DNA of 64,000 nucleotides from Massilibacteroides sp. (lineage in GTDB: Bacteria > Bacteroidota > Bacteroidia > Bacteroidales > Tannerellaceae), in NCBI GenBank assembly GCA_028708075.1, contig JAQVZS010000001.1:143319-207318 (forward strand), given 5' to 3'. Positions 1 through 64,000 of this stretch are shown here, piece after piece. A model generated the notes under the pieces. The model did not search any database. It was not told where the DNA came from and saw only the letters and a program-made list of their open reading frames with translations. Position 1 is the stretch's first letter. Each line of letters begins with the position of its first letter. Both the position numbers and the translations under genes were made by a program.

Positions 1-138
1 AAAAGTGGAAAGCATGAGATGAACGATTTGAAACATTTTTTACAGGGGCGAGGGCATTCGAATGTGACGATTGAGCCGCTTGTCCCTTCCGTAGAAGATT
101 ATTTTATGAATTTTGAGGAGGATAAGCTATGTATGTGA
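1..138 (+). CDS. C-terminal end of an upstream CDS (5' truncated), probably an ABC transporter ATP-binding protein
   Basis: Frame 1 is open from base 1 (KSGKHEMNDLKHFLQGRGHSNVTIEPLVPSVEDYFMNFEEDKLCM) to TGA at 136-138. The SVEDYF(M) tail is typical of ABC ATPase C-termini. It overlaps the next start by 10 nt. Confidence 0.6.
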   Translation, partial: KSGKHEMNDLKHFLQGRGHSNVTIEPLVPSVEDYFMNFEEDKLCM

Positions 139-863
139 TCGAAGCAGAAAAACTGACAAAACGGTTTGGCAATTTTACGGCGGTAGATCAAATCAGTTTT
201 GAAGTGAGTGAGGGTGAAATATTCGGTTTTCTTGGGGCGAATGGTGCCGGAAAGACTACCGCTATGCGTATATTATGTGGCCTGTCAAAACCTACTTCCG
301 GCAAAGTGCGTGTGGCAGGGTTCGATATTTATAAACAGACGGAGCAGGTTAAACAGCATATCGGTTATATGAGTCAGAAGTTTTCTTTGTATGGCGATTT
401 AAAGGTTTGGGAGAATATTCGCCTTTTTGGAGGCATTTACGGCTTATCGGAAGTGCAATTGAAAGAAAAAACAGACCGGATATTGGGGCTTTTGGATATG
501 GAAGATAAACGGGATGCACTGGTCGACTCTCTTCCGCTGGGGTGGAAGCAGAAACTGGCTTTTTCGGTTGCGATTGTTCATGAGCCCCGGATCGTTTTTT
601 TAGATGAACCGACCGGTGGTGTGGATCCGGTGACGAGACGGCAATTCTGGGAATTGATTTATCAGGCGGCCCGCCGGGGAATCACGATTTTTGTGACAAC
701 GCATTATATGGACGAGGCGGAATATTGTGACCGTGTTTCGATTATGGTCGACGGACGAATTGAAGCACTTGATACCCCGCTGGAGTTGAAACGGAAGTTC
801 TGTGTAGAAAATATGAATGATGTGTTCTATTCCCTGGCACGTAAAGCACAAAGAGGAGAGTAA
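129..863 (+). CDS. ABC transporter ATP-binding protein (YbhF/drug-exporter type)
   Basis: Walker A GANGAGKT, signature-like region, Walker B IVFLDEPTGGVDP. Followed by two ABC-2 permeases. Confidence 0.93.
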   Translation: MYVIEAEKLTKRFGNFTAVDQISFEVSEGEIFGFLGANGAGKTTAMRILCGLSKPTSGKVRVAGFDIYKQTEQVKQHIGYMSQKFSLYGDLKVWENIRLFGGIYGLSEVQLKEKTDRILGLLDMEDKRDALVDSLPLGWKQKLAFSVAIVHEPRIVFLDEPTGGVDPVTRRQFWELIYQAARRGITIFVTTHYMDEAEYCDRVSIMVDGRIEALDTPLELKRKFCVENMNDVFYSLARKAQRGE

Positions 864-866
864 GCG

Positions 867-1961
867 ATGAAACAATTCCTGTCATTTTTGCAGAAAGAAT
901 TTTATCATATTTTCAGGGATTTGCGGACAACTCTGATTATGATAGTCATCCCCATTGTTTTAGTCGTTTTGTTTGGTTATGCTATTACTACGGAAATAAA
1001 GAACGCGCGTTTTGTCGTATTGGATCAAAGCCGGGATGTGACTACGCGCCATCTGATCGACCGTTTGGATGCCAATGCCTATTTCGATTTTTATAAACAG
1101 GTTGAAAACTTTGATGAGATTGAAACGCTATTCCGCCAAAATAAAATTAAAATGGCAGTTGTCTTTCCTCCGGATTTTTCGAAAAATCGTGAGATAAAGA
1201 CAGAGATCCAACTATTGGCGGATGCTTCTGATCCGAATGAATCGACTGTCTTAATTGAATATGCGACGTCTATTTTCCAATCGGAATTACGGAGAAATTC
1301 TGATTTTACCTCAGTCGGAATCGTTCCGGTTGTCCGACTGTTGTATAATCCGCAAATGAAAGACGCGTATAATTTTGTTCCCGGCGTGATGGGGATGATC
1401 CTGATTTTGATTTGTTCGCTGATGACTTCTGTCGGGATTGTCCGTGAAAAAGAATACGGTAGTATGGAGGTTTTGTTGGTCTCGCCTTTGAAATCTGTCT
1501 ATATTATTTTAGCCAAAGCGACGCCTTATTTACTGATTAGTTTTGTAAATATTCTTCTGATTTTAGGACTGTCTTATTTTTTGTTGGATGTCCCGATTGT
1601 CGGAAGTTTATGGGTTGTTATTTTTCTCTCTTTAGTCTATGCGTTGGTTGCTTTAAGTTTGGGTTTACTTATTTCAACCATTGCGAACACACAGCAATCC
1701 GCTATGTTAATTTGTGGAATGGCGTTGATGCTACCAGTGATTCTATTAAGTGGCATGATCTTTCCGATCGAAAATATGCCCTGGATTTTGCAAGTCCTAT
1801 CTAATTTGATTCCCGCGCGGTGGTATATTGTCGCCTTGCGGGATGTCATGATTAAAGGGTTGGGTATTATCGATATCCTTCCCGAATTGACGATTCTACT
1901 TTTGATGACTTTCTTTTTGATCTTGTTAAGTGTGAAACGATTTAAAACCAGGTTAGAATAG
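867..1961 (+). CDS. ABC-2 type transporter permease (YbhS/YbhR-like)
   Basis: N-terminal TM, large extracytoplasmic domain, then GIVREKEYGSMEVLLVSPL and C-terminal TM cluster. Confidence 0.92.
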   Translation: MKQFLSFLQKEFYHIFRDLRTTLIMIVIPIVLVVLFGYAITTEIKNARFVVLDQSRDVTTRHLIDRLDANAYFDFYKQVENFDEIETLFRQNKIKMAVVFPPDFSKNREIKTEIQLLADASDPNESTVLIEYATSIFQSELRRNSDFTSVGIVPVVRLLYNPQMKDAYNFVPGVMGMILILICSLMTSVGIVREKEYGSMEVLLVSPLKSVYIILAKATPYLLISFVNILLILGLSYFLLDVPIVGSLWVVIFLSLVYALVALSLGLLISTIANTQQSAMLICGMALMLPVILLSGMIFPIENMPWILQVLSNLIPARWYIVALRDVMIKGLGIIDILPELTILLLMTFFLILLSVKRFKTRLE

Positions 1962-3071
1962 ATGATGAATAAACTGAGAATACTGCGTTTTTTGTTGGAG
2001 AAAGAGTTTAAACAAATCAAAAGAGACTCTTTGCTTCTTCGTTTGATGATTTTTATCCCTTTGCTGCAATTGATCGTATTGCCTTTCGCGGCTAATTTCG
2101 AGATGAAAAACATCAACTTGGCAATAGTGGACAACGACCATTCGCCCATTTCAACTCGTCTGACCGACAAAATACGGTCGTCTGCTTATTTTAATGTTGC
2201 CGTAGAGCAAAAAAGTTATGAATCGGCGTTGTTTTTTATGCAGAAAAATAAAGCAGATATCATTGTCGAGTATCCTTCGCGTATGGAAAATAAGTTGGTT
2301 CGGGAAGGCAAGGCCAGTCTGTCTCTTACCGCCAACGCCGTAAATGCGACAAAGGCCGGGCTCGGAAGCGCATATCTTGCCACTATTATTCGTCAATATA
2401 ATTTAGATTTAACCTCTGTCGGTAAAACCTCATCGGTACAAGTGAAAAGTATGTATTTATATAATCCTTATCTGGATTATAAGGCTTATATGGTGCCCGG
2501 AATATTAGCTTTTCTGCTGACGTTAGTCGGCGGTTTTCTTTCGGCCTTAAATATTGTCGGTGAAAAAGAAAAGGGTACGATCGAACAAATCAATGTCACC
2601 CCTGTTCCCAAAAGCCTTTTTTTATTATCCAAACTAATTCCTTTCTGGGTATTAGGTTTATTCATCCTGACCTTAGGTTTACTTCTGTCCTGGATTATTT
2701 ATGGTTTTGTGCCAGTAGGAAGACTTTGGGTCATTTATTTGTTTGCCGCGCTTTATTTGATCGCGTTGACCGGACTCGGATTAGCTGTTTCGTCTATATC
2801 ATCCACCCAACAGCAAGCTATGTTTACTATGTTTTTTTGCAATATGCTCTTTGCCTTGTTGAGCGGATTGTTTACGCCGATCAGCAGTATGCCTGGATGG
2901 GCGCAAACAATCACCTTGTTTAATCCGGTGCGCTATTTTGTGGAAGTGATGCGTATGATCTACTTAAAAGGCAGTTCGTTTAGTGATATAACGGGATATT
3001 TTTTGATTGTCTGCCTTTTTTTAGTACTTTTCAATACGTTTGCCGTTATCGGATATCGCAAGAAGAGTTAA
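1962..3071 (+). CDS. ABC-2 type transporter permease (YbhR-like)
   Basis: Same architecture as the preceding permease (NIVGEKEKGTIEQINVTPV). Directly abutting ORF. Confidence 0.92.
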   Translation: MMNKLRILRFLLEKEFKQIKRDSLLLRLMIFIPLLQLIVLPFAANFEMKNINLAIVDNDHSPISTRLTDKIRSSAYFNVAVEQKSYESALFFMQKNKADIIVEYPSRMENKLVREGKASLSLTANAVNATKAGLGSAYLATIIRQYNLDLTSVGKTSSVQVKSMYLYNPYLDYKAYMVPGILAFLLTLVGGFLSALNIVGEKEKGTIEQINVTPVPKSLFLLSKLIPFWVLGLFILTLGLLLSWIIYGFVPVGRLWVIYLFAALYLIALTGLGLAVSSISSTQQQAMFTMFFCNMLFALLSGLFTPISSMPGWAQTITLFNPVRYFVEVMRMIYLKGSSFSDITGYFLIVCLFLVLFNTFAVIGYRKKS

Positions 3072-3075
3072 TATA

Positions 3076-3099
3076 AAAAAGAAGGGTAATCCTCTTTTT
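3076..3099. terminator. Bidirectional hairpin between convergent permease and fucosidase genes
   Basis: AAAAAG(a)AGG-GTAAT-CCTCTTTTT: 9-bp stem with one bulge, A/T rich on both sides. Confidence 0.6.
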
Positions 3100-4408
3100 A
3101 TTTAACTTCCACTTCAATGATGGAATCGATGTCGTCTAATTGACCTGATAACGTAAATTGAACTTCTTTGGTTTTTCTGTTCTTTTTCCACGCGAGTTTT
3201 GAATCGACATTGACCCAACTTGCCGATTTTATGTTCGCAATCGGAAGTGTGATTTCTTTAACATTTTTGTCCAATACATGGACATAAAGTGTTTTTCCTT
3301 TCGTGGTTACTGCGCCCCATGTCTGCGGTTTAACGATTCCTTCCCGGGTTTCATAAATTGTGTATCCGTATTTATCCATCCATTTGCCGATTTCATGCAG
3401 ACGATTTACACATTCGGGCATGATTTTTCCATTTGGCATCGGGCCAACGTTGAGCAACAAATTCGCGCCTGTTCCTGCTGTTCTGATCAATAAATGCAAA
3501 AGGTCTTTTGCTGATTTAAAATTCTCGTCGGTGATGCTGAATCCCCACGAATCGCTGATGGTCTGGCACGTTTCCAGAGGAAGATGGGATATTGCTTGTC
3601 CACTGTGCCCAGCCGTGTTTTCACCGGGAACGTCTCGTTCAAAAACTTGGAAATCTTCGTCTTGGAAGGGAGGTAGATGGTGATTGTTGGCTATTAGACA
3701 ATTGGGTTGCAAACGATGGATTAATTCATAAATTTCAGGGTAATGCCAGTCTACAAAAGCCGCTTGGGTTGTTCTGTTTTTATCCGCGGTCTGATCCCAA
3801 TGACCGTCGAACCAGATCGCTCCGATTGGGCCGTAGTTGGTGAGTAATTCTGTCAATTGCGCTTTCATGAACTCAATGTAGTGGTTCCAATCCCCTTTTT
3901 CCGTTCTTCCGCAACCCTTACCCGTACGTCCGGTTTCATATTGATAGTCTGTTCGCATCCAGTCGAGAAGCGAATAGTATAGAGAAAGTTTGATTCCCTG
4001 CTTCTGACATTCTTCCGCTAACTGTTTGATGAGATCTTTGCCATACGGCGTATTCATAATATTCCAGTCCGATTGTTTTGTGTCCCAGTTGCTGAAACTG
4101 TCATGATGTCTGGATGTAAAGGTGATATATTTCATGCCCGCATCTTTGGCGAGTTTCACCCATTCGTGTGCATCGAATTCCTGCGGATTAAATAAATTCT
4201 GCAATCGTTTGTAACTATCTCCCTTAATCGGTCGGTTGTTCATGATCCATTCTCCGTTTCCCAGTACGCTGTAAGGCCCGAAGTGGACAAAAAGGCCGAA
4301 ACGAGCGTCTTCAAACCATTTTGTATCGGGTTTATCTCCAGTGTTCTGTGCATAGCATGGCTTAAAAAAAAGCAAGATCAGCATTAAATAAATTATTTTC
4401 TGTTTCAT
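3098..4408 (-). CDS. Alpha-L-fucosidase (GH29 family), secreted
   Basis: Signal peptide; WFEDARFGLFVHFGPYS, YITFTSRHHDSFSNWDTK, IGAIWFDGHWDQ motifs of GH29. Confidence 0.92.
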   Translation of the reverse strand: MKQKIIYLMLILLFFKPCYAQNTGDKPDTKWFEDARFGLFVHFGPYSVLGNGEWIMNNRPIKGDSYKRLQNLFNPQEFDAHEWVKLAKDAGMKYITFTSRHHDSFSNWDTKQSDWNIMNTPYGKDLIKQLAEECQKQGIKLSLYYSLLDWMRTDYQYETGRTGKGCGRTEKGDWNHYIEFMKAQLTELLTNYGPIGAIWFDGHWDQTADKNRTTQAAFVDWHYPEIYELIHRLQPNCLIANNHHLPPFQDEDFQVFERDVPGENTAGHSGQAISHLPLETCQTISDSWGFSITDENFKSAKDLLHLLIRTAGTGANLLLNVGPMPNGKIMPECVNRLHEIGKWMDKYGYTIYETREGIVKPQTWGAVTTKGKTLYVHVLDKNVKEITLPIANIKSASWVNVDSKLAWKKNRKTKEVQFTLSGQLDDIDSIIEVEVK

Positions 4409-4549
4409 GGCTTAAATCTGTTAAAAAATTGAGCTTTAAAGATATAAAAAAAAACGGGTTTTTATTATAACCATACAAAAAGACCGACTAAAAATGGAGA
4501 AAGCCCAAATCGAGTTTCTAAAGAGCTGGGAAAATACGTGAAACTGCTG

Positions 4550-4557
4550 TATCTTTG
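4550..4557 (+). promoter_or_regulatory. Bacteroidetes -7 box (TATCTTTG) upstream of nhaD
   Basis: Matches TAnnTTTG about 60 nt upstream of the start codon. Confidence 0.6.
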
Positions 4558-4615
4558 CGCGCTATAACTTGGTTTATCTATTATTTAGAAGCAAATAACA
4601 ATTGAATTCTCTGCC

Positions 4616-5965
4616 ATGTTTGTATTAATGATCATTGTTTTTATTATTGGTTATACGTTCATTGCTCTCGAACACCCTTTAAAAATCAATAAATCGGCGA
4701 CGTCGCTTGTGTTGGGTATTCTTATGTGGTCCATGTTTATCATGGGAGACCCTTCTAATTATCCGGTATATAAATCTTTTCTTAATCATCAGGAGTCGCA
4801 TCCGGATGTCGCATTTAATACGTGGATTGTTCACGATTTTTTGTTGCAACGTTTAGGTGAGATTGCAGAAATCTTGTTCTTTTTGCTCGGTGCTATGACA
4901 ATTGTTGAAATTATTGATGGGCATCACGGATTTCGTTTAATTACCGACCGGATTAAATCGACCAATAAAAGTCGTTTGCTATGGATAGTCAGTATACTTA
5001 CCTTTTTCATGTCTGCTGTACTCGATAATTTAACGACTTCTATTATTATTATTACGTTGTTGCGTGTCATTATACCTAATCCCCGTGATCGATGGCCATT
5101 TGCGGCCATGGTGATTTTGGCGGCGAATGCCGGTGGTGCTTGGTCGCCCATCGGGGATGTAACCACCATTATGCTTTGGATTGGAGAAAAGGTAAGTGCC
5201 GGGACAATAATCACGCAAACTTTTCTTCCGAGTTTGGTTTCGTTGTTTGTACCTCTTTTGATTCTAACACCTCTGATGAAAGGAAATATTCGTCAGCCTC
5301 TTAAGAGCAATCGTGAAGAACTTGATTTGGGGATTACAAAAAATCAGACTCGATTTGTCTTTTTTTTCGGTGTCTCCGTCTTATTGTTCGTCCCTTTATT
5401 TAAAACGATTACACATTTACCACCTTATTTAGGTATGTTAGGCGGATTGGGATTAATGTGGTTGATGACTGATTTGATGCACAAGAATAAGCCGGGAGTG
5501 TTGTATGCCCAATTATCGGCTGTAGGGGCTTTAAAAAGGGTAGATATTTCCACTATTTTTTTCTTCCTGGGAATTTTGATGGCCGTAGCGGCGATGCAAA
5601 CCTGCGGACAACTTTTGACTTTATCTGAGGTTTTGGAGACAATTCCGTTAGAAGAACCGTCAAAATATTATTTTATTGTGTCTATTATCGGAGTCTTATC
5701 CGCGATTGTGGATAATGTGCCGCTTGTGGCTGGTACAATGGGGATGTACGATTTTCCTATGAATCATTATTTCTGGAATTTTTTAGTGTATGCTGCCGGT
5801 ACGGGAGGAAGTATTTTGATTATCGGTTCTGCTGCGGGAGTAGCCGTGATGAGTATGGAAAAAATGGATTTTATTTGGTATTTGAAACGGATTTCAGGGC
5901 TTGCCTTGACCGGTTATGCAGCTGGGTGTCTGGTTTATATTTTGCAACAAAGTTTTTTAGTATAA
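4616..5965 (+). CDS. nhaD: Na+/H+ antiporter, NhaD family
   Basis: Polytopic membrane protein with SAVLDNLTTSIIIITLLR and ANAGGAWSPIGDVTTIMLW, typical of NhaD. Confidence 0.92.
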   Translation: MFVLMIIVFIIGYTFIALEHPLKINKSATSLVLGILMWSMFIMGDPSNYPVYKSFLNHQESHPDVAFNTWIVHDFLLQRLGEIAEILFFLLGAMTIVEIIDGHHGFRLITDRIKSTNKSRLLWIVSILTFFMSAVLDNLTTSIIIITLLRVIIPNPRDRWPFAAMVILAANAGGAWSPIGDVTTIMLWIGEKVSAGTIITQTFLPSLVSLFVPLLILTPLMKGNIRQPLKSNREELDLGITKNQTRFVFFFGVSVLLFVPLFKTITHLPPYLGMLGGLGLMWLMTDLMHKNKPGVLYAQLSAVGALKRVDISTIFFFLGILMAVAAMQTCGQLLTLSEVLETIPLEEPSKYYFIVSIIGVLSAIVDNVPLVAGTMGMYDFPMNHYFWNFLVYAAGTGGSILIIGSAAGVAVMSMEKMDFIWYLKRISGLALTGYAAGCLVYILQQSFLV

Positions 5966-6055
5966 AATTTCCCTTGTCTTTTCTGTTTTTAGTGCAAAAA
6001 ATAAGTGGTTATGATCTATTCTTTCGATTTTTTTCAACAAATGAGGTCAAATTCT

Positions 6056-6063
6056 TACATTTG
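6056..6063 (+). promoter_or_regulatory. Bacteroidetes -7 box (TACATTTG) upstream of cysE
   Basis: TAnnTTTG match 20 nt upstream of the start codon. Confidence 0.6.
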
Positions 6064-6083
6064 CGGACAAATTCTAAGTAAGA

Positions 6084-6899
6084 ATGACGGATATTTCAGA
6101 AATAGCGGGGCGTTTGATCTCAAAATCCAAAGGATTATCAATCGATAAACAAAAGTTGTATGATGCACTTGACACGCTGGTTGATCATGTGCTCTTTCCT
6201 ATTTGTGCGAACGAGATCACCGGAGAACGCGCGTTGTACAAGTTTTACTCTGTTTTGGTTGAAAATATTTCTGCTTTGGCCGGCTTGGAGCGCGCTAAGC
6301 AAGTGACTGATAGTTTTATGAGTAAGTTGCCTTGGCTTCAGGAGCAATTATACGAAGAAGCAACCGTTTTTAGTCGGAACGATCCGGCGGCCAATTCTGT
6401 GGAGGAAGTGATTATCACGTATCCAGGCTTTTTTGCTTTGACCGTTTATCGTATTTCTCACGAATTATATGAATTGGGTGTGCCGATCATTCCACGTTTG
6501 TTTACAGAATACGCACATTCAAAAGTAGGAGTCGATATTAATCCCGGAGCAAAAATCGGGAATTCTTTTTATATAGACCACGGTACCGGTATTGTCATTG
6601 GCGAGTCGACTATTATTGGTGATAACGTAAAAATATATCAAGGGGTAACGCTCGGGGCATTGTTTGTTACAAAAGATTTAAGTAATAAAAAACGACATCC
6701 GACTATTGAAGATAACGTTGTAATTTATGCAGGGGCGACTATTTTAGGCGGCGATACCGTTATCGGGCATGATTCGGTGATTGGAGGAAATGCCTGGTTA
6801 ACGCATAGCATACCGCCTTATTCTTTGGTACAGCAAACAGCAGAAATACGGATACGAAGTATGTTGGATAAAAATGATTCGATCGAATTTTATATTTAA
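6084..6899 (+). CDS. cysE: Serine O-acetyltransferase
   Basis: Left-handed beta-helix hexapeptide repeats ([42 protein letters not shown]). Confidence 0.9.
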
Positions 6900-6915
6900 A
6901 AAAGTGAAATAGGCG

Positions 6916-7938
6916 ATGAGAAGTTTTGCGAGTGACAATAATTCGAGCGTACATCCGCTGATTATGGAGGCTGTTGTAAAAGCGAATACGGATCATGCTG
7001 TCGGTTATGGCGACGATCCCTGGACTGAAAGTGCGGAAAACAAATTGAAGGAAGTGTTCGGATCGGAAGCTATCCCTTTTCTGGTCTTTAACGGGACTGG
7101 TGCGAATGCCGTTGCTTTGCAGGCGGTGACGCGTCCGTTCAATAGCATCATTTGCGCCGAAACAGCGCATATTATTGTGGATGAGTGCGGTGCGCCGGCA
7201 CGGATGACGGGAGCGGCGGTTGTTCCGGTTCCGACAGCTGACGGGAAATTAACTGTCGAACTGATTAGACAGAAACTGACGAATTTCGGGGTCTGTCATC
7301 ATTCACAGCCTAAAGCTATTTATCTTTCGCAAGTCTCTGAGTTGGGAACCGTTTATACGTTGGACGAGATCCGTGCGATTGCCGACTTACTTCATGCGCA
7401 TGATATGTATTTGCACATGGACGGAGCTCGTTTGGCGAACGCTTGCGCTTATCTGAATTGCAGTATGCGTAGGATGACGGTTGAGTCGGGTGTCGATATT
7501 CTCAGTTTCGGAGGAACAAAAAACGGCATGATGATGGGAGAAGCTGTCATTTCTTTTCGTCCTGAGTTAACGCAATATCTTCAATATTATCGGAAGCAAT
7601 CTACGCAATTAGCTTCGAAAATGCGTTATATATCTGCGCAATTCATTCCCTATCTGGAGAATAATTTATGGTTGGAGAATGCGATGAAAGCCAATACTGC
7701 TGCGGCGAAGTTATACGCCGTATTGAGCAGGTATTCGGAAATAAAATTTACACAAAAACCTGAGACGAACCAACTTTTCTTTACTGTCCCGGCGAAAGTC
7801 GCATGCAAGTTGCGGGAGAAATATTATTTTTATTTTTGGAACGAGTCTCGATACGAAATCCGCTTGGTTACGTCGTGGGATACCACGGCTGATGATCTGG
7901 CAAACTTTGAAGCCGATTTGTGGAATGCTTTTAACTAA
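6916..7938 (+). CDS. Low-specificity L-threonine aldolase / beta-eliminating lyase family (PLP)
   Basis: FASDNNSSVHP, HMDGARLANA, LSFGGTKNGMMMGEAV (PLP-lysine region). Confidence 0.9.
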   Translation: MRSFASDNNSSVHPLIMEAVVKANTDHAVGYGDDPWTESAENKLKEVFGSEAIPFLVFNGTGANAVALQAVTRPFNSIICAETAHIIVDECGAPARMTGAAVVPVPTADGKLTVELIRQKLTNFGVCHHSQPKAIYLSQVSELGTVYTLDEIRAIADLLHAHDMYLHMDGARLANACAYLNCSMRRMTVESGVDILSFGGTKNGMMMGEAVISFRPELTQYLQYYRKQSTQLASKMRYISAQFIPYLENNLWLENAMKANTAAAKLYAVLSRYSEIKFTQKPETNQLFFTVPAKVACKLREKYYFYFWNESRYEIRLVTSWDTTADDLANFEADLWNAFN

Positions 7939-8014
7939 ATCATTTTGTTAAAATATTCTATCTTCTCTGTTTTGTATCATTAGTCGGACACCGGTGTTAC
8001 TTTGGATTAATTTG

Positions 8015-8022
8015 TACCTTTG
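8015..8022 (+). promoter_or_regulatory. Bacteroidetes -7 box (TACCTTTG) upstream of the UvrD/PcrA-like helicase
   Basis: TAnnTTTG match 18 nt upstream of ATG. Confidence 0.6.
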
Positions 8023-8039
8023 TCCTTCAGAAAAAACGA

Positions 8040-10352
8040 ATGAACGTGGAAGTGTATTTGGATCAGTTGAATCAGAGTCAGCGAGAAGCGGTTGAATATA
8101 CAGATGGAGCGTCTTTAGTTATTGCCGGTGCCGGTTCCGGAAAAACGAGGGTCCTGACGTACAAAATCGCGTATTTGATCAGCCGCGGAGTACTACCGCA
8201 ACGGATTTTGGCGTTGACTTTTACGAATAAAGCGGCTCGTGAGATGAAAGAGCGGATTGCCCGTCTGGCGGAGCCGGAACTGGCGAAACGTCTTTGGATG
8301 GGAACTTTTCATTCTATTTTTGCCCGTATTCTTCGTTTCGAGGCAACGTCTTTGGAATATCCGGCAGACTTTACGATTTATGACGCGACGGATTCAAAAA
8401 GTTTGATTCGTTCTATTATTAAAGAAATGGGGTTAGACGATAAACAGTATCGTCCAGGAATGGTGCAGGCGCGCATCTCAAATGCGAAAAATGCCTTAGT
8501 AACGTTTAAGGCTTACGAACAAAGTAAGGAATTGGTGGAAGGGGATATGCGCAGCAATGTGCCGTTGATACGGGAAATTTACCGGCGTTATCAGGCCCGT
8601 TGCTTTCAAGCAGGCGCTATGGATTTCGACGATCTTTTATTGCAGACAAATATTCTTTTTAGGGATCATCCGACGGTATTGGATAAATACAGGAACTTTT
8701 TTCAATATATATTAGTTGATGAATATCAGGATACGAATTTCGCGCAGCATTTGATTGTGCTTCGTTTGAGTGAATTGCACGGGCGGATCTGTGTCGTTGG
8801 AGATGACGCGCAAAGTATTTATTCGTTTCGTGGGGCTAATATCGATAATATCCTTCAATTTAAGAATCAATATCCCGGCTGCCGTATTTTTAAGTTGGAA
8901 CAGAATTACCGTTCTACACAGAATATTGTAGACGCGGCGAATAGTCTGATTCATAAAAATGAAAGGCAGATTGAAAAACGCGTTTATTCCAAAAAAGAGC
9001 CAGGAAGTAAAATAGGGCTTATTTCTCTTTATTCAGATTATGAGGAGGCCTATGCTGTTGCTGCAAAGATTATTGAAATGCGCATGAACGACCGTTTGAA
9101 CGCATATGCCGATTTTGCGATTCTTTACCGTACGAACGCGCAATCCCGTGTGTTGGAAGAAGCGTTGCGTAAACAGGCTATTCCTTATCGTGTTTATGGT
9201 GGACTTTCGTTTTATCAACGAAAGGAAATAAAAGATATTCTTTCTTATTTTCGTTTGGTGGTGAATCCGCATGATGAAGAGTCGTTGAAAAGGGTAATCA
9301 ATTATCCTATCCGGGGGATTGGGAATACAACGATAACAAAATTGTTGGATGCGGCAACCGAATACATGGTAAGTCCGTGGACGATTTTGTGTGATCCTTT
9401 GACTTATGCTTTACCTGTTAACGCTGGAACAGCTGCGAAACTTAGTTCTTTTAAAGAAATGATTCTGACTTTTCAGGAGAAAAACCAAACATTGTCTTTA
9501 GAGGAGCTTACTGATTTTATATTGAAGGAAACCGGGATCTTGTCCTTTTTGGTGCAGGATCAGACGGTTGAAGGACAAAGTAAGTTTGAAAACGCGCAGG
9601 AATTGGTGAAGGGAATCATGGAGTATTGTGACATGAAAAGAGAAGAAGGGGAAGAACGGGTTCGGTTGACAGACTTTTTATCCGAAGTCGCTCTTCTGAC
9701 GGATCAGGATAATGATAGGAACGAACAGACGGATAAGGTGACGTTGATGACGGTACATGCTGCGAAGGGTCTCGAATTTAAAAATGTTTTCATCGTTGGT
9801 TTGGAAGAAGATCTTTTTCCTTCTATGATGTCGAAAGATAATACGAGAGCACTTGAAGAAGAACGACGTTTGTTTTACGTCGCGATTACCCGAGCGGAAG
9901 AGAATTGTGTATTGACTTATGCCAAAAGCCGTTTTAGAAATGGGAAGACAATGATCTGTCTGCCGAGCCGTTTCTTGAGGGATATTGATTCGGCGTATTT
10001 GGATGTGCCGCAGGATGTTTTTGGTTTGGATACGTTTTCATCAGAAAGATCTTCTTCTACTTTTCAGAAGAATACATTTTTAATAAACGAAAATAAGTCT
10101 GTTTCATTTAGCAATATCCCTAAGCAGGAGCCTAAACTGACGAAATTGTCTTCTGCCACTTCTACTGCAAATGCCATAGCTCCCCTTGGCGGCTTAACGA
10201 TTGGCACCCGCGTCGGTCATATGCGTTTTGGTGAGGGCGAAATAATTGCCTTGGAAGGAGAAGGGGGAAATGCCAAAGCAACGGTTTGTTTTGAGCATTC
10301 GGGTGTTAAACAACTTCTGCTTAAGTTTGCCAAATTAACGGTGATTGAATGA
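8040..10352 (+). CDS. ATP-dependent DNA helicase, UvrD/PcrA family
   Basis: LNQSQREAVEY, GAGSGKTRVLT, YILVDEYQDTN, VGDDAQSIYSFRGA, VTLMTVHAAKGLEF. Confidence 0.96.
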   Translation: MNVEVYLDQLNQSQREAVEYTDGASLVIAGAGSGKTRVLTYKIAYLISRGVLPQRILALTFTNKAAREMKERIARLAEPELAKRLWMGTFHSIFARILRFEATSLEYPADFTIYDATDSKSLIRSIIKEMGLDDKQYRPGMVQARISNAKNALVTFKAYEQSKELVEGDMRSNVPLIREIYRRYQARCFQAGAMDFDDLLLQTNILFRDHPTVLDKYRNFFQYILVDEYQDTNFAQHLIVLRLSELHGRICVVGDDAQSIYSFRGANIDNILQFKNQYPGCRIFKLEQNYRSTQNIVDAANSLIHKNERQIEKRVYSKKEPGSKIGLISLYSDYEEAYAVAAKIIEMRMNDRLNAYADFAILYRTNAQSRVLEEALRKQAIPYRVYGGLSFYQRKEIKDILSYFRLVVNPHDEESLKRVINYPIRGIGNTTITKLLDAATEYMVSPWTILCDPLTYALPVNAGTAAKLSSFKEMILTFQEKNQTLSLEELTDFILKETGILSFLVQDQTVEGQSKFENAQELVKGIMEYCDMKREEGEERVRLTDFLSEVALLTDQDNDRNEQTDKVTLMTVHAAKGLEFKNVFIVGLEEDLFPSMMSKDNTRALEEERRLFYVAITRAEENCVLTYAKSRFRNGKTMICLPSRFLRDIDSAYLDVPQDVFGLDTFSSERSSSTFQKNTFLINENKSVSFSNIPKQEPKLTKLSSATSTANAIAPLGGLTIGTRVGHMRFGEGEIIALEGEGGNAKATVCFEHSGVKQLLLKFAKLTVIE

Positions 10353-10379
10353 TGTTTATCTGAAGTGTTTTCAATCGCC
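10340..10379. terminator. Hairpin spanning the convergent uvrD-like/mscL 3' ends
   Basis: GGTGATTGAA (10340-10349) pairs with TTCAATCGCC (10370-10379), 10 bp with one G-U. It includes the tail and stop of the helicase gene and reaches the mscL stop. Confidence 0.45.
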
Positions 10380-10804
10380 TATTTATGCTCTTTTAACAAA
10401 TCACGTATCTCTTTTAATAATTGAATATCTTCGGCGGGAGGGGCGGGAGGAGCTGGTGCTTCTTCTTTTTTCTTGTTCAGCGTGTTGATCGCTTTGATCA
10501 ACATAAAGATTGCGATTGCTATAATTAGAAAATCGAAGGTCGTTTGCAGGAATGTTCCGTAATTTAAAGTAACGGCGGGAACGGTTTTATCCCCTTCCAC
10601 GACTGCGTCTTTCAATACAACTCTTAGATCCGTGAAATTAACTCCGCCTATGAATAATCCAATAACAGGCATAATTAAATCGCCGACAATAGACGATACG
10701 ATTTTACCAAACGCACCACCAATAATTATACCTACAGCCATGTCAATCACATTTCCACGCATGGCAAACTTTTTAAACTCTTGCAACATACTACCAGTTT
10801 TCAT
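10379..10804 (-). CDS. mscL: Large-conductance mechanosensitive channel
   Basis: [41 protein letters not shown] is the canonical MscL N-terminus. Confidence 0.98.
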
Positions 10805-10844
10805 TTTTATGCATGTGTTAAAATATAGTTTATGGTATACTCCT

Positions 10845-11720
10845 TCAAATTCGCTGTAAAACAGTATCGATTAAATCCGTCATGTTTCCTTTGTATTCCG
10901 TGTTCATACGATGATTCACACGACCGGCGATAATACAACAAACGGTCATAGCACGATGTCCCATCAACGTCGCTAGTCCCGCTAACGAAGAACTTTCCAT
11001 TTCGTAATTTGTAATCTTTTTTCCGTTAAAATGAAACTGTTCTATCTTGGAATTTAAAAAGGGGTCGCGCAAAGCTAAACGAACTTTCCTCCCTTGTGGA
11101 CCGTAGAATCCGTTTGCTGCGATTGTATATCCTTTATGGATATCGTTCCGAGCGATTTGCCGGATTAACGATTCATCCGCGGAAACAACATAGGGTTTTA
11201 ACCCTTCTATTTTCCAGTCCAATTGTTCCAACAGCGCTTTTTCCAAAGACAGATCGCGTATCTTTTCTGTATTGGCATAGAAATAAAGTACTCCGTCAAA
11301 ACCGATAGATTTTTCTGCGGCGACATAATTACCGATGGTCAGTTCCGGCTGTAAACTACCGGAGGTACCAACGCGAACCAGTGTCAATGGAGTAAATTGG
11401 TTTTTAATCGTACGGGTTTCAAAATCGATATTGACTAATGCGTCTAATTCAGTTAACACAATATCAATATTGTCCGAACCTATTCCGTGAGACAAGGCGG
11501 TAATCCTTTTCCCCTGATAGGTGCCGGTAATAGAATGAAATTCTCGGCTGGAAACTTCACATTCCTGATAATCAAAAAAAGAAGCTACCGAGTTTACGCG
11601 CTCCGGATCACCGACAAGAATGATCTTATCTGCTACTTGTCCCGGTTTTAAATGAAGATGGAATATACTTCCATCTTCATTTATGATAAGTTCCGAAGCC
11701 GGAATCGTTCCCATTGTCAC
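10845..11720 (-). CDS. Nucleoside phosphorylase (uridine phosphorylase-like)
   Basis: [67 protein letters not shown]. Confidence 0.9.
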
Positions 11721-11721
11721 A

Positions 11722-12714
11722 TTAATCTTTTAATGGTTTTGAAGAAGACGGACTTGGTTTTGCGATATTTTCGCGCATAGTCGTGTCTGCCTCAATATTT
11801 TTCATTTTATAATAATCCATAATACCCAGATTCCCATTACGGAAGGCTTCTGCCATTGCTTTTGGAACTTCTGCTTCTGCCTCAATTACTTTCGCACGGG
11901 CTTCTTGTGCTTTTGCTTTCATTTCCTGTTCAAAAGCGACCGCCATGGCGCGACGTTCTTCGGCTTTTGCTTGCGCAATATTTTTATCAGCCTGAGCTTG
12001 GTCCATTTGCAGGTAAGCGCCGATATTTTTACCTATATCGATGTCGGCGATGTCGATCGAAAGAATTTCGAAAGCAGTCCCGGCATCCAATCCTTTCCGA
12101 AGTACTAATTTAGAAATCGAATCCGGATTTTCCAAAACGGTTTTGTGACTGTCCGACGAACCGATTGAGGAGACAATACCTTCACCGACACGTGCCAGTA
12201 TGGTTTCCTCACCAGCTCCTCCAACCAGTTGCTTAATATTGGCGCGAACCGTGACACGGGCTTTCGCGATAAGCTGGATTCCGTCTTTTGCAACGGCTGT
12301 TACCGGCGGTGTGTCGATAACTTTGGGATTAACCGACATTTGTACGGCTTGAAAAACATCGCGTCCCGCCAAATCAATTGCTGTAGCCATTTGGAAAGGT
12401 AAATCGATATTGGCTTTCGAAGCCGAAACCAACGCGTGTACAACCTTCTCTACGTGTCCACCGGCCAGGTAGTGTGCTTCTAATTCATCGCGCGTCAGCG
12501 TTTTGATTCCAGCTTTATGCGCTTCGATCATAGCCCGGGCGATGATATAAGGCGGAACTTTACGAATACGCATCAGGAACAATTGTATCAACGAGATGTT
12601 AACGCCGGATACTTTCGCAGATATCCATAACAGGAACGGTACATAATAAAAGAAGATAATAAGCAGCAGCAATGCGGCGCCTAATAAAAAAACAGGTAAA
12701 AAGGATGTTTCCAT
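11722..12714 (-). CDS. floA: Flotillin-like protein FloA (UPF0365/YqfA family)
   Basis: N-terminal hydrophobic segment, [33 protein letters not shown], and [60 protein letters not shown]. Confidence 0.93.
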
Positions 12715-12716
12715 AT

Positions 12717-13211
12717 TTAGTTGTTTATGTTTATGTTTTTATTCTCTATAGGTTCTACAAGTACATTATAACCATCTACACGAACGACTTTAATCGGGGT
12801 TTCTTCATTGATAAATTCGCCTGTGGATTTAGCTTCCACCGTAATCCCTTTAATCAATGCTTTTCCGATTGGTGCCAGGCGGGAAAGAGTTATCCCTTCG
12901 TCGCCCGTTTCGATACCTAATTCCCGGCTGGACGTCAGGCGGGAATCGATGTTGGTATTTAGTGCTACACGATTGAACGACTTAGAGCGTAACAGCCAGA
13001 AAAACGCAATGCCGAAAGTCAAGACGGAAGATATAAGCGTGATGTTTCCGATGGTTTGTCCTACGGTATACGCATAAATGATCCCTCCTACGGCAAAAAC
13101 AAATCCGCCGACTCCGGCGACTGTAATTCCCGGTAACAGAAATATTTCCAATAAAAGGAGCAATATAGCTACAATAATTAGAAAAGCAATGATAAGAGTA
13201 TTAAATAGCAT
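12717..13211 (-). CDS. NfeD-like membrane protein (C-terminal OB-fold domain)
   Basis: Several TM helices, then the NfeD-like C-terminal region ([53 protein letters not shown]). Paired with the flotillin-like gene. Confidence 0.88.
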
Positions 13212-13240
13212 AGATTTTTATACTAAACATGTTGTATTTC

Positions 13241-14677
13241 TTATGGATGACTTTTTAGATATTGAATTTCCGTGTTTCGTGCTACCTTTTCCAATGTAAA
13301 AGGCTGCGACAACAAGTTTTCTAACAGTTGTTCGTCCTTTAGGATAGCCGCTGCTATTTGATTGCGGGACGATTTTTCTGCTTTCGAATAAGTTGTGCGA
13401 GCCTGTTTCAATCGGTTTTTCACTTCCTGAATTTGTTTCTTTATAGAAAGTGCTTTTTCGTAGGTGTTTCTGGCTTCATCGCTTTTTATTTCTGCTAACC
13501 TGTAATAAATGGTGTTGTCGTTAATTACAAATTCGAATTCTTTTTGAGGGGTTTGATTCCCGGACGATTTCTGATAGGCCAATTGGACAAGATTTTTATA
13601 ATCGGGTTGTTTCCAGGTGTCTCGTATCGAAGTTATTATCGCACGCGTTCTTTTTTCTTCAAGACTGTCGCCTTCTATTCTGGCGCGGGTATCGTCTGGA
13701 ATAAATAAATAAACGCAGACTTTGTCTTCCGGTTGGAAACGATCGGAAACAAACCAGCCTAAATCTTTGTTATCGTCTATGACAAGCAGGTAATCGTTAT
13801 AAATAGAATTATACGGCATACCCATTTGTTCGGGGGTCAGGTACGTATCTGAATTGGTGTTGTAACGGGTGACGAAAATATCGTATCCTCCCAGCGATTC
13901 TTTGTTGTCCGACGCAAAATAAATGGTTGCTCCATCCGGCATTACGAACGGAAAATTTGTATTGCTGCCGGAACGATTTATATTTTCAGGCAGACGTTTC
14001 TCATCTCCCCATTTGTCAATTAATTTGGACTGGGTATAAAGATTGTAAAAACCGATTTCTTTTGTTTTTCCGTAATAGATGTTTTGTTCTTTCTGGTTTT
14101 TATAGACGGTCGATATTACCGTGTCATTTTGTTGGAAAAACTGGTTGTAGTCGTGGATTGAACCTGCTTCTTCACTTAATTGATAGGTGTTTAAAACTGC
14201 GTTTTTATCAACTACAATGCTGTCTATAATCTGTATATTCTCGACACGTTCGAGCATGCGTTGCCCCTTTTTTGCTAGATCGATCTTTTTTTCAAAAATA
14301 TCCGTATCTTGTTTCTTTTTTTTCAACAGGCTAATGTATTCATCAAACATTTGAACAGACTCATCGAAACGGTAGGTAAGAAAATACAATTCGCCCATGT
14401 AACGGTATGATTCCTGCACTTTTCGTTTTACGGCAATCAATAAATGTTTTTCAGCTGTTTCTAAATCTCCTGTTTCGAAACAACAAACTCCGTACCAATG
14501 ATTGTAAGAAGAATTACTGGGAACCCGTTGTACTAAGCGTTCAAAAGCAGGCTTAGCTTCCGCATATTTTCCTTCATTATAAAGTTTTTTTGCCTGATCT
14601 AAACTTTGCGCATGCAATCCTGCGGTCAAGAGGATCATAACTATTGTATAAAGTAGTTTACTTACAACTCCTTTCAT
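13241..14677 (-). CDS. Secreted TPR / PD40 (WD40-like beta-propeller) repeat protein
   Basis: Signal peptide; TPR-like N-terminus (AKKLYNEGKYAEAKPAFERLVQ...); FPFVMPDGATIYFASDNKESLGGYDIFVTRYN is PD40-like; C-terminal coiled coil. Confidence 0.7.
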   Translation of the reverse strand: MKGVVSKLLYTIVMILLTAGLHAQSLDQAKKLYNEGKYAEAKPAFERLVQRVPSNSSYNHWYGVCCFETGDLETAEKHLLIAVKRKVQESYRYMGELYFLTYRFDESVQMFDEYISLLKKKKQDTDIFEKKIDLAKKGQRMLERVENIQIIDSIVVDKNAVLNTYQLSEEAGSIHDYNQFFQQNDTVISTVYKNQKEQNIYYGKTKEIGFYNLYTQSKLIDKWGDEKRLPENINRSGSNTNFPFVMPDGATIYFASDNKESLGGYDIFVTRYNTNSDTYLTPEQMGMPYNSIYNDYLLVIDDNKDLGWFVSDRFQPEDKVCVYLFIPDDTRARIEGDSLEEKRTRAIITSIRDTWKQPDYKNLVQLAYQKSSGNQTPQKEFEFVINDNTIYYRLAEIKSDEARNTYEKALSIKKQIQEVKNRLKQARTTYSKAEKSSRNQIAAAILKDEQLLENLLSQPFTLEKVARNTEIQYLKSHP

Positions 14678-14746
14678 TGTTTTGTCTATAAAAATTATAT
14701 AGTCTCAAAGATAATAATATTTTTAGATTAACCAGAAAACAGTCTA

Positions 14747-15646
14747 CTAAACTATATGTCGAATGATGTGATTGGTTATTTTTTCTTTATTGTCCGGACT
14801 AAACCATGTAATTTCCGGGTCTTTTTTGAACCAAGTCATTTGTTTTCTGGCATAAACTCGAGAATTTCGTTTTATTTTTTCTATGGCGAAATCAAGAGTC
14901 CACTCTCCTTCCAAATAACGGAACAGTTCTTTATATCCGACGGTATTAAGTGCGTTCAAGTGTTTATGAGGAAATACTTTTTTTGCTTCGTCCAATAATC
15001 CGTCCTGCATCATTTGATCCACCCGTTCGTTTATGCGGTTGCCTAATTCTTCTCTATCGCGGATTAATCCGATCTTCAAGGTTTTGAAAGGCCGTGTTTT
15101 TTGGGGATTAGTTCGGAACGAAGTATATGTTTTGCCCGTCATACGACATACTTCTACAGCATGAATCACCCGTTTATAATTCATTTTGTCTACAATCGTG
15201 TAATGCTCAGGATCTTTTTTTTTCAGCTCGTCTAGGATGGGTTGCAATCCTTCTTTTTTGTATTGTGCATAGATTTCGTCCCGTATTTCTTGGGAAATTG
15301 TCGGCATATCGTCAATCCCTTTGCAAACGGCGTCAATATACATCATCGAACCTCCGGTCATGACAGCGATTTCTTGCGTTTGAAATAAATTATCTAGTAA
15401 GGCCAAACTTTCCTGCTCAAATTGACTGGCGCTGTAATAATCAGTTAACTCCAGCATTCCCACGAAATAATGAGGTATGCGTTGTCGTTGGGCGAGGGTA
15501 GGGGCTGCAGTACCGATGGGTAGTTCTTTATATAATTGTCTCGAGTCTGCAGAAAGAATAGCAGAACCGAAACGTTCTGCTATCTCCAAACTTAATGCTG
15601 TTTTCCCTACGCCTGTTGGACCTAAAAGAACAATCAACGTTTTCAT
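14747..15646 (-). CDS. miaA: tRNA dimethylallyltransferase
   Basis: [63 protein letters not shown]. Confidence 0.97.
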
Positions 15647-16206
15647 CGAAAACGTTCGTCCTCATAAGAGTTGTCTATTGGTTCTTCTCCTAATCCGTCA
15701 AAACCTTCTTTGTCCAATTCGTCTATATCATAATCTGAATCCCCATAAAAGTCTTCTCCTAAATCCGTATTGGATGTTTTGGTATCTATATCATTGAAGT
15801 TTACGGTTTGACTGGGAGGTAATCCTTCTGACCGGCTGCAAATCGGAGATTTTAAATGCTGTCCCGGGATAATTTCCCGTAATTCCATAAAAAAGGCTCT
15901 TTCCGTTAAATAATCGAAGACATAGAGTATTTTTTGATATTCATCTTCCAGTAAATCCTCCAGCCGGGTGTCTTCCATTAGGTAATTATCTTCTTCGGAA
16001 GATGTATCCATTTCTATTAACGTGATCTCGGTTTTCTTTCCCCAGTCGTCGTCACAAATGAAAAAAGAAGCCATTTGATCTTTCGTATAATTTACCGAAT
16101 CCAGAATAGCATTATGCAAATCCAGAAATGTAGCTTCCGAGTCTATTTTAATTTCACGTTTAAACTCATCTACTTCGTCGGATAAAATTAAAAATCTAAA
16201 TAGCAT
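15643..16206 (-). CDS. Plasmid pRiA4b ORF-3-like / 'IS1096 passenger TnpR-like' family protein
   Basis: [55 protein letters not shown] is typical of this family; acidic C-terminal tail. Start set at 16206, not 16290, because the longer ORF runs into a bidirectional terminator. Confidence 0.75.
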
Positions 16207-16270
16207 AGTTGTTCGTTTTTTGTTTGCTTCAAAATTAATAATAAATACATTTCCTGCGAATAATTGGAGA

Positions 16271-16316
16271 AAAAAAAGACCACCTCGCAATTGGAAGCAG
16301 AGGTGGTAGTTTTTTT
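16271..16316. terminator. Bidirectional rho-independent terminator downstream of the lpx operon region
   Basis: ACCACCTC (16279-16286) pairs with GAGGTGGT (16300-16307). A-tract on the left and T-tract on the right. Confidence 0.85.
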
Positions 16317-16336
16317 GTTTTTTCTCAATAAAGAAA

Positions 16337-17122
16337 TCAATCGTCGATCGAGCCTCTTACGATTCCCCTAGACGATGTTTTAATAAAATTCAGGATCAAA
16401 TCCCGTTCAACGCCAGGTTCGTATTCGGTTTCAATACATTTGATGGCTTCCGTATTATTTAATCCACGCGTATATAGCGTACGGTAGATATCCTGTATCA
16501 AATAAACCTGTTGATTTGTAAAACCTCTCCGTCTCAATCCGACAATATTAATTCCACAATAAACAATCGGATCACGACCGATTAGTGTATAAGGTGGGAT
16601 ATCTTTTCCAATGCGTGAGCCTCCTTGTATCATGACGTGCTGAGAAATACGTGAGAATTGATGAACAAGACAACCTCCACTTACGATTGCGAAATCGTCA
16701 ATATCTACTTCTCCAGCTATTTGGCAGGCATTTCCGATGATTACGTGGTTTTTTAAAACACAATCATGTGCAATATGCGAATAAGCCATTAAAAGGCAAT
16801 TATTCCCTACTACGGTTTTTCCTTTAGAAGCTGTACCTCTGTTAACCGTCGCACATTCGCGTACCATTGTATTATCTCCAATAATAGCCGTTGTTACTTC
16901 ACCAGCAAATTTCAAATCCTGAGGAATCCCGGCGATGATGGCTCCTGGAAAAATCCTGCAATTTTCTCCTAAGCGCGCTCCGTTATGAAGAACGGCATGC
17001 GTATAAATTCTACAGTTATCTCCAATTTCTACGTCTTTTTCAATAACGGCAAAGGGCTCTATGGTCACATTTTCTCCGATTTTTGCGTCCGGGTGAATCA
17101 CTGCTAAAGGTGAATGGTTCAT
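16337..17122 (-). CDS. lpxA: UDP-N-acetylglucosamine acyltransferase
   Basis: Hexapeptide repeats with IHPDAKIGENVTIEPFAVIEKDVEIGDNC and LMAYSHIAHDCVLKNHVIIGN. Confidence 0.96.
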   Translation of the reverse strand: MNHSPLAVIHPDAKIGENVTIEPFAVIEKDVEIGDNCRIYTHAVLHNGARLGENCRIFPGAIIAGIPQDLKFAGEVTTAIIGDNTMVRECATVNRGTASKGKTVVGNNCLLMAYSHIAHDCVLKNHVIIGNACQIAGEVDIDDFAIVSGGCLVHQFSRISQHVMIQGGSRIGKDIPPYTLIGRDPIVYCGINIVGLRRRGFTNQQVYLIQDIYRTLYTRGLNNTEAIKCIETEYEPGVERDLILNFIKTSSRGIVRGSIDD

Positions 17123-17132
17123 ATTAAGTGTT

Positions 17133-18518
17133 TTATTTATTTTTTACTATTTGTGCCATTAATTCGGCTTCACATACTAATTTTTCTCCTACAAAAACAT
17201 GTCCTTTCATGGACGAGATCCCTCTTCGGATCGGAGCTAATAATTCGAGACGGAAAAATAACGTATCTCCCGGGACGACCATTTGCCTGAATTTTACGCC
17301 GTCAATCTTCATAAAATAAGTCGAATAACGTTCCGGTTCTTCAACAGAGTTTAGTACAAGAAGTCCGCCGATTTGTGCCATGGCCTCTACTAACAAAACG
17401 CCAGGCATAATAGGCTCTTGCGGAAAATGCCCTTGAAAGAAAGGTTCGTTTACCGTTACATTTTTAATGCCAACAATCCGTTCATCTCCCAACTCAATGA
17501 TTTTATCCACCAACAAGAATGGATAGCGGTGAGGCAATAGTTCTTTAATTCTGTTTATATCCATTACCGGTGGGATATTGGGATTATAAACAGGGGCCTG
17601 TATTTCGTTTAATTTAATATCTTTTCGGATCAGTTTCGCTAATTGATTATTGATTTTATGTCCTGGACGCGTGGCAATAATCCGTCCTTTAATTGGTTTG
17701 CCGATTAAAGCCAGGTCACCAATCACATCAATCAGTTTATGTCTGGCCGGTTCATTATCGAATGCTAAAGGTTTATTGTTGATGTACCCTAATTGATCAA
17801 TATTCTTGCGCGGGATATTTAATTTGTCTGCCAATTCATCCAGCGATTCTTGAGCAATCTTTTGGTCATAGATTACAATCGCATTATCTAAATCGCCTCC
17901 TTTAATCAGATTGTTTTTAAGAAGCATTTCCACTTCTCTGACAAAAACGAACGTTCTGGAAGCGGCTATTTGATCGGCAAATTCAGATAAATCATTCAAG
18001 GTTGCGAACTGGTTCGACAACACAGGCGAATTAAACGAAATCAATGTATGTACGCTAAAACTGTCGTCCGGTAAGAGAATCAAGGAAGAACCGGTCTCGT
18101 CATCTTTTACCTCTATTTTTTGTTTAACGATGTAATAATCTTTAGGCGCGTTTTGTTCCACTATTCCGGAATCAATAATCCCTTGTGTGAAATAGTATGA
18201 ACTTCCGTCTAGAATTGGGAATTCCGGCGCGTCAACTTCGATCAGGCAATTATCTATTTCGAAGGCATATAACGCAGCCATTGCATGTTCAATCGTACTG
18301 ACTTGTATTCCGCTTTTCGAAATAACCGTACCTCTTTGCGTATTGACTACATTTTCCGCGAGCGCATCCACTACCGGTGAATCTTCCAGATCAATACGTT
18401 TAACTTTGTACCCATGGTTTTCAGGGGCAGGATTAAACGTAATATGTATATCCAATCCGGTATGTAATCCCTTACCTTCGAGCGAAAAGCTTTTCGCAAG
18501 CGTTTTCTGTTTTTGCAT
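17133..18518 (-). CDS. lpxC/fabZ: Bifunctional UDP-3-O-acyl-GlcNAc deacetylase / 3-hydroxyacyl-ACP dehydratase (LpxC-FabZ fusion)
   Basis: N-terminal LpxC (SLEGKGLHTG, TIEHAMAALYAFEIDNCLIEVDAPEFPILDGSS) fused to C-terminal FabZ (LLPHRYPFLLVDKI, FFQGHFPQEPIMPGVLLVEAMAQ). Confidence 0.97.
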   Translation of the reverse strand: MQKQKTLAKSFSLEGKGLHTGLDIHITFNPAPENHGYKVKRIDLEDSPVVDALAENVVNTQRGTVISKSGIQVSTIEHAMAALYAFEIDNCLIEVDAPEFPILDGSSYYFTQGIIDSGIVEQNAPKDYYIVKQKIEVKDDETGSSLILLPDDSFSVHTLISFNSPVLSNQFATLNDLSEFADQIAASRTFVFVREVEMLLKNNLIKGGDLDNAIVIYDQKIAQESLDELADKLNIPRKNIDQLGYINNKPLAFDNEPARHKLIDVIGDLALIGKPIKGRIIATRPGHKINNQLAKLIRKDIKLNEIQAPVYNPNIPPVMDINRIKELLPHRYPFLLVDKIIELGDERIVGIKNVTVNEPFFQGHFPQEPIMPGVLLVEAMAQIGGLLVLNSVEEPERYSTYFMKIDGVKFRQMVVPGDTLFFRLELLAPIRRGISSMKGHVFVGEKLVCEAELMAQIVKNK

Positions 18519-18534
18519 ACTTTCGTTAATTGTA

Positions 18535-19575
18535 TTATTTGTTTTTTTCTTGTTTCAATAATTCTATTTCCCGTTGTAACTCACCGATTGTACGGTATAT
18601 TTCCGGTAATTTCCCGAATACCGCGCTTGAACGGAAAAATAATTTTGAGTCTATTGCCGGAGTCCCTAATATGGTTCTTCCTTCTTTAACACGACTGTGA
18701 ACTCCTGCCTGTGCACCGATAGATACGTTGTCTTCTATTTTAATATGTCCTGCCAATCCGGCTTGTCCTCCAAACATACAATGTTTCCCTATTTTAACGG
18801 ATCCGGCTATTCCGGTTTGGGCAGCCATAACCGTATTTTCTCCCACTTCAACATTGTGCCCGATTTGTACCAAGTTGTCTAATTTAACACCTTTCCGGAT
18901 GATTGTAGAGTCCATCACGGCTCTGTCTATTGTTGTGTTTGCGCCAATTTCAACATCATCTTCGATAACTACATTTCCTAACTGAGGTATTTTTTTATAG
19001 GTTTCTCCTTCCGGTGCAAAACCGAAGCCATCTGCTCCTAAAACAGACCCCGCATGTAAAATACAGTTTTTGCCAATATGGCAATCTCTGTATATGGTAA
19101 CATGCGGATAAATTACCGTGTTTTCTCCGATTGAAACCCGGTCTCCGATATATGCGTAAGGATAGATTTTGCATCCTTTTTTTAAGTTTGTGTTTTCTCC
19201 TACATAAGCGAAATTACCAATATAACACCCGTCTTCGATAGTTGCCGAATTGGCAATATAGGCTGTCGATGCTATTCCTTCTCGGTTCCCCTTCGCTTTT
19301 TCAACTATGTTCATTAAAACAGCTAGAGAAGAATACGCATTTTCCACTCGGATAAGCGTTGCGTTCAACGTTCTTGAAGGGACAAAATCTTTGTTTACTA
19401 AAACAATACTTGCTTTTGTGCCATAAATGTAATGTTCATATTTGGGATTGGCAAGAAAGCTAAGGGTCCCGGGTTTTCCTTCTTCTATTTTGGAAAAATT
19501 ACTCACTTTCACATCGGGATTGCCCTCGATAACCCCACTTAAAACATTTGCTATCTCTTGAGCCGAAAACTCCAT
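18535..19575 (-). CDS. lpxD: UDP-3-O-(3-hydroxymyristoyl)glucosamine N-acyltransferase
   Basis: LpxD N-terminal domain plus LbH repeats ([46 protein letters not shown]). Confidence 0.97.
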
Positions 19576-19671
19576 TATACGAATATTTGAGGTATATAAT
19601 CTTGTTTATTAATTACTATCTTAAAAAAGATAGCTTGCAAATTTGGGAAAAATATTGGAATCCGCCTCTAT

Positions 19672-20508
19672 CTATTCTTGAATAATTTGCTTATTCCGTA
19701 GATATACGGACATTTCCTGTTGTATAACAGCTGCTTCTTTTCGGGCGGATTCCGCGAATCCATCCGACGAATCTGCGTATATAATCGCTCTGGAGGAATT
19801 GACTAATAGGCTGCAGTTTTTATTCATTCCGTATTCCGCAACTTCTTTCAAGTTGCCTCCTTGTGCTCCAACGCCTGGAACCAGAAGAAAATGTTCCGGA
19901 ACTAATTTGCGTACCGTTTCGAATGTACGTCCGTGTGTAGCCCCTACGACAAACATCAGTTGTTCTTTGCTTGCCCAATTTTGTGATTTTTTCAGGACCG
20001 CCTCGAAAAGCATGACCCCTTCCTGATCTTTAATCAATTGGAAATCGCCCGAACCTTTATTCGAAGTCAGGGCAAGCAAAATCACCCAACTTTCCGGATA
20101 AAGTAAAAAAGGTTTGACACTGTCTTCCCCCATGTACGGCGCCACGGTGACGGCGTTTACTTTCATATGATCAAAAAATGAACGCGCGTACATTTCGGAT
20201 GTGTTGCCGATATCTCCGCGTTTCGCATCCGCGATTATAAACTGATCCGGATAATTCTCCCGAATATAGGCAATTGTTTTTCCTAACGAAATCAATCCGG
20301 CAACTCCGGTACTCTCATAAAATGCCAGATTTGGCTTATAAGCCACACAATAGGGAGCCGTAGCATCGATGATCGCTCTGTTAAAAGTAAATACGGGATC
20401 TTCTTCTTTTAAAAGGTGCGAAGGAATCTTTTTAATGTCCGTGTCTAATCCCACACACAAGAAAGACTGTTTCCGTTTTATGTTTTCAATTAATTCTTGT
20501 CTTGTCAT
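19672..20508 (-). CDS. pyrF: Orotidine 5'-phosphate decarboxylase (type 2)
   Basis: [57 protein letters not shown]. Confidence 0.96.
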
Positions 20509-20530
20509 TTATTTATTAAAATTTATTTTT

Positions 20531-20725
20531 TCACACTTCATGGGTTGAATTCAGTATCCTTTTATCAACAATGACCTTAGTAGCGTCTTTAGTGTTTGTT
20601 TGCGAATAGCTTCCTCCTCCTAACGTCCTATTTCCCATTTTCTGTTGTATCTGTGTTCCTTTCTGTACTTGGATGTCGAACATCGTGATAAAACAAAAGC
20701 TTGCTAATAATAGAATTTGTTTCAT
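20531..20725 (-). CDS. Possible small secreted protein of 64 aa
   Basis: Signal-peptide-like start MKQILLLASFCFITMFDIQ. Same strand in the gap between prfA and pyrF. No family recognised. Confidence 0.35.
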   Translation of the reverse strand: MKQILLLASFCFITMFDIQVQKGTQIQQKMGNRTLGGGSYSQTNTKDATKVIVDKRILNSTHEV

Positions 20726-20745
20726 GATCGTAATGGATAATAAGT

Positions 20746-21831
20746 TTAGAGTTTCGCCTCTTTCAGCCTTTCCGCATTCTCGGCAATAATCAGTTTGTCG
20801 ATCACCTCCTGAATATTTCCGTCCATGAACGAAGATAAATTATAAATCGTGTAATTGATCCGGTGATCCGTAACACGTCCTTGTGGATAATTATAGGTAC
20901 GTATTTTGGCGGAACGGTCTCCCGAAGAAACCATTGTTTTCCTTTTTCCGGCTATTTCGTCTAAGTATTTCTGATGTTCCATATTATATATACGGCTTCT
21001 CAGCTCAATTAGAGCCTTGGCTTTGTTTTTTAACTGCGATTTTTCGTCTTGGCATTGAACCGTGATCCCGGTCGGAATATGAACCAACCGTACGGCTGAA
21101 TAAGTTGTGTTCACCGATTGTCCGCCATGTCCGGAAGCACAAAAAATATCCGTGCGGATATCCGATTCCTTGATTTCGACATCAAATTCGTCTGCTTCCG
21201 GGAAAACGGCGACTGTCGCCGCCGACGTATGCACCCTTCCCTGAGTCTCTGTTTGAGGAATGCGCTGTACGCGATGCACGCCGGACTCGTATTTCAACGT
21301 TCCGTATACATTATCACCTGTGACTACGAAGATCACTTCTTTAAACCCTCCTGAGGTTCCTTCAGTGTTGCTGGTCTGTTCGATTTTCCAGCCCTTGCTT
21401 TCGCAATACTTGACATACATACGATATAAGTCGCCAGCAAACAACGCGGCCTCATCGCCCCCAGTTCCCCCTCTTATCTCAACAATCGCATTTTTGTCGT
21501 CTTGCGGATCGGCTGGAATAAGCAACAGTTTAATTTTTTCCTCTAATTCAGGAATACGTGTGCTACAAATTTCTAATTCCTCCCGGGCTATTTCTTTCAT
21601 CTCAGTATCCTGTTCAGTTTCCAGAACCGCCCTTGCTTCTTTCAATCCGTCCAATGTCTGGATATATTCCAGCCGTGCCTTGTTAATTTTCTCCAGTTCG
21701 TGATATTCCTTGTTCAGTTTCACGAACCGTTTCATATCCGCAATCACAGCCGGATCTGTAATCAATGTAGCCACTTCTTCAAACCGACTGACCAAACCAT
21801 TCAGTCTTGTCAATAAATCATTTTCTGCCAT
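20746..21831 (-). CDS. prfA: Peptide chain release factor 1
   Basis: GGT GGQ motif region [48 protein letters not shown]. Confidence 0.98.
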
Positions 21832-21839
21832 TCGCTTAC

Positions 21840-23009
21840 TTAATAATAAAGGAAGCGTCCTTTTTCGCTTTCAATTATTAATTCATTCTTTTTTGCGTCT
21901 TCTACAAAACCTACGATTTGTGCTTCGACGCCGAACGATTTACTGATGGAAATAATTTTTTCAGCATATTCCGGTAGCACATATATTTCCATCCGGTGCC
22001 CCATGTTGAACACTTTATACATTTCGTCCCACGCCGTTTTGCTTTGTTCTTGAATAATGCGGAAAAGCGGCGGAATAGGGAATAGGTTGTTCTTTGTAAC
22101 CCGTTTATTTTTTACAAAATGCATGATTTTCGTTTGCGCTCCTCCCGAACAATGTACCATTCCGTGGATTTGCGGACGTAGTTCGTCCAAAACCTTCTTA
22201 ATGATCGGGGCATAGGTGCGGGTAGGAGAGAGTACAAGCTTGCCGGCATTGATATCCAGGTCTTCTATTTGGTCGGTTAATTTCAACCTTCCCGAATAGA
22301 CTAAATCTTCCGGGACGTTTGCATCGTAACTTTCCGGATAATTCTCTGCCAGATAATGCGCAAAAACATCATGGCGTGCCGATGTGAGTCCGTTACTTCC
22401 CATGCCTCCATTATACGTTTTTTCGTAAGTAGCCTGTCCGCTTGATGCAAGTCCGACGATTACATCGCCCCCTTGAATATGTTTATTGTCGATCACATCC
22501 ATTCGTCTCATCCGACAGGTTACGGTGCTATCCACAATGATCGTTCGTACTACATCACCTACATCCGCCGTTTCACCGCCTGTTGCATAGCACCCCACGC
22601 CGAGTTCCCGCAATTCCGCCAGCAATTCGTCCGTACCGTTGATAATTGCCGAAATCACTTCTCCGGGAATTAGCAATTTGTTCCGTCCGATTGTCGATGA
22701 CACCAAAATATTATCTGTGGCACCGACACAAAGCAGATCATCGATATTCATAATCAGCGCGTCCTGTGCAATTCCTTTCCATACGGACAAGTCGCCGGTT
22801 TCTTTCCAGTAAAGATAAGCTAGCGACGATTTCGTCCCAGCCCCGTCCGCATGCATGATATTGCAATAGTCCGGGTCACCCCCCAGAATATCTGGAATAA
22901 CCTTACAAAAAGCCTGGTGAAACAGTCCTTTATCAATATTTTTTATGGCATTGTGTACATCCTCTTTAGACGCCGAAACGCCACGCATATTATAACGCTG
23001 GTTGTCCAT
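21840..23009 (-). CDS. purM: Phosphoribosylformylglycinamidine cyclo-ligase (AIR synthase) family
   Basis: [77 protein letters not shown]. Confidence 0.88.
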
Positions 23010-23029
23010 TGTTGTTTTTCTTTGGAATG

Positions 23030-23037
23030 CAAATGTA
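23030..23037 (-). promoter_or_regulatory. Bacteroidetes -7 box (TACATTTG on minus strand) upstream of purM
   Basis: CAAATGTA on plus strand, about 21 nt upstream of the start. Confidence 0.55.
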
Positions 23038-23176
23038 ATATATTTCTATCACTTATCGTATGTGTCTTGAGGTAACAGAGGAATTTCTCCCGAGCAAAGA
23101 TTTATTTCTTCGATAATATATATATATTTCTTCGTTATCATTTATTTTTTACATCTCGGAGAGTTTTTATTTTGAT

Positions 23177-23226
23177 AACTGTGGTAATTATTTTCTACAA
23201 TTGTGATAATTATTTTCGACAACTGT
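23177..23226. repeat. 22-nt direct repeats (2 full copies plus the start of a third)
   Basis: AACTGTGGTAATTATTTTCTAC / AATTGTGATAATTATTTTCGAC / AACTGT. Confidence 0.75.
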
Positions 23227-23331
23227 TTAAAGAAAAAAAGATCATGGAGGAGAAATTTTTTTATCCGGGTGATTAAAAACTTTCAAAAGGACGTTTTTAA
23301 TTTATTATGCTTTTGGATTTTGGGGCAGGGG

Positions 23332-24240
23332 TTACCGTAGTTTTAGAACATCTCCTTCTTCCGGAATATAATCCCCCTTTTTCTTATTCATTTTATAGAG
23401 GCTTTTCAGTCGGATCCCATATTTTTGGGAAATACTATGCATGGATTCGCCGACTTGTATCACATGATCGTAATAAGGTTTGTCTGCTTTCTTTTTCTTC
23501 TTTTGCAGATAAATGATATCTCCTTTTTGAAGTGGAAAGTCGGTGGGTACTTCGTTATATTTTTGTAAGTCTTTCGGTTTAAAGCCCAGGTCGTAGGCGA
23601 TATCTTCGAAACTGTCGTTTTCCCGCGCATAGATATAAATCAATCCGTGAGTTTTAAAGATATCCCGTATCAGTACTGGTCTGGAGGAAGACGTGGAGTT
23701 TGTTCTTTTCGCGTTTACCTGCGAATCGAATTTGTACAATTCATAATCCTCAATCATTTTTATCAGTTTGTTGGCGTAGGCTTTATCGGTCGCATAGCCA
23801 CTTTTTTGCAGTCCTCTTGCCCAACCCTTGTAATCTTTACGGTTTAGCGAAAACAAGTGGGCATAACGTGGGCGTTGGGTCAGGAATAAGGCATGGTCTT
23901 CGTACGAATCTTCCACCCGTTTGTATTTCCGGAAACATTCTCCGCGATAATCGTCGTCATGGTATGTCCGTCCGCCTTTCCAGTCGTTATGACATTTTAT
24001 GCCGAAATGGTTATTCGATTTACGGGCCAACTCACTTAGACCTGCACCCGATTCCAAAATTCCCTGTGCTAAGGTAATGCTGGCAGGTATTCCGTATTTA
24101 TTCTGATGCTTGATGGCGATGTAATTATACTGGTCGATATATTTTATATAAGATTTGTTCTTTCGTTGTGCTTCTGCAGAAAGGCTACATAGAATGAAGG
24201 TCGATATGAACAGAAAATAGAACGGTATTTTGTTTCTCAT
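23332..24240 (-). CDS. Secreted glucosaminidase-domain protein with C-terminal LysM repeats
   Basis: YGIPASITLAQGILESGAGLSELARKSNNHFGIKCHNDWKG; LysM-like IYARENDSFEDIAYDLGFKPKDLQKYNEVP and HVIQVGESMHSISQKYGIRLKSLYKMN. The ORF extends to 24270; a start at 24240 gives a cleaner signal peptide. Confidence 0.9.
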   Translation of the reverse strand: MRNKIPFYFLFISTFILCSLSAEAQRKNKSYIKYIDQYNYIAIKHQNKYGIPASITLAQGILESGAGLSELARKSNNHFGIKCHNDWKGGRTYHDDDYRGECFRKYKRVEDSYEDHALFLTQRPRYAHLFSLNRKDYKGWARGLQKSGYATDKAYANKLIKMIEDYELYKFDSQVNAKRTNSTSSSRPVLIRDIFKTHGLIYIYARENDSFEDIAYDLGFKPKDLQKYNEVPTDFPLQKGDIIYLQKKKKKADKPYYDHVIQVGESMHSISQKYGIRLKSLYKMNKKKGDYIPEEGDVLKLR

Positions 24241-24398
24241 GATTTGTCGTTTAATCATCTTCTCGGGCAAAGATAATGATTTCTCCGTATAATTTTTTTT
24301 GTATTGCTTTTCCCTTTATGAATATATTTATGGGTTATCGATTTCTTTTCTTTGTTTTTAATTATCTTCGTTCGATTAAATATCATTTATTATACACA

Positions 24399-25679
24399 AT
24401 GGAAATTGTCATTATTGTTGGTTTGATTTTATTGAACGGACTTTTGTCCATGTCTGAGATCGCTCTTGTTACCGCACGTAAATCAAAACTTGAAATCGAA
24501 GCCAAAAAAGGAGAAAAGTCGGCACAGGTTGCATTGACTTTAATGAGCAAACCCGATACTTTCTTTTCGACGATACAAATCGGTATTACGCTGATTGGTA
24601 TTTTAACCGGGTTGTATTCCGGAGAGGCGTTTGCTTCCGATTTGGCAGAATTAGTTAAACAAATTCCTTTTTTTGCTCCGTATGCTTTGGGGCTATCAAA
24701 GACACTGATCGTGATTGTCGTGACTTACGCAACGTTGGTTCTGGGTGAATTAGTCCCGAAAAGGTTGGGCATGGGAAAGTCTGAAGTGATAGCCAAAATA
24801 ATGGCTCGTCCGATGTCTGTCTTATCCTATTTGACTTCGCCTTTTGTCTGGTTACTTTCTGTCAGTACCAATCTGGTATTGAATATAATGGGGGTGAAGA
24901 CGATGGACGAAAACAAGGTGACGGAGGAAGAAATTAAAGCCATTGTAAAAGAAGGATTGGACGACGGAGAAGTACAGGAAGTCGAGCAGGATATTGTGGA
25001 GCGGGTTTTTAATTTGGGCGACCGCGACATCGGTTCGATTATGACGCATCGTGCCGAACTGGTTTGGCTTGACATATCCGACACGCGTGAGGCAATTAAA
25101 GAAAAAGTGAAAGAACATTTATTTAATATTTATCCGGTAACGGCCGATAAGTTTGATAATGTATTAGGCGTGGTTTCGCTGAAAGATTTGTTTTTGAAAT
25201 TGGAAGCTCCGGATTTTTCGCTGGCACAAGTTATTCGTCCGGCACAATTCCTTCCGGAAAACCTTAGCGTTTATAATGCTTTGGAACAATTTAAAAACGC
25301 GCGTGTGAAATACAGTCTGGTGACGGACGAGTTCGGTGGAATTCAGGGAATCGTGACGTTAAAAGATATTATGGAAGCATTGGTCGGACAGTTGCCCGAG
25401 ATCGGTGAGGAGCAGGAAATCATTCCGCGCGACGATGGTACTTGGTTGGTTGACGGGCAGTTTTCATTTTACGATTTTCTTGATTATTTCGGTATGGAAG
25501 ATCTTTATGCGGAGCACGACTATAATACGTTAGCCGGGTTGATTCTGGAAATTCTTCAACGGGTGCCCCGGACAGGCGAGAAATTAACCTGGCTTGCGTT
25601 CGAATTTGAGATTGTGGATATGGATGGTGTGCGGATAGATAAAGTGCTGGTGAAAAAGAAAATCGACGGGAAAGAATAG
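24399..25679 (+). CDS. Hemolysin-type / CNNM-CBS domain membrane protein (HlyC/CorC family)
   Basis: CNNM/DUF21 N-terminus (NGLLSMSEIALVTARKSKLE), CBS pair (GSIMTHRAELVWLD, YSLVTDEFGGIQGIVTLKDIMEALVG), CorC_HlyC C-terminus. Start revised from 24276 to 24399. Confidence 0.9.
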   Translation: MEIVIIVGLILLNGLLSMSEIALVTARKSKLEIEAKKGEKSAQVALTLMSKPDTFFSTIQIGITLIGILTGLYSGEAFASDLAELVKQIPFFAPYALGLSKTLIVIVVTYATLVLGELVPKRLGMGKSEVIAKIMARPMSVLSYLTSPFVWLLSVSTNLVLNIMGVKTMDENKVTEEEIKAIVKEGLDDGEVQEVEQDIVERVFNLGDRDIGSIMTHRAELVWLDISDTREAIKEKVKEHLFNIYPVTADKFDNVLGVVSLKDLFLKLEAPDFSLAQVIRPAQFLPENLSVYNALEQFKNARVKYSLVTDEFGGIQGIVTLKDIMEALVGQLPEIGEEQEIIPRDDGTWLVDGQFSFYDFLDYFGMEDLYAEHDYNTLAGLILEILQRVPRTGEKLTWLAFEFEIVDMDGVRIDKVLVKKKIDGKE

Positions 25680-25758
25680 TACATATTATATATTGTATGA
25701 AATACATGAAGTTGAAATATCTTCGTGTAAAAAATAAGATAATAAAAGTTCAGAAATA

Positions 25759-25792
25759 GAAGGTGTTATCGATGTTGAATAACACCTTTTTT
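25759..25792 (+). terminator. Rho-independent terminator
   Basis: AAGGTGTTAT-cgatgttga-ATAACACCTT followed by T tract. Perfect 10-bp stem. Confidence 0.92.
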
Positions 25793-25818
25793 TCTTGTAT
25801 ATGTAAAAATAATGTGTT

Positions 25819-25826
25819 TATATTTG
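25819..25826 (+). promoter_or_regulatory. Bacteroidetes -7 box (TATATTTG) upstream of the NUDIX regulator/xylose locus
   Basis: TAnnTTTG match 25 nt upstream of ATG. Confidence 0.55.
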
Positions 25827-25851
25827 TGGTCTTGATAAGATAGACATACAA

Positions 25852-26589
25852 ATGGAAACACAAGATATTCATGTTGAAATACTCTATCCCCACGTTTCGG
25901 TCGACTGTGTTCTCTTGAGTGTAGTAGAGGATAAGTTATGCGTTCTGTTAGCTGAACTTACCCGCGAAAATGACGTGAAGGGGTTTAAATTGCCCGGCAG
26001 TCTGATTTATGAAACGGAAAATCTGGATCAGGCGGCGTCGCGCATCTTAAAAGAATCTACCGGACTTACACGTATTCCCTTAAAACAGTTCCAAAGTTTC
26101 GGCGATCCGGCCCGTACCACGAATAAAGATGATGTGCACTGGCTGGAGAATGCTTCTAAGCTTAAAGTGGGCAGAATCGTTACTGTGGCCTATTTAGCTT
26201 TATGTAAGGCGCGAAAGCGGACGAATACAAACGAACGTTATAATACGGCTCACTGGATTCCCGTGGATGAACTTCCGCGTCTTTTATTCGACCACAATGA
26301 TATCATCAAGGCGGCGGTGCAGGCTGTCCGGCGTTGGGTAGATGTTGAACCTAAAATTGTATTTGATTATCTGCCTTCAAAATTTACGGTTACCGAACTT
26401 CGCCGTACGTATGAAATTATTTATGATAAGAAACTCGATGTGCGGAATTTCCATAAAAAGATGAATTCTTTCGGTTATATTGTGCCTACGAATGAAATGG
26501 AAGAAGGAGTGCCACATCGATCGGCGCGTTTTTACCGGTTTGATCCGGCGAAATACAAGAAGATCTATTCAAAATTGAGTAATAATTAA
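25852..26589 (+). CDS. NUDIX-domain transcriptional regulator (AraR/XylR/NrtR-like), probable xylose-locus regulator
   Basis: NUDIX fold region (VDCVLLSVVEDKLCVLL...KLPGSLIYETENLDQAASRILKESTGL) plus C-terminal winged-helix region (FTVTELRRTYEIIYDKKLDVRNFHKKM). Immediately upstream of xylB. Confidence 0.85.
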   Translation: METQDIHVEILYPHVSVDCVLLSVVEDKLCVLLAELTRENDVKGFKLPGSLIYETENLDQAASRILKESTGLTRIPLKQFQSFGDPARTTNKDDVHWLENASKLKVGRIVTVAYLALCKARKRTNTNERYNTAHWIPVDELPRLLFDHNDIIKAAVQAVRRWVDVEPKIVFDYLPSKFTVTELRRTYEIIYDKKLDVRNFHKKMNSFGYIVPTNEMEEGVPHRSARFYRFDPAKYKKIYSKLSNN

Positions 26590-26608
26590 TAAATAAGATA
26601 GTATATAT

Positions 26609-28099
26609 ATGTATTTGTTGGGATGTGATATTGGCAGTTCATCGGTAAAGGCGTCGGTTGTTAACGCGGAGACCGGTTTGACGGTGGGATCGGATTTTTT
26701 TCCAAAGGAGGAAGCCTTTATTAAAGCCGTGAAACCCGGGTGGGCGGAGCAAAATCCGGAAGATTGGTGGTCTTATTTGAAATTAGCGATTGCCGGGGCT
26801 TTACGGGCAGCAGGAGTACAGGGTCCTGACGTAAAAGCCATAGGTATTTCCTATCAAATGCACGGACTGGTTTTAGTTGATAAAAAAAAGAACGTGTTGA
26901 GACCTTCGATCATTTGGTGTGATAGCCGAGCGGTGAGTTTGGGAGAACATGCCTTTCATTCTATCGGGGAAGAACGTTGTTTGTCGCATTTGTTAAATTC
27001 ACCTGGAAATTTTACCGCTTCCAAATTGGCTTGGGTAAAAGTGAACGAACCTGACCTTTTTGACGAGGTGGATAAATTTATGTTGCCGGGCGATTATATC
27101 GCTATGCGGATGACAGGAGAGATTGCAACAACAGTATCAGGGCTTTCGGAAGGTATTTTTTGGGATTTCAAAAACAATTGTGTCTCGTCTGATTTGATGG
27201 CGTATTATGGTTTCGATGACCATTTAGTCCCGGAGATCTGCACGACATTCGGCGTACAGGGGGAATTGAAATTGACCGTAGCGGATGAATTGGGCTTAAA
27301 AAAAGGAACTCCGGTGACGTACCGTGCCGGCGATCAACCGAATAATGCGTTGTCTTTAAATGTCCTGAACCCGGGAGAAATTGCGGCAACCGGCGGAACA
27401 TCTGGCGTTGTGTATGGAGTCAATGGGCATGTGAATTATGATACGCATTCTCGTGTAAATACGTTTGCGCATGTGAATCATGCGGCGGACGATCCGCGGC
27501 TTGGGGTGTTGCTCTGCATTAATGGAGTAGGGATACTCAATTCGTGGATTAAAAAGAATGTGGCGCCTGAAGGTATCAGTTATGATAAGTTGAACGAATT
27601 GGCGGCAACGATTCCTGTAGGCTCGGAAGGTTTATCGATTCTCCCTTTTGGAAACGGAGTGGAACGTATGTTGGAGAATAGGGAGAGCAGTTGTGTGGTC
27701 GCCGGACTTAATTTTAATATTCATACCAAAGCGCATTTGGCACGTGCGGCACAGGAAGGTATCGTATTTGCCTTTAAGTATGGCATGGATATCATGGACG
27801 AAATGGGAATTAAAATCGATGTGATCCGTGCCGGTTATGCAAATATGTTTTTAAGTCCTGTTTTCAGGAATACGTTGGCGGGAGTAACAGGCGCTGTGAT
27901 TGAATTGTATGACACGAATGGAGCTGTTGGCGCGGCGAAAGGAGCCGGTATAGGAGCCGGGATCTACAAATCGGCTGAAGAAGCCTTTGTTTCACTAAAG
28001 AAAATAGATGTGGTGGAACCGGACGGCTTGGCGGCGGATAAGTATTGCGGGGCGTATGAGGTTTGGAAAGAACGGCTGAACCGGGAGATAAGACCCTGA
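26609..28099 (+). CDS. xylB: Xylulokinase (FGGY family)
   Basis: LLGCDIGSSSVKASVVNAETG, GISYQMHGLVLVDK, ATGGTSGVVYGV. Upstream of xylose isomerase. Confidence 0.95.
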   Translation: MYLLGCDIGSSSVKASVVNAETGLTVGSDFFPKEEAFIKAVKPGWAEQNPEDWWSYLKLAIAGALRAAGVQGPDVKAIGISYQMHGLVLVDKKKNVLRPSIIWCDSRAVSLGEHAFHSIGEERCLSHLLNSPGNFTASKLAWVKVNEPDLFDEVDKFMLPGDYIAMRMTGEIATTVSGLSEGIFWDFKNNCVSSDLMAYYGFDDHLVPEICTTFGVQGELKLTVADELGLKKGTPVTYRAGDQPNNALSLNVLNPGEIAATGGTSGVVYGVNGHVNYDTHSRVNTFAHVNHAADDPRLGVLLCINGVGILNSWIKKNVAPEGISYDKLNELAATIPVGSEGLSILPFGNGVERMLENRESSCVVAGLNFNIHTKAHLARAAQEGIVFAFKYGMDIMDEMGIKIDVIRAGYANMFLSPVFRNTLAGVTGAVIELYDTNGAVGAAKGAGIGAGIYKSAEEAFVSLKKIDVVEPDGLAADKYCGAYEVWKERLNREIRP

Positions 28100-28147
28100 C
28101 GTTACCACGTTGAAATAGATAAAACAATATAGATGGTGCTTAATGAA

Positions 28148-28182
28148 AAGGACGCGTCTTACTGCAAAGAAGGCGTGTCCTT
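28148..28182. repeat. Inverted repeat/hairpin 1 in the xylB-xylA intergenic region
   Basis: AAGGACGCGTC - 13-nt loop - GGCGTGTCCTT: 11-bp stem including two G-U pairs. Confidence 0.7.
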
Positions 28183-28192
28183 ATGGAAACTT

Positions 28193-28210
28193 GCTCTTAT
28201 GAGAAAGAGC
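28193..28210. repeat. Inverted repeat/hairpin 2 in the xylB-xylA intergenic region
   Basis: GCTCTT-ATGAGA-AAGAGC, perfect 6-bp stem. Confidence 0.6.
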
Positions 28211-28254
28211 GTCTGCTAAATATACAATAATTAATTCTTAAAGTTATAGCAATT

Positions 28255-29583
28255 ATGAATGCATTTAAAAGTGGAAAAGAATTCTTTTCTGGAATAGGAA
28301 AGATACAGTTTGAAGGACCTGAATCGAAAAATCCGATGGCTTTTCATTATTATGATGAAAATAAGGTAATTATGGGTAAGACGTTGAAAGATCATTTGCG
28401 TTTTTCCATGGCGTATTGGCATACGTTGTGTGCTGAAGGAGGCGATCCTTTTGGGGGGGGGACGAAAACGTTCCCATGGAACAATAGCGCGGATGCCGTG
28501 ACACGTGGTAAATATAAAATGGACGCGGCTTTCGAATTTATGACGAAATGTAGTATCCCTTATTATTGTTTCCATGACGTGGATTTGGTAGACGAGGCTC
28601 CGACAATGGCCGAGTTCGAAAAACGTTTACAGATAATGGTGGAGCATGCGAAAGCACATCAAGCGGAATCCGGAAAGAAATTGCTTTGGGGGACTGCCAA
28701 TGTGTTTAGTAATAAGCGTTACATGAATGGAGCAGCGACGAATCCGGATTTTGCGGCTGTGGCTTTTGCCGGGACGCAGATTAAGAATGCGATTGATGCG
28801 ACGATTGCTTTGGGCGGCGAAAATTATGTCTTTTGGGGAGGACGAGAAGGATATATGAGTCTGCTAAATACGAATATGAAACGTGAAAAGGAGCATTTGG
28901 CCAGAATGTTGACGATGGCTCGCGATTATGCCCGCAAGAATGGATTTAAGGGAACTTTCCTAATCGAGCCGAAGCCGATGGAACCAACTAAACATCAATA
29001 TGATGTGGATGCGGAAACGGTGATCGGATTCCTACGCCATTATGGGCTGGAGAAGGATTTTGCCCTGAATATTGAAGTAAACCATGCGACGCTGGCGGGA
29101 CATACTTTCGAACATGAATTGCAGGCTGCTGCCGATGCAGGTATGTTGTGCAGTATCGATGCGAACCGTGGCGATTATCAAAACGGTTGGGATACCGACC
29201 AGTTTCCGGTAGATTTGTACGAATTGACACAGGCATGGTTGGTTATTCTCGAAGCAGGCGGATTGACGACCGGAGGAACAAATTTCGATGCGAAAACAAG
29301 ACGTAATTCGACTGACCTGGAAGATATTTTCTTTGCTCATATTGGTGGAATGGATGCTTTTGCTCGAGCGTTGATTACTGCGGCGGGAATTTTAGACAAT
29401 TCGCCTTACCGTAAAATGCGCTCCGAACGGTATGCCAGTTTCGATAGAGGCGACGGTAAAGCATTTGAAGATGGAAAACTTACGTTGGGAGATTTGCGCT
29501 CGATCGCTTTGATATCCGGCGAACCGAAACAGATCAGCGGAAAGCAGGAATTGTATGAATTAATCATCAACCAATATATCTAA
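28255..29583 (+). CDS. xylA: Xylose isomerase
   Basis: [83 protein letters not shown]. Confidence 0.98.
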
Positions 29584-29588
29584 TGAGT

Positions 29589-29612
29589 AAAGGGCGTCAT
29601 CTGGCGCCCTTT
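29589..29612 (+). terminator. Hairpin after xylA (possible partial terminator)
   Basis: AAAGGGCG-TCATCTGG-CGCCCTTT, perfect 8-bp stem, followed by a weak T-rich stretch, 23 nt before the next start. Confidence 0.65.
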
Positions 29613-29635
29613 ATTGGTTTTCAATCTAATTACTT

Positions 29636-31189
29636 ATGAAAAATAACAATCGTTATATTTTTGGAATAACTTTAGTCGCGACATTAGGCGGATTATTGTT
29701 TGGGTATGATACTGCGGTTATTTCCGGAACAGTAGAATCTCTAAGGAAATTTTTTATCGATCCACAAGGACTTCCGGCTGATCAGGCGAATGCACTCGAA
29801 GGGTTTGTTGTTAGTAGCGCATTGATCGGATGTATTATCGGAGCGTCCATTGCCGGATGGCTCAGCCAGCGTTTCGGACGTAAACCGTCGCTGATTGTGG
29901 CAGCCATACTTTTTGCTTTTTCGGCGATCGGTTCGGCCTGGCCGGAAATATTTTTTGGTATGCCGGGTAGTGGCGATTATTTGTTTATTTATTATTTTGT
30001 TGCTTACCGGATTATTGGTGGAGTAGGGGTTGGATTGGCTTCTATGATTTCGCCGATGTATATTGCGGAGATTGCGCCCTCAGATAGAAGAGGTAATTTA
30101 GTTTCCTGGAATCAGTTCGCCATTATATTTGGAATGCTTGTGGTTTATTTTGTCAATTATAGCATTGCCCTGAGCGGAGATAGCCAATGGTTAAATACAT
30201 ATGGGTGGCGTTGGATGTTTGCGTCCGAACTGGTTCCTGCATTTTTGTTTTTCTTCTTTTTATTTTTTGTGCCGGAAACACCACGTTATTTGGTGATGCG
30301 TGGACAAGACGAAAAGGCAAAAGTCGTTTTGACGAAATTTCTGGGTGATCCTGCCGCAGGAAAAGAATTGGAGGCGATTCGTGAGAGTTTTTCAGATAAG
30401 GAGAAGAGGCCTTCAACGCGTCCTTATTTTCAATTTATGGGAGTGTGGGTTGTTCTTTTTTTGGCTTTGTACGGATTGTTCGAATTGCTTGGTAATTCAA
30501 ATGCCTTAGAGATCGGATTGATTTTGAGCTTTGTATTGTCTTTATTGTTGCCGGTACGTTCTTATGGCGTTAAGATTTTATTTGTCGGAGTTATGTTGTC
30601 CGCTTTTCAACAATTTGTGGGGATCAATGTTGTTCTTTATTATGCGCCGGAGATTTTCAAGACTATGGGGGCCGCTACAAACGCGGCTTTGTTACAACAG
30701 ATTATTGTGGGTGCTGTTAATCTTTCGTTTACGGTTTTGGCCATTTTAACAGTCGATCGTTTCGGCCGTCGTCCGTTAATGATGATCGGTGCATTAGTGA
30801 TGGCTGTATCCATGATTGCTTTGGGAACGACATTTTATACGCATTCTGTCGGCCTTGGTTCTCTTTTGTGCATGTTGGTGTATACGGCAGGATTTGCCAT
30901 GTCGTGGGGACCTGTTTGTTGGGTTTTACTGGCGGAAATATTCCCGAACTCGATCCGTTCGGTGGTCATGAGTATTGCCGTGGCTGCACAATGGATTGCG
31001 AATTTTATGGTGTCGTGGACTTTTCCGATGTTGGATAAAAATCAATATCTTACAGAGATATTTAACCATGGAGTGGCATATTGGATTTATGGTATTATGG
31101 GAGTCTTGGCGGCCCTGTTTATCTGGAAATTTGTCCCTGAAACAAAAGGACGTAGTCTTGAACAAATGGAGGAATACTGGAATAGGTAA
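29636..31189 (+). CDS. xylE: MFS sugar/H+ symporter (XylE-like)
   Basis: ATLGGLLFGYDTAVISGTVESLRKFF, GWLSQRFGRKPSL, SPMYIAEIAPSDRRGNLVSWNQFAI, FVPETKGRSLEQMEEYW. In the xylose cluster. Confidence 0.93.
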   Translation: MKNNNRYIFGITLVATLGGLLFGYDTAVISGTVESLRKFFIDPQGLPADQANALEGFVVSSALIGCIIGASIAGWLSQRFGRKPSLIVAAILFAFSAIGSAWPEIFFGMPGSGDYLFIYYFVAYRIIGGVGVGLASMISPMYIAEIAPSDRRGNLVSWNQFAIIFGMLVVYFVNYSIALSGDSQWLNTYGWRWMFASELVPAFLFFFFLFFVPETPRYLVMRGQDEKAKVVLTKFLGDPAAGKELEAIRESFSDKEKRPSTRPYFQFMGVWVVLFLALYGLFELLGNSNALEIGLILSFVLSLLLPVRSYGVKILFVGVMLSAFQQFVGINVVLYYAPEIFKTMGAATNAALLQQIIVGAVNLSFTVLAILTVDRFGRRPLMMIGALVMAVSMIALGTTFYTHSVGLGSLLCMLVYTAGFAMSWGPVCWVLLAEIFPNSIRSVVMSIAVAAQWIANFMVSWTFPMLDKNQYLTEIFNHGVAYWIYGIMGVLAALFIWKFVPETKGRSLEQMEEYWNR

Positions 31190-31202
31190 TCACTAAAAAA
31201 AG

Positions 31203-31210
31203 TATCTTTG
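31203..31210 (+). promoter_or_regulatory. Bacteroidetes -7 box (TATCTTTG) upstream of mtgA
   Basis: TAnnTTTG match 25 nt upstream of ATG. Confidence 0.6.
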
Positions 31211-31234
31211 GGGTGAGTTTCGAAATGAATTCAT

Positions 31235-32002
31235 ATGAAGATATTAAAGCGTTTTTTTATTTGGGTAAGGAATCTGTTGATTTTCTTATTTATTTCTAGT
31301 GTTCTTGCCGTTGTCGCTTATCGATTTATACCGGTTTATTATACGCCTTTAATGTTCATCCGTTTATATGAACAGAAAAAAGATGGGAAAACAATAAAAC
31401 TCAGACATCAATGGGTGCCTCTTTCTCAGATTGCACAACCTCTGGTTCAGGCGGTTGTGGCTTCTGAGGATAATCTTTTTCTAGAACATAATGGCTTCGA
31501 TGTAGAGCAAATCCAGAAGGCGAGGGAAGAAGCGGAGAAAGGCAAACGGGTGCGGGGTGCAAGCACAATCTCACAGCAAACAGCTAAAAATGTGTTTCTT
31601 TGGCCGACTCAATCGTATATCCGGAAAGGGATCGAAGTTTATTTTACGTTGCTTATCGAATGGATTTGGGGGAAGGAACGGATTATGGAGGTTTATCTGA
31701 ATTCGATCGAAATGGGGGATGGAATCTACGGAGCGGAAGCGGTTGCTAATTTGCATTTTGACAAGCAGGCATATCAGTTGACACAATCGGATGCAGCCTT
31801 GATCGCTGCAAGTTTGCCGAATCCCAGGCGGTTTAATTCGGCAAAACCTTCCGGTTATATGCAGAAACGTCAGGCAAAGATTATTTCTTTGATGGGAAAA
31901 ATGTTTCAGATTGACATGGGGTTTAAAGTAGAAGATGGCAAGTTGCCGACAAAAAAAAGGAAGAAATGGCGAGCTTCAGTTATACCGATTGGGGAAAGAT
32001 AG
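31235..32002 (+). CDS. mtgA: Monofunctional biosynthetic peptidoglycan transglycosylase
   Basis: [72 protein letters not shown] (GT51). Confidence 0.95.
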
Positions 32003-32628
32003 ATTATGCGGAAGCCTTCGACAGGCAGACGCTTTTGTTTACTAATTTAATTGAGGCAAAGCTTAAAAGTGGTGAGGCTCAAAATCGATTGATCTTTTGT
32101 GAACATAGTCCGGTGCTTACAATCGGGAAAAGTGGAAAAGCGGATAATTTGCTGATTCCGGAGGTCTTGCTCAAAGAAAAAGGCATTGCTTATTTCCATA
32201 CAAACCGAGGAGGTGATATTACGTATCATGGGCCGGGGCAGATCACTGGCTATCCGATTTTCGATCTGGATAGCTGGGGTTTTGGTTTAAAGGATTATAT
32301 TCACCGGATGGAGGAGGTCGTTATTCGTTTTCTCGCGTATTATGGAGTGCGTGGGGAACGTTTGGATGGTGCGACCGGCGTTTGGATTGAACCGGATAAA
32401 AAATCAGCCCGCAAGATTTGCGCAATTGGTGTGAAGAGCAGCCATTTTGTAACGATGCATGGGTTTGCTTTAAATATTAATACGGATTTATCCTATTTTT
32501 CCTTGATTAATCCTTGTGGATTTGTGGATAAAGGAGTGACTTCCCTAGCCCGAGAGTTAGGCGAAATGCAGGATTTTGAAGGGGCAAAAATGAAACTTTT
32601 GGCTTTATTCCGCGAGTTTTTTCCTTGA
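31966..32628 (+). CDS. lipB: Lipoyl(octanoyl) transferase
   Basis: [64 protein letters not shown]. Overlaps mtgA by 37 nt. Confidence 0.96.
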
Positions 32629-32635
32629 TATAACG

Positions 32636-35600
32636 CTACTGTTTTTTTTCTGAAGAAGGCACAGAATCTGGTTGTAACGTAGTCGGCAAAAGCAATAGTC
32701 TTTTCCGGCGCCGGAATATCTCGGAAAAATGGGTGAAGTCTTTCCGGTACATAATTCCTAATCCTTGTGTTGTGAGTGACTGGCGTTGGTAACGATACAT
32801 ATCGTTGGCATGATTATAAGCTTTGAGCCGGATTTCTCCAGTTTTCGTTAGTTTGTATTCCAAATCGAATTCGCCGATAAATGTGCTTTCTTGATTTTGA
32901 TAGGGGTTATTCCGGACACCGAAATTACCGTTAAATAAAAGTCGGTTATCCAATAGTTGGCTGGATAACAACATTTCGAATTCCGTATCGGATACGCCAT
33001 CTTGACTGGTGCGGATATTTGTTCCGATTTGAATTTTGTCTGTGATGCTGTTTAATATTCCAGAAAGTTGCGAGGAGAGAGCAGACGATGCAACGGCATT
33101 TAATTCATTTGAGTTTTGCCCCATGTATGAGGGGGTATAAAATTTGTTCAACACCAACAAATAAATGATTTGTAGCGTCATCATCTCGTCTGTATCGACC
33201 AATCCTTTTACGAGTCGTTCTAATTCCGTGTTGGAACCGGGTAATTCGAGATCGAACTTAACCATAGGGTTTCGCAGTTGGCCGTTGATTTGAAGGATAC
33301 AATTAACCGGAATGTTGGAACGTCCGCTTTGTTCGACTAGACTCTGGTCTAAATCTCCGATGTTGGCTGTCAGATTATAGATTGCGTTAATATCCATTGT
33401 TGCATCGAACGGATCGCCTCTAAATTCCACCGTACTTCCTTCACCGATTTTAAACCCTTTATGAATGAGTTGCTGCATACTGAAATTGTAACTTCCGCTG
33501 TTGATATTTATCCCTCCGTACATGCGTAAATCCGATTTTGTGCCGTATTCAATTTGCATACTACCACTGCCGGTTGCTTTTAGTTTGTCGCCCGCCGTCG
33601 GATCCATAATTAGTTCGATATTTGCATCCGGAGTTATATCCAATAACATGTTCATCCGAATCTCAGCGCCGTCATCATTTTTGTTTGTTTTAACTAAGAG
33701 AGTTGAATCGGGAATTGTTGTGTTTTGTTCCGCTTTTTTTCTTTTGTCGATAAATGTGATGAAATCATATTCAGAAGCTTTCGAGCCGCTCATAAAGTTA
33801 AATGACACGGTGGTTTTTGGAGCGCTTTGCATGTTGATGTCAAAATTAATCAACTTTTCATTTCCGGTTATTTGGGTTGATCCGCTTCCATAGACGGAGC
33901 CGAAGATCATGGGATTCTGTTTTTCCGGCACATCATAGACCAGCATATTGTCGGCTTGAACATCTACATAGAATTTGAAGTTCCTGAAATGCGAATGGTT
34001 TACGTTCAGGGTTACTTGTCCTTTGTTTCCGTTTTTATCCTGAATCGTCAGTCTTTTGGTGCTTATTTTGTCTTCGGTCAAAAACAGCGAGTCAGTAAAC
34101 GTATATTGCGTATTTAAATAATCGATGCCGATAATGCCGTCTTTCACAAATGCATTTCCTTCGACCGTCAGGTTTTTAAACGAACCGTGCAAGTGAATCA
34201 GTCCGAACCCATGACCGCCTATTTCAGACGTTATATTGTCCATATATGGTTTCAGAAAGGCCAGGTTGATATCATTCGCGTCAAAGTAAATCGACAAACC
34301 GGATTTTTCACCTACCGGATAGATATAGCCGTTCACATCCGTCCAGGTACTATCGTTTTTGTATATCGTGCCGAGCATAAGAATTCCCTTTTGGGTATCA
34401 TCCCATTCACTGAATAAATTAAGTTGTCCGAATTCTACCTGGTTAAACGAAAAATTCTTTATTTCCAAGTCGGTGTTTAGCATACGACTGTTATAAATAT
34501 CCTGTATGTTGACAGTCCCAGTAGCTTTACCTCCGAATTTGAGCGCTTTGATATTAACGGTGTTGAAAATATAGCTGAGTTCAATATCCTTTAAATCCAG
34601 GAGTAGAATATCTGCCGGATCTTTGGATATCGTTCCGTCGATCAGTAAATGCTCATTTCCATGAGAAGCGTAAAAATTGTCTATACTGATTCGTTGATTC
34701 TGTATACTGACCACACTGGGTGAAAGAGTCCACGTCGAGTCCTTGATCGTTAGATAATTTGGCGTTATGGATGTTTCAATACGGGTCGATGGACGATCGT
34801 GCAAATCGGTTTCTTCAATAAAAATAGTGGAAGTACGAAGACTTGCATTAAATGTATTTTGCATGTTGTTTGCCCAAGTGAATAACGTATTGATTTTATC
34901 ATTATTTGCATCTGCCTGCAAATCCATATAATTCCGAATTCCTTTTTTATTAAAATTAATAAGTTTCAAACTCATGTCTATTTCGCCGGATTGGTTGTCG
35001 CAAGTCAGATAACCCGATTCGAACATCGAATTTTTGATGTTGAACTTCGGCAAATAAGCTTCTACCCGAAACTTATCGTAAATAGTATTATAAAAGCCGG
35101 TTATTCGTGCCTGATTAATGATCGAGAAAGGCAGTTTAAGCGTATTGGACAGTTCTTCTGTGTTTTCTACGGTTAACAACAATGAAAAACTATTTTCTTC
35201 AGTCTTTCGTTTTTCCTGTTTGATGTCTTTAAACAAAGAAGGTATATGTTTTTGTATTGTATAAAAAAGGCTTGGGACAATAGTTTTGAAAGAATAGGCA
35301 CCGTTGACTTCCCCGTTTACGAGGTCTGATTGGACAAGCAGCTTTCTGTCGGAGTCATGACCGGAAGCAACGATCAGAAGTTTATCCATCTTAAATTGAG
35401 CCGGTGTTGTGATAAAGGCGAGACTGTCTAATTGAATTTTACCTTCGATATTATCAATCGTATTTCCGGAAAAGTCCGCATTTAAAGTGAAAGAGATTTC
35501 CGGCGATTCATATTTATCCGTTAGATGTAAATTATCCGGACGAAAATGATCGACTTGCGCCGTGAAATTAAACAAGGAGTTTTTCCCTTGATTTAAGAAC

Positions 35601-37135
35601 AAACCTTCGACCAACAACGATCCATTCGGATCGTCTATTTGTATTTTCCCATTAAACCCATGTTCCTGAAATTGGCCGGAAAAAAGCAGATTTTCGTAAT
35701 TGTAGCCTTTATAGTCAACATTCAATATTCTAGCTTCGATCTGTCCGAAAAACTTTTTATTGACCGGTCGTACAGCATCCAGATGAATATCGAAACGAAT
35801 ATTTCCAAACGGGTTACCATCTTCAAACAGATGGTTGATCTTCAAATTGGAAGTGCTGACATGTCCTTTAACAAACGTTCCGATTTGTCTGGCTTTATCA
35901 TGTCCGAAGTTCAGATCGGTTTCTATTGTGCCGATAGCGGATGTCAATTTCCCGTATGCAACCAGATTGTCTAAAAACCCGGATATTTCTCCGGTAAAAT
36001 GAAGGGTTCCCAGTTTTTGTAAATAAGCTGGTAATTCTACAGGTTTTTCGCTGAAATTATTTATCAACCCTTTGATTCCCTCATTCGTGATTCTCATCTG
36101 GTTAAGTTGACCAAATAAATAGGTGTTTTCTGGCTGGGTAATGCCTTTCAGTTCCATTTTTCCCAAAATCTGAAGTTTGTTACTGTAATCGAGCGAAAGC
36201 TGTTTAAGATTAATGTCGTTGATGAATCCCGACGCTTCGGCTGAAAGTCTGACAGTTTCCTTGAAATTCGAGAACACCGGGATAAAAGCTTTCAAATCAT
36301 TCAGTCGGATTTCGGAAGGCGAAATGAGTAAATTGACCCGAGCATTGTTTACCAGTTCTTCAGTGTTGTTTATGTCTTTTAATGCGATCTGTGCTTCTGG
36401 TATTTTAAAATCCGTTCCCGGTAATTTGAGTTGCAGATCATTAATTAAGGCACTATCTCGGTTTGCCCGGATTATTAGAGAAAGTTTATTGATCGAAAGT
36501 CCGGAGACTTCTTCAAAGCTTATTTTTTTAATTTGAGCATTTAGACTGTCATTCGTTAATTTTTTGACCGAAAGGCTTGCGCTCAGATTCTTTATCTCAA
36601 GATGTTTCGCGTTGAATTTACCGGGCGTTTGTTTTTCCGACAGGATATCGTACGAAAGATGTCCGCGCCTCATCATGATGGAATGGAGTTGCAGATCTAT
36701 TCGACTCTCTTTGTTTAACGTATCTTTTGAGGAAAAGGCCCGTATAAGAAACTGCATATTCAATTCGTCGGAAGGTTTGTTTTTCTGTAAGTTTAATGAA
36801 AAGCCAAAGAGGCGAATGGTATTGAATACAATTTTTTTCTTTAATAAGGGGAAAAATTCAAATCCCGCCGAAATGTGCGATGCTTCCAATAAAACTGTAC
36901 CATTTGGATCTTCCAGATAAAGGTCTTCCAAAGCAATCCGATTGAGCCATTCAATGTCAATATGCCCTATCTTTACGGGAACATTCAGATATTCGGATAA
37001 TTCAGAGGCGACCGTTTCGGTTACTTTATTCTGTATGTAGGGAATATTAAGCAGAATAGCCGGAATCGCATAAAATGTCCAAAGTAAAATAAAAAGACTA
37101 ACAATTATGTATTTTAAGACTCTGATAGCGCACAC
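32636..37135 (-). CDS. Translocation/assembly module TamB-like protein
   Basis: 1499 aa with an N-terminal TM, AsmA-like start and long beta-rich region. C-terminus has the TamB pattern (YGTKSDLRMYGGININSGSYNFSMQQLIHKGFKI; FDLELPGSNTELERLVKGLVDTDEMMTLQIIYLLVLNKFYTP). Confidence 0.9.
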   Translation of the reverse strand: MCAIRVLKYIIVSLFILLWTFYAIPAILLNIPYIQNKVTETVASELSEYLNVPVKIGHIDIEWLNRIALEDLYLEDPNGTVLLEASHISAGFEFFPLLKKKIVFNTIRLFGFSLNLQKNKPSDELNMQFLIRAFSSKDTLNKESRIDLQLHSIMMRRGHLSYDILSEKQTPGKFNAKHLEIKNLSASLSVKKLTNDSLNAQIKKISFEEVSGLSINKLSLIIRANRDSALINDLQLKLPGTDFKIPEAQIALKDINNTEELVNNARVNLLISPSEIRLNDLKAFIPVFSNFKETVRLSAEASGFINDINLKQLSLDYSNKLQILGKMELKGITQPENTYLFGQLNQMRITNEGIKGLINNFSEKPVELPAYLQKLGTLHFTGEISGFLDNLVAYGKLTSAIGTIETDLNFGHDKARQIGTFVKGHVSTSNLKINHLFEDGNPFGNIRFDIHLDAVRPVNKKFFGQIEARILNVDYKGYNYENLLFSGQFQEHGFNGKIQIDDPNGSLLVEGLFLNQGKNSLFNFTAQVDHFRPDNLHLTDKYESPEISFTLNADFSGNTIDNIEGKIQLDSLAFITTPAQFKMDKLLIVASGHDSDRKLLVQSDLVNGEVNGAYSFKTIVPSLFYTIQKHIPSLFKDIKQEKRKTEENSFSLLLTVENTEELSNTLKLPFSIINQARITGFYNTIYDKFRVEAYLPKFNIKNSMFESGYLTCDNQSGEIDMSLKLINFNKKGIRNYMDLQADANNDKINTLFTWANNMQNTFNASLRTSTIFIEETDLHDRPSTRIETSITPNYLTIKDSTWTLSPSVVSIQNQRISIDNFYASHGNEHLLIDGTISKDPADILLLDLKDIELSYIFNTVNIKALKFGGKATGTVNIQDIYNSRMLNTDLEIKNFSFNQVEFGQLNLFSEWDDTQKGILMLGTIYKNDSTWTDVNGYIYPVGEKSGLSIYFDANDINLAFLKPYMDNITSEIGGHGFGLIHLHGSFKNLTVEGNAFVKDGIIGIDYLNTQYTFTDSLFLTEDKISTKRLTIQDKNGNKGQVTLNVNHSHFRNFKFYVDVQADNMLVYDVPEKQNPMIFGSVYGSGSTQITGNEKLINFDINMQSAPKTTVSFNFMSGSKASEYDFITFIDKRKKAEQNTTIPDSTLLVKTNKNDDGAEIRMNMLLDITPDANIELIMDPTAGDKLKATGSGSMQIEYGTKSDLRMYGGININSGSYNFSMQQLIHKGFKIGEGSTVEFRGDPFDATMDINAIYNLTANIGDLDQSLVEQSGRSNIPVNCILQINGQLRNPMVKFDLELPGSNTELERLVKGLVDTDEMMTLQIIYLLVLNKFYTPSYMGQNSNELNAVASSALSSQLSGILNSITDKIQIGTNIRTSQDGVSDTEFEMLLSSQLLDNRLLFNGNFGVRNNPYQNQESTFIGEFDLEYKLTKTGEIRLKAYNHANDMYRYQRQSLTTQGLGIMYRKDFTHFSEIFRRRKRLLLLPTTLQPDSVPSSEKKQ

Positions 37136-37147
37136 TAATTTAAATTA

Positions 37148-37155
37148 CAAAACTA
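37148..37155 (-). promoter_or_regulatory. Bacteroidetes -7 box (TAGTTTTG, minus strand) for the tamB-like gene
   Basis: CAAAACTA on plus strand, upstream of the minus-strand start at 37135. Confidence 0.45.
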
Positions 37156-37179
37156 CAATATAATCATGATAGAAATGGT

Positions 37180-37187
37180 TAATTTTG
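37180..37187 (+). promoter_or_regulatory. Bacteroidetes -7 box (TAATTTTG) for tsaD
   Basis: TAnnTTTG match 17 nt upstream of the start. Confidence 0.5.
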
Positions 37188-37203
37188 CAGAAAAAAGGAA
37201 TCT

Positions 37204-38223
37204 ATGGGTATTATGATATTAGGGATTGAATCTTCGTGTGACGATACTTCAGCCGCAGTTATTCGGGAAGGTGTGTTATTGTCTAATGTAATTGCCAGTC
37301 AGTCTGTTCATGAAGCTTATGGAGGCGTGGTGCCCGAATTGGCTTCCCGGGCGCATCAACAGAATATCATTCCGGTGGTAAGCGAAGCGATCAAACGAGC
37401 TGGAATTGATAAATCCGAATTGGATGCGATAGCCTTTACCCGTGGTCCCGGTTTGATGGGATCTTTATTAGTTGGAACTTCGTTTGCAAAAGGATTATCA
37501 ATGTCGTTAAGCATTCCGATGATCGAAGTAAACCATTTGCAGGCTCATGTGTTGGCGCATTTTATTAAGGATGCGCCGGACGATAATCATCAGCCGGCCT
37601 ATCCTTTTCTATGTTTGCTGGTATCTGGTGGAAATTCACAAATCATTAAAGTTAAGGCTTATAATGATATGGAAGTGATCGGACAGACGATCGATGACGC
37701 CGCGGGTGAAGCGTTCGATAAATGTGCCAAAGTGATGGGATTAGGATACCCGGGAGGTCCAATTGTCAATCGTCTCGCAAACGAAGGAAATCCGAATACG
37801 TTTGTATTCAGCAAACCTCATATTTCTGACTATAACTATAGTTTTAGCGGATTAAAAACCTCTTTTCTGTATACGTTGCGGGATAGGTTAGCGGTTGATC
37901 CGGATTTTATTGAAAAGAATAAAGCCGATCTTTGTGCGTCATTACAAGAAACGGTTATTGATATTCTCATGACAAAACTACGTAAAGCTGCGAAAGATCT
38001 AAATATAAACGAAGTTGCCGTTGCCGGAGGGGTTTCTGCCAATACTGGATTGCGGGATGCGTTTCATGATCATGCCAGACGTTACGGATGGAAAATTCAT
38101 ATTCCCAAATTTGCTTATACTACCGACAACGCGGCAATGGTTGCGATCACCGGCTACTATAAATATATGGATAAGGACTTTTGCTCTATGGAAGCCACGC
38201 CTTTTTCCCGTGTCGTATTATAA
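37204..38223 (+). CDS. tsaD: tRNA N6-adenosine threonylcarbamoyltransferase
   Basis: ILGIESSCDDTSAAVI, GGVVPELASRAHQQNI, LCLLVSGGNSQII, DDAAGEAFDKCAKVMGLGYPGGP. Confidence 0.98.
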   Translation: MGIMILGIESSCDDTSAAVIREGVLLSNVIASQSVHEAYGGVVPELASRAHQQNIIPVVSEAIKRAGIDKSELDAIAFTRGPGLMGSLLVGTSFAKGLSMSLSIPMIEVNHLQAHVLAHFIKDAPDDNHQPAYPFLCLLVSGGNSQIIKVKAYNDMEVIGQTIDDAAGEAFDKCAKVMGLGYPGGPIVNRLANEGNPNTFVFSKPHISDYNYSFSGLKTSFLYTLRDRLAVDPDFIEKNKADLCASLQETVIDILMTKLRKAAKDLNINEVAVAGGVSANTGLRDAFHDHARRYGWKIHIPKFAYTTDNAAMVAITGYYKYMDKDFCSMEATPFSRVVL

Positions 38224-38257
38224 CTGTCCTGTTTTGTCAGTTCGGCTGTTTTGCGAT

Positions 38258-38611
38258 TTATTTGATCAGCTTATTTGTTTTGGTATCCGGGAAAATAATG
38301 GCTGGTTTAAAGTTTTTGGCCTCTTCGAAATCCATTATTGCATAAGCCATGATAATGATAATATCCCCGGGTTGCACTTTTCGGGCAGCGGCACCGTTTA
38401 AGCAGATAATGCCCGAGCCTCGTTCGCCTTTGATTACATACGTGTCGAAGCGTTCGCCATTGTTGTTATTTACAATCGAAACTTTCTCGTTGGCGATAAT
38501 ATTGGCTGCCTCCATCAACTCTTCATCAATGGTGATGCTGCCGATGTAATTGAGGTTTGCTTCTGTAACGGTTATCCGGTGTATTTTGGATTTTAATATT
38601 TCTATAAACAT
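38258..38611 (-). CDS. panD: Aspartate 1-decarboxylase
   Basis: [35 protein letters not shown]; contains the YIGS(I) self-cleavage site and [23 protein letters not shown]. Confidence 0.97.
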
Positions 38612-38630
38612 TGTTTTACTCTGCCTTGCG

Positions 38631-39479
38631 TTAAGATAATTTATAATGAATATTGTCGATTAGCCTGACCTTTCCACAATAAACCGTAATGCAGCCGACC
38701 GGATCGTTCGACCCTTTCCAATCGCTGACCGCTTCAAGTGTGGCGCTGTCTACAATTTCGTAATATTCTATTTCCATTTCAGATTCTTTGTTTATCGTAT
38801 CGATAACGAAATCGATTGTTTCCTCTACACTGTGTTTTTGTGCAAAGGTAGTGCTTTCTTGCAAAACATGGGCAATTAATGGCGCTTTTTGACGTAATTC
38901 CGGCGTCAAGCGGGTGTTTCTACTGCTCAAAGCCAATCCGTCTTTTTCTCTTACGATCGGACAGGCAACGATTTTTACTTTCATGTTCAATAATTTAACC
39001 ATTGAACGGATGACGGCAATTTGTTGAAAATCCTTTTCTCCGAAATAAGCTTTGCTTGGTTGAACAATATCGAATAATTTACTAACGATCTGTCCGACAC
39101 CATTAAAATGTCCCGGTCGGTATTTTCCCTCCATCACTTCCGCGACGCGTCCAAAATTAAAAATGCGGGTATCTGGCTCAGGATACATCTCTTTTTCGCC
39201 TGGTGCGAATACGTATGTACAGCCAGCTGCTTCCAGCAAAGCGTAATCTTGTTCCGGCGTACGTGGGTAAGTGGACAGATCGTTTTTGTCATTGAATTGT
39301 GTCGGGTTGACAAAAATACTGACTACACAAACATCGTTTTCCCGCACACATTGGCGCACTAAACTGATATGTCCGGCGTGGAGAGCACCCATTGTCGGAA
39401 CCAACCCAATTTGTTTTTTACTCTCTCTTTCTTTGTTCAGATATAGTTTTAAATCTTTGATATTACTTGCTATTTTCAT
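38631..39479 (-). CDS. panC: Pantothenate synthetase
   Basis: [53 protein letters not shown]. Start could be 39488 or 39479. Confidence 0.97.
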
Positions 39480-39541
39480 GAGGTTCATGCTTTAGACGCT
39501 GCAAAGCAAGTAAATAATTGCCGTAAATGAAAGAATTTTAT

Positions 39542-39549
39542 TATCTTTG
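39542..39549 (+). promoter_or_regulatory. Bacteroidetes -7 box (TATCTTTG) upstream of the GT5-like gene
   Basis: TAnnTTTG match 29 nt upstream of ATG. Confidence 0.6.
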
Positions 39550-39578
39550 TTGCGTTTTTATCAAACTAAATAAAAAGA

Positions 39579-40403
39579 ATGGATGCAAAGAAAATCTTGT
39601 TTATAGCTCAAGAGATCACCCCTTACTTGCCTGAATCTGAAATCGCGACAATTTGCAGGAATTTGCCGCAAGGCATACAGGAACGCGGCCGGGAGATAAG
39701 GACTTTTATGCCGAAGTTTGGAAATATAAATGAACGTAGAAACCAATTGCATGAGGTGATTCGCTTGTCGGGTATGAACCTGATCATTGATGACACAGAT
39801 CATCCGCTGATCATTAAAGTTGCGTCTATCCAATCCGCTCGAATGCAGGTTTATTTTATTGATAACGAAGATTTCTTTCAACGTAAAGGAACTACAGTCG
39901 ATGAGGAAGGAAATGAATACGAAGATAACGACGACCGTTCCATTTTTTATGTCCGTGGAGTATTAGAAACGATCAAAAAACTGCGTTGGATTCCTGATGT
40001 GATTCATTGTCATGGTTGGATATCTGCATTAACAGCTTTGTATGTGAAGCGGATGTATGTAGATGATCCTTGCCTGAAAAGTGCAAAAATTGTTTATTCT
40101 GTTTATAAAGATGATTTCGAAAAACCCTTTGCGGACGATTTTGTATCCAAGTTGAAGATGGACGGAGCGAAAGAAAATGATGTGAAGGTTTTGAAAAATG
40201 GCGCGGATTTCGTCGCTTTATCGAAATTAGCGATTGATTTTAGCGACGGGGTTATTCAGGGAAGTAAATGTATTAACCCTGAAATTGAATCATATATCGC
40301 GTCGAAAACAGATATTCCGTTTCTCTCATATAAGTCTGAAGAGGCTTATATGGATGAGTTTGATAAATTCTATGATTTAGTAATGGATACTAAAAAGAAA
40401 TAA
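39579..40403 (+). CDS. Half-length glycogen/starch synthase-like protein (GT5 N-terminal domain only)
   Basis: AKKILFIAQEITPYLPE, REIRTFMPKFGNINERR, PDVIHCHGWISALTALYVKRMY resemble the GT5 catalytic N-domain. Ends at 274 aa without the C-terminal GT half. Confidence 0.8.
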   Translation: MDAKKILFIAQEITPYLPESEIATICRNLPQGIQERGREIRTFMPKFGNINERRNQLHEVIRLSGMNLIIDDTDHPLIIKVASIQSARMQVYFIDNEDFFQRKGTTVDEEGNEYEDNDDRSIFYVRGVLETIKKLRWIPDVIHCHGWISALTALYVKRMYVDDPCLKSAKIVYSVYKDDFEKPFADDFVSKLKMDGAKENDVKVLKNGADFVALSKLAIDFSDGVIQGSKCINPEIESYIASKTDIPFLSYKSEEAYMDEFDKFYDLVMDTKKK

Positions 40404-40406
40404 ATA

Positions 40407-41744
40407 ATGAAACTCCGATCTTCAATAGTGGGCTTGATGCTGAGTGCCGGCTTTTTGTCTGGCTGTAATGATGATTTAAATTATGTGGGGGGAAGTATCC
40501 AGCCTGACGAAGATAGAATTGATGTCATGGTCGATTCTTTTATGATGGCGTCTTCGACCGTAAAGATTGATTCTATATATGCAAAAACTTCTTCCGGTTA
40601 TTTGGGGCAGTTTTTTGATCCGCAGTATGGTGATTATAAAGCGGACTATATTTGTCAGTTTTATTGTAAGGAGGGATATACATTTGCGCATGAACCACTG
40701 AACGGAAAGATTGATTCGGTGGTGTTTGTTATGTTATACAATTCTTATATTGGGGATTCTCTTTCACCGATGAAGGCGGAAATTTTCCCTGTGGTTAAGT
40801 CGCTCGATCGTAATTATTATACAAATATCAATCCGGAAGATTATTGCAATATGCAAACGTCTTTGGGAGGTCAGGCGTATACTGTTTACAATGCGGTCAA
40901 AGCAACGAAAAATGATACGATAAAAATCCGGTTGAAAGATGAATTGGGACAACAAATATATGATGAAACAATAAATAATCCATCCTCGTTCGCGAATCAG
41001 GAAGCCTTCAATCGCTTTTTCCCCGGACTTTATGTGACGAACACGTATGGAATGGGAGTTACTTTGCGGGTAAACGCTTCGGGGATTATGATTCATTACC
41101 GCTACGAAGCGACAACTACGGATTCAAAAGGAAACGATTCTACGTATGTAGCAAATACCAACGAATTGTTTATTGTGACCAACGAAGTAATCCAGCTAAA
41201 CCGGATGAAGAGTTACGGATTGGATGAACTTTTGGCACCCAACAACAACTATACGTATTTAAAAACACCTGCGGGGGTGTATACGCGATTGGTTATTCCG
41301 GCAAAGAAAATATTTGAACGTGTTGGTGACCGGATTATCAATGATTTGCCGGTGGCAATCAAACCTCTTCCTTCATCGGACTGGGAATATGCTTCGTCTC
41401 CTTCTTCTTATTTATTGCTATTGCCGGAAGATTCGTTGAAAACATTCTTTGAGAAAAATAAAATAGATGATAATATTACTTCGTTTAAAACAAAGTATTC
41501 ATATTCTTCCACTGAACGTATTTATATGTATAATTTTGGAAATATCGCAAGATTGCTAAAAAAGCATAAAGAGAATGCGCCGGACGAAGATTTAAGAGTG
41601 TTGCTTATTCCGATAGAAACGGATGCCGCTACAAACACTTATTCATATTACATCCGGAATTTCTTAAGACCTTCTGGATTGACGTTAAGAAAGGATTCGG
41701 AGGTTATGTCCATTAAAGTTACTACAAGCAAATATGAAAAATAG
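40407..41744 (+). CDS. DUF4270-like lipoprotein
   Basis: Lipobox (AGFLSGC), DRIDVMVDSFMMASSTVKIDSIYAKTSSGYLGQFFDPQYGDYKADYICQFYC. 3 nt after the GT5-like stop codon. Confidence 0.78.
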   Translation: MKLRSSIVGLMLSAGFLSGCNDDLNYVGGSIQPDEDRIDVMVDSFMMASSTVKIDSIYAKTSSGYLGQFFDPQYGDYKADYICQFYCKEGYTFAHEPLNGKIDSVVFVMLYNSYIGDSLSPMKAEIFPVVKSLDRNYYTNINPEDYCNMQTSLGGQAYTVYNAVKATKNDTIKIRLKDELGQQIYDETINNPSSFANQEAFNRFFPGLYVTNTYGMGVTLRVNASGIMIHYRYEATTTDSKGNDSTYVANTNELFIVTNEVIQLNRMKSYGLDELLAPNNNYTYLKTPAGVYTRLVIPAKKIFERVGDRIINDLPVAIKPLPSSDWEYASSPSSYLLLLPEDSLKTFFEKNKIDDNITSFKTKYSYSSTERIYMYNFGNIARLLKKHKENAPDEDLRVLLIPIETDAATNTYSYYIRNFLRPSGLTLRKDSEVMSIKVTTSKYEK

Positions 41745-41768
41745 ATTCAATATATTGTAAGATTTTAA

Positions 41769-41799
41769 GCCGTGTCCTTTCGGGGAGGCGGTTTTTTTT
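41769..41799 (+). terminator. Imperfect rho-independent terminator after the DUF4270 gene
   Basis: CCGTGTCC-TTTCGG-GGAGGCGG-like stem followed by 8 Ts. Confidence 0.7.
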
Positions 41800-41920
41800 G
41801 AAGATAAAATAAAGAGTTATTTTTCCTCCTCCGAACGGTGACGTTCTAAGTGTTATAATGAGTACATATAACCCCGAAGCTTTTAATATTCGATCAATGT
41901 TTATTGGTTTACTTCACACT

Positions 41921-41938
41921 GTATATTTACGAATATAC
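41921..41938. promoter_or_regulatory. Inverted repeat just upstream of the panB -7 box (candidate operator)
   Basis: GTATATT-tacg-AATATAC, perfect 7-bp arms, 12 nt upstream of TACCTTTG. Confidence 0.45.
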
Positions 41939-41950
41939 CGAATAAAGCAA

Positions 41951-41958
41951 TACCTTTG
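41951..41958 (+). promoter_or_regulatory. Bacteroidetes -7 box (TACCTTTG) for panB
   Basis: TAnnTTTG match 29 nt upstream of ATG. Confidence 0.6.
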
Positions 41959-41987
41959 TATTCTGTAATTGTAAATTAATATACGTT

Positions 41988-42809
41988 ATGTCAGTAGCAA
42001 AAATGGATGAGAACAGAAAAGTAACCACGCATCGTCTGTTTGAGATGAAGCAAAGGGGTGAAAAGATTTCCATGTTGACAGCCTACGATTATTCGATGGC
42101 TGCTATTATTGATCAAGCAGGAATGGATGTGATTCTTGTCGGCGATTCAGCTTCCAATGTGATGGCGGGAAATGTAACAACTCTTCCGATCACTTTGGAC
42201 CAGATGATTTATCACGGAAAATCGGTGATGAAAGCAGTCAAGCGATCATTAGTAGTGGTAGATCTCCCATTTGGTACGTATCAGGGAAATTCTAAGGAAG
42301 CCCTTTCTTCCGCTATCCGTGTGATGAAGGAAACGCATGCCGATTGTATTAAACTGGAAGGAGGAGCGGAAGTGAAAGAATCGATCGAACGTATTCTTTG
42401 TGCTGGAATTCCAATTATGGGACATTTGGGCTTAACTCCTCAATCGATAAATAAATTCGGGACTTATACGGTGCGTGCCCGAGAAGAAGCGGAAGCCGAA
42501 AAATTGGTAAGAGATGCGCATTTGCTGGAGGAAATTGGCTGTTTCGCCATTGTGCTCGAAAAAATTCCTGCCGTATTAGCTACCCGTGTAGCAAGAGAAC
42601 TGACCATTCCTGTTATCGGAATTGGCGCAGGAGGGGGCGTGGACGGTCAGGTGTTAGTGATGCACGATATGTTGGGAATTAATAAAGAGTTTTCTCCGCG
42701 TTTCCTGCGCCGTTATGCTAACCTGAACGAAATGATCACGAAAGCCGTTCAGTCGTATATCGCGGATGTGAAAAGTCGGGATTTCCCGAATGAAAAGGAA
42801 CAATATTGA
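41988..42809 (+). CDS. panB: 3-methyl-2-oxobutanoate hydroxymethyltransferase
   Basis: [70 protein letters not shown]. Confidence 0.98.
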
Positions 42810-42959
42810 ATAGAACGTCCAGCTTATAAACATGAATTGTTAAGGTTATTGGCAAAAAGAAGTTTTTCAATGAGGTGTGAACGAATTGAAAAATCATTCC
42901 AAAGCCAAACAATAAATTTTGATGGTTGAGTTCCTATTTTTTCTTGTGTGATAGAATAC

Positions 42960-43000
42960 AATTCATCCCGACTATATTTTATAGTCGGGATGAATTTTTT
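42960..43000 (+). terminator. Long perfect rho-independent-type hairpin
   Basis: AATTCATCCCGACTATA-TTT-TATAGTCGGGATGAATT (17 bp, 3-nt loop) followed by TTTT. Confidence 0.88.
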
Positions 43001-43016
43001 ACTAGAGATGTTCTGT

Positions 43017-45362
43017 TTAATTGAAAAGCATTTCCGGAGTGATCGGCGAGAACTTTTCTGCATCAGCCTTACGGATATTTATGTCGCCATTATTCCAGTT
43101 GGAAGGCCATCCGCCTATGATGTGTCCAAGAAATACGACTTTGATTTCGTGCGGACCTTTGGCTAAAGCGACCGATTTGTCGTTGCGCGAGAAGCGTTTC
43201 GTTTCGCCTTTGTTACTGATTAATAATTGTCCGTCGATCCAGACTTCTTCATTATCTGAAGAGAAATAATATACGGCGTCTTCCGGAATATCCACATATC
43301 CCGTTGCAATCGCTGCGTATTGTTTTATATTTCGCATGGATTCATCCGTTTTTTCGAATTGCGTGATTTCGCGTAACGATTTGATTGTCCGATTTCTCCA
43401 ATCGGTTATTCCTTCTAGTTTAGAAGAGTCTAAGAAATGGCCGTAGGTGACTTTCATCTGTAATCCCGGAGTTTTTTTAATTACTTCTTTTGCTGGAGCT
43501 AAAGTTTGTTTCTCAACGGTGATTTCACGTGTTTTACTCATTTTCCCAGAAGGCAGGACGGATCGGATTTTTAATACGCCTGATTCCGTGAATTCGATCG
43601 GCTTTTCATAAAAGGCCGATTCGGGGGTAGGTTCGCTTCCGTCGGTGGTATATACCACTTTAATCGGCCGCGTCGTTTTAAATATAAGTGTAGCCTTGTC
43701 GGTAAACGCTACAAAATTGCAAGAACCGTTTAGCTGCTCTGGTTGAGGAATATGATAGTTTATTTCGTGTTTGTCTAAACGAACCAGCGCATTGTCCAAT
43801 CGGCGTTCAAAATCTTTGTAATCTTTATTTTCTAGCTTTGTCCAAGCAATTTCAGATAGCGCTAAAATACGGGGATAGATACGGTATTCCATGAGATCCG
43901 TATTATACAGGTATTCGGTCCATATGTTACATTGAACACCTTGTACGTAATGCGCTTTTCCGGTAGCGACTAAGGTGTCGGGAGTTGGATTGTAGCTGTA
44001 TGTTTTTTCCAGGGTTGTATAACCACCGATTGCGACCGGTTCGATTTTTGGATCACCTTGATAATGATCCAGATACATTCCGTTTCCACCCGGAGTCATG
44101 ATTACATCGTGATTCATATTAGCCGCGGCAATACCTCCGGCTTCGCCGCGCCACGACATGACGGTAGCCGTCGGAGCAAGTCCACCTTCAAGAATTTCGT
44201 CCCAACCGATCATTTTCTTACCGCATTTGGCTAGTACTTTTTCGATACGTTGTACAAAATAACTTTGCAAACGTTCTTCCGCACTATGTTCTTTATCACC
44301 TTTCAAGCCTTCCTCACGAATTCGTTTCTGGCATAACGGACAGTTTTTCCAACTAGTTTTAGGACATTCATCTCCTCCGATATGGAAATATTCGCCAGGA
44401 AAAAGGGCTGCGACTTCCGTAATAACATTTTCTAGAAATTCAAAAGTTTCTTCTTTACCTGCACACATAACTACGTCTTCCACACCCCAAATAATGCGTG
44501 GAGAGATGGGTTCGCTCTTACAGGAAAGTTCTGGATAAGCGGCGATGGCAGCCAATTCGTGCCCAGGTAATTCAATTTCTGGAACAATCGTAATAAAACG
44601 TTCGGCTGCATACGCAACGACTTCTTTAATTTGTTCTTGCGTATAGAACCCGCCATATTCGTTTCCTTCGCCTTCGATGCGTTTGGAACCAATTTCTGTT
44701 AATTTCGGATATTTCTTAATTTCGATACGCCAGCCTTGGTCTTCCGTAAGGTGCCAATGGAAACGGTTGATCTTAAACAGGGCTAATACATCCAACTGTT
44801 TTTTTATATTTTCTATTGGGATGAAATGGCGGCATGGATCAAGCATAATCCCGCGGTAGCCGAATCGCGGTTCGTCGGTTATGCTGACTTCAGGAACCGT
44901 CCAGGCAATTTTCGAGACGAGTGACTTGCTTTCTACTTCTGCCGGTAATAATTGTAGGAAGGTTTGCATTCCGTAGAAGAGTCCTTGTGCTGTTTTCGCT
45001 TTAATGACAATGTTGTCTTTTGCGATGTCTAACGTATATCCTTCGTTATTAACCTGAAGTTTTTCGTCAAGGAGCAATGAAATACTGTTTTTTTTCTCCT
45101 GTTCTGCAAAAACAAACGGAAATCCGGTAGAAGGTCGTAATTTGGAAACAAAGAAAGTAGCAATGGTTTTAGCCTCTGCGGTAGGCGCGTAAAATGTTGT
45201 TTTTTCGTTTAATTTAAAACATCCGTCTTTTTGGACCAAACTAACTGGCTGTGGAATAATGTTAATTCCCTGATTGTAAGCTGCCGGTTTTATCGCTTTT
45301 TCCGTACAAGATGTCATCATGCAGGAGATTGCGAGTGCGTAGAACATGAACTTTTTTTTCAT
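43017..45362 (-). CDS. Beta-N-acetylhexosaminidase (GH20), lipoprotein, with C-terminal beta-sandwich/PA14-like region
   Basis: Lipobox region ISCMMTSC; YRGIMLDPCRHFIPIENIKKQLDVLALFKINRFHWHLTEDQGWRIEIKKYPKLTEIGS; FHIGGDECPKTSW catalytic DE. Confidence 0.96.
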   Translation of the reverse strand: MKKKFMFYALAISCMMTSCTEKAIKPAAYNQGINIIPQPVSLVQKDGCFKLNEKTTFYAPTAEAKTIATFFVSKLRPSTGFPFVFAEQEKKNSISLLLDEKLQVNNEGYTLDIAKDNIVIKAKTAQGLFYGMQTFLQLLPAEVESKSLVSKIAWTVPEVSITDEPRFGYRGIMLDPCRHFIPIENIKKQLDVLALFKINRFHWHLTEDQGWRIEIKKYPKLTEIGSKRIEGEGNEYGGFYTQEQIKEVVAYAAERFITIVPEIELPGHELAAIAAYPELSCKSEPISPRIIWGVEDVVMCAGKEETFEFLENVITEVAALFPGEYFHIGGDECPKTSWKNCPLCQKRIREEGLKGDKEHSAEERLQSYFVQRIEKVLAKCGKKMIGWDEILEGGLAPTATVMSWRGEAGGIAAANMNHDVIMTPGGNGMYLDHYQGDPKIEPVAIGGYTTLEKTYSYNPTPDTLVATGKAHYVQGVQCNIWTEYLYNTDLMEYRIYPRILALSEIAWTKLENKDYKDFERRLDNALVRLDKHEINYHIPQPEQLNGSCNFVAFTDKATLIFKTTRPIKVVYTTDGSEPTPESAFYEKPIEFTESGVLKIRSVLPSGKMSKTREITVEKQTLAPAKEVIKKTPGLQMKVTYGHFLDSSKLEGITDWRNRTIKSLREITQFEKTDESMRNIKQYAAIATGYVDIPEDAVYYFSSDNEEVWIDGQLLISNKGETKRFSRNDKSVALAKGPHEIKVVFLGHIIGGWPSNWNNGDINIRKADAEKFSPITPEMLFN

Positions 45363-45396
45363 ACGTATGCTGTATATAATAATGTATACTAGAATG

Positions 45397-45441
45397 AATC
45401 CCCTAAATCGTAATCTATAAGATTTTACGATTTAGGGGATT
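45397..45441. repeat. Long intergenic inverted repeat between glyA and the GH20 gene
   Basis: AATCCCCTAAATCGTAATCT-ATA-AGATTTTACGATTTAGGGGATT: about 20 bp stem with a 2-nt bulge (17 bp perfect outer stem). Confidence 0.85.
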
Positions 45442-45457
45442 AAACCAAGGATATTAA

Positions 45458-46738
45458 TTACCACGCGAAAAGCGGGTATGTTTTCATAATGCTGTTCACC
45501 TTTTCACGAACAGAAGAAATGGTCTTATTGCATTCCGGGGCAGCCAGAACAGTATCGATCAGGTCAACGATTTCGCCCATCAAGTCTTCTTTTGCGCCGC
45601 GGGTTGTAATTGCCGGGGTACCGACACGGATTCCTGAAGTTTGGAAAGCTGAACGGCTATCGAACGGAACCATATTTTTGTTGACTGTAATATCGGCCGC
45701 AACTAATGCTTTTTCAGCTACTTTACCCGTCAGGTCGGGGAATTTACGGCGTAGGTCGATCAACATGCTATGATTGTCTGTTCCGTCTGAAATTATTTTA
45801 TAACCTTTATCCATAAATGCTTGTGCCAAAACTGCCGCGTTCTTTTTAACTTGCGATTGATACGTGATGTATTCCGGTTCCAGCGCTTCTGCGAAAGAAA
45901 CCGCTTTGGCGGCGATAATATGTTCTAATGGCCCACCTTGAATACCAGGGAATACGGCTGAATCCAGAAGTTGAGACATCTTCCGTATTTCGCCTTTGGG
46001 AGAAGTTTTTCCCCAAGGATTTTCAAAATCTTTTCCTAAAAGGATGATTCCACCTCGTGGCCCACGCAGCGTTTTATGCGTGGTTGATGTTACGATATGC
46101 GCATATTTTAACGGATTATCCAGTAATCCAGCTGCAATCAATCCGGCTGGATGCGCCATGTCGATCATCAAAAGGGCTCCAACTTTATCTGCTATTTCCC
46201 GCATTTGTTTGTAGTCCCATTCGCGGGAATAGGCAGAACCTCCGCCGATGATCAGTTTCGGACGCTCACGAAGAGCTACTTCTGCCATTTGATCGTAGTC
46301 AACGCGTCCGGTTTCTTCCTTAACATTATATTCTGTAGCCTTATACAAGATGCCGGAACTGTTTACGGGTGAACCGTGAGACAAGTGTCCGCCATGTGCC
46401 AGATTAAGTCCAAGAAACGTGTCCCCCGGATTCAATACGGCTAAAAAGACGGCTGCATTTGCCTGTGCCCCTGAATGCGGCTGTACATTTGCCCATTCGG
46501 CATTAAAGATTTTCTTTAGACGCTCGATTGCGATCGTTTCGCTTTGATCGACCACTTCGCACCCGCCATAATAACGTTTCCCTGGATACCCTTCGGCATA
46601 CTTGTTGGTTAAACAACTCCCCATGACTTGCATGACCTGTTCGCTCACAAAGTTTTCTGAAGCAATCAGCTCAATTCCTTTTAATTGTCGCTGACGCTCT
46701 TTCTCAATGATGTCGAAAATGATTTCGTCTCTTTTCAT
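45458..46738 (-). CDS. glyA: Serine hydroxymethyltransferase
   Basis: [60 protein letters not shown]. Confidence 0.98.
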
Positions 46739-46799
46739 CTCTTAATCTGTAATTCGGTTGTTATCTATTGGGAATATACACTTTTGAAAGTGAATGTTG

Positions 46800-46807
46800 C
46801 AAATTTA
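46800..46807 (-). promoter_or_regulatory. Bacteroidetes -7 box (TAAATTTG, minus strand) for glyA
   Basis: CAAATTTA on plus strand upstream of the minus-strand start at 46738. Confidence 0.45.
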
Positions 46808-46954
46808 CGATATTTTTTACGAAGAAAAGGTGGCTTGTTTGAATTTATTGTGGGTTTTGTGCTAGTTTATGAATAAAATAGTTATATCTAATTATCTAAA
46901 AAATGTAATTGATAAAAATATTGTCTTGTGATTCGTATTTTTAACTGTCAAATG

Positions 46955-46985
46955 TTTGTTGATTGAAGAATAATATCTATGTTTG
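46955..46985 (+). promoter_or_regulatory. Complete Bacteroidetes-type promoter for the glycyl radical enzyme operon
   Basis: TTTG (46955-46958), 19-nt spacer, TATGTTTG (46978-46985). Fits TTTG-N19-21-TAnnTTTG. Confidence 0.65.
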
Positions 46986-47046
46986 TGTCAATTAATACAC
47001 TTATATTGATTGCACAATGATTAATAAGTCATATAGACGGCTTTTT

Positions 47047-47107
47047 AATTGTTTAATGTTCTATAATTAGACAATTCTTCTTGGGGTGTTTCTTTCCTGA
47101 AACGCCC
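47047..47107 (+). promoter_or_regulatory. Two tandem hairpins in the long 5' leader of the glycyl radical enzyme gene
   Basis: AATTGTTTAA/TTAGACAATT (47047-47076) and GGGTGTTTC-TTTCCT-GAAACGCCC (47084-47107). Confidence 0.55.
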
Positions 47108-47201
47108 GGAAATCTCATTATATTTATTATTGTTAGGTGTTTAGCTTGATTTTATCATCATGCTTTAACAAAATCATTACGTATTTAAAATTAGCATTTA
47201 T

Positions 47202-49640
47202 ATGATGAACACAGTAGCACAGCGTGCACCTAAAAGTGCATCTAATTTTGCACCGGCGAAGGCTGCCAATTTATGTGGAATGAACGACCGGATCAAACGG
47301 TTGCGTAAATTGTCTTTTGAGGCAAAACCTTCTTTGTCTATCGAACGCGCTTTAATAGAAACCGAATTTTACAAGGAGAATTACGGTAAGTATCCCATTC
47401 CGATTCTTCGTGCGTTGAATTTTTTTGAGATTTGTAAACGAAAAACTATCTATATAGGTGAAGATGAATTAATAGTGGGCGAAAGAGGCCCGAAACCAAA
47501 AGCCGTACCAACCTTCCCTGAACTTACATGCCATAGTGTAGAGGATTTACACGTACTAAACACAAGAGACTTGCAGCGTTATACGATTTCTCAGGAAGAC
47601 ATCGATACGTATGAACGCGAAGTTATCCCGTATTGGAAGGGCCGTACCCAACGGGAACGTATTTTCGGCCATGTCCCGCAGGAATGGCGTTTGCTTTATG
47701 AAGCCGGTTTATTTACCGAATTCATGGAGCAACGCGCCCCCGGGCATACTGCTTTGGATGGAAAAATTTACAAGACGGGTTTGTTCGATTTGAAGGAACG
47801 CATAGCCGGCGAATTGTCTAAGTTGGATTTTATGAATGATGTGGAAGCAACCGATAAACAGGAGGAACTGATAGCCATGTCTATTTCGTGCGATGCGGCG
47901 ATTCTTTTTGCCCAGCGTCATGCGGACATGGCGGATGAAATGGCAATGACCGAGAAAGATCCGAAGCGTGCTGTTGAATTACGAAAAATAGCGGAAGTTT
48001 GCCGTTGGGTTCCCGCACATGCTCCTCGTAATTTTTGGGAAGCAATCCAAATGTATTGGTTTGTTCATTTGGGGACAATTACGGAATTGAATGGATGGGA
48101 TGCGATGAATCCCGGTCATTTTGATCAACATTTACAGCCGTTTTACGAAAAAGGAATCGCTGAAGGAACATTGACGCGAGACGAAGCCAAAGAATTTTTG
48201 TCTTGTTTCTGGATCAAAGTGAACAACCATCCGGCACCTCCTAAAGTTGGTATTACTGCCAAAGAAAGTGGAACGTTTAATGATTTTACAAATATCAATA
48301 TCGGTGGTGTACGACCTGATGGCTCGGACGGTGTAAGCGAAGTGTCTTATATTATGCTGGAGATTATTGAAGAATTGCATATCCTTCAACCTGGAAGTTC
48401 GATCCATATCAGTTCGAAAACGCCAGATAAGTTCCTACATGCCGGCTGTAAGGTGATCCGGCAAGGGCACGGGTATCCGTCTGTTTTTAATCCTGATATT
48501 TATATTCAAGAACTGATGCGCCAGGGAAAGAGTTTGCAAGATGCGCGAGAGGGCGGTTGCAGCGGTTGCATCGAAGTTGGCGCGTTTGGAAAAGAAGCGT
48601 ATCTTCTGACGGGTTATTTGAACGTACCTAAAATATTGGAGGTAACCTTAAGTAATGGTTATGATCCGGTGACCGGAAAATTAGTGAGCATTCAAACAGG
48701 TGATCCGCGTGATTTTAAAGATTTTGAAGAACTTTATCAGGCTTTTTTGACACAACTGCGTTATGTGGTCGATCAGAAAGTTCGAGTTAGCAATTATATC
48801 GACCGGATGTTTGCTAAATATGCTCCAGCAACGTTCCTTTCATTGTTTATTGATGATTGTATCGCGAGGGGAAGAGATTATTATGATTGCGGACCTCGCT
48901 ACAATACGACCTATATCCAATGTACAGGATTGGGAACAACCACCGACAGCCTTTCAGTGTTGAAAACCCATGTGTTTGAGAATAAGACTCATTCAATGGA
49001 CACAATTTTAAATGCCGTGGCTAAAAATTTCGGAAGCGAAGAAAAATTGCGTCAGTTTATTTTAAATCGGACACCGTTCTTCGGAAATGATAATAAAGAA
49101 GCCGACTCTCTGGCTGTTCGTATTTATAATGATTTGTTCGATACGATTGATGGAAAACCGAATACGAAGGGCGGGTATTTTCATTTGAATATGCTTTCGA
49201 CCACTTGCCATGTCTATTTTGGTAAGGTGATGGGTGCAACACCAAACGGGCGATTAGCCGGACGGTCTATTTCGGATGGAACTTCACCTTCTCACGGAAG
49301 TGATACGCATGGCCCTTCGGCAGTAATCAAGTCGTTGAGTAAATTAGATCAGATCAAAAGTGGTGGAACTTTGCTGAATCTTCGTTTTCTTCCAAGTTTA
49401 TTGAAACGGGAAGAGGATGTAGCTAAACTGGCGCATCTGATTCGTTCGTATTTTTCGTTGGGTGGTCACCATGTTCAGTTTAATATCGTTGATTCGGGAA
49501 CTTTGTATGCTGCTCAGGAACATCCAGAGGATTATAAGGATTTGCTGGTGCGTATGGCTGGATACAGTGATTATTTCAACGATATGAATTCGGACTTGCA
49601 GGGTGAGATTATCGCAAGAACGGAGAATGAGTCTTTTTGA
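47202..49640 (+). CDS. Glycyl radical enzyme (PFL/dehydratase superfamily), candidate trans-4-hydroxy-L-proline dehydratase (HypD-like)
   Basis: Active-site region EGGCSGCIEVGAFGKEAYLLTGYLNVPKILEVTLSNG (Cys at 48567-48569); C-terminal glycyl radical loop VRMAGYSDYFNDMNSDLQGEIIARTENESF (Gly codon 49560-49562). Followed by its activase. Substrate assignment is from family memory only. Confidence 0.9.
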   Translation: MMNTVAQRAPKSASNFAPAKAANLCGMNDRIKRLRKLSFEAKPSLSIERALIETEFYKENYGKYPIPILRALNFFEICKRKTIYIGEDELIVGERGPKPKAVPTFPELTCHSVEDLHVLNTRDLQRYTISQEDIDTYEREVIPYWKGRTQRERIFGHVPQEWRLLYEAGLFTEFMEQRAPGHTALDGKIYKTGLFDLKERIAGELSKLDFMNDVEATDKQEELIAMSISCDAAILFAQRHADMADEMAMTEKDPKRAVELRKIAEVCRWVPAHAPRNFWEAIQMYWFVHLGTITELNGWDAMNPGHFDQHLQPFYEKGIAEGTLTRDEAKEFLSCFWIKVNNHPAPPKVGITAKESGTFNDFTNINIGGVRPDGSDGVSEVSYIMLEIIEELHILQPGSSIHISSKTPDKFLHAGCKVIRQGHGYPSVFNPDIYIQELMRQGKSLQDAREGGCSGCIEVGAFGKEAYLLTGYLNVPKILEVTLSNGYDPVTGKLVSIQTGDPRDFKDFEELYQAFLTQLRYVVDQKVRVSNYIDRMFAKYAPATFLSLFIDDCIARGRDYYDCGPRYNTTYIQCTGLGTTTDSLSVLKTHVFENKTHSMDTILNAVAKNFGSEEKLRQFILNRTPFFGNDNKEADSLAVRIYNDLFDTIDGKPNTKGGYFHLNMLSTTCHVYFGKVMGATPNGRLAGRSISDGTSPSHGSDTHGPSAVIKSLSKLDQIKSGGTLLNLRFLPSLLKREEDVAKLAHLIRSYFSLGGHHVQFNIVDSGTLYAAQEHPEDYKDLLVRMAGYSDYFNDMNSDLQGEIIARTENESF

Positions 49641-49651
49641 ACGGATAACAG

Positions 49652-50560
49652 ATGGCTCTTATTTTTGATATTAAACGCTATGCTATAAATGACGGGCCGG
49701 GCATCCGGATTACCATTTTTATGAAAGGATGCCCGTTGTCCTGTGTCTGGTGTCATAATCCGGAAGGGATTAGCGTACATAAAGAAAAACTTTATACCAA
49801 AAAGAAATGTATTGGTTGTAAGAGTTGTGTTGAAATATGTCCTGAACATGCATTGACCTTAACGCGGGATGGAATTATTTCGAACAACGATCTTTGCATA
49901 CTTTGTGGAAAATGCGTGGAGGTTTGTCCGACGCTGGCCTTGGAAATGTCTGGTACGGAATATTCCGTGGATTATCTGATGAGCGAAATTCTGAAAGAAA
50001 CAGCATTTATGGATCGTTCTTCTGGAGGCGTTACTTTCTGCGGGGGAGAACCTTTAATGCATTCGGATATGCTTTTGGAGTTGTTGCGCCGTTGCGGGGA
50101 AGAAGATATTCATCGGGTGGTAGATACGACATTGTATGCCCGTCCGGAGATTGTAACCGAAGTGATGCAGAATTGCGAAATGTTTTTGGTGGATTTAAAA
50201 CATATGAATTCAGAAAAACATCGGAAATATTGTGGTACACCGAATGAACGAATCCTGTCCAATATAAAAATGATTTCGGAAGCAGGAGCCGATTTCTTTA
50301 TCCGGATTCCTCTGATAGAAGGGGTAAATGCGGACGAAGAAAATATCCGGCGTTCGGCGGAATTTTTATCTTCTATATCTTGGAAGCGAAAAGAAATCAA
50401 TCTGTTACCATATCACGATATCGGAAAGAACAAACATGAAAAACTTCGTACGATTTATAATCCGGGGAGTATTTTAATGGCTCCTCCTTCCGAAGAGGTT
50501 CAACAGCGTACGATCGACATTTTTGAAGAATACGGCATTCGCGCGATAATTGGAGGTTAA
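49652..50560 (+). CDS. Glycyl radical enzyme activating protein (radical SAM, with two extra 4Fe-4S sites)
   Basis: GCPLSCVWCHNPEGI (CX3CX2C) plus two ferredoxin-like clusters CIGCKSCVEICPEHAL and CILCGKCVEVCPTLAL; GGVTFCGGEPLMH. Confidence 0.95.
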   Translation: MALIFDIKRYAINDGPGIRITIFMKGCPLSCVWCHNPEGISVHKEKLYTKKKCIGCKSCVEICPEHALTLTRDGIISNNDLCILCGKCVEVCPTLALEMSGTEYSVDYLMSEILKETAFMDRSSGGVTFCGGEPLMHSDMLLELLRRCGEEDIHRVVDTTLYARPEIVTEVMQNCEMFLVDLKHMNSEKHRKYCGTPNERILSNIKMISEAGADFFIRIPLIEGVNADEENIRRSAEFLSSISWKRKEINLLPYHDIGKNKHEKLRTIYNPGSILMAPPSEEVQQRTIDIFEEYGIRAIIGG

Positions 50561-50585
50561 AGTTGCCCTACAAGGCAACTTTAAC
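50556..50585. terminator. Perfect 12-bp hairpin covering the stop codons of convergent genes
   Basis: GTTAAAGTTGCC-CTACAA-GGCAACTTTAAC. Confidence 0.75.
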
Positions 50586-51014
50586 TACAATTTTACGAAT
50601 TATTCCTTCACCGATGCAGGGAGCATGTCCGTCTTCAGGAAAGTAAATAACAAATTCACCGGGATAGATTTTTGTATAAGCCGTCGGGCGATCCACATAG
50701 AACGCAATATCTTTTTCCAAGTTATAAGGAGAAGATTCTTCCTGTAAATCGCAAGCCGTTTTCCATCCTATTTTTTCTACACCAAGTAAAGGCAGTTGGA
50801 TGTCGATGTATTTTTGGTGTGTTTCGATGGCAGCGTCGGTTTTTTCTTTCCCCTTAATACTTGAAATGCTTACATACAATTGGTCTCCATCCAAATCGTA
50901 TCGGCCGTCTTCCAAGGTGGAGAAGTCGTTATTTTTCAAATAATAAAAAGCTTTTTTAAAAAAAGGGTGGAGCGTTTCATAACGGGAGGTGTTCTTCAAA
51001 GAATCGTGTATCAT
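50568..51014 (-). CDS. YhcH/YjgK/YiaL family protein
   Basis: DGRYDLDGDQLYVSISSIKGKEKTDAAIETHQKYIDIQLPLLGVEKIGW; FVIYFPEDGHAPCIGEG. Confidence 0.93.
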   Translation of the reverse strand: MIHDSLKNTSRYETLHPFFKKAFYYLKNNDFSTLEDGRYDLDGDQLYVSISSIKGKEKTDAAIETHQKYIDIQLPLLGVEKIGWKTACDLQEESSPYNLEKDIAFYVDRPTAYTKIYPGEFVIYFPEDGHAPCIGEGIIRKIVVKVAL

Positions 51015-51197
51015 AAAGTTTAATTTTAATTAGAATATATACAACAAAGTTCGGCTTTTATGTTGTTAAATAATTGGTTTTTCTCTCATAAATATATAAA
51101 AAAACAGGACTATGATAAATCAATTTTTATTTTGTCGTAACTCTTTTACCCAGAATGTTGTTGTAAGTATAGTTAACTGATAAGAAAGGTAGATAAA

Positions 51198-53411
51198 ATG
51201 AATAAAGAAACGACCAAAACGCTACCCGTTCTGGATATGAGTTGTGCCGTCTGTGCAAATAATGTGGAGCATATAGTTTCCGATTTAAAAGGGGTAAAAA
51301 ATGCTGCGGTAAATTTCGCGACTCATACCTTGACGGTTACGTATGATGCCACTGTAATCGGATTGGAAGAAATCCGTTCGGAAGTGCAATCCGCTGGTTA
51401 CGATCTGCTTATTGAAAAAAACGATGGGGAAGAAACACAAGATAATTCAGCAGCAAAACGTTATGAATTATTGCGTAGGAATACGATAGGCTCATGGCTG
51501 TTGGCAATTCCTTTGGCCATTGTCAGTATGTTGTTTATGCACGTACCTTTCGCTTCCTGGATTATGTTGTTTCTGGCTGTCTCGATTATGGTATTGTTTG
51601 GCCGTGAGTTTTATATAAATGGGTTGAAACATGCCTTGAAAGGATATGCGAATATGGATACGCTTGTTGCACTGAGTACTTTGATTGCATTTCTTTTTAG
51701 TTTGTTTAATACGATTTATCCGCAATTTTGGTACGAACGAGGGCTTGAACCGCATGTCTATTATGAAGCATCGGGGGTAATCATTGCGTTTGTTCAGTTG
51801 GGGAAATTATTGGAAGAAAAAGCAAAGCGTAACACGTCGGCCGCCATTAGAGGATTGATGGGATTGCAACCAAAGAAGGCGTTTCGGATTTCTTCTGAAG
51901 GGGTGGAACAGGAAGTGCTTATTTCAGAACTTCAGGTAGGGAACATCTTACGTGTTCATCCCGGTGAAAAGATTCCGGTGGACGGACTCTTAACGGAAGG
52001 TACCTCGGCGGTAGACGAAAGTATGCTTAGTGGGGAAGTGATTCCGGTGGTGAAGAAGGTAGGATGTAAGGTGATGGCGGGAACAATTAATCAACAAGGC
52101 TCGTTTATTTTGCAGGCAACTGGTGTGGGAGAATCCACGTTGCTAGCACAAATTGTGCGGATGGTACAGGAAGCTCAGGGAAGTAAAGCCCCTGTACAAC
52201 GTATTGTCGATAAAATCAGTAATGTGTTTGTGCCGGTTGTGATGGGGATTTCTCTTTTAACGTTTGTCGTTTGGTTGCTTATCGGTGGAGAAGTGTATTT
52301 TTCCTACGCGTTGATGTCTGCTGTTTCAGTTTTAGTGATCGCTTGTCCGTGCGCGTTGGGATTGGCTACCCCTACGGCTTTGATGGTGGGAATGGGGAAA
52401 GCCGCAGATCGCCATATTCTGATTAAAGACGCGTACGCATTGGAAAATATGTGTAAGGTGGATACAATTGTTTTAGATAAAACCGGAACGTTGACGGAAG
52501 GTAAACCATCAGTGGTCGATTCGTATTGGTTTTCCGAGTCAAAAAAGCAGTATTTGGACATACTTTATACAGCGGAGAAAAAATCGGAACATCCGTTGTC
52601 TTTAGCTATTCTGGAATGGTTGGAAGATTCCGGTGCTTCCATGGTTGCTGTGGACAGTTTCGATTCTTCGCCTGGGCAGGGTGTTCAGATGTCTTTTGAA
52701 GGGAAGACCTATTGGATCGGTAACCGGATTTTTCAAGATACATTTCAAGTAAATTTATCTGGCGAAGCGAAAACGGTGATAATCGATTGGGAAAAAAAGG
52801 CAAATACGATAATTTATTATGGTTGTGGTTCCTCTTTATTGGCAGTTATCGCTGTAGCCGACCATATGAAAGTCTCGTCTCCGGCAGCTGTGAAGCTGTT
52901 GAAGAAAAAGAATATAGAAGTTCATTTGTTGACTGGTGATCGTGAAGAGGTTGCTTCAGCTACGGCTGCGGCTGCCGGAATAGATTTTTTTAAAGCGGAA
53001 GTATTACCTTCTGGAAAAGAAGATTATATTAAAGAGTTACAGTCGAAAGGTAAGATTGTTGCTATGGTGGGCGATGGGATTAACGATTCGCAGGCGCTTG
53101 CCCGTGCGGACGTGAGTATCGCTATGGGAAAAGGCACGGATATAGCTATGGATGTGGCAATGGTGACTCTGATGACTTCCGATTTATTGCTTTTGCCCGA
53201 AGCGATCAAACTTTCCAAACAGACGGTAAAACTTATCCGGCAGAATTTGTTTTGGGCCTTTATCTATAATGTAGTTGGCATTCCGTTGGCTGCGGGTATT
53301 CTTTTCCCGGTAAACGGACTGTTGTTGAATCCAATGTTGGCAAGTGCAGCTATGGCTTTCAGTTCGGTCTCAGTGGTTTTGAACAGTTTACGATTAAAAT
53401 ACATAAACTAA
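51198..53411 (+). CDS. copA: Copper-translocating P-type ATPase (P1B)
   Basis: N-terminal HMA domain ([21 protein letters not shown]), CPC in [55 protein letters not shown]. Confidence 0.95.
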
Positions 53412-53435
53412 ATAATTTAAATAATTTAAATAATT
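53410..53435. repeat. Short tandem repeat AAATAATTT (about 2.9 copies) at the copA stop codon
   Basis: AAATAATTT AAATAATTT AAATAATT directly visible. Confidence 0.8.
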
Positions 53436-53493
53436 CATTCTGCTGTTTGTAACCTTATTTCCAAATCGTAAATTCGTAAGAAACGAAAGTTGG

Positions 53494-53549
53494 ATATTAG
53501 AAAGAAGAATTGTTGGTATGAAAGAATTGTCCATTCTTCTTTCTAGTAT
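53494..53549. repeat. Long hairpin in the copA/nitroreductase convergent intergenic region
   Basis: TAGAAAGAAGAAT (53498-53510) pairs with ATTCTTCTTTCTA (53533-53545), 13 bp perfect, extendable outward with wobble pairs; 22-nt loop. Confidence 0.75.
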
Positions 53550-53718
53550 TGTACTATACCTTTATTCCCATTTTTGTAATTCAGAGAGAGTTACATGAAA
53601 TTCTTTTTCCGTTTCTATACGAATCTGCAAATTATTTAGTTCGCAGTTTTTTTAAGGACTATGCAGCTGTTCGCTCGTTTGCTCAGAACCGTGCTGGCAA
53701 CAAGCTGTTTTGGATATA

Positions 53719-53748
53719 AGAAAAAAGCAGATCGTTTTCAATCTGCTT
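53719..53748 (-). terminator. Rho-independent terminator for the nitroreductase gene
   Basis: On the minus strand: AAGCAGAT-TGAAAACG-ATCTGCTT followed by TTTT. Confidence 0.85.
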
Positions 53749-53757
53749 AGAAACGGT

Positions 53758-54387
53758 TTATAAATTGACGACAAAGTCCAAAAGCGGGCGTCTTGTTTTT
53801 TTTAGATTTACCAGCCAGTCTTCTTCTGCGTGATAGCCCAAAGGTAACAGAAGAACGCTTTTCAATCCTTTGCTTCTCAGGTTTAACAGTTTGTCGACGT
53901 CTTCATTGATGAATCCTTCCATCGGTGTGGCGTCGACTTTGAGTTCGGCTGCCATAGCAATAGCGTAGGCAAAAGCAATATACGTTTGACGTGCGGCGTG
54001 TTCGAAGTTTTCTTTTGACGGTCTGGGCAGATAGTTCGCCTTTAATCTGTCGGTATACGATTTATATGTATCCGAAGCTTGTTCTCTCGTTTTTGTAATT
54101 AAATCGTACATGCTATCTATACGCTCCGCAGTATAATTATCCCAAGCGGCAAAAACCAACAAATGCGAGCAATCCCTTACCTGCTCTTGTCCCATCGCGA
54201 TCGGAACAAGCTGTTCTTTGATCTTTTGATCTGTAATAACCAACAGTTGGAATGGTTGTAATCCCGATGATGTAGGTGCCAGCCGGGCGGCTTCTATGAT
54301 TTTATCAACATGTTCTTGTGATACTTTTTTGGAAGGGTCAAATTTCTTGGTGGCATAGCGCCACGCGGATGTTTCTAATAATCCCAT
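53758..54387 (-). CDS. NAD(P)H nitroreductase (NfsB-like)
   Basis: RYATKKFDPSKKVSQEHVDKIIEAARLAPTSSGLQPFQLLVITD; ATPMEGFINEDVDKLLNLRSKGLKSVLLLPLGY. Confidence 0.93.
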   Translation of the reverse strand: MGLLETSAWRYATKKFDPSKKVSQEHVDKIIEAARLAPTSSGLQPFQLLVITDQKIKEQLVPIAMGQEQVRDCSHLLVFAAWDNYTAERIDSMYDLITKTREQASDTYKSYTDRLKANYLPRPSKENFEHAARQTYIAFAYAIAMAAELKVDATPMEGFINEDVDKLLNLRSKGLKSVLLLPLGYHAEEDWLVNLKKTRRPLLDFVVNL

Positions 54388-54519
54388 ATGCATTCTTTAA
54401 TTAAAAATGTTAGTATTTATACACCCAAATAACGCCTGAAAGAGTGATTTTGTTGCGGTTTTATATATTAAATAATCTTCAGAACCTTTTAAAGGCGGGA
54501 ATTAATCGTTGTATCTTAT

Positions 54520-54527
54520 TATATTTG
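54520..54527 (+). promoter_or_regulatory. Bacteroidetes -7 box (TATATTTG) upstream of the GH78-like gene
   Basis: TAnnTTTG match 26 nt upstream of ATG. Confidence 0.55.
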
Positions 54528-54552
54528 CCGTATATAATACTATGAATAGATT

Positions 54553-56823
54553 ATGAACAAGTTCGTTTTTTTTACTCTTTTATTTTTTGTCTTTTCTTTT
54601 TTGATCTGTGCGGCGGAGAAGAAACCGACCAGTTTGATGACTGATTTAATCGAACATACGGAGCAGGTTTTCGAAAATGGCTATCGTTCCAGCTTGTCTT
54701 TGACTAAAATTCATGAAACGGTGAATCCAGTGCAGTATGTGGAAATTATTTCCGCTAAGCCGTCCTTTAGCTGGGTTGTTCCTGCTTTGGGTGAGAAGAC
54801 GGAACAAACAGCTTATCAGATAGTTCTTTATCAGAAAAAATGTTCCGTTCAGGGGGAAGGGGATTTATTTTGGGAGAGCGGAGTGGTCGGGTCGAATCGC
54901 TCTGTGGGAATTATCTATGATGGGAAACCCTTAAATCCGGATGAGATTTACGCGTGGAAAGTAAAGGTGAAAACAAATAATGGCGAGAGCGATTGGTCAG
55001 ATCTGAAAACTTTTAAGACTGCGAAATGGTTGAGTGATTATAAAGCGACCGCTTATCCGGTTGTGAAAACAGTTGATTCGGTAGTTTTGTTTAAGCAGGT
55101 TACGGATACGGTTCGTTTTTTTGATTTTTCCAAGGCGGCTTTCGGTCAATTGCTGTTGATGGTGACTACCGACCGACCGAATGATTCGTTACGGGTACAT
55201 CTGGGTGAACGCGTGCGCGACGGACGAGTCGACCGTTCGCCAGGAGGAACGATACGGTATCAATGCCATGTGTTGCCGCTTGCAAAAGGAACACATACTT
55301 ACCGGATTCTTATACCGAAGGATAAGCGCAATACTGGGTCGGCTGCTATTTTGATGCCTTCGTATATCGGTGAGGTGTTGCCTTTCCGGTATTGTGAGGT
55401 GGAGGGGAGATCGGATATACTTCGTACGATTTGTTTGCAGCGTGAAAGTGTTCATTATCCTTTCGATGAGACAGTTTCTGCCTTTTCCTGTAGCAACGAT
55501 ACGTTAAATCAAGTATGGAATTTGTGTAAATACTCGATCAAAACGACATCTTTTCTTGGAGTTTATGTGGATGGCGACCGGGAACGTATTCCATACGAAG
55601 CGGATGCATTGATCAACCAGCTTTGTCATTATGGGGTAGACCGGGAATATTCGATGGCGAGACGTTCGTTCGAGTATTTATTGGAACGCCCGACTTGGCC
55701 GACGGAATGGATCTTGCAAGCTGTTTTGATTGCGTGGCAGGATTATTTGTATACTGGAGATAGTCGTTCGTTACGTGCCCATTATGACATTCTGAAAGCG
55801 CGTACGTTGTTGGCGTTAAAAGGAAAGAACGGATTAATTAGTACAAAGACCGGCTTGCAAACAAAGGCGTTTCAGTCTTCGATTCGTATTAAAGGAGAGA
55901 TTCGGGATATTGTGGATTGGCCACATACGGGTATTTTGGGATTGAATAAACAGGAAGGTGGAGAAGCTGATGGTTATGTCTTTACGGACTATAATACCGT
56001 TGTAAATGCTTTTCATTATGAGGCTTTAAAACAAATGGCGATTATTGCCGATTTGTTGGACAAAACGGATGACGTAAAGTTTTTTGAAAAGGAAACGATC
56101 CGCGTAAAAGAGGTTTTTAATAAAACATTTCTGGATAAACGGAAAGGATATTATGTGGATGGCGAGGCTACCGATCATGCTTCCCTTCACGCAAATATAT
56201 TCCCGTTGGCCTTCGGGCTTGTTTCGAATAAGTACAAAGAAAAAGTGTTGGCGTTTATCCATTCGCGTGGAATGGCTTGTAGTGTTTATGGTGCACAGTT
56301 TTTGATGGACGCGTTGTATGAAGCGGGCGATGCGGAATATGCGTTAAAGATGCTTACTAAAACGGACGATCGGAGTTGGTATAATATGATTCGCTTAGGA
56401 TCGACTATCTCCTTGGAAGCTTGGGACGATAAGTATAAACCGAATCAGGATTGGAATCATGCTTGGGGTGCGGTACCGGCTAATATTATTCCGCGTAAAT
56501 TAATGGGAGTGGAACCGTTGAGTGCTGGATGTGATTGGGTACGTATTCTACCGCAACTTGGTTCGCTCGAATGGGCGAAAGCGACTATCCCGACGATTCG
56601 TGGGGAAGTGAAAATGGATGTCGAGAATAAACCCGGACAATACATTCTTCAGGTTATTATCCCCGCTAATATGAAGGCGGAGATTTATCTGCCTATGCCG
56701 AAATCGAAATATAAACTGATTACCAACGGTGTAGCGATGAAAGCTTCACGGGTAAAAGGCAAACCGTTTCTTTATCTGGGGCAGTTTAAATCGGGGACAT
56801 ATACGATACAATTGGATCGCTGA
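54553..56823 (+). CDS. Alpha-L-rhamnosidase-like glycoside hydrolase (GH78 family, secreted)
   Basis: Signal peptide, Ig-like N-domain (PSFSWVVPALGEKTEQTAYQIVLY), (alpha/alpha)6 region with DGDRERIPYEADALINQL and TISLEAWDDKYKPNQDWNHAWGAVPANIIPRKLMGVEPL. Confidence 0.88.
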   Translation: MNKFVFFTLLFFVFSFLICAAEKKPTSLMTDLIEHTEQVFENGYRSSLSLTKIHETVNPVQYVEIISAKPSFSWVVPALGEKTEQTAYQIVLYQKKCSVQGEGDLFWESGVVGSNRSVGIIYDGKPLNPDEIYAWKVKVKTNNGESDWSDLKTFKTAKWLSDYKATAYPVVKTVDSVVLFKQVTDTVRFFDFSKAAFGQLLLMVTTDRPNDSLRVHLGERVRDGRVDRSPGGTIRYQCHVLPLAKGTHTYRILIPKDKRNTGSAAILMPSYIGEVLPFRYCEVEGRSDILRTICLQRESVHYPFDETVSAFSCSNDTLNQVWNLCKYSIKTTSFLGVYVDGDRERIPYEADALINQLCHYGVDREYSMARRSFEYLLERPTWPTEWILQAVLIAWQDYLYTGDSRSLRAHYDILKARTLLALKGKNGLISTKTGLQTKAFQSSIRIKGEIRDIVDWPHTGILGLNKQEGGEADGYVFTDYNTVVNAFHYEALKQMAIIADLLDKTDDVKFFEKETIRVKEVFNKTFLDKRKGYYVDGEATDHASLHANIFPLAFGLVSNKYKEKVLAFIHSRGMACSVYGAQFLMDALYEAGDAEYALKMLTKTDDRSWYNMIRLGSTISLEAWDDKYKPNQDWNHAWGAVPANIIPRKLMGVEPLSAGCDWVRILPQLGSLEWAKATIPTIRGEVKMDVENKPGQYILQVIIPANMKAEIYLPMPKSKYKLITNGVAMKASRVKGKPFLYLGQFKSGTYTIQLDR

Positions 56824-56826
56824 AAA

Positions 56827-59202
56827 CTAATTATTCCCTTTTACTTCGAACGCAATTTTTCGCTGATTACCCCAAGAGTCGATCAGTGTAAGGAGATGTT
56901 TGCCCGGAGCCGGGCGGCAGGTAATTTGATGTTGTCCTCGCGTTTTTCCAATAAACACTGAGTCTAAATGCCAGTACAACACTGCGTCGTTGCGGCCGTG
57001 GGCTGCCTTGAAAATAAAACTTTCCTGTTTACCTGAAAATCCTTTGGGTAAGTATAATACAGCATGATGTTCCGGATAAATCAATTCGATCTGCCTGCTT
57101 TGTATTCCTTCACATCCGGGTTTAAACGGGGGAAGAGAACGATAGTCTATATGATAATTGCGGTAATAATACTCTTGGGCGGGGGGGAGGACAAACCACG
57201 AACGCGTTACGATATTTTCTATTTTTTCGCACGAACTGTTAACGCGAAAGCGTCCGTCAGCGGAAATATGAATTTGTTGGTGGTAAGGACAGATGGGCGT
57301 TCTGTTGCCGCTTAATGGAATATAGCAAGTATCTATCGATTCGCATAAGAACGACGCTTTATGTCCGCTGTTGCGGCAAATAGGGGCTTGCACCATTTCG
57401 TCATAAGGCTGTTCAAACCATTCAGAGGAGGGGAGAAGCGCGAAAATATCGAATAAGACGGGCGCTGCATTTCCTACACCGGTTAGTCCCGGCCGACCTT
57501 CGCCCGACGCGTTTCCTGCCCATATGCCGACCACAAAACGGGGGGTGTATCCTACCGCCCAGGCATCGCGTCCACCGTAGCTAGTCCCCGTTTTCCAGGC
57601 GATCCGTTTCATGGAGGAAAACTGTTGCCAGTCGGCTTCTTCTTCCGGACGGTTCAATGCCGACATGGCTTCCGTCATGAACCAGAGAGAAGCTGCGGAA
57701 AGTATAGGACGGTCGGTCAAACGTTTGTCGGTCAGCGACACGATTGGTTCTTTGTTCCGGGCGGGAGTCAGCCGTAACGAATGAATATCTCCCGGATCAT
57801 AGCGTCCGTTATAGTTGCGATAATGGCGTTGTACACGAGCTAGCGAAGCATACATTCCACAAATATCCCATAATGTTCCTTCGGCTCCTCCTAAAATCAA
57901 CGATGCACCGTAATGATCTTCATCAAAACGGAGTGTCGTCATTCCCAACGTTTTCAAAAGTGTCATGAATCGTCCCGTATTGTATTGCGAAAGCATACGG
58001 ACGAGTGGCACATTTAACGAGCGTTTGATCGCCTGATGTGCCGGAACAGCTCCGTAAAATGTTTTGTTATAATTCTGCGGCGTAAATCCATTGATGTTGA
58101 GTGGAACGTCGGATACCAGCATGGATGGGAGGATTAATCCGTCATGTAGCATCCCCGCGTATAAAAAAGGTTTCAGAATGCTTCCCGTACTGCGTGGGGA
58201 AATGATGATATCCACCTGGTTTCCTCGTCTCTCATCACCGGCAAAACTAACGTTTCCGGCATAAGCTAACGCTTCTCCGGTTTCGACATCTGCGACAAGC
58301 GCTGCCAGATTATAAATATGATTACTGCTGTATTGGCGCGCATAGCTGTCGACAATTCGTTGAACCTGTCGTTGTAAATCCCGACGAACAGATGTTTGCA
58401 AACGGTTTTTCCCTGTTTCCAAACGCATACGAGCTAGTAAATGCGGTGCGTCGTTGGGCAATGGAATCGGCGCGTCGGGCAACGGTTCCATACATCCAAG
58501 TTCATATTCTTCTCGTGTAATGCATTTGCGTTTTAGCAATGCAAGCAAAAGGTGGTCACGTTTCTTTTTTAGTGCCTTACGATTTCGCCCGGGATGAATT
58601 AGGGCAGGAGAATTAGGTAAAACCGCCAAAGTTGTCGTTTCAGCCCACGACAGTTGTTCCGCACTCCGGCCGAAATACCGCCAAGCAGCCGTTTCCAAGC
58701 CGATTACATTCCCCCCGAATGGCGCGTGCGAAGCGTAAAGTTCAAGAATCTCCTGTTTACGGTGTGTCGTCTCCAGAAAAAGTGCCCATATCGCTTCAAT
58801 TCCCTTTTCGTACAGGTTTCTGTCGCGGTTGCCTCTCGCCAGACGGGCTAATTGCATGGTCAGGGTACTGCCTCCGCTGACAATCTGTCTTGCTTGAATA
58901 TTGCTCTTGAGAGCGCGAAACAAAGCGATAGGATCTATACCCGGATGATAAAAGAATCGTTTATCTTCGTAGGTCGTTAGTGCCACAGCGAATTTAGACG
59001 GTACTGGATCGCTCGGAGAAAACCGCCATTGTCCGTCTTCTGCGATCCGTGCTCCGAGCAGTTCTCCTTCAGCGGAATAAAGCAACGTAGAGTAGGGGAC
59101 GGAGAATAGTTTGCGGGGAAAGAGCAGATAAAGAATTCCCCAACAAAAAAGACCTGTGAGTAAAATAATCCCACCTGTTTTGATATGTGTATTTTTATTC
59201 AT
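56827..59202 (-). CDS. pbpC: Penicillin-binding protein 1C
   Basis: GT51 domain (YEDKRFFYHPGIDPIALFRALKSNIQARQIVSGGSTLTMQLARLARG), transpeptidase (SPRSTGSILKPFLYAGML; KTGTSYGGRDAWAVGYTPRFVVGIW), C-terminal BiPBP_C-like domain. Confidence 0.96.
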   Translation of the reverse strand: MNKNTHIKTGGIILLTGLFCWGILYLLFPRKLFSVPYSTLLYSAEGELLGARIAEDGQWRFSPSDPVPSKFAVALTTYEDKRFFYHPGIDPIALFRALKSNIQARQIVSGGSTLTMQLARLARGNRDRNLYEKGIEAIWALFLETTHRKQEILELYASHAPFGGNVIGLETAAWRYFGRSAEQLSWAETTTLAVLPNSPALIHPGRNRKALKKKRDHLLLALLKRKCITREEYELGCMEPLPDAPIPLPNDAPHLLARMRLETGKNRLQTSVRRDLQRQVQRIVDSYARQYSSNHIYNLAALVADVETGEALAYAGNVSFAGDERRGNQVDIIISPRSTGSILKPFLYAGMLHDGLILPSMLVSDVPLNINGFTPQNYNKTFYGAVPAHQAIKRSLNVPLVRMLSQYNTGRFMTLLKTLGMTTLRFDEDHYGASLILGGAEGTLWDICGMYASLARVQRHYRNYNGRYDPGDIHSLRLTPARNKEPIVSLTDKRLTDRPILSAASLWFMTEAMSALNRPEEEADWQQFSSMKRIAWKTGTSYGGRDAWAVGYTPRFVVGIWAGNASGEGRPGLTGVGNAAPVLFDIFALLPSSEWFEQPYDEMVQAPICRNSGHKASFLCESIDTCYIPLSGNRTPICPYHQQIHISADGRFRVNSSCEKIENIVTRSWFVLPPAQEYYYRNYHIDYRSLPPFKPGCEGIQSRQIELIYPEHHAVLYLPKGFSGKQESFIFKAAHGRNDAVLYWHLDSVFIGKTRGQHQITCRPAPGKHLLTLIDSWGNQRKIAFEVKGNN

Positions 59203-59224
59203 AAGAGCGTATGCGAAGATATTG

Positions 59225-59232
59225 TATATTTG
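59225..59232 (+). promoter_or_regulatory. Bacteroidetes -7 box (TATATTTG) upstream of the alpha-2-macroglobulin gene
   Basis: TAnnTTTG match about 45 nt upstream of ATG. Confidence 0.5.
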
Positions 59233-59276
59233 TGTAATTCAGCTTTCAGCTATGTTTTAAATAAAAAAATAGCGTT

Positions 59277-62200
59277 ATGATAAAAAATAGACTCTTGCTT
59301 TCCTTATTTTTATTTTTGGTTTTATTGGGATGTAGTTCCGGCCGAAAGAAAGGACAACCAATACCTTATAATTCAAATATCGAAGCATTTACTTCCGGTA
59401 AAATTTCCCGTTTTTCTCCGGTTTATCTTCTTTTTAGCCGGGATGTGGATTCTACGCGAATGACGGCCGATTTGTTAAAAAAGAAATTGAGGATTATGCC
59501 GCAGATAGAAGGTTCGTTTGCTTTTGAAAATAGTCGGACGATTGTCTTCCGTCCTGCCAGGGAATTTAAACGGAATACGGATTATACGATAAAAGCTGAT
59601 TTGTCGGCCTTTTTTGATGTTGAACCGGAAGAACGTGAGTTTACTTTTTCGTTTTCTACGTATGGAATGGCTTTGCGGACAAGTCTGAATTCGTTTGATG
59701 TCAATACGGATAGTGAAAACGGATACGATCTTTCGATTACTCTCTTTACTCCGGACAGGGAAGAGCGTGCGACACTCGAATCGCTTTTGCGCTTTTCGGA
59801 AAAAGTAACGCCAGTCTGGCAGCAAAGTCCCGATGGGAAAAAGCATGAAATCTTATTGTCTAATGTTGTTCCAGGCGCAGAAGCCGAACGTAATCTGGTC
59901 TTATCAGTAGCTCCCAATAAACTGGATATAGAAGAAAAAGATTTGTTGTCTGTTTACATACCCGGGATGAATGATTTTTCTGTGTATGATATTAATTATA
60001 AAACAGAACCGGAACGTTATGTTGAGGTTACTTTTACACAAAGATTAGACGAAGATCAATCTATGGAAGGATTGGCTTACATTGAAGGAAACAGTTCTGA
60101 GTTGGTGAATGTGTCCGGAAATAAACTGCGGCTTTATCCGGATGCGGCTTTGCGGGAGAGAAAAGGAAGTGTGAATGTACACTTGAGCAACCTGATTCGG
60201 TCGAAACGGGGATTGACATTGACAGAACCGGAAGTACGCCAACTGACGCTTTTCGAATCGGCTCCGATGGTGCGTTTCGTGGGGGAAGGTGTCATCATTC
60301 CGCAATCCGAAGCGTTGAGCGTGCCTTTCGAAGCGATTTATCTTCGTGGTGTTGTGGTGCGCGTGATTCGCATTGATGAACAAAATATCGGCCAGTTCCT
60401 GCAGTCGAACGATTTGTCCGGATCGTATGATTTGGTGCGTGTGGGACGTATCGTGGCGCGCAAGACGATTTTTTTTGATGAAGAAGGTGCTGATTTGACC
60501 CGTTGGAATACATTTGCGGTTGACCTGAACGCTTTAATGAAGCCTGAGCCGGGAGCGATTTATCGGGTAGAATTGTCTTTCGACCGAAACCTTTCGGTTT
60601 ATTCTTGTGATGCAGATGTGCCAAAAGCAACGAAAGAAGAATTGCTTGCCCGTGACGAGATTGAATTTCGTGAGGAAACCGAACGTTTTGACAAGGGCTG
60701 GTATAGCTATTATAATGAGAACTTTGATTGGAATGATTATAATTATGAGGAGATTGACAATCCTTGTTTTAATAGTTATTATTACAATAAACGGATCGGA
60801 AAAAATGTATTGGCTTCCAATTTGGGCGTCATTGCAAAGGGAGGAGAAGGTAACGAAATGCTGGTAATGGTGAGTGATTTGCTTACTGCCCAGCCACAGA
60901 AAGGCGTGGAAGTAACGGTATATAATTATCAGCATCAGCCGTTGGTAAAAGGGGTAACGGACGAGAAAGGATTGGTACGCCTTACGCTGGATAACCGGAA
61001 ACCATATTATCTGATCGCGACTCAGGGCGCGCAACGTTCTTATTTGCGGGTAGATGCCGGATTGGCGTTGTCTCTAAGTACGTTTGATGTTGACGGGGAA
61101 GTGATACAAAAAGGGATTAAAGGTTTTATTTACGGAGAACGTGGTGTGTGGCGCCCGGGCGATACGTTGCATCTTGCTTTTATGTTGAACGATCGTGAAG
61201 GAAACTTGCCGACAAATCATCCGGTGGTGATGGAACTACGGAATCCGTTAGGACAGCTTTATTTGAGAAAAACACAGACGCGAGGTGAAATGGGATTGTA
61301 TGCATTTCATCTTCCCACTGATCCGGATGTGCCGACTGGCGCCTGGACAGCGACAGTGCAGGTTGGAGGACTTTCTTTTAATAAGCGTGTCCGAATTGAA
61401 ACAATCAAACCGAACCGCCTGAAGATTTCTCTTCCAATACCCGAAAAGCCACTTATGTTTGGGGACGTATTTCCTGTGAATATGCATGTGGAGTGGTTGC
61501 AGGGTGCAGCGGCGCGCGATTTGAAATACGATATTCAGGGAACGTTTATTTCTACCAAGACAGCTTTTAATGGATACCAAAATTATGTCTTTGACGATCC
61601 GGCTAAAATATTCAACAGCGAGGAAAGTCGTTTAATTTCCGGAGTGACCGACGGACAAGGAAATACTGTTGTGCCGTTGCGTTTCGACTTGGGAACACAT
61701 GCGCCGGGTATGTTGCTGGCGAATTTGGTGACGCGTGTTTACGAGGAATCTGGCGATTTCAGCATTGATGGTGCCCGCTTGTTGTATTCGCCTTATCGCC
61801 ATTATGTGGGGATTCGTCCCCCACAATCTGGTAAAGAACAATTAAACACTGGACAAAAATATACGTACGATGTCGTGACTTTGAATTATGATGGTATGTT
61901 TTTGGCTAATCAAGAAGTGGAGGTAACCGTTTATAAAGTCTATTGGTATTGGTGGTGGAGTTCGGATCAGAGTCGACTGGCGAATTATGTCTCAGATTCT
62001 TATAATAAACCAGTAAAAGAGTTATTTGTTCGTACGGATGGAAATGGGAAGGCGAAGTTTGAGCTTTCTTTTCCGGATGATGAATGGGGAACGTATTTTG
62101 TACGAGTGAGTGATCGATTGGGTAAACATTCAAGCGGTGTGATGAGCTATTTTGACTGGCCTTCGTATGAAGGGCGTCGGAATAGAGATGGTAGTTCATC

Positions 62201-64000
62201 TCCGTATACTCTTACGTTTAAAACGGATAAAGACAATTATCGTGTAGGCGAGGATATGGTGATTTCTTTTCCTTCTACAGAAATGAGCAAAGCGATTGTC
62301 ACCATCGAAAACGGGACGAAAGTTTTGTCGGTCGAACGTTACGATTGTAGATCCAAAGAGACTACCGTAAGGATTCGTGTGACAGAAGAGATGCAGCCGA
62401 ATTCATATGTTTATATTACGTTATTGCAGCCGCATGGCGAAACGCAGAACGATCTACCGATCCGTCTTTACGGAGTTGTTCCTTTTACAGTGACTTCATC
62501 GAATAGCACATTACATCCGGTAATCCGGACGCTGGAAGAATTAAAGCCGGAAGAGCGTTACGACGTGACAGTTTCGGAAAAAAACGGACGGGAAATGGCG
62601 TATACAGTGGCAATTGTTGATGAAGGGTTGTTGGATTTGACTCGTTTTACTACACCCGATCCATGGAAAGTATTCAATGCTCGCGAAGCGCTGGGTGTAA
62701 GTACTTGGGACTTGTATAATTTTGTAGTCGGCACTTATGGCGGACGCATCGAACAATTATTTAGTATTGGTGGCGACGATGCACTGAACAAAGGGCCGAA
62801 GGCAATTGTCAATCGTTTTAAACCGGTGGTGCGTTTTGAAGGGCCTTTCTTTTTAAAAAAAGGAGAGAAAAAACGGCACACGTACAAAATGCCGAATTAT
62901 AATGGGCGGGTGCGGATGATGATCGTAGCTGGAGATGGCCGGGCTTATGGATATGCCGAAAAGAGTGTGTTGGTGCGTAAGTCCGTCATGTTGCTCGGCA
63001 CGCTTCCGTGCGTGATCGGCGTAGGTGAGGAGATGGTCGTGCCAGCGACTGTCTTTGCTACTGAGAAAGGTGTCGGGCAGGTGCAGGTAGCGATCGAGTG
63101 TTCGGGGAATATGGAAGTGACAGGAAATAAAATTGTCCAACTTTATTTTGACGAGCAAGGAGATAAACAAGCTGCTTTTCGTATTCGGGTGAAAAAAAAA
63201 CCGGGAGTAGGTCATATTAAACTGATTGCTTCGGGGAAAGGGGAGTCTACCGTTTACGAAACTGATATCGCGATCCGTTCAGTTAGACGAGTACAAACAA
63301 AAGTAATTCCAGCTACTCTTGAAAATGGGAAAAGATGGAAAGACTCGGTGACAATGCCGGGTAGTGAAGGAACCAATAAGCTAACGCTTGAAGTATCGAA
63401 CGTTCCGCCTCTTAATCTTGCCTTACGTTTGAAATACCTGTTGGGGTATCCGCATGGTTGTCTGGAACAGATCCTTTCAAAAGCGTTTCCGCAACTTTAT
63501 CTTAATGAATTGGTTGCATTGACCGACGTGCAATCTGTGTCTGTAGAGACGGTGATTCGGGAAGTAATATCCCGGCTTCGTTCATATCAGACGGCAGAAG
63601 GTGCTTTTGCTTATTGGCCGGGAGGAACTTCGACCAATGCTTGGGGAACAGCTTATGCGGCTCATTTTTTGGTCGAGGCCGAGTTAAGGGGATATTTTGT
63701 CCCTACCTCTTTGAAACTAACCGCGTTGAATAATCTGAAATTAGTTGCCCGGAAATGGCAAGCGCCTCCAGTTTCTTCCACTTGGGCTGCTTCCGAAGAA
63801 CTAACTCAGGCGTACAGGTTGTATGTGCTTGCGCAGGCGAACGTTGCTGAAATCGGTGCAATGAACAGATTGAAAGAAGCAAAGTTTGGTTATTCTGCAT
63901 CCATTTCTCTTTTAGCTTCGGCGTATGCTTTAGCCGGAAGACAGGATGTGGCAACCGATTTGCTTTCAAAAACGACAGAAGTCGTTTCCAGATATGATGA
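59277..64000 (+). CDS. Bacterial alpha-2-macroglobulin family lipoprotein (3' truncated by window end)
   Basis: Manual translation from ATG 59277: MIKNRLLLSLFLFLVLLGCSSGRKK (lipobox LLGC), open to the window end without a stop. MG domains (GFIYGERGVWRPGDTLHLAFMLND), thioester motif PHGCLEQ at 63459-63470. Missing from the ORF track, which only lists antisense and out-of-frame ORFs here. Confidence 0.95.
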   Translation, partial: MIKNRLLLSLFLFLVLLGCSSGRKKGQPIPYNSNIEAFTSGKISRFSPVYLLFSRDVDSTRMTADLLKKKLRIMPQIEGSFAFENSRTIVFRPAREFKRNTDYTIKADLSAFFDVEPEEREFTFSFSTYGMALRTSLNSFDVNTDSENGYDLSITLFTPDREERATLESLLRFSEKVTPVWQQSPDGKKHEILLSNVVPGAEAERNLVLSVAPNKLDIEEKDLLSVYIPGMNDFSVYDINYKTEPERYVEVTFTQRLDEDQSMEGLAYIEGNSSELVNVSGNKLRLYPDAALRERKGSVNVHLSNLIRSKRGLTLTEPEVRQLTLFESAPMVRFVGEGVIIPQSEALSVPFEAIYLRGVVVRVIRIDEQNIGQFLQSNDLSGSYDLVRVGRIVARKTIFFDEEGADLTRWNTFAVDLNALMKPEPGAIYRVELSFDRNLSVYSCDADVPKATKEELLARDEIEFREETERFDKGWYSYYNENFDWNDYNYEEIDNPCFNSYYYNKRIGKNVLASNLGVIAKGGEGNEMLVMVSDLLTAQPQKGVEVTVYNYQHQPLVKGVTDEKGLVRLTLDNRKPYYLIATQGAQRSYLRVDAGLALSLSTFDVDGEVIQKGIKGFIYGERGVWRPGDTLHLAFMLNDREGNLPTNHPVVMELRNPLGQLYLRKTQTRGEMGLYAFHLPTDPDVPTGAWTATVQVGGLSFNKRVRIETIKPNRLKISLPIPEKPLMFGDVFPVNMHVEWLQGAAARDLKYDIQGTFISTKTAFNGYQNYVFDDPAKIFNSEESRLISGVTDGQGNTVVPLRFDLGTHAPGMLLANLVTRVYEESGDFSIDGARLLYSPYRHYVGIRPPQSGKEQLNTGQKYTYDVVTLNYDGMFLANQEVEVTVYKVYWYWWWSSDQSRLANYVSDSYNKPVKELFVRTDGNGKAKFELSFPDDEWGTYFVRVSDRLGKHSSGVMSYFDWPSYEGRRNRDGSSSPYTLTFKTDKDNYRVGEDMVISFPSTEMSKAIVTIENGTKVLSVERYDCRSKETTVRIRVTEEMQPNSYVYITLLQPHGETQNDLPIRLYGVVPFTVTSSNSTLHPVIRTLEELKPEERYDVTVSEKNGREMAYTVAIVDEGLLDLTRFTTPDPWKVFNAREALGVSTWDLYNFVVGTYGGRIEQLFSIGGDDALNKGPKAIVNRFKPVVRFEGPFFLKKGEKKRHTYKMPNYNGRVRMMIVAGDGRAYGYAEKSVLVRKSVMLLGTLPCVIGVGEEMVVPATVFATEKGVGQVQVAIECSGNMEVTGNKIVQLYFDEQGDKQAAFRIRVKKKPGVGHIKLIASGKGESTVYETDIAIRSVRRVQTKVIPATLENGKRWKDSVTMPGSEGTNKLTLEVSNVPPLNLALRLKYLLGYPHGCLEQILSKAFPQLYLNELVALTDVQSVSVETVIREVISRLRSYQTAEGAFAYWPGGTSTNAWGTAYAAHFLVEAELRGYFVPTSLKLTALNNLKLVARKWQAPPVSSTWAASEELTQAYRLYVLAQANVAEIGAMNRLKEAKFGYSASISLLASAYALAGRQDVATDLLSKTTEVVSRYD

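Follow-up and report, generated by a model that had tools for sequence, protein, structure and literature searches.

BamH, described in 2025, is a subunit of the BAM complex of Bacteroidota that sits at the surface and forms part of an extracellular canopy over BamA. In F. johnsoniae, BamH (Fjoh_0823) behaves as essential and is deletable with the bamA Q801K suppressor (PMC12611786), whereas in B. thetaiotaomicron (Bt4306) it is important, not essential (PMC12578637). The surface lipoproteins BamH-K carry two acidic residues within six after the cysteine (PMC12578637). The neighbouring tag in B. thetaiotaomicron, BT_4307, is annotated as a 'putative glycogen synthase' (PMC8941943) and has been cited as a 'potential glycogen synthase' supporting glycogen storage in this organism (PMC10797578). 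A photo-crosslinking vitamin B12 probe also captured BT_4307, among 16 proteins recovered in both of two screens, at modest enrichment (log2 2.6 and 1.05; PMC8941943). The 100 bp upstream of fjoh_0824 served as one of two native promoters in the depletion constructs for essential BAM subunits (Liu et al.). The available text of the two BAM papers reports no GT5-like protein in the purified complexes, and neither glycogen synthase nor starch synthase turned up when it was searched by term. A review in Gut Microbes describes the Bacteroidetes as being without GlgC (PMC10395257), and a 2024 review notes a conserved GlgA fragment in one sentence. In plants, STARCH SYNTHASE 5 (SS5), a nonenzymatic homolog of SS4 (PMC11809589, PMC8626487), acts in starch granule initiation.

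The window analysed here is the whole 64,000-nt stretch of DNA from Massilibacteroides sp. (GCA_028708075.1, contig JAQVZS010000001.1, positions 143,319 to 207,318). A gene at 39579..40403 (+) encodes a 274-aa protein that holds the N-terminal domain of GlgA only and is called half-GT5 below. Its TAA stop is followed by 3 nt and then by the ATG of a gene at 40407..41744 (+) for a 445-aa DUF4270 lipoprotein. On the other side, panC (38631..39488, -) is divergent from the half-GT5 gene, a pair conserved in 36/41 Bacteroidia loci, and panD (38258..38611, -) is found near both genes in many Bacteroidia loci. The next gene downstream of the lipoprotein gene is panB (41988..42809, +; NCBIfam panB, 322 bits), which has its own TAnnTTTG box at 41951. 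The 3-nt spacing, the lipobox, the DUF4270 assignment and the vicinity of panC and panD given in a preliminary description made from the letters alone were all borne out by the coordinates and Pfam. A candidate Bacteroidota-type promoter at 39518..39549 (+), with TTG at 39518-39520, 21 nt and then TATCTTTG at 39542-39549, ends 29 nt before the half-GT5 start and would drive both half-GT5 and the lipoprotein gene; the chance expectation for TAnnTTTG is about 0.07 per 90 nt. A sigma-70 promoter and terminator scan gave matches no commoner than in shuffles and is uninformative for Bacteroidota. Just past panD lie a gene for a TsaD-like protein, named from its sequence (37204-38223, +), and a gene for a large TamB-like protein of 1499 aa with a weak NCBIfam TamB match (32636-37135, -). 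With the TamB-like gene near panD, outer-membrane biogenesis genes cluster at the locus.

The lipoprotein has the lipobox LSGC at Cys20 and matches PF14092 (265 bits, E 2e-78). Its residues 12-430 align with chain G of the P. gingivalis BAM structure 9hjm (E 3e-64); a second match was to chain G of 9his, the structure from B. thetaiotaomicron. The lipid-anchor cysteine and following residues (CNDDLNY, 40464..40484, +) include two acidic residues within six after the Cys, the pattern associated with surface export (PMC12578637). The score against the NCBIfam BamH_bt equivalog was 216.6 bits, below the cut-off of 670, which appears to be tuned to close B. thetaiotaomicron relatives. As no other DUF4270 gene occurs in the genome, the gene is not a second paralogue. 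On these matches the lipoprotein is assigned as BamH, which supersedes its earlier description as having an unknown function. By adjacency and annotation, BT_4307 and fjoh_0824 are inferred to be the half-GT5 gene of their genomes.

In a class-wide search, half-GT5 was present in 377/395 Bacteroidia genomes and in 337/339 of those of good quality, almost always as a single copy. A DUF4270 search placed the half-GT5 gene directly upstream in 30/30 Bacteroidia bamH loci, which excludes a chance pairing; counted from the other side, the next gene after half-GT5 was bamH in 38/41 Bacteroidia loci, often after a gap of 3-30 nt. The similar neighbourhood that the preliminary description mentioned for other Bacteroidetes is therefore real, and it extends across the GTDB phylum. 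Among 23 diverse half-GT5 sequences 53 columns were invariant. Values of dN/dS (NG86, 13 pairs of relatives, with dS partly saturated and half-GT5 values taken where dS was computable) were about 0.008-0.04 for half-GT5, with one pair at 0.07, and about 0.07-0.32 for bamH in the same pairs. Such ratios clearly point to very strong purifying selection on half-GT5 as a protein. The glgC gene was missing from a large part of the sampled Bacteroidia, including the window genome, and half-GT5 was present in every Bacteroidia genome covered by both searches; because half-GT5 is kept in many genomes without glgC, its presence is independent of that gene. GlgC did score above cut-off in part of the Bacteroidia sampled, in contrast to the statement of the Gut Microbes review.

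The linkage with bamH is broken in a few genomes. Three of them, G002, G007 and G146, have a DUF4270 gene elsewhere and none adjacent to half-GT5. In G219 (0.49 Mb, 23% GC locally), an intact half-GT5 gene adjoins gyrB, and tblastn and HMM searches found no bamH, bamG, lpxA, lpxB, lpxC, lpxD, panB, panC or panD, and no glgC, glgA, glgP or tamB. This genome retains peptidoglycan genes and, after uppS, a short POTRA protein and OmpH: the 580-aa protein at L197:14716-16455 has one POTRA match, stands beside an OmpH-like protein and is probably a shrunken BamA. The second reduced genome, G440 (chromosome 1,114,206 bp, a size that fits 'Ca. Azobacteroides pseudotrichonymphae'), has a half-GT5 gene beside panC whose product is 50% identical to the window protein; BamA, panBCD, peptidoglycan genes, an lpxC match and a tamB match were present, and lpxA, lpxB, lpxD, bamH, bamG, glgC and glgA were not found. 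These absences were scored by tblastn and HMM searches of fast-evolving sequences, and as a positive control the HMMs used on the reduced genomes do find bamH in the window. A look for other reduced symbionts gave no further genomes in the family or order of G219. Because half-GT5 is kept without an adjacent or detectable bamH, its selected function is, at least in part, separate from BamH; what the two reduced genomes show is independence from BamG and BamH in those organisms rather than in every one. In both, half-GT5 also outlasts most lipid A genes and the ADP-glucose route to glycogen. A link to BamA, which remains in both reduced genomes (in degenerate form in G219), is possible.

These genomes also bear on the reading that comes nearest to the preliminary description, in which half-GT5 works with the lipoprotein. 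Half-GT5 would then be a dedicated cytoplasmic partner of BamH or of BAM, acting through translational coupling, as a precursor chaperone or as a regulator of BAM subunit levels, and the pair would be a functional unit. The close spacing and near-constant order of the two genes agree with such a role, as do a linkage as old as the operon with full-length GlgA (below) and the use of the 100-bp promoter region of the upstream gene in the depletion system of Liu et al. However, half-GT5 persists in the three Bacteroidia genomes where bamH is not adjacent and in the two reduced symbionts where bamH is undetected, BamH is a surface lipoprotein while half-GT5 shows no signal peptide, and the much slower evolution of half-GT5 relative to BamH is evidence against its co-evolving with BamH itself. 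We regard a dedicated partnership as unlikely, and the proposal that half-GT5 works with the lipoprotein loses ground accordingly.

Half-GT5 residues 5-238 are covered by PF08323, the GT5 N-terminal domain (E 4e-46, 158 bits, cut-off 22.7), and the Pfam search found no C-terminal glycosyltransferase domain in the 274 aa. The TIGR02095 score was 103 bits, below the cut-off of 328, and the nearest solved relatives are glycogen and starch synthases. The AlphaFold2 model (mean pLDDT 93.6, pTM 0.92) has a confident GlgA N-domain fold, with A. tumefaciens GlgA (1rzu) as the best Foldseek match (E 2e-14, TMq 0.66); 6gne and 2qzs also matched, and the best PDB matches are GlgA and starch synthases. 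No signal peptide was apparent, so half-GT5 is probably cytoplasmic. When the window protein was aligned to E. coli GlgA, the K15-T-G-G-L loop read P-E-S-E-I, D137 was replaced by Gly and H161 by Tyr. Across 54 half forms in the same alignment, the K15-T-G-G loop was retained in none (0/54), H161 in 4/54 and D137 in 8/54, and the acceptor-side glutamate E9 (E. coli numbering) was kept in 54/54; R300, K305 and E377 fall in the domain that the half forms lack. Judged from this alignment, half-GT5 is CATALYTICALLY dead. The features of a pseudoenzyme are present together, with catalytic residues lost, the fold kept, and the gene conserved and constrained. The reading of the protein as a GT5 N-terminal half with a replaced substrate-binding loop was thus confirmed, its active-site residues are not intact, and there is good support for the suggestion that it is non-catalytic or repurposed, since it has lost the donor loop, D137, H161 and the C-terminal half.

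It is very unlikely that half-GT5 is still an enzyme, whether as a minimal glycosyltransferase on its own or as one half of a split enzyme. The confident fold prediction and the invariant E9 are in its favour, but the protein has none of the donor-loop glycines, R300, K305 or E377, and the window genome has a GT3 glycogen synthase (PF05693, 294 bits), no true GT5 glycogen synthase and no glgC above cut-off (best 77 bits, cut-off 425). A search of that genome for a separately encoded GT5 C-terminal half found none; the single weak match (E 1e-5), in a 424-aa GT4-type protein, was rejected as the other half of a split enzyme.

A phylum-wide search returned half forms from Bacteroidia and from several further lineages, while other lineages have full-length forms of about 490-540 aa. 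Many Ignavibacteria and other Bacteroidota-related loci have the order glgA>gmhB>bamH>bamG, intermediate lineages have half-GT5>bamH>bamG, and Bacteroidia have half-GT5>bamH. GmhB belongs to the heptose-bisphosphate phosphatase family; the BamG neighbour scores above the NCBIfam threshold for BamG, with a further match to PDB 'Bam G'. When the profile was built from Bacteroidia only, the E-values of the distant BamH genes ranged from 8e-7 to about 1 and two of the genes were lost, so that the identity of these distant genes rests on an iterated profile and on the adjacent BamG where present. Among non-Chlorobia full-length forms, KTGG was present in 13/14 (KTGS in the other) and D/E137, H161, R300, K305 and E377 in 14/14, and the active site was intact in 37/38 further bamH-linked full-length GlgAs. 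As a negative control, bamH was absent at the GlgA loci L151-L175 and L177-L184, which lie mostly outside the bamH-linked lineages and include some second copies within them. The 54 half forms grouped as a single clade (support 100/99) in an N-terminal-domain tree, a result that fits one truncation event. The ancestor of half-GT5 is shown to be a full-length ADP-glucose glycogen synthase, whose gene stood at the head of a glgA-gmhB-bamH-bamG cluster in ancestors of the phylum. A C-terminal Y-x-x-[LF]-Y helix resembling the last helix of GlgA is frequent in the half forms, with 24/54 tails above the 95% null; the best match is the early-branching L065, the tail of the window protein is not among the strong matches, and the helix is not visible in the Foldseek alignment columns. 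These statistics are modest and suggest that the half form arose by internal deletion rather than by a simple stop.

Two further observations were made in the full-length lineages. The 489-aa GlgAs at L076:3199-4665 and L077:3154-4620 (family f17, probably Chlorobia) are full-length and stand in the glgA-gmhB position; in them Arg replaces K15, SA replaces GG, and R300 and K305 are gone. No bamH was found nearby, f17 genomes have no GlgC above cut-off, and these proteins are possibly a second pseudo-GlgA. Chlorobiota have been reported to be without BamG and BamH, and the two loci fit that report. BamH-like proteins at L064 and L087, in lineages with full-length GlgA, match the DNRLRE domain NF033679 above cut-off, which may hint at where the BamH structure came from.

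A role of half-GT5 as a functional partner or regulator of pantothenate synthesis is likewise highly improbable. The divergent panC gene in most Bacteroidia loci and its retention in reduced G440 speak for such a role, but panC is not beside half-GT5 in the intermediate lineages L065-L092, and G219 keeps half-GT5 with no panB, panC or panD found. That half-GT5 is a relic leader kept only to allow bamH translation is barely credible, as the short intergenic distances are set against very low dN/dS, the many invariant residues and retention of the gene where bamH is absent or elsewhere.

We consider it likely that half-GT5 is a GlgA-derived cytoplasmic housekeeping pseudoenzyme that serves its own core function and shares expression with BamH as an inherited arrangement. 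A full-length glgA headed the ancestral glgA-gmhB-bamH-bamG operon and would have undergone a single truncation, and half-GT5 would be co-expressed with bamH because both come from this old operon. With no catalysis, the protein would work by binding a partner, namely a protein and possibly also a sugar. The best-conserved stretches are RLHEVIRLSGMN at 56-67, IKVAS at 79-83, QVYFIDN at 90-96 and an FKRK-like motif at 100-103, and S64 and G65 set the half forms apart from the full-length ones. These stretches are likely to make up the interaction face, which would be the conserved face of the N-domain (RLHEVIRLSG, KVAS, VYFIDN, FKRK). A role in the supply of cell-envelope precursors is a guess that we hold to be rather unlikely, made because the operon partners are envelope genes and because both reduced genomes keep peptidoglycan synthesis and BamA or a BamA-like protein. 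Somewhat more plausible, at a little under an even chance, is the broader picture of a cytoplasmic factor, near-universal and probably essential, that was taken from the glgA-gmhB-bamH-bamG operon into core envelope assembly, lost catalysis, and is still present in reduced symbionts where the genes for the BAM canopy, LPS and glycogen have gone.

A single-copy, class-wide gene under tighter constraint than bamH and kept in a half-megabase symbiont is still annotated as a glycogen synthase. If BT_4307 is half-GT5, as its position indicates, the inference of glycogen storage in B. thetaiotaomicron rests on a dead half enzyme. Binding of B12 was set aside as the function of half-GT5, the enrichment being modest, and is taken as evidence that the protein is made. 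PGN_1734, listed under transport in a P. gingivalis expression paper, was not accepted as the homologue. No BT_4307 knockout was found in the open-licence literature. The published bamH suppressor strain makes the half-GT5 question directly testable, and the ancestral operon sheds new light on the way in which the set of BAM genes in Bacteroidota came together.

Nothing found in the open-licence literature describes what the pair is, the ancestral operon, the loss of the active site, the single clade, the constraint or the uncoupling from BamH. Already known are the GlgA fragment, in one sentence, and BamH; the operon history, the active-site loss and the uncoupling appear to be new. The fragment of the 2024 review almost certainly belongs to the same gene family as half-GT5, but the accessible part of that review gives no locus, BamH link, analysis of active site or selection, or account of origin or function. 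Compared with known systems, the downstream product in the window matches BamH of P. gingivalis and B. thetaiotaomicron. Half-GT5 shares its N-terminal domain with GlgA (CAZy GT5, including the NCBIfam PRK14098-type) in both sequence and fold, and full-length members hold its operon position in related lineages, but it lacks the C-terminal domain, the KTGG loop and the catalytic residues. Its nearest functional analogue is SS5, which likewise stems from a GT5 starch synthase and is non-enzymatic. SS5 is also without the second GT domain. The two are assumed to be of independent origin, and half-GT5 differs from SS5 in that it persists in genomes without ADP-glucose glycogen genes.
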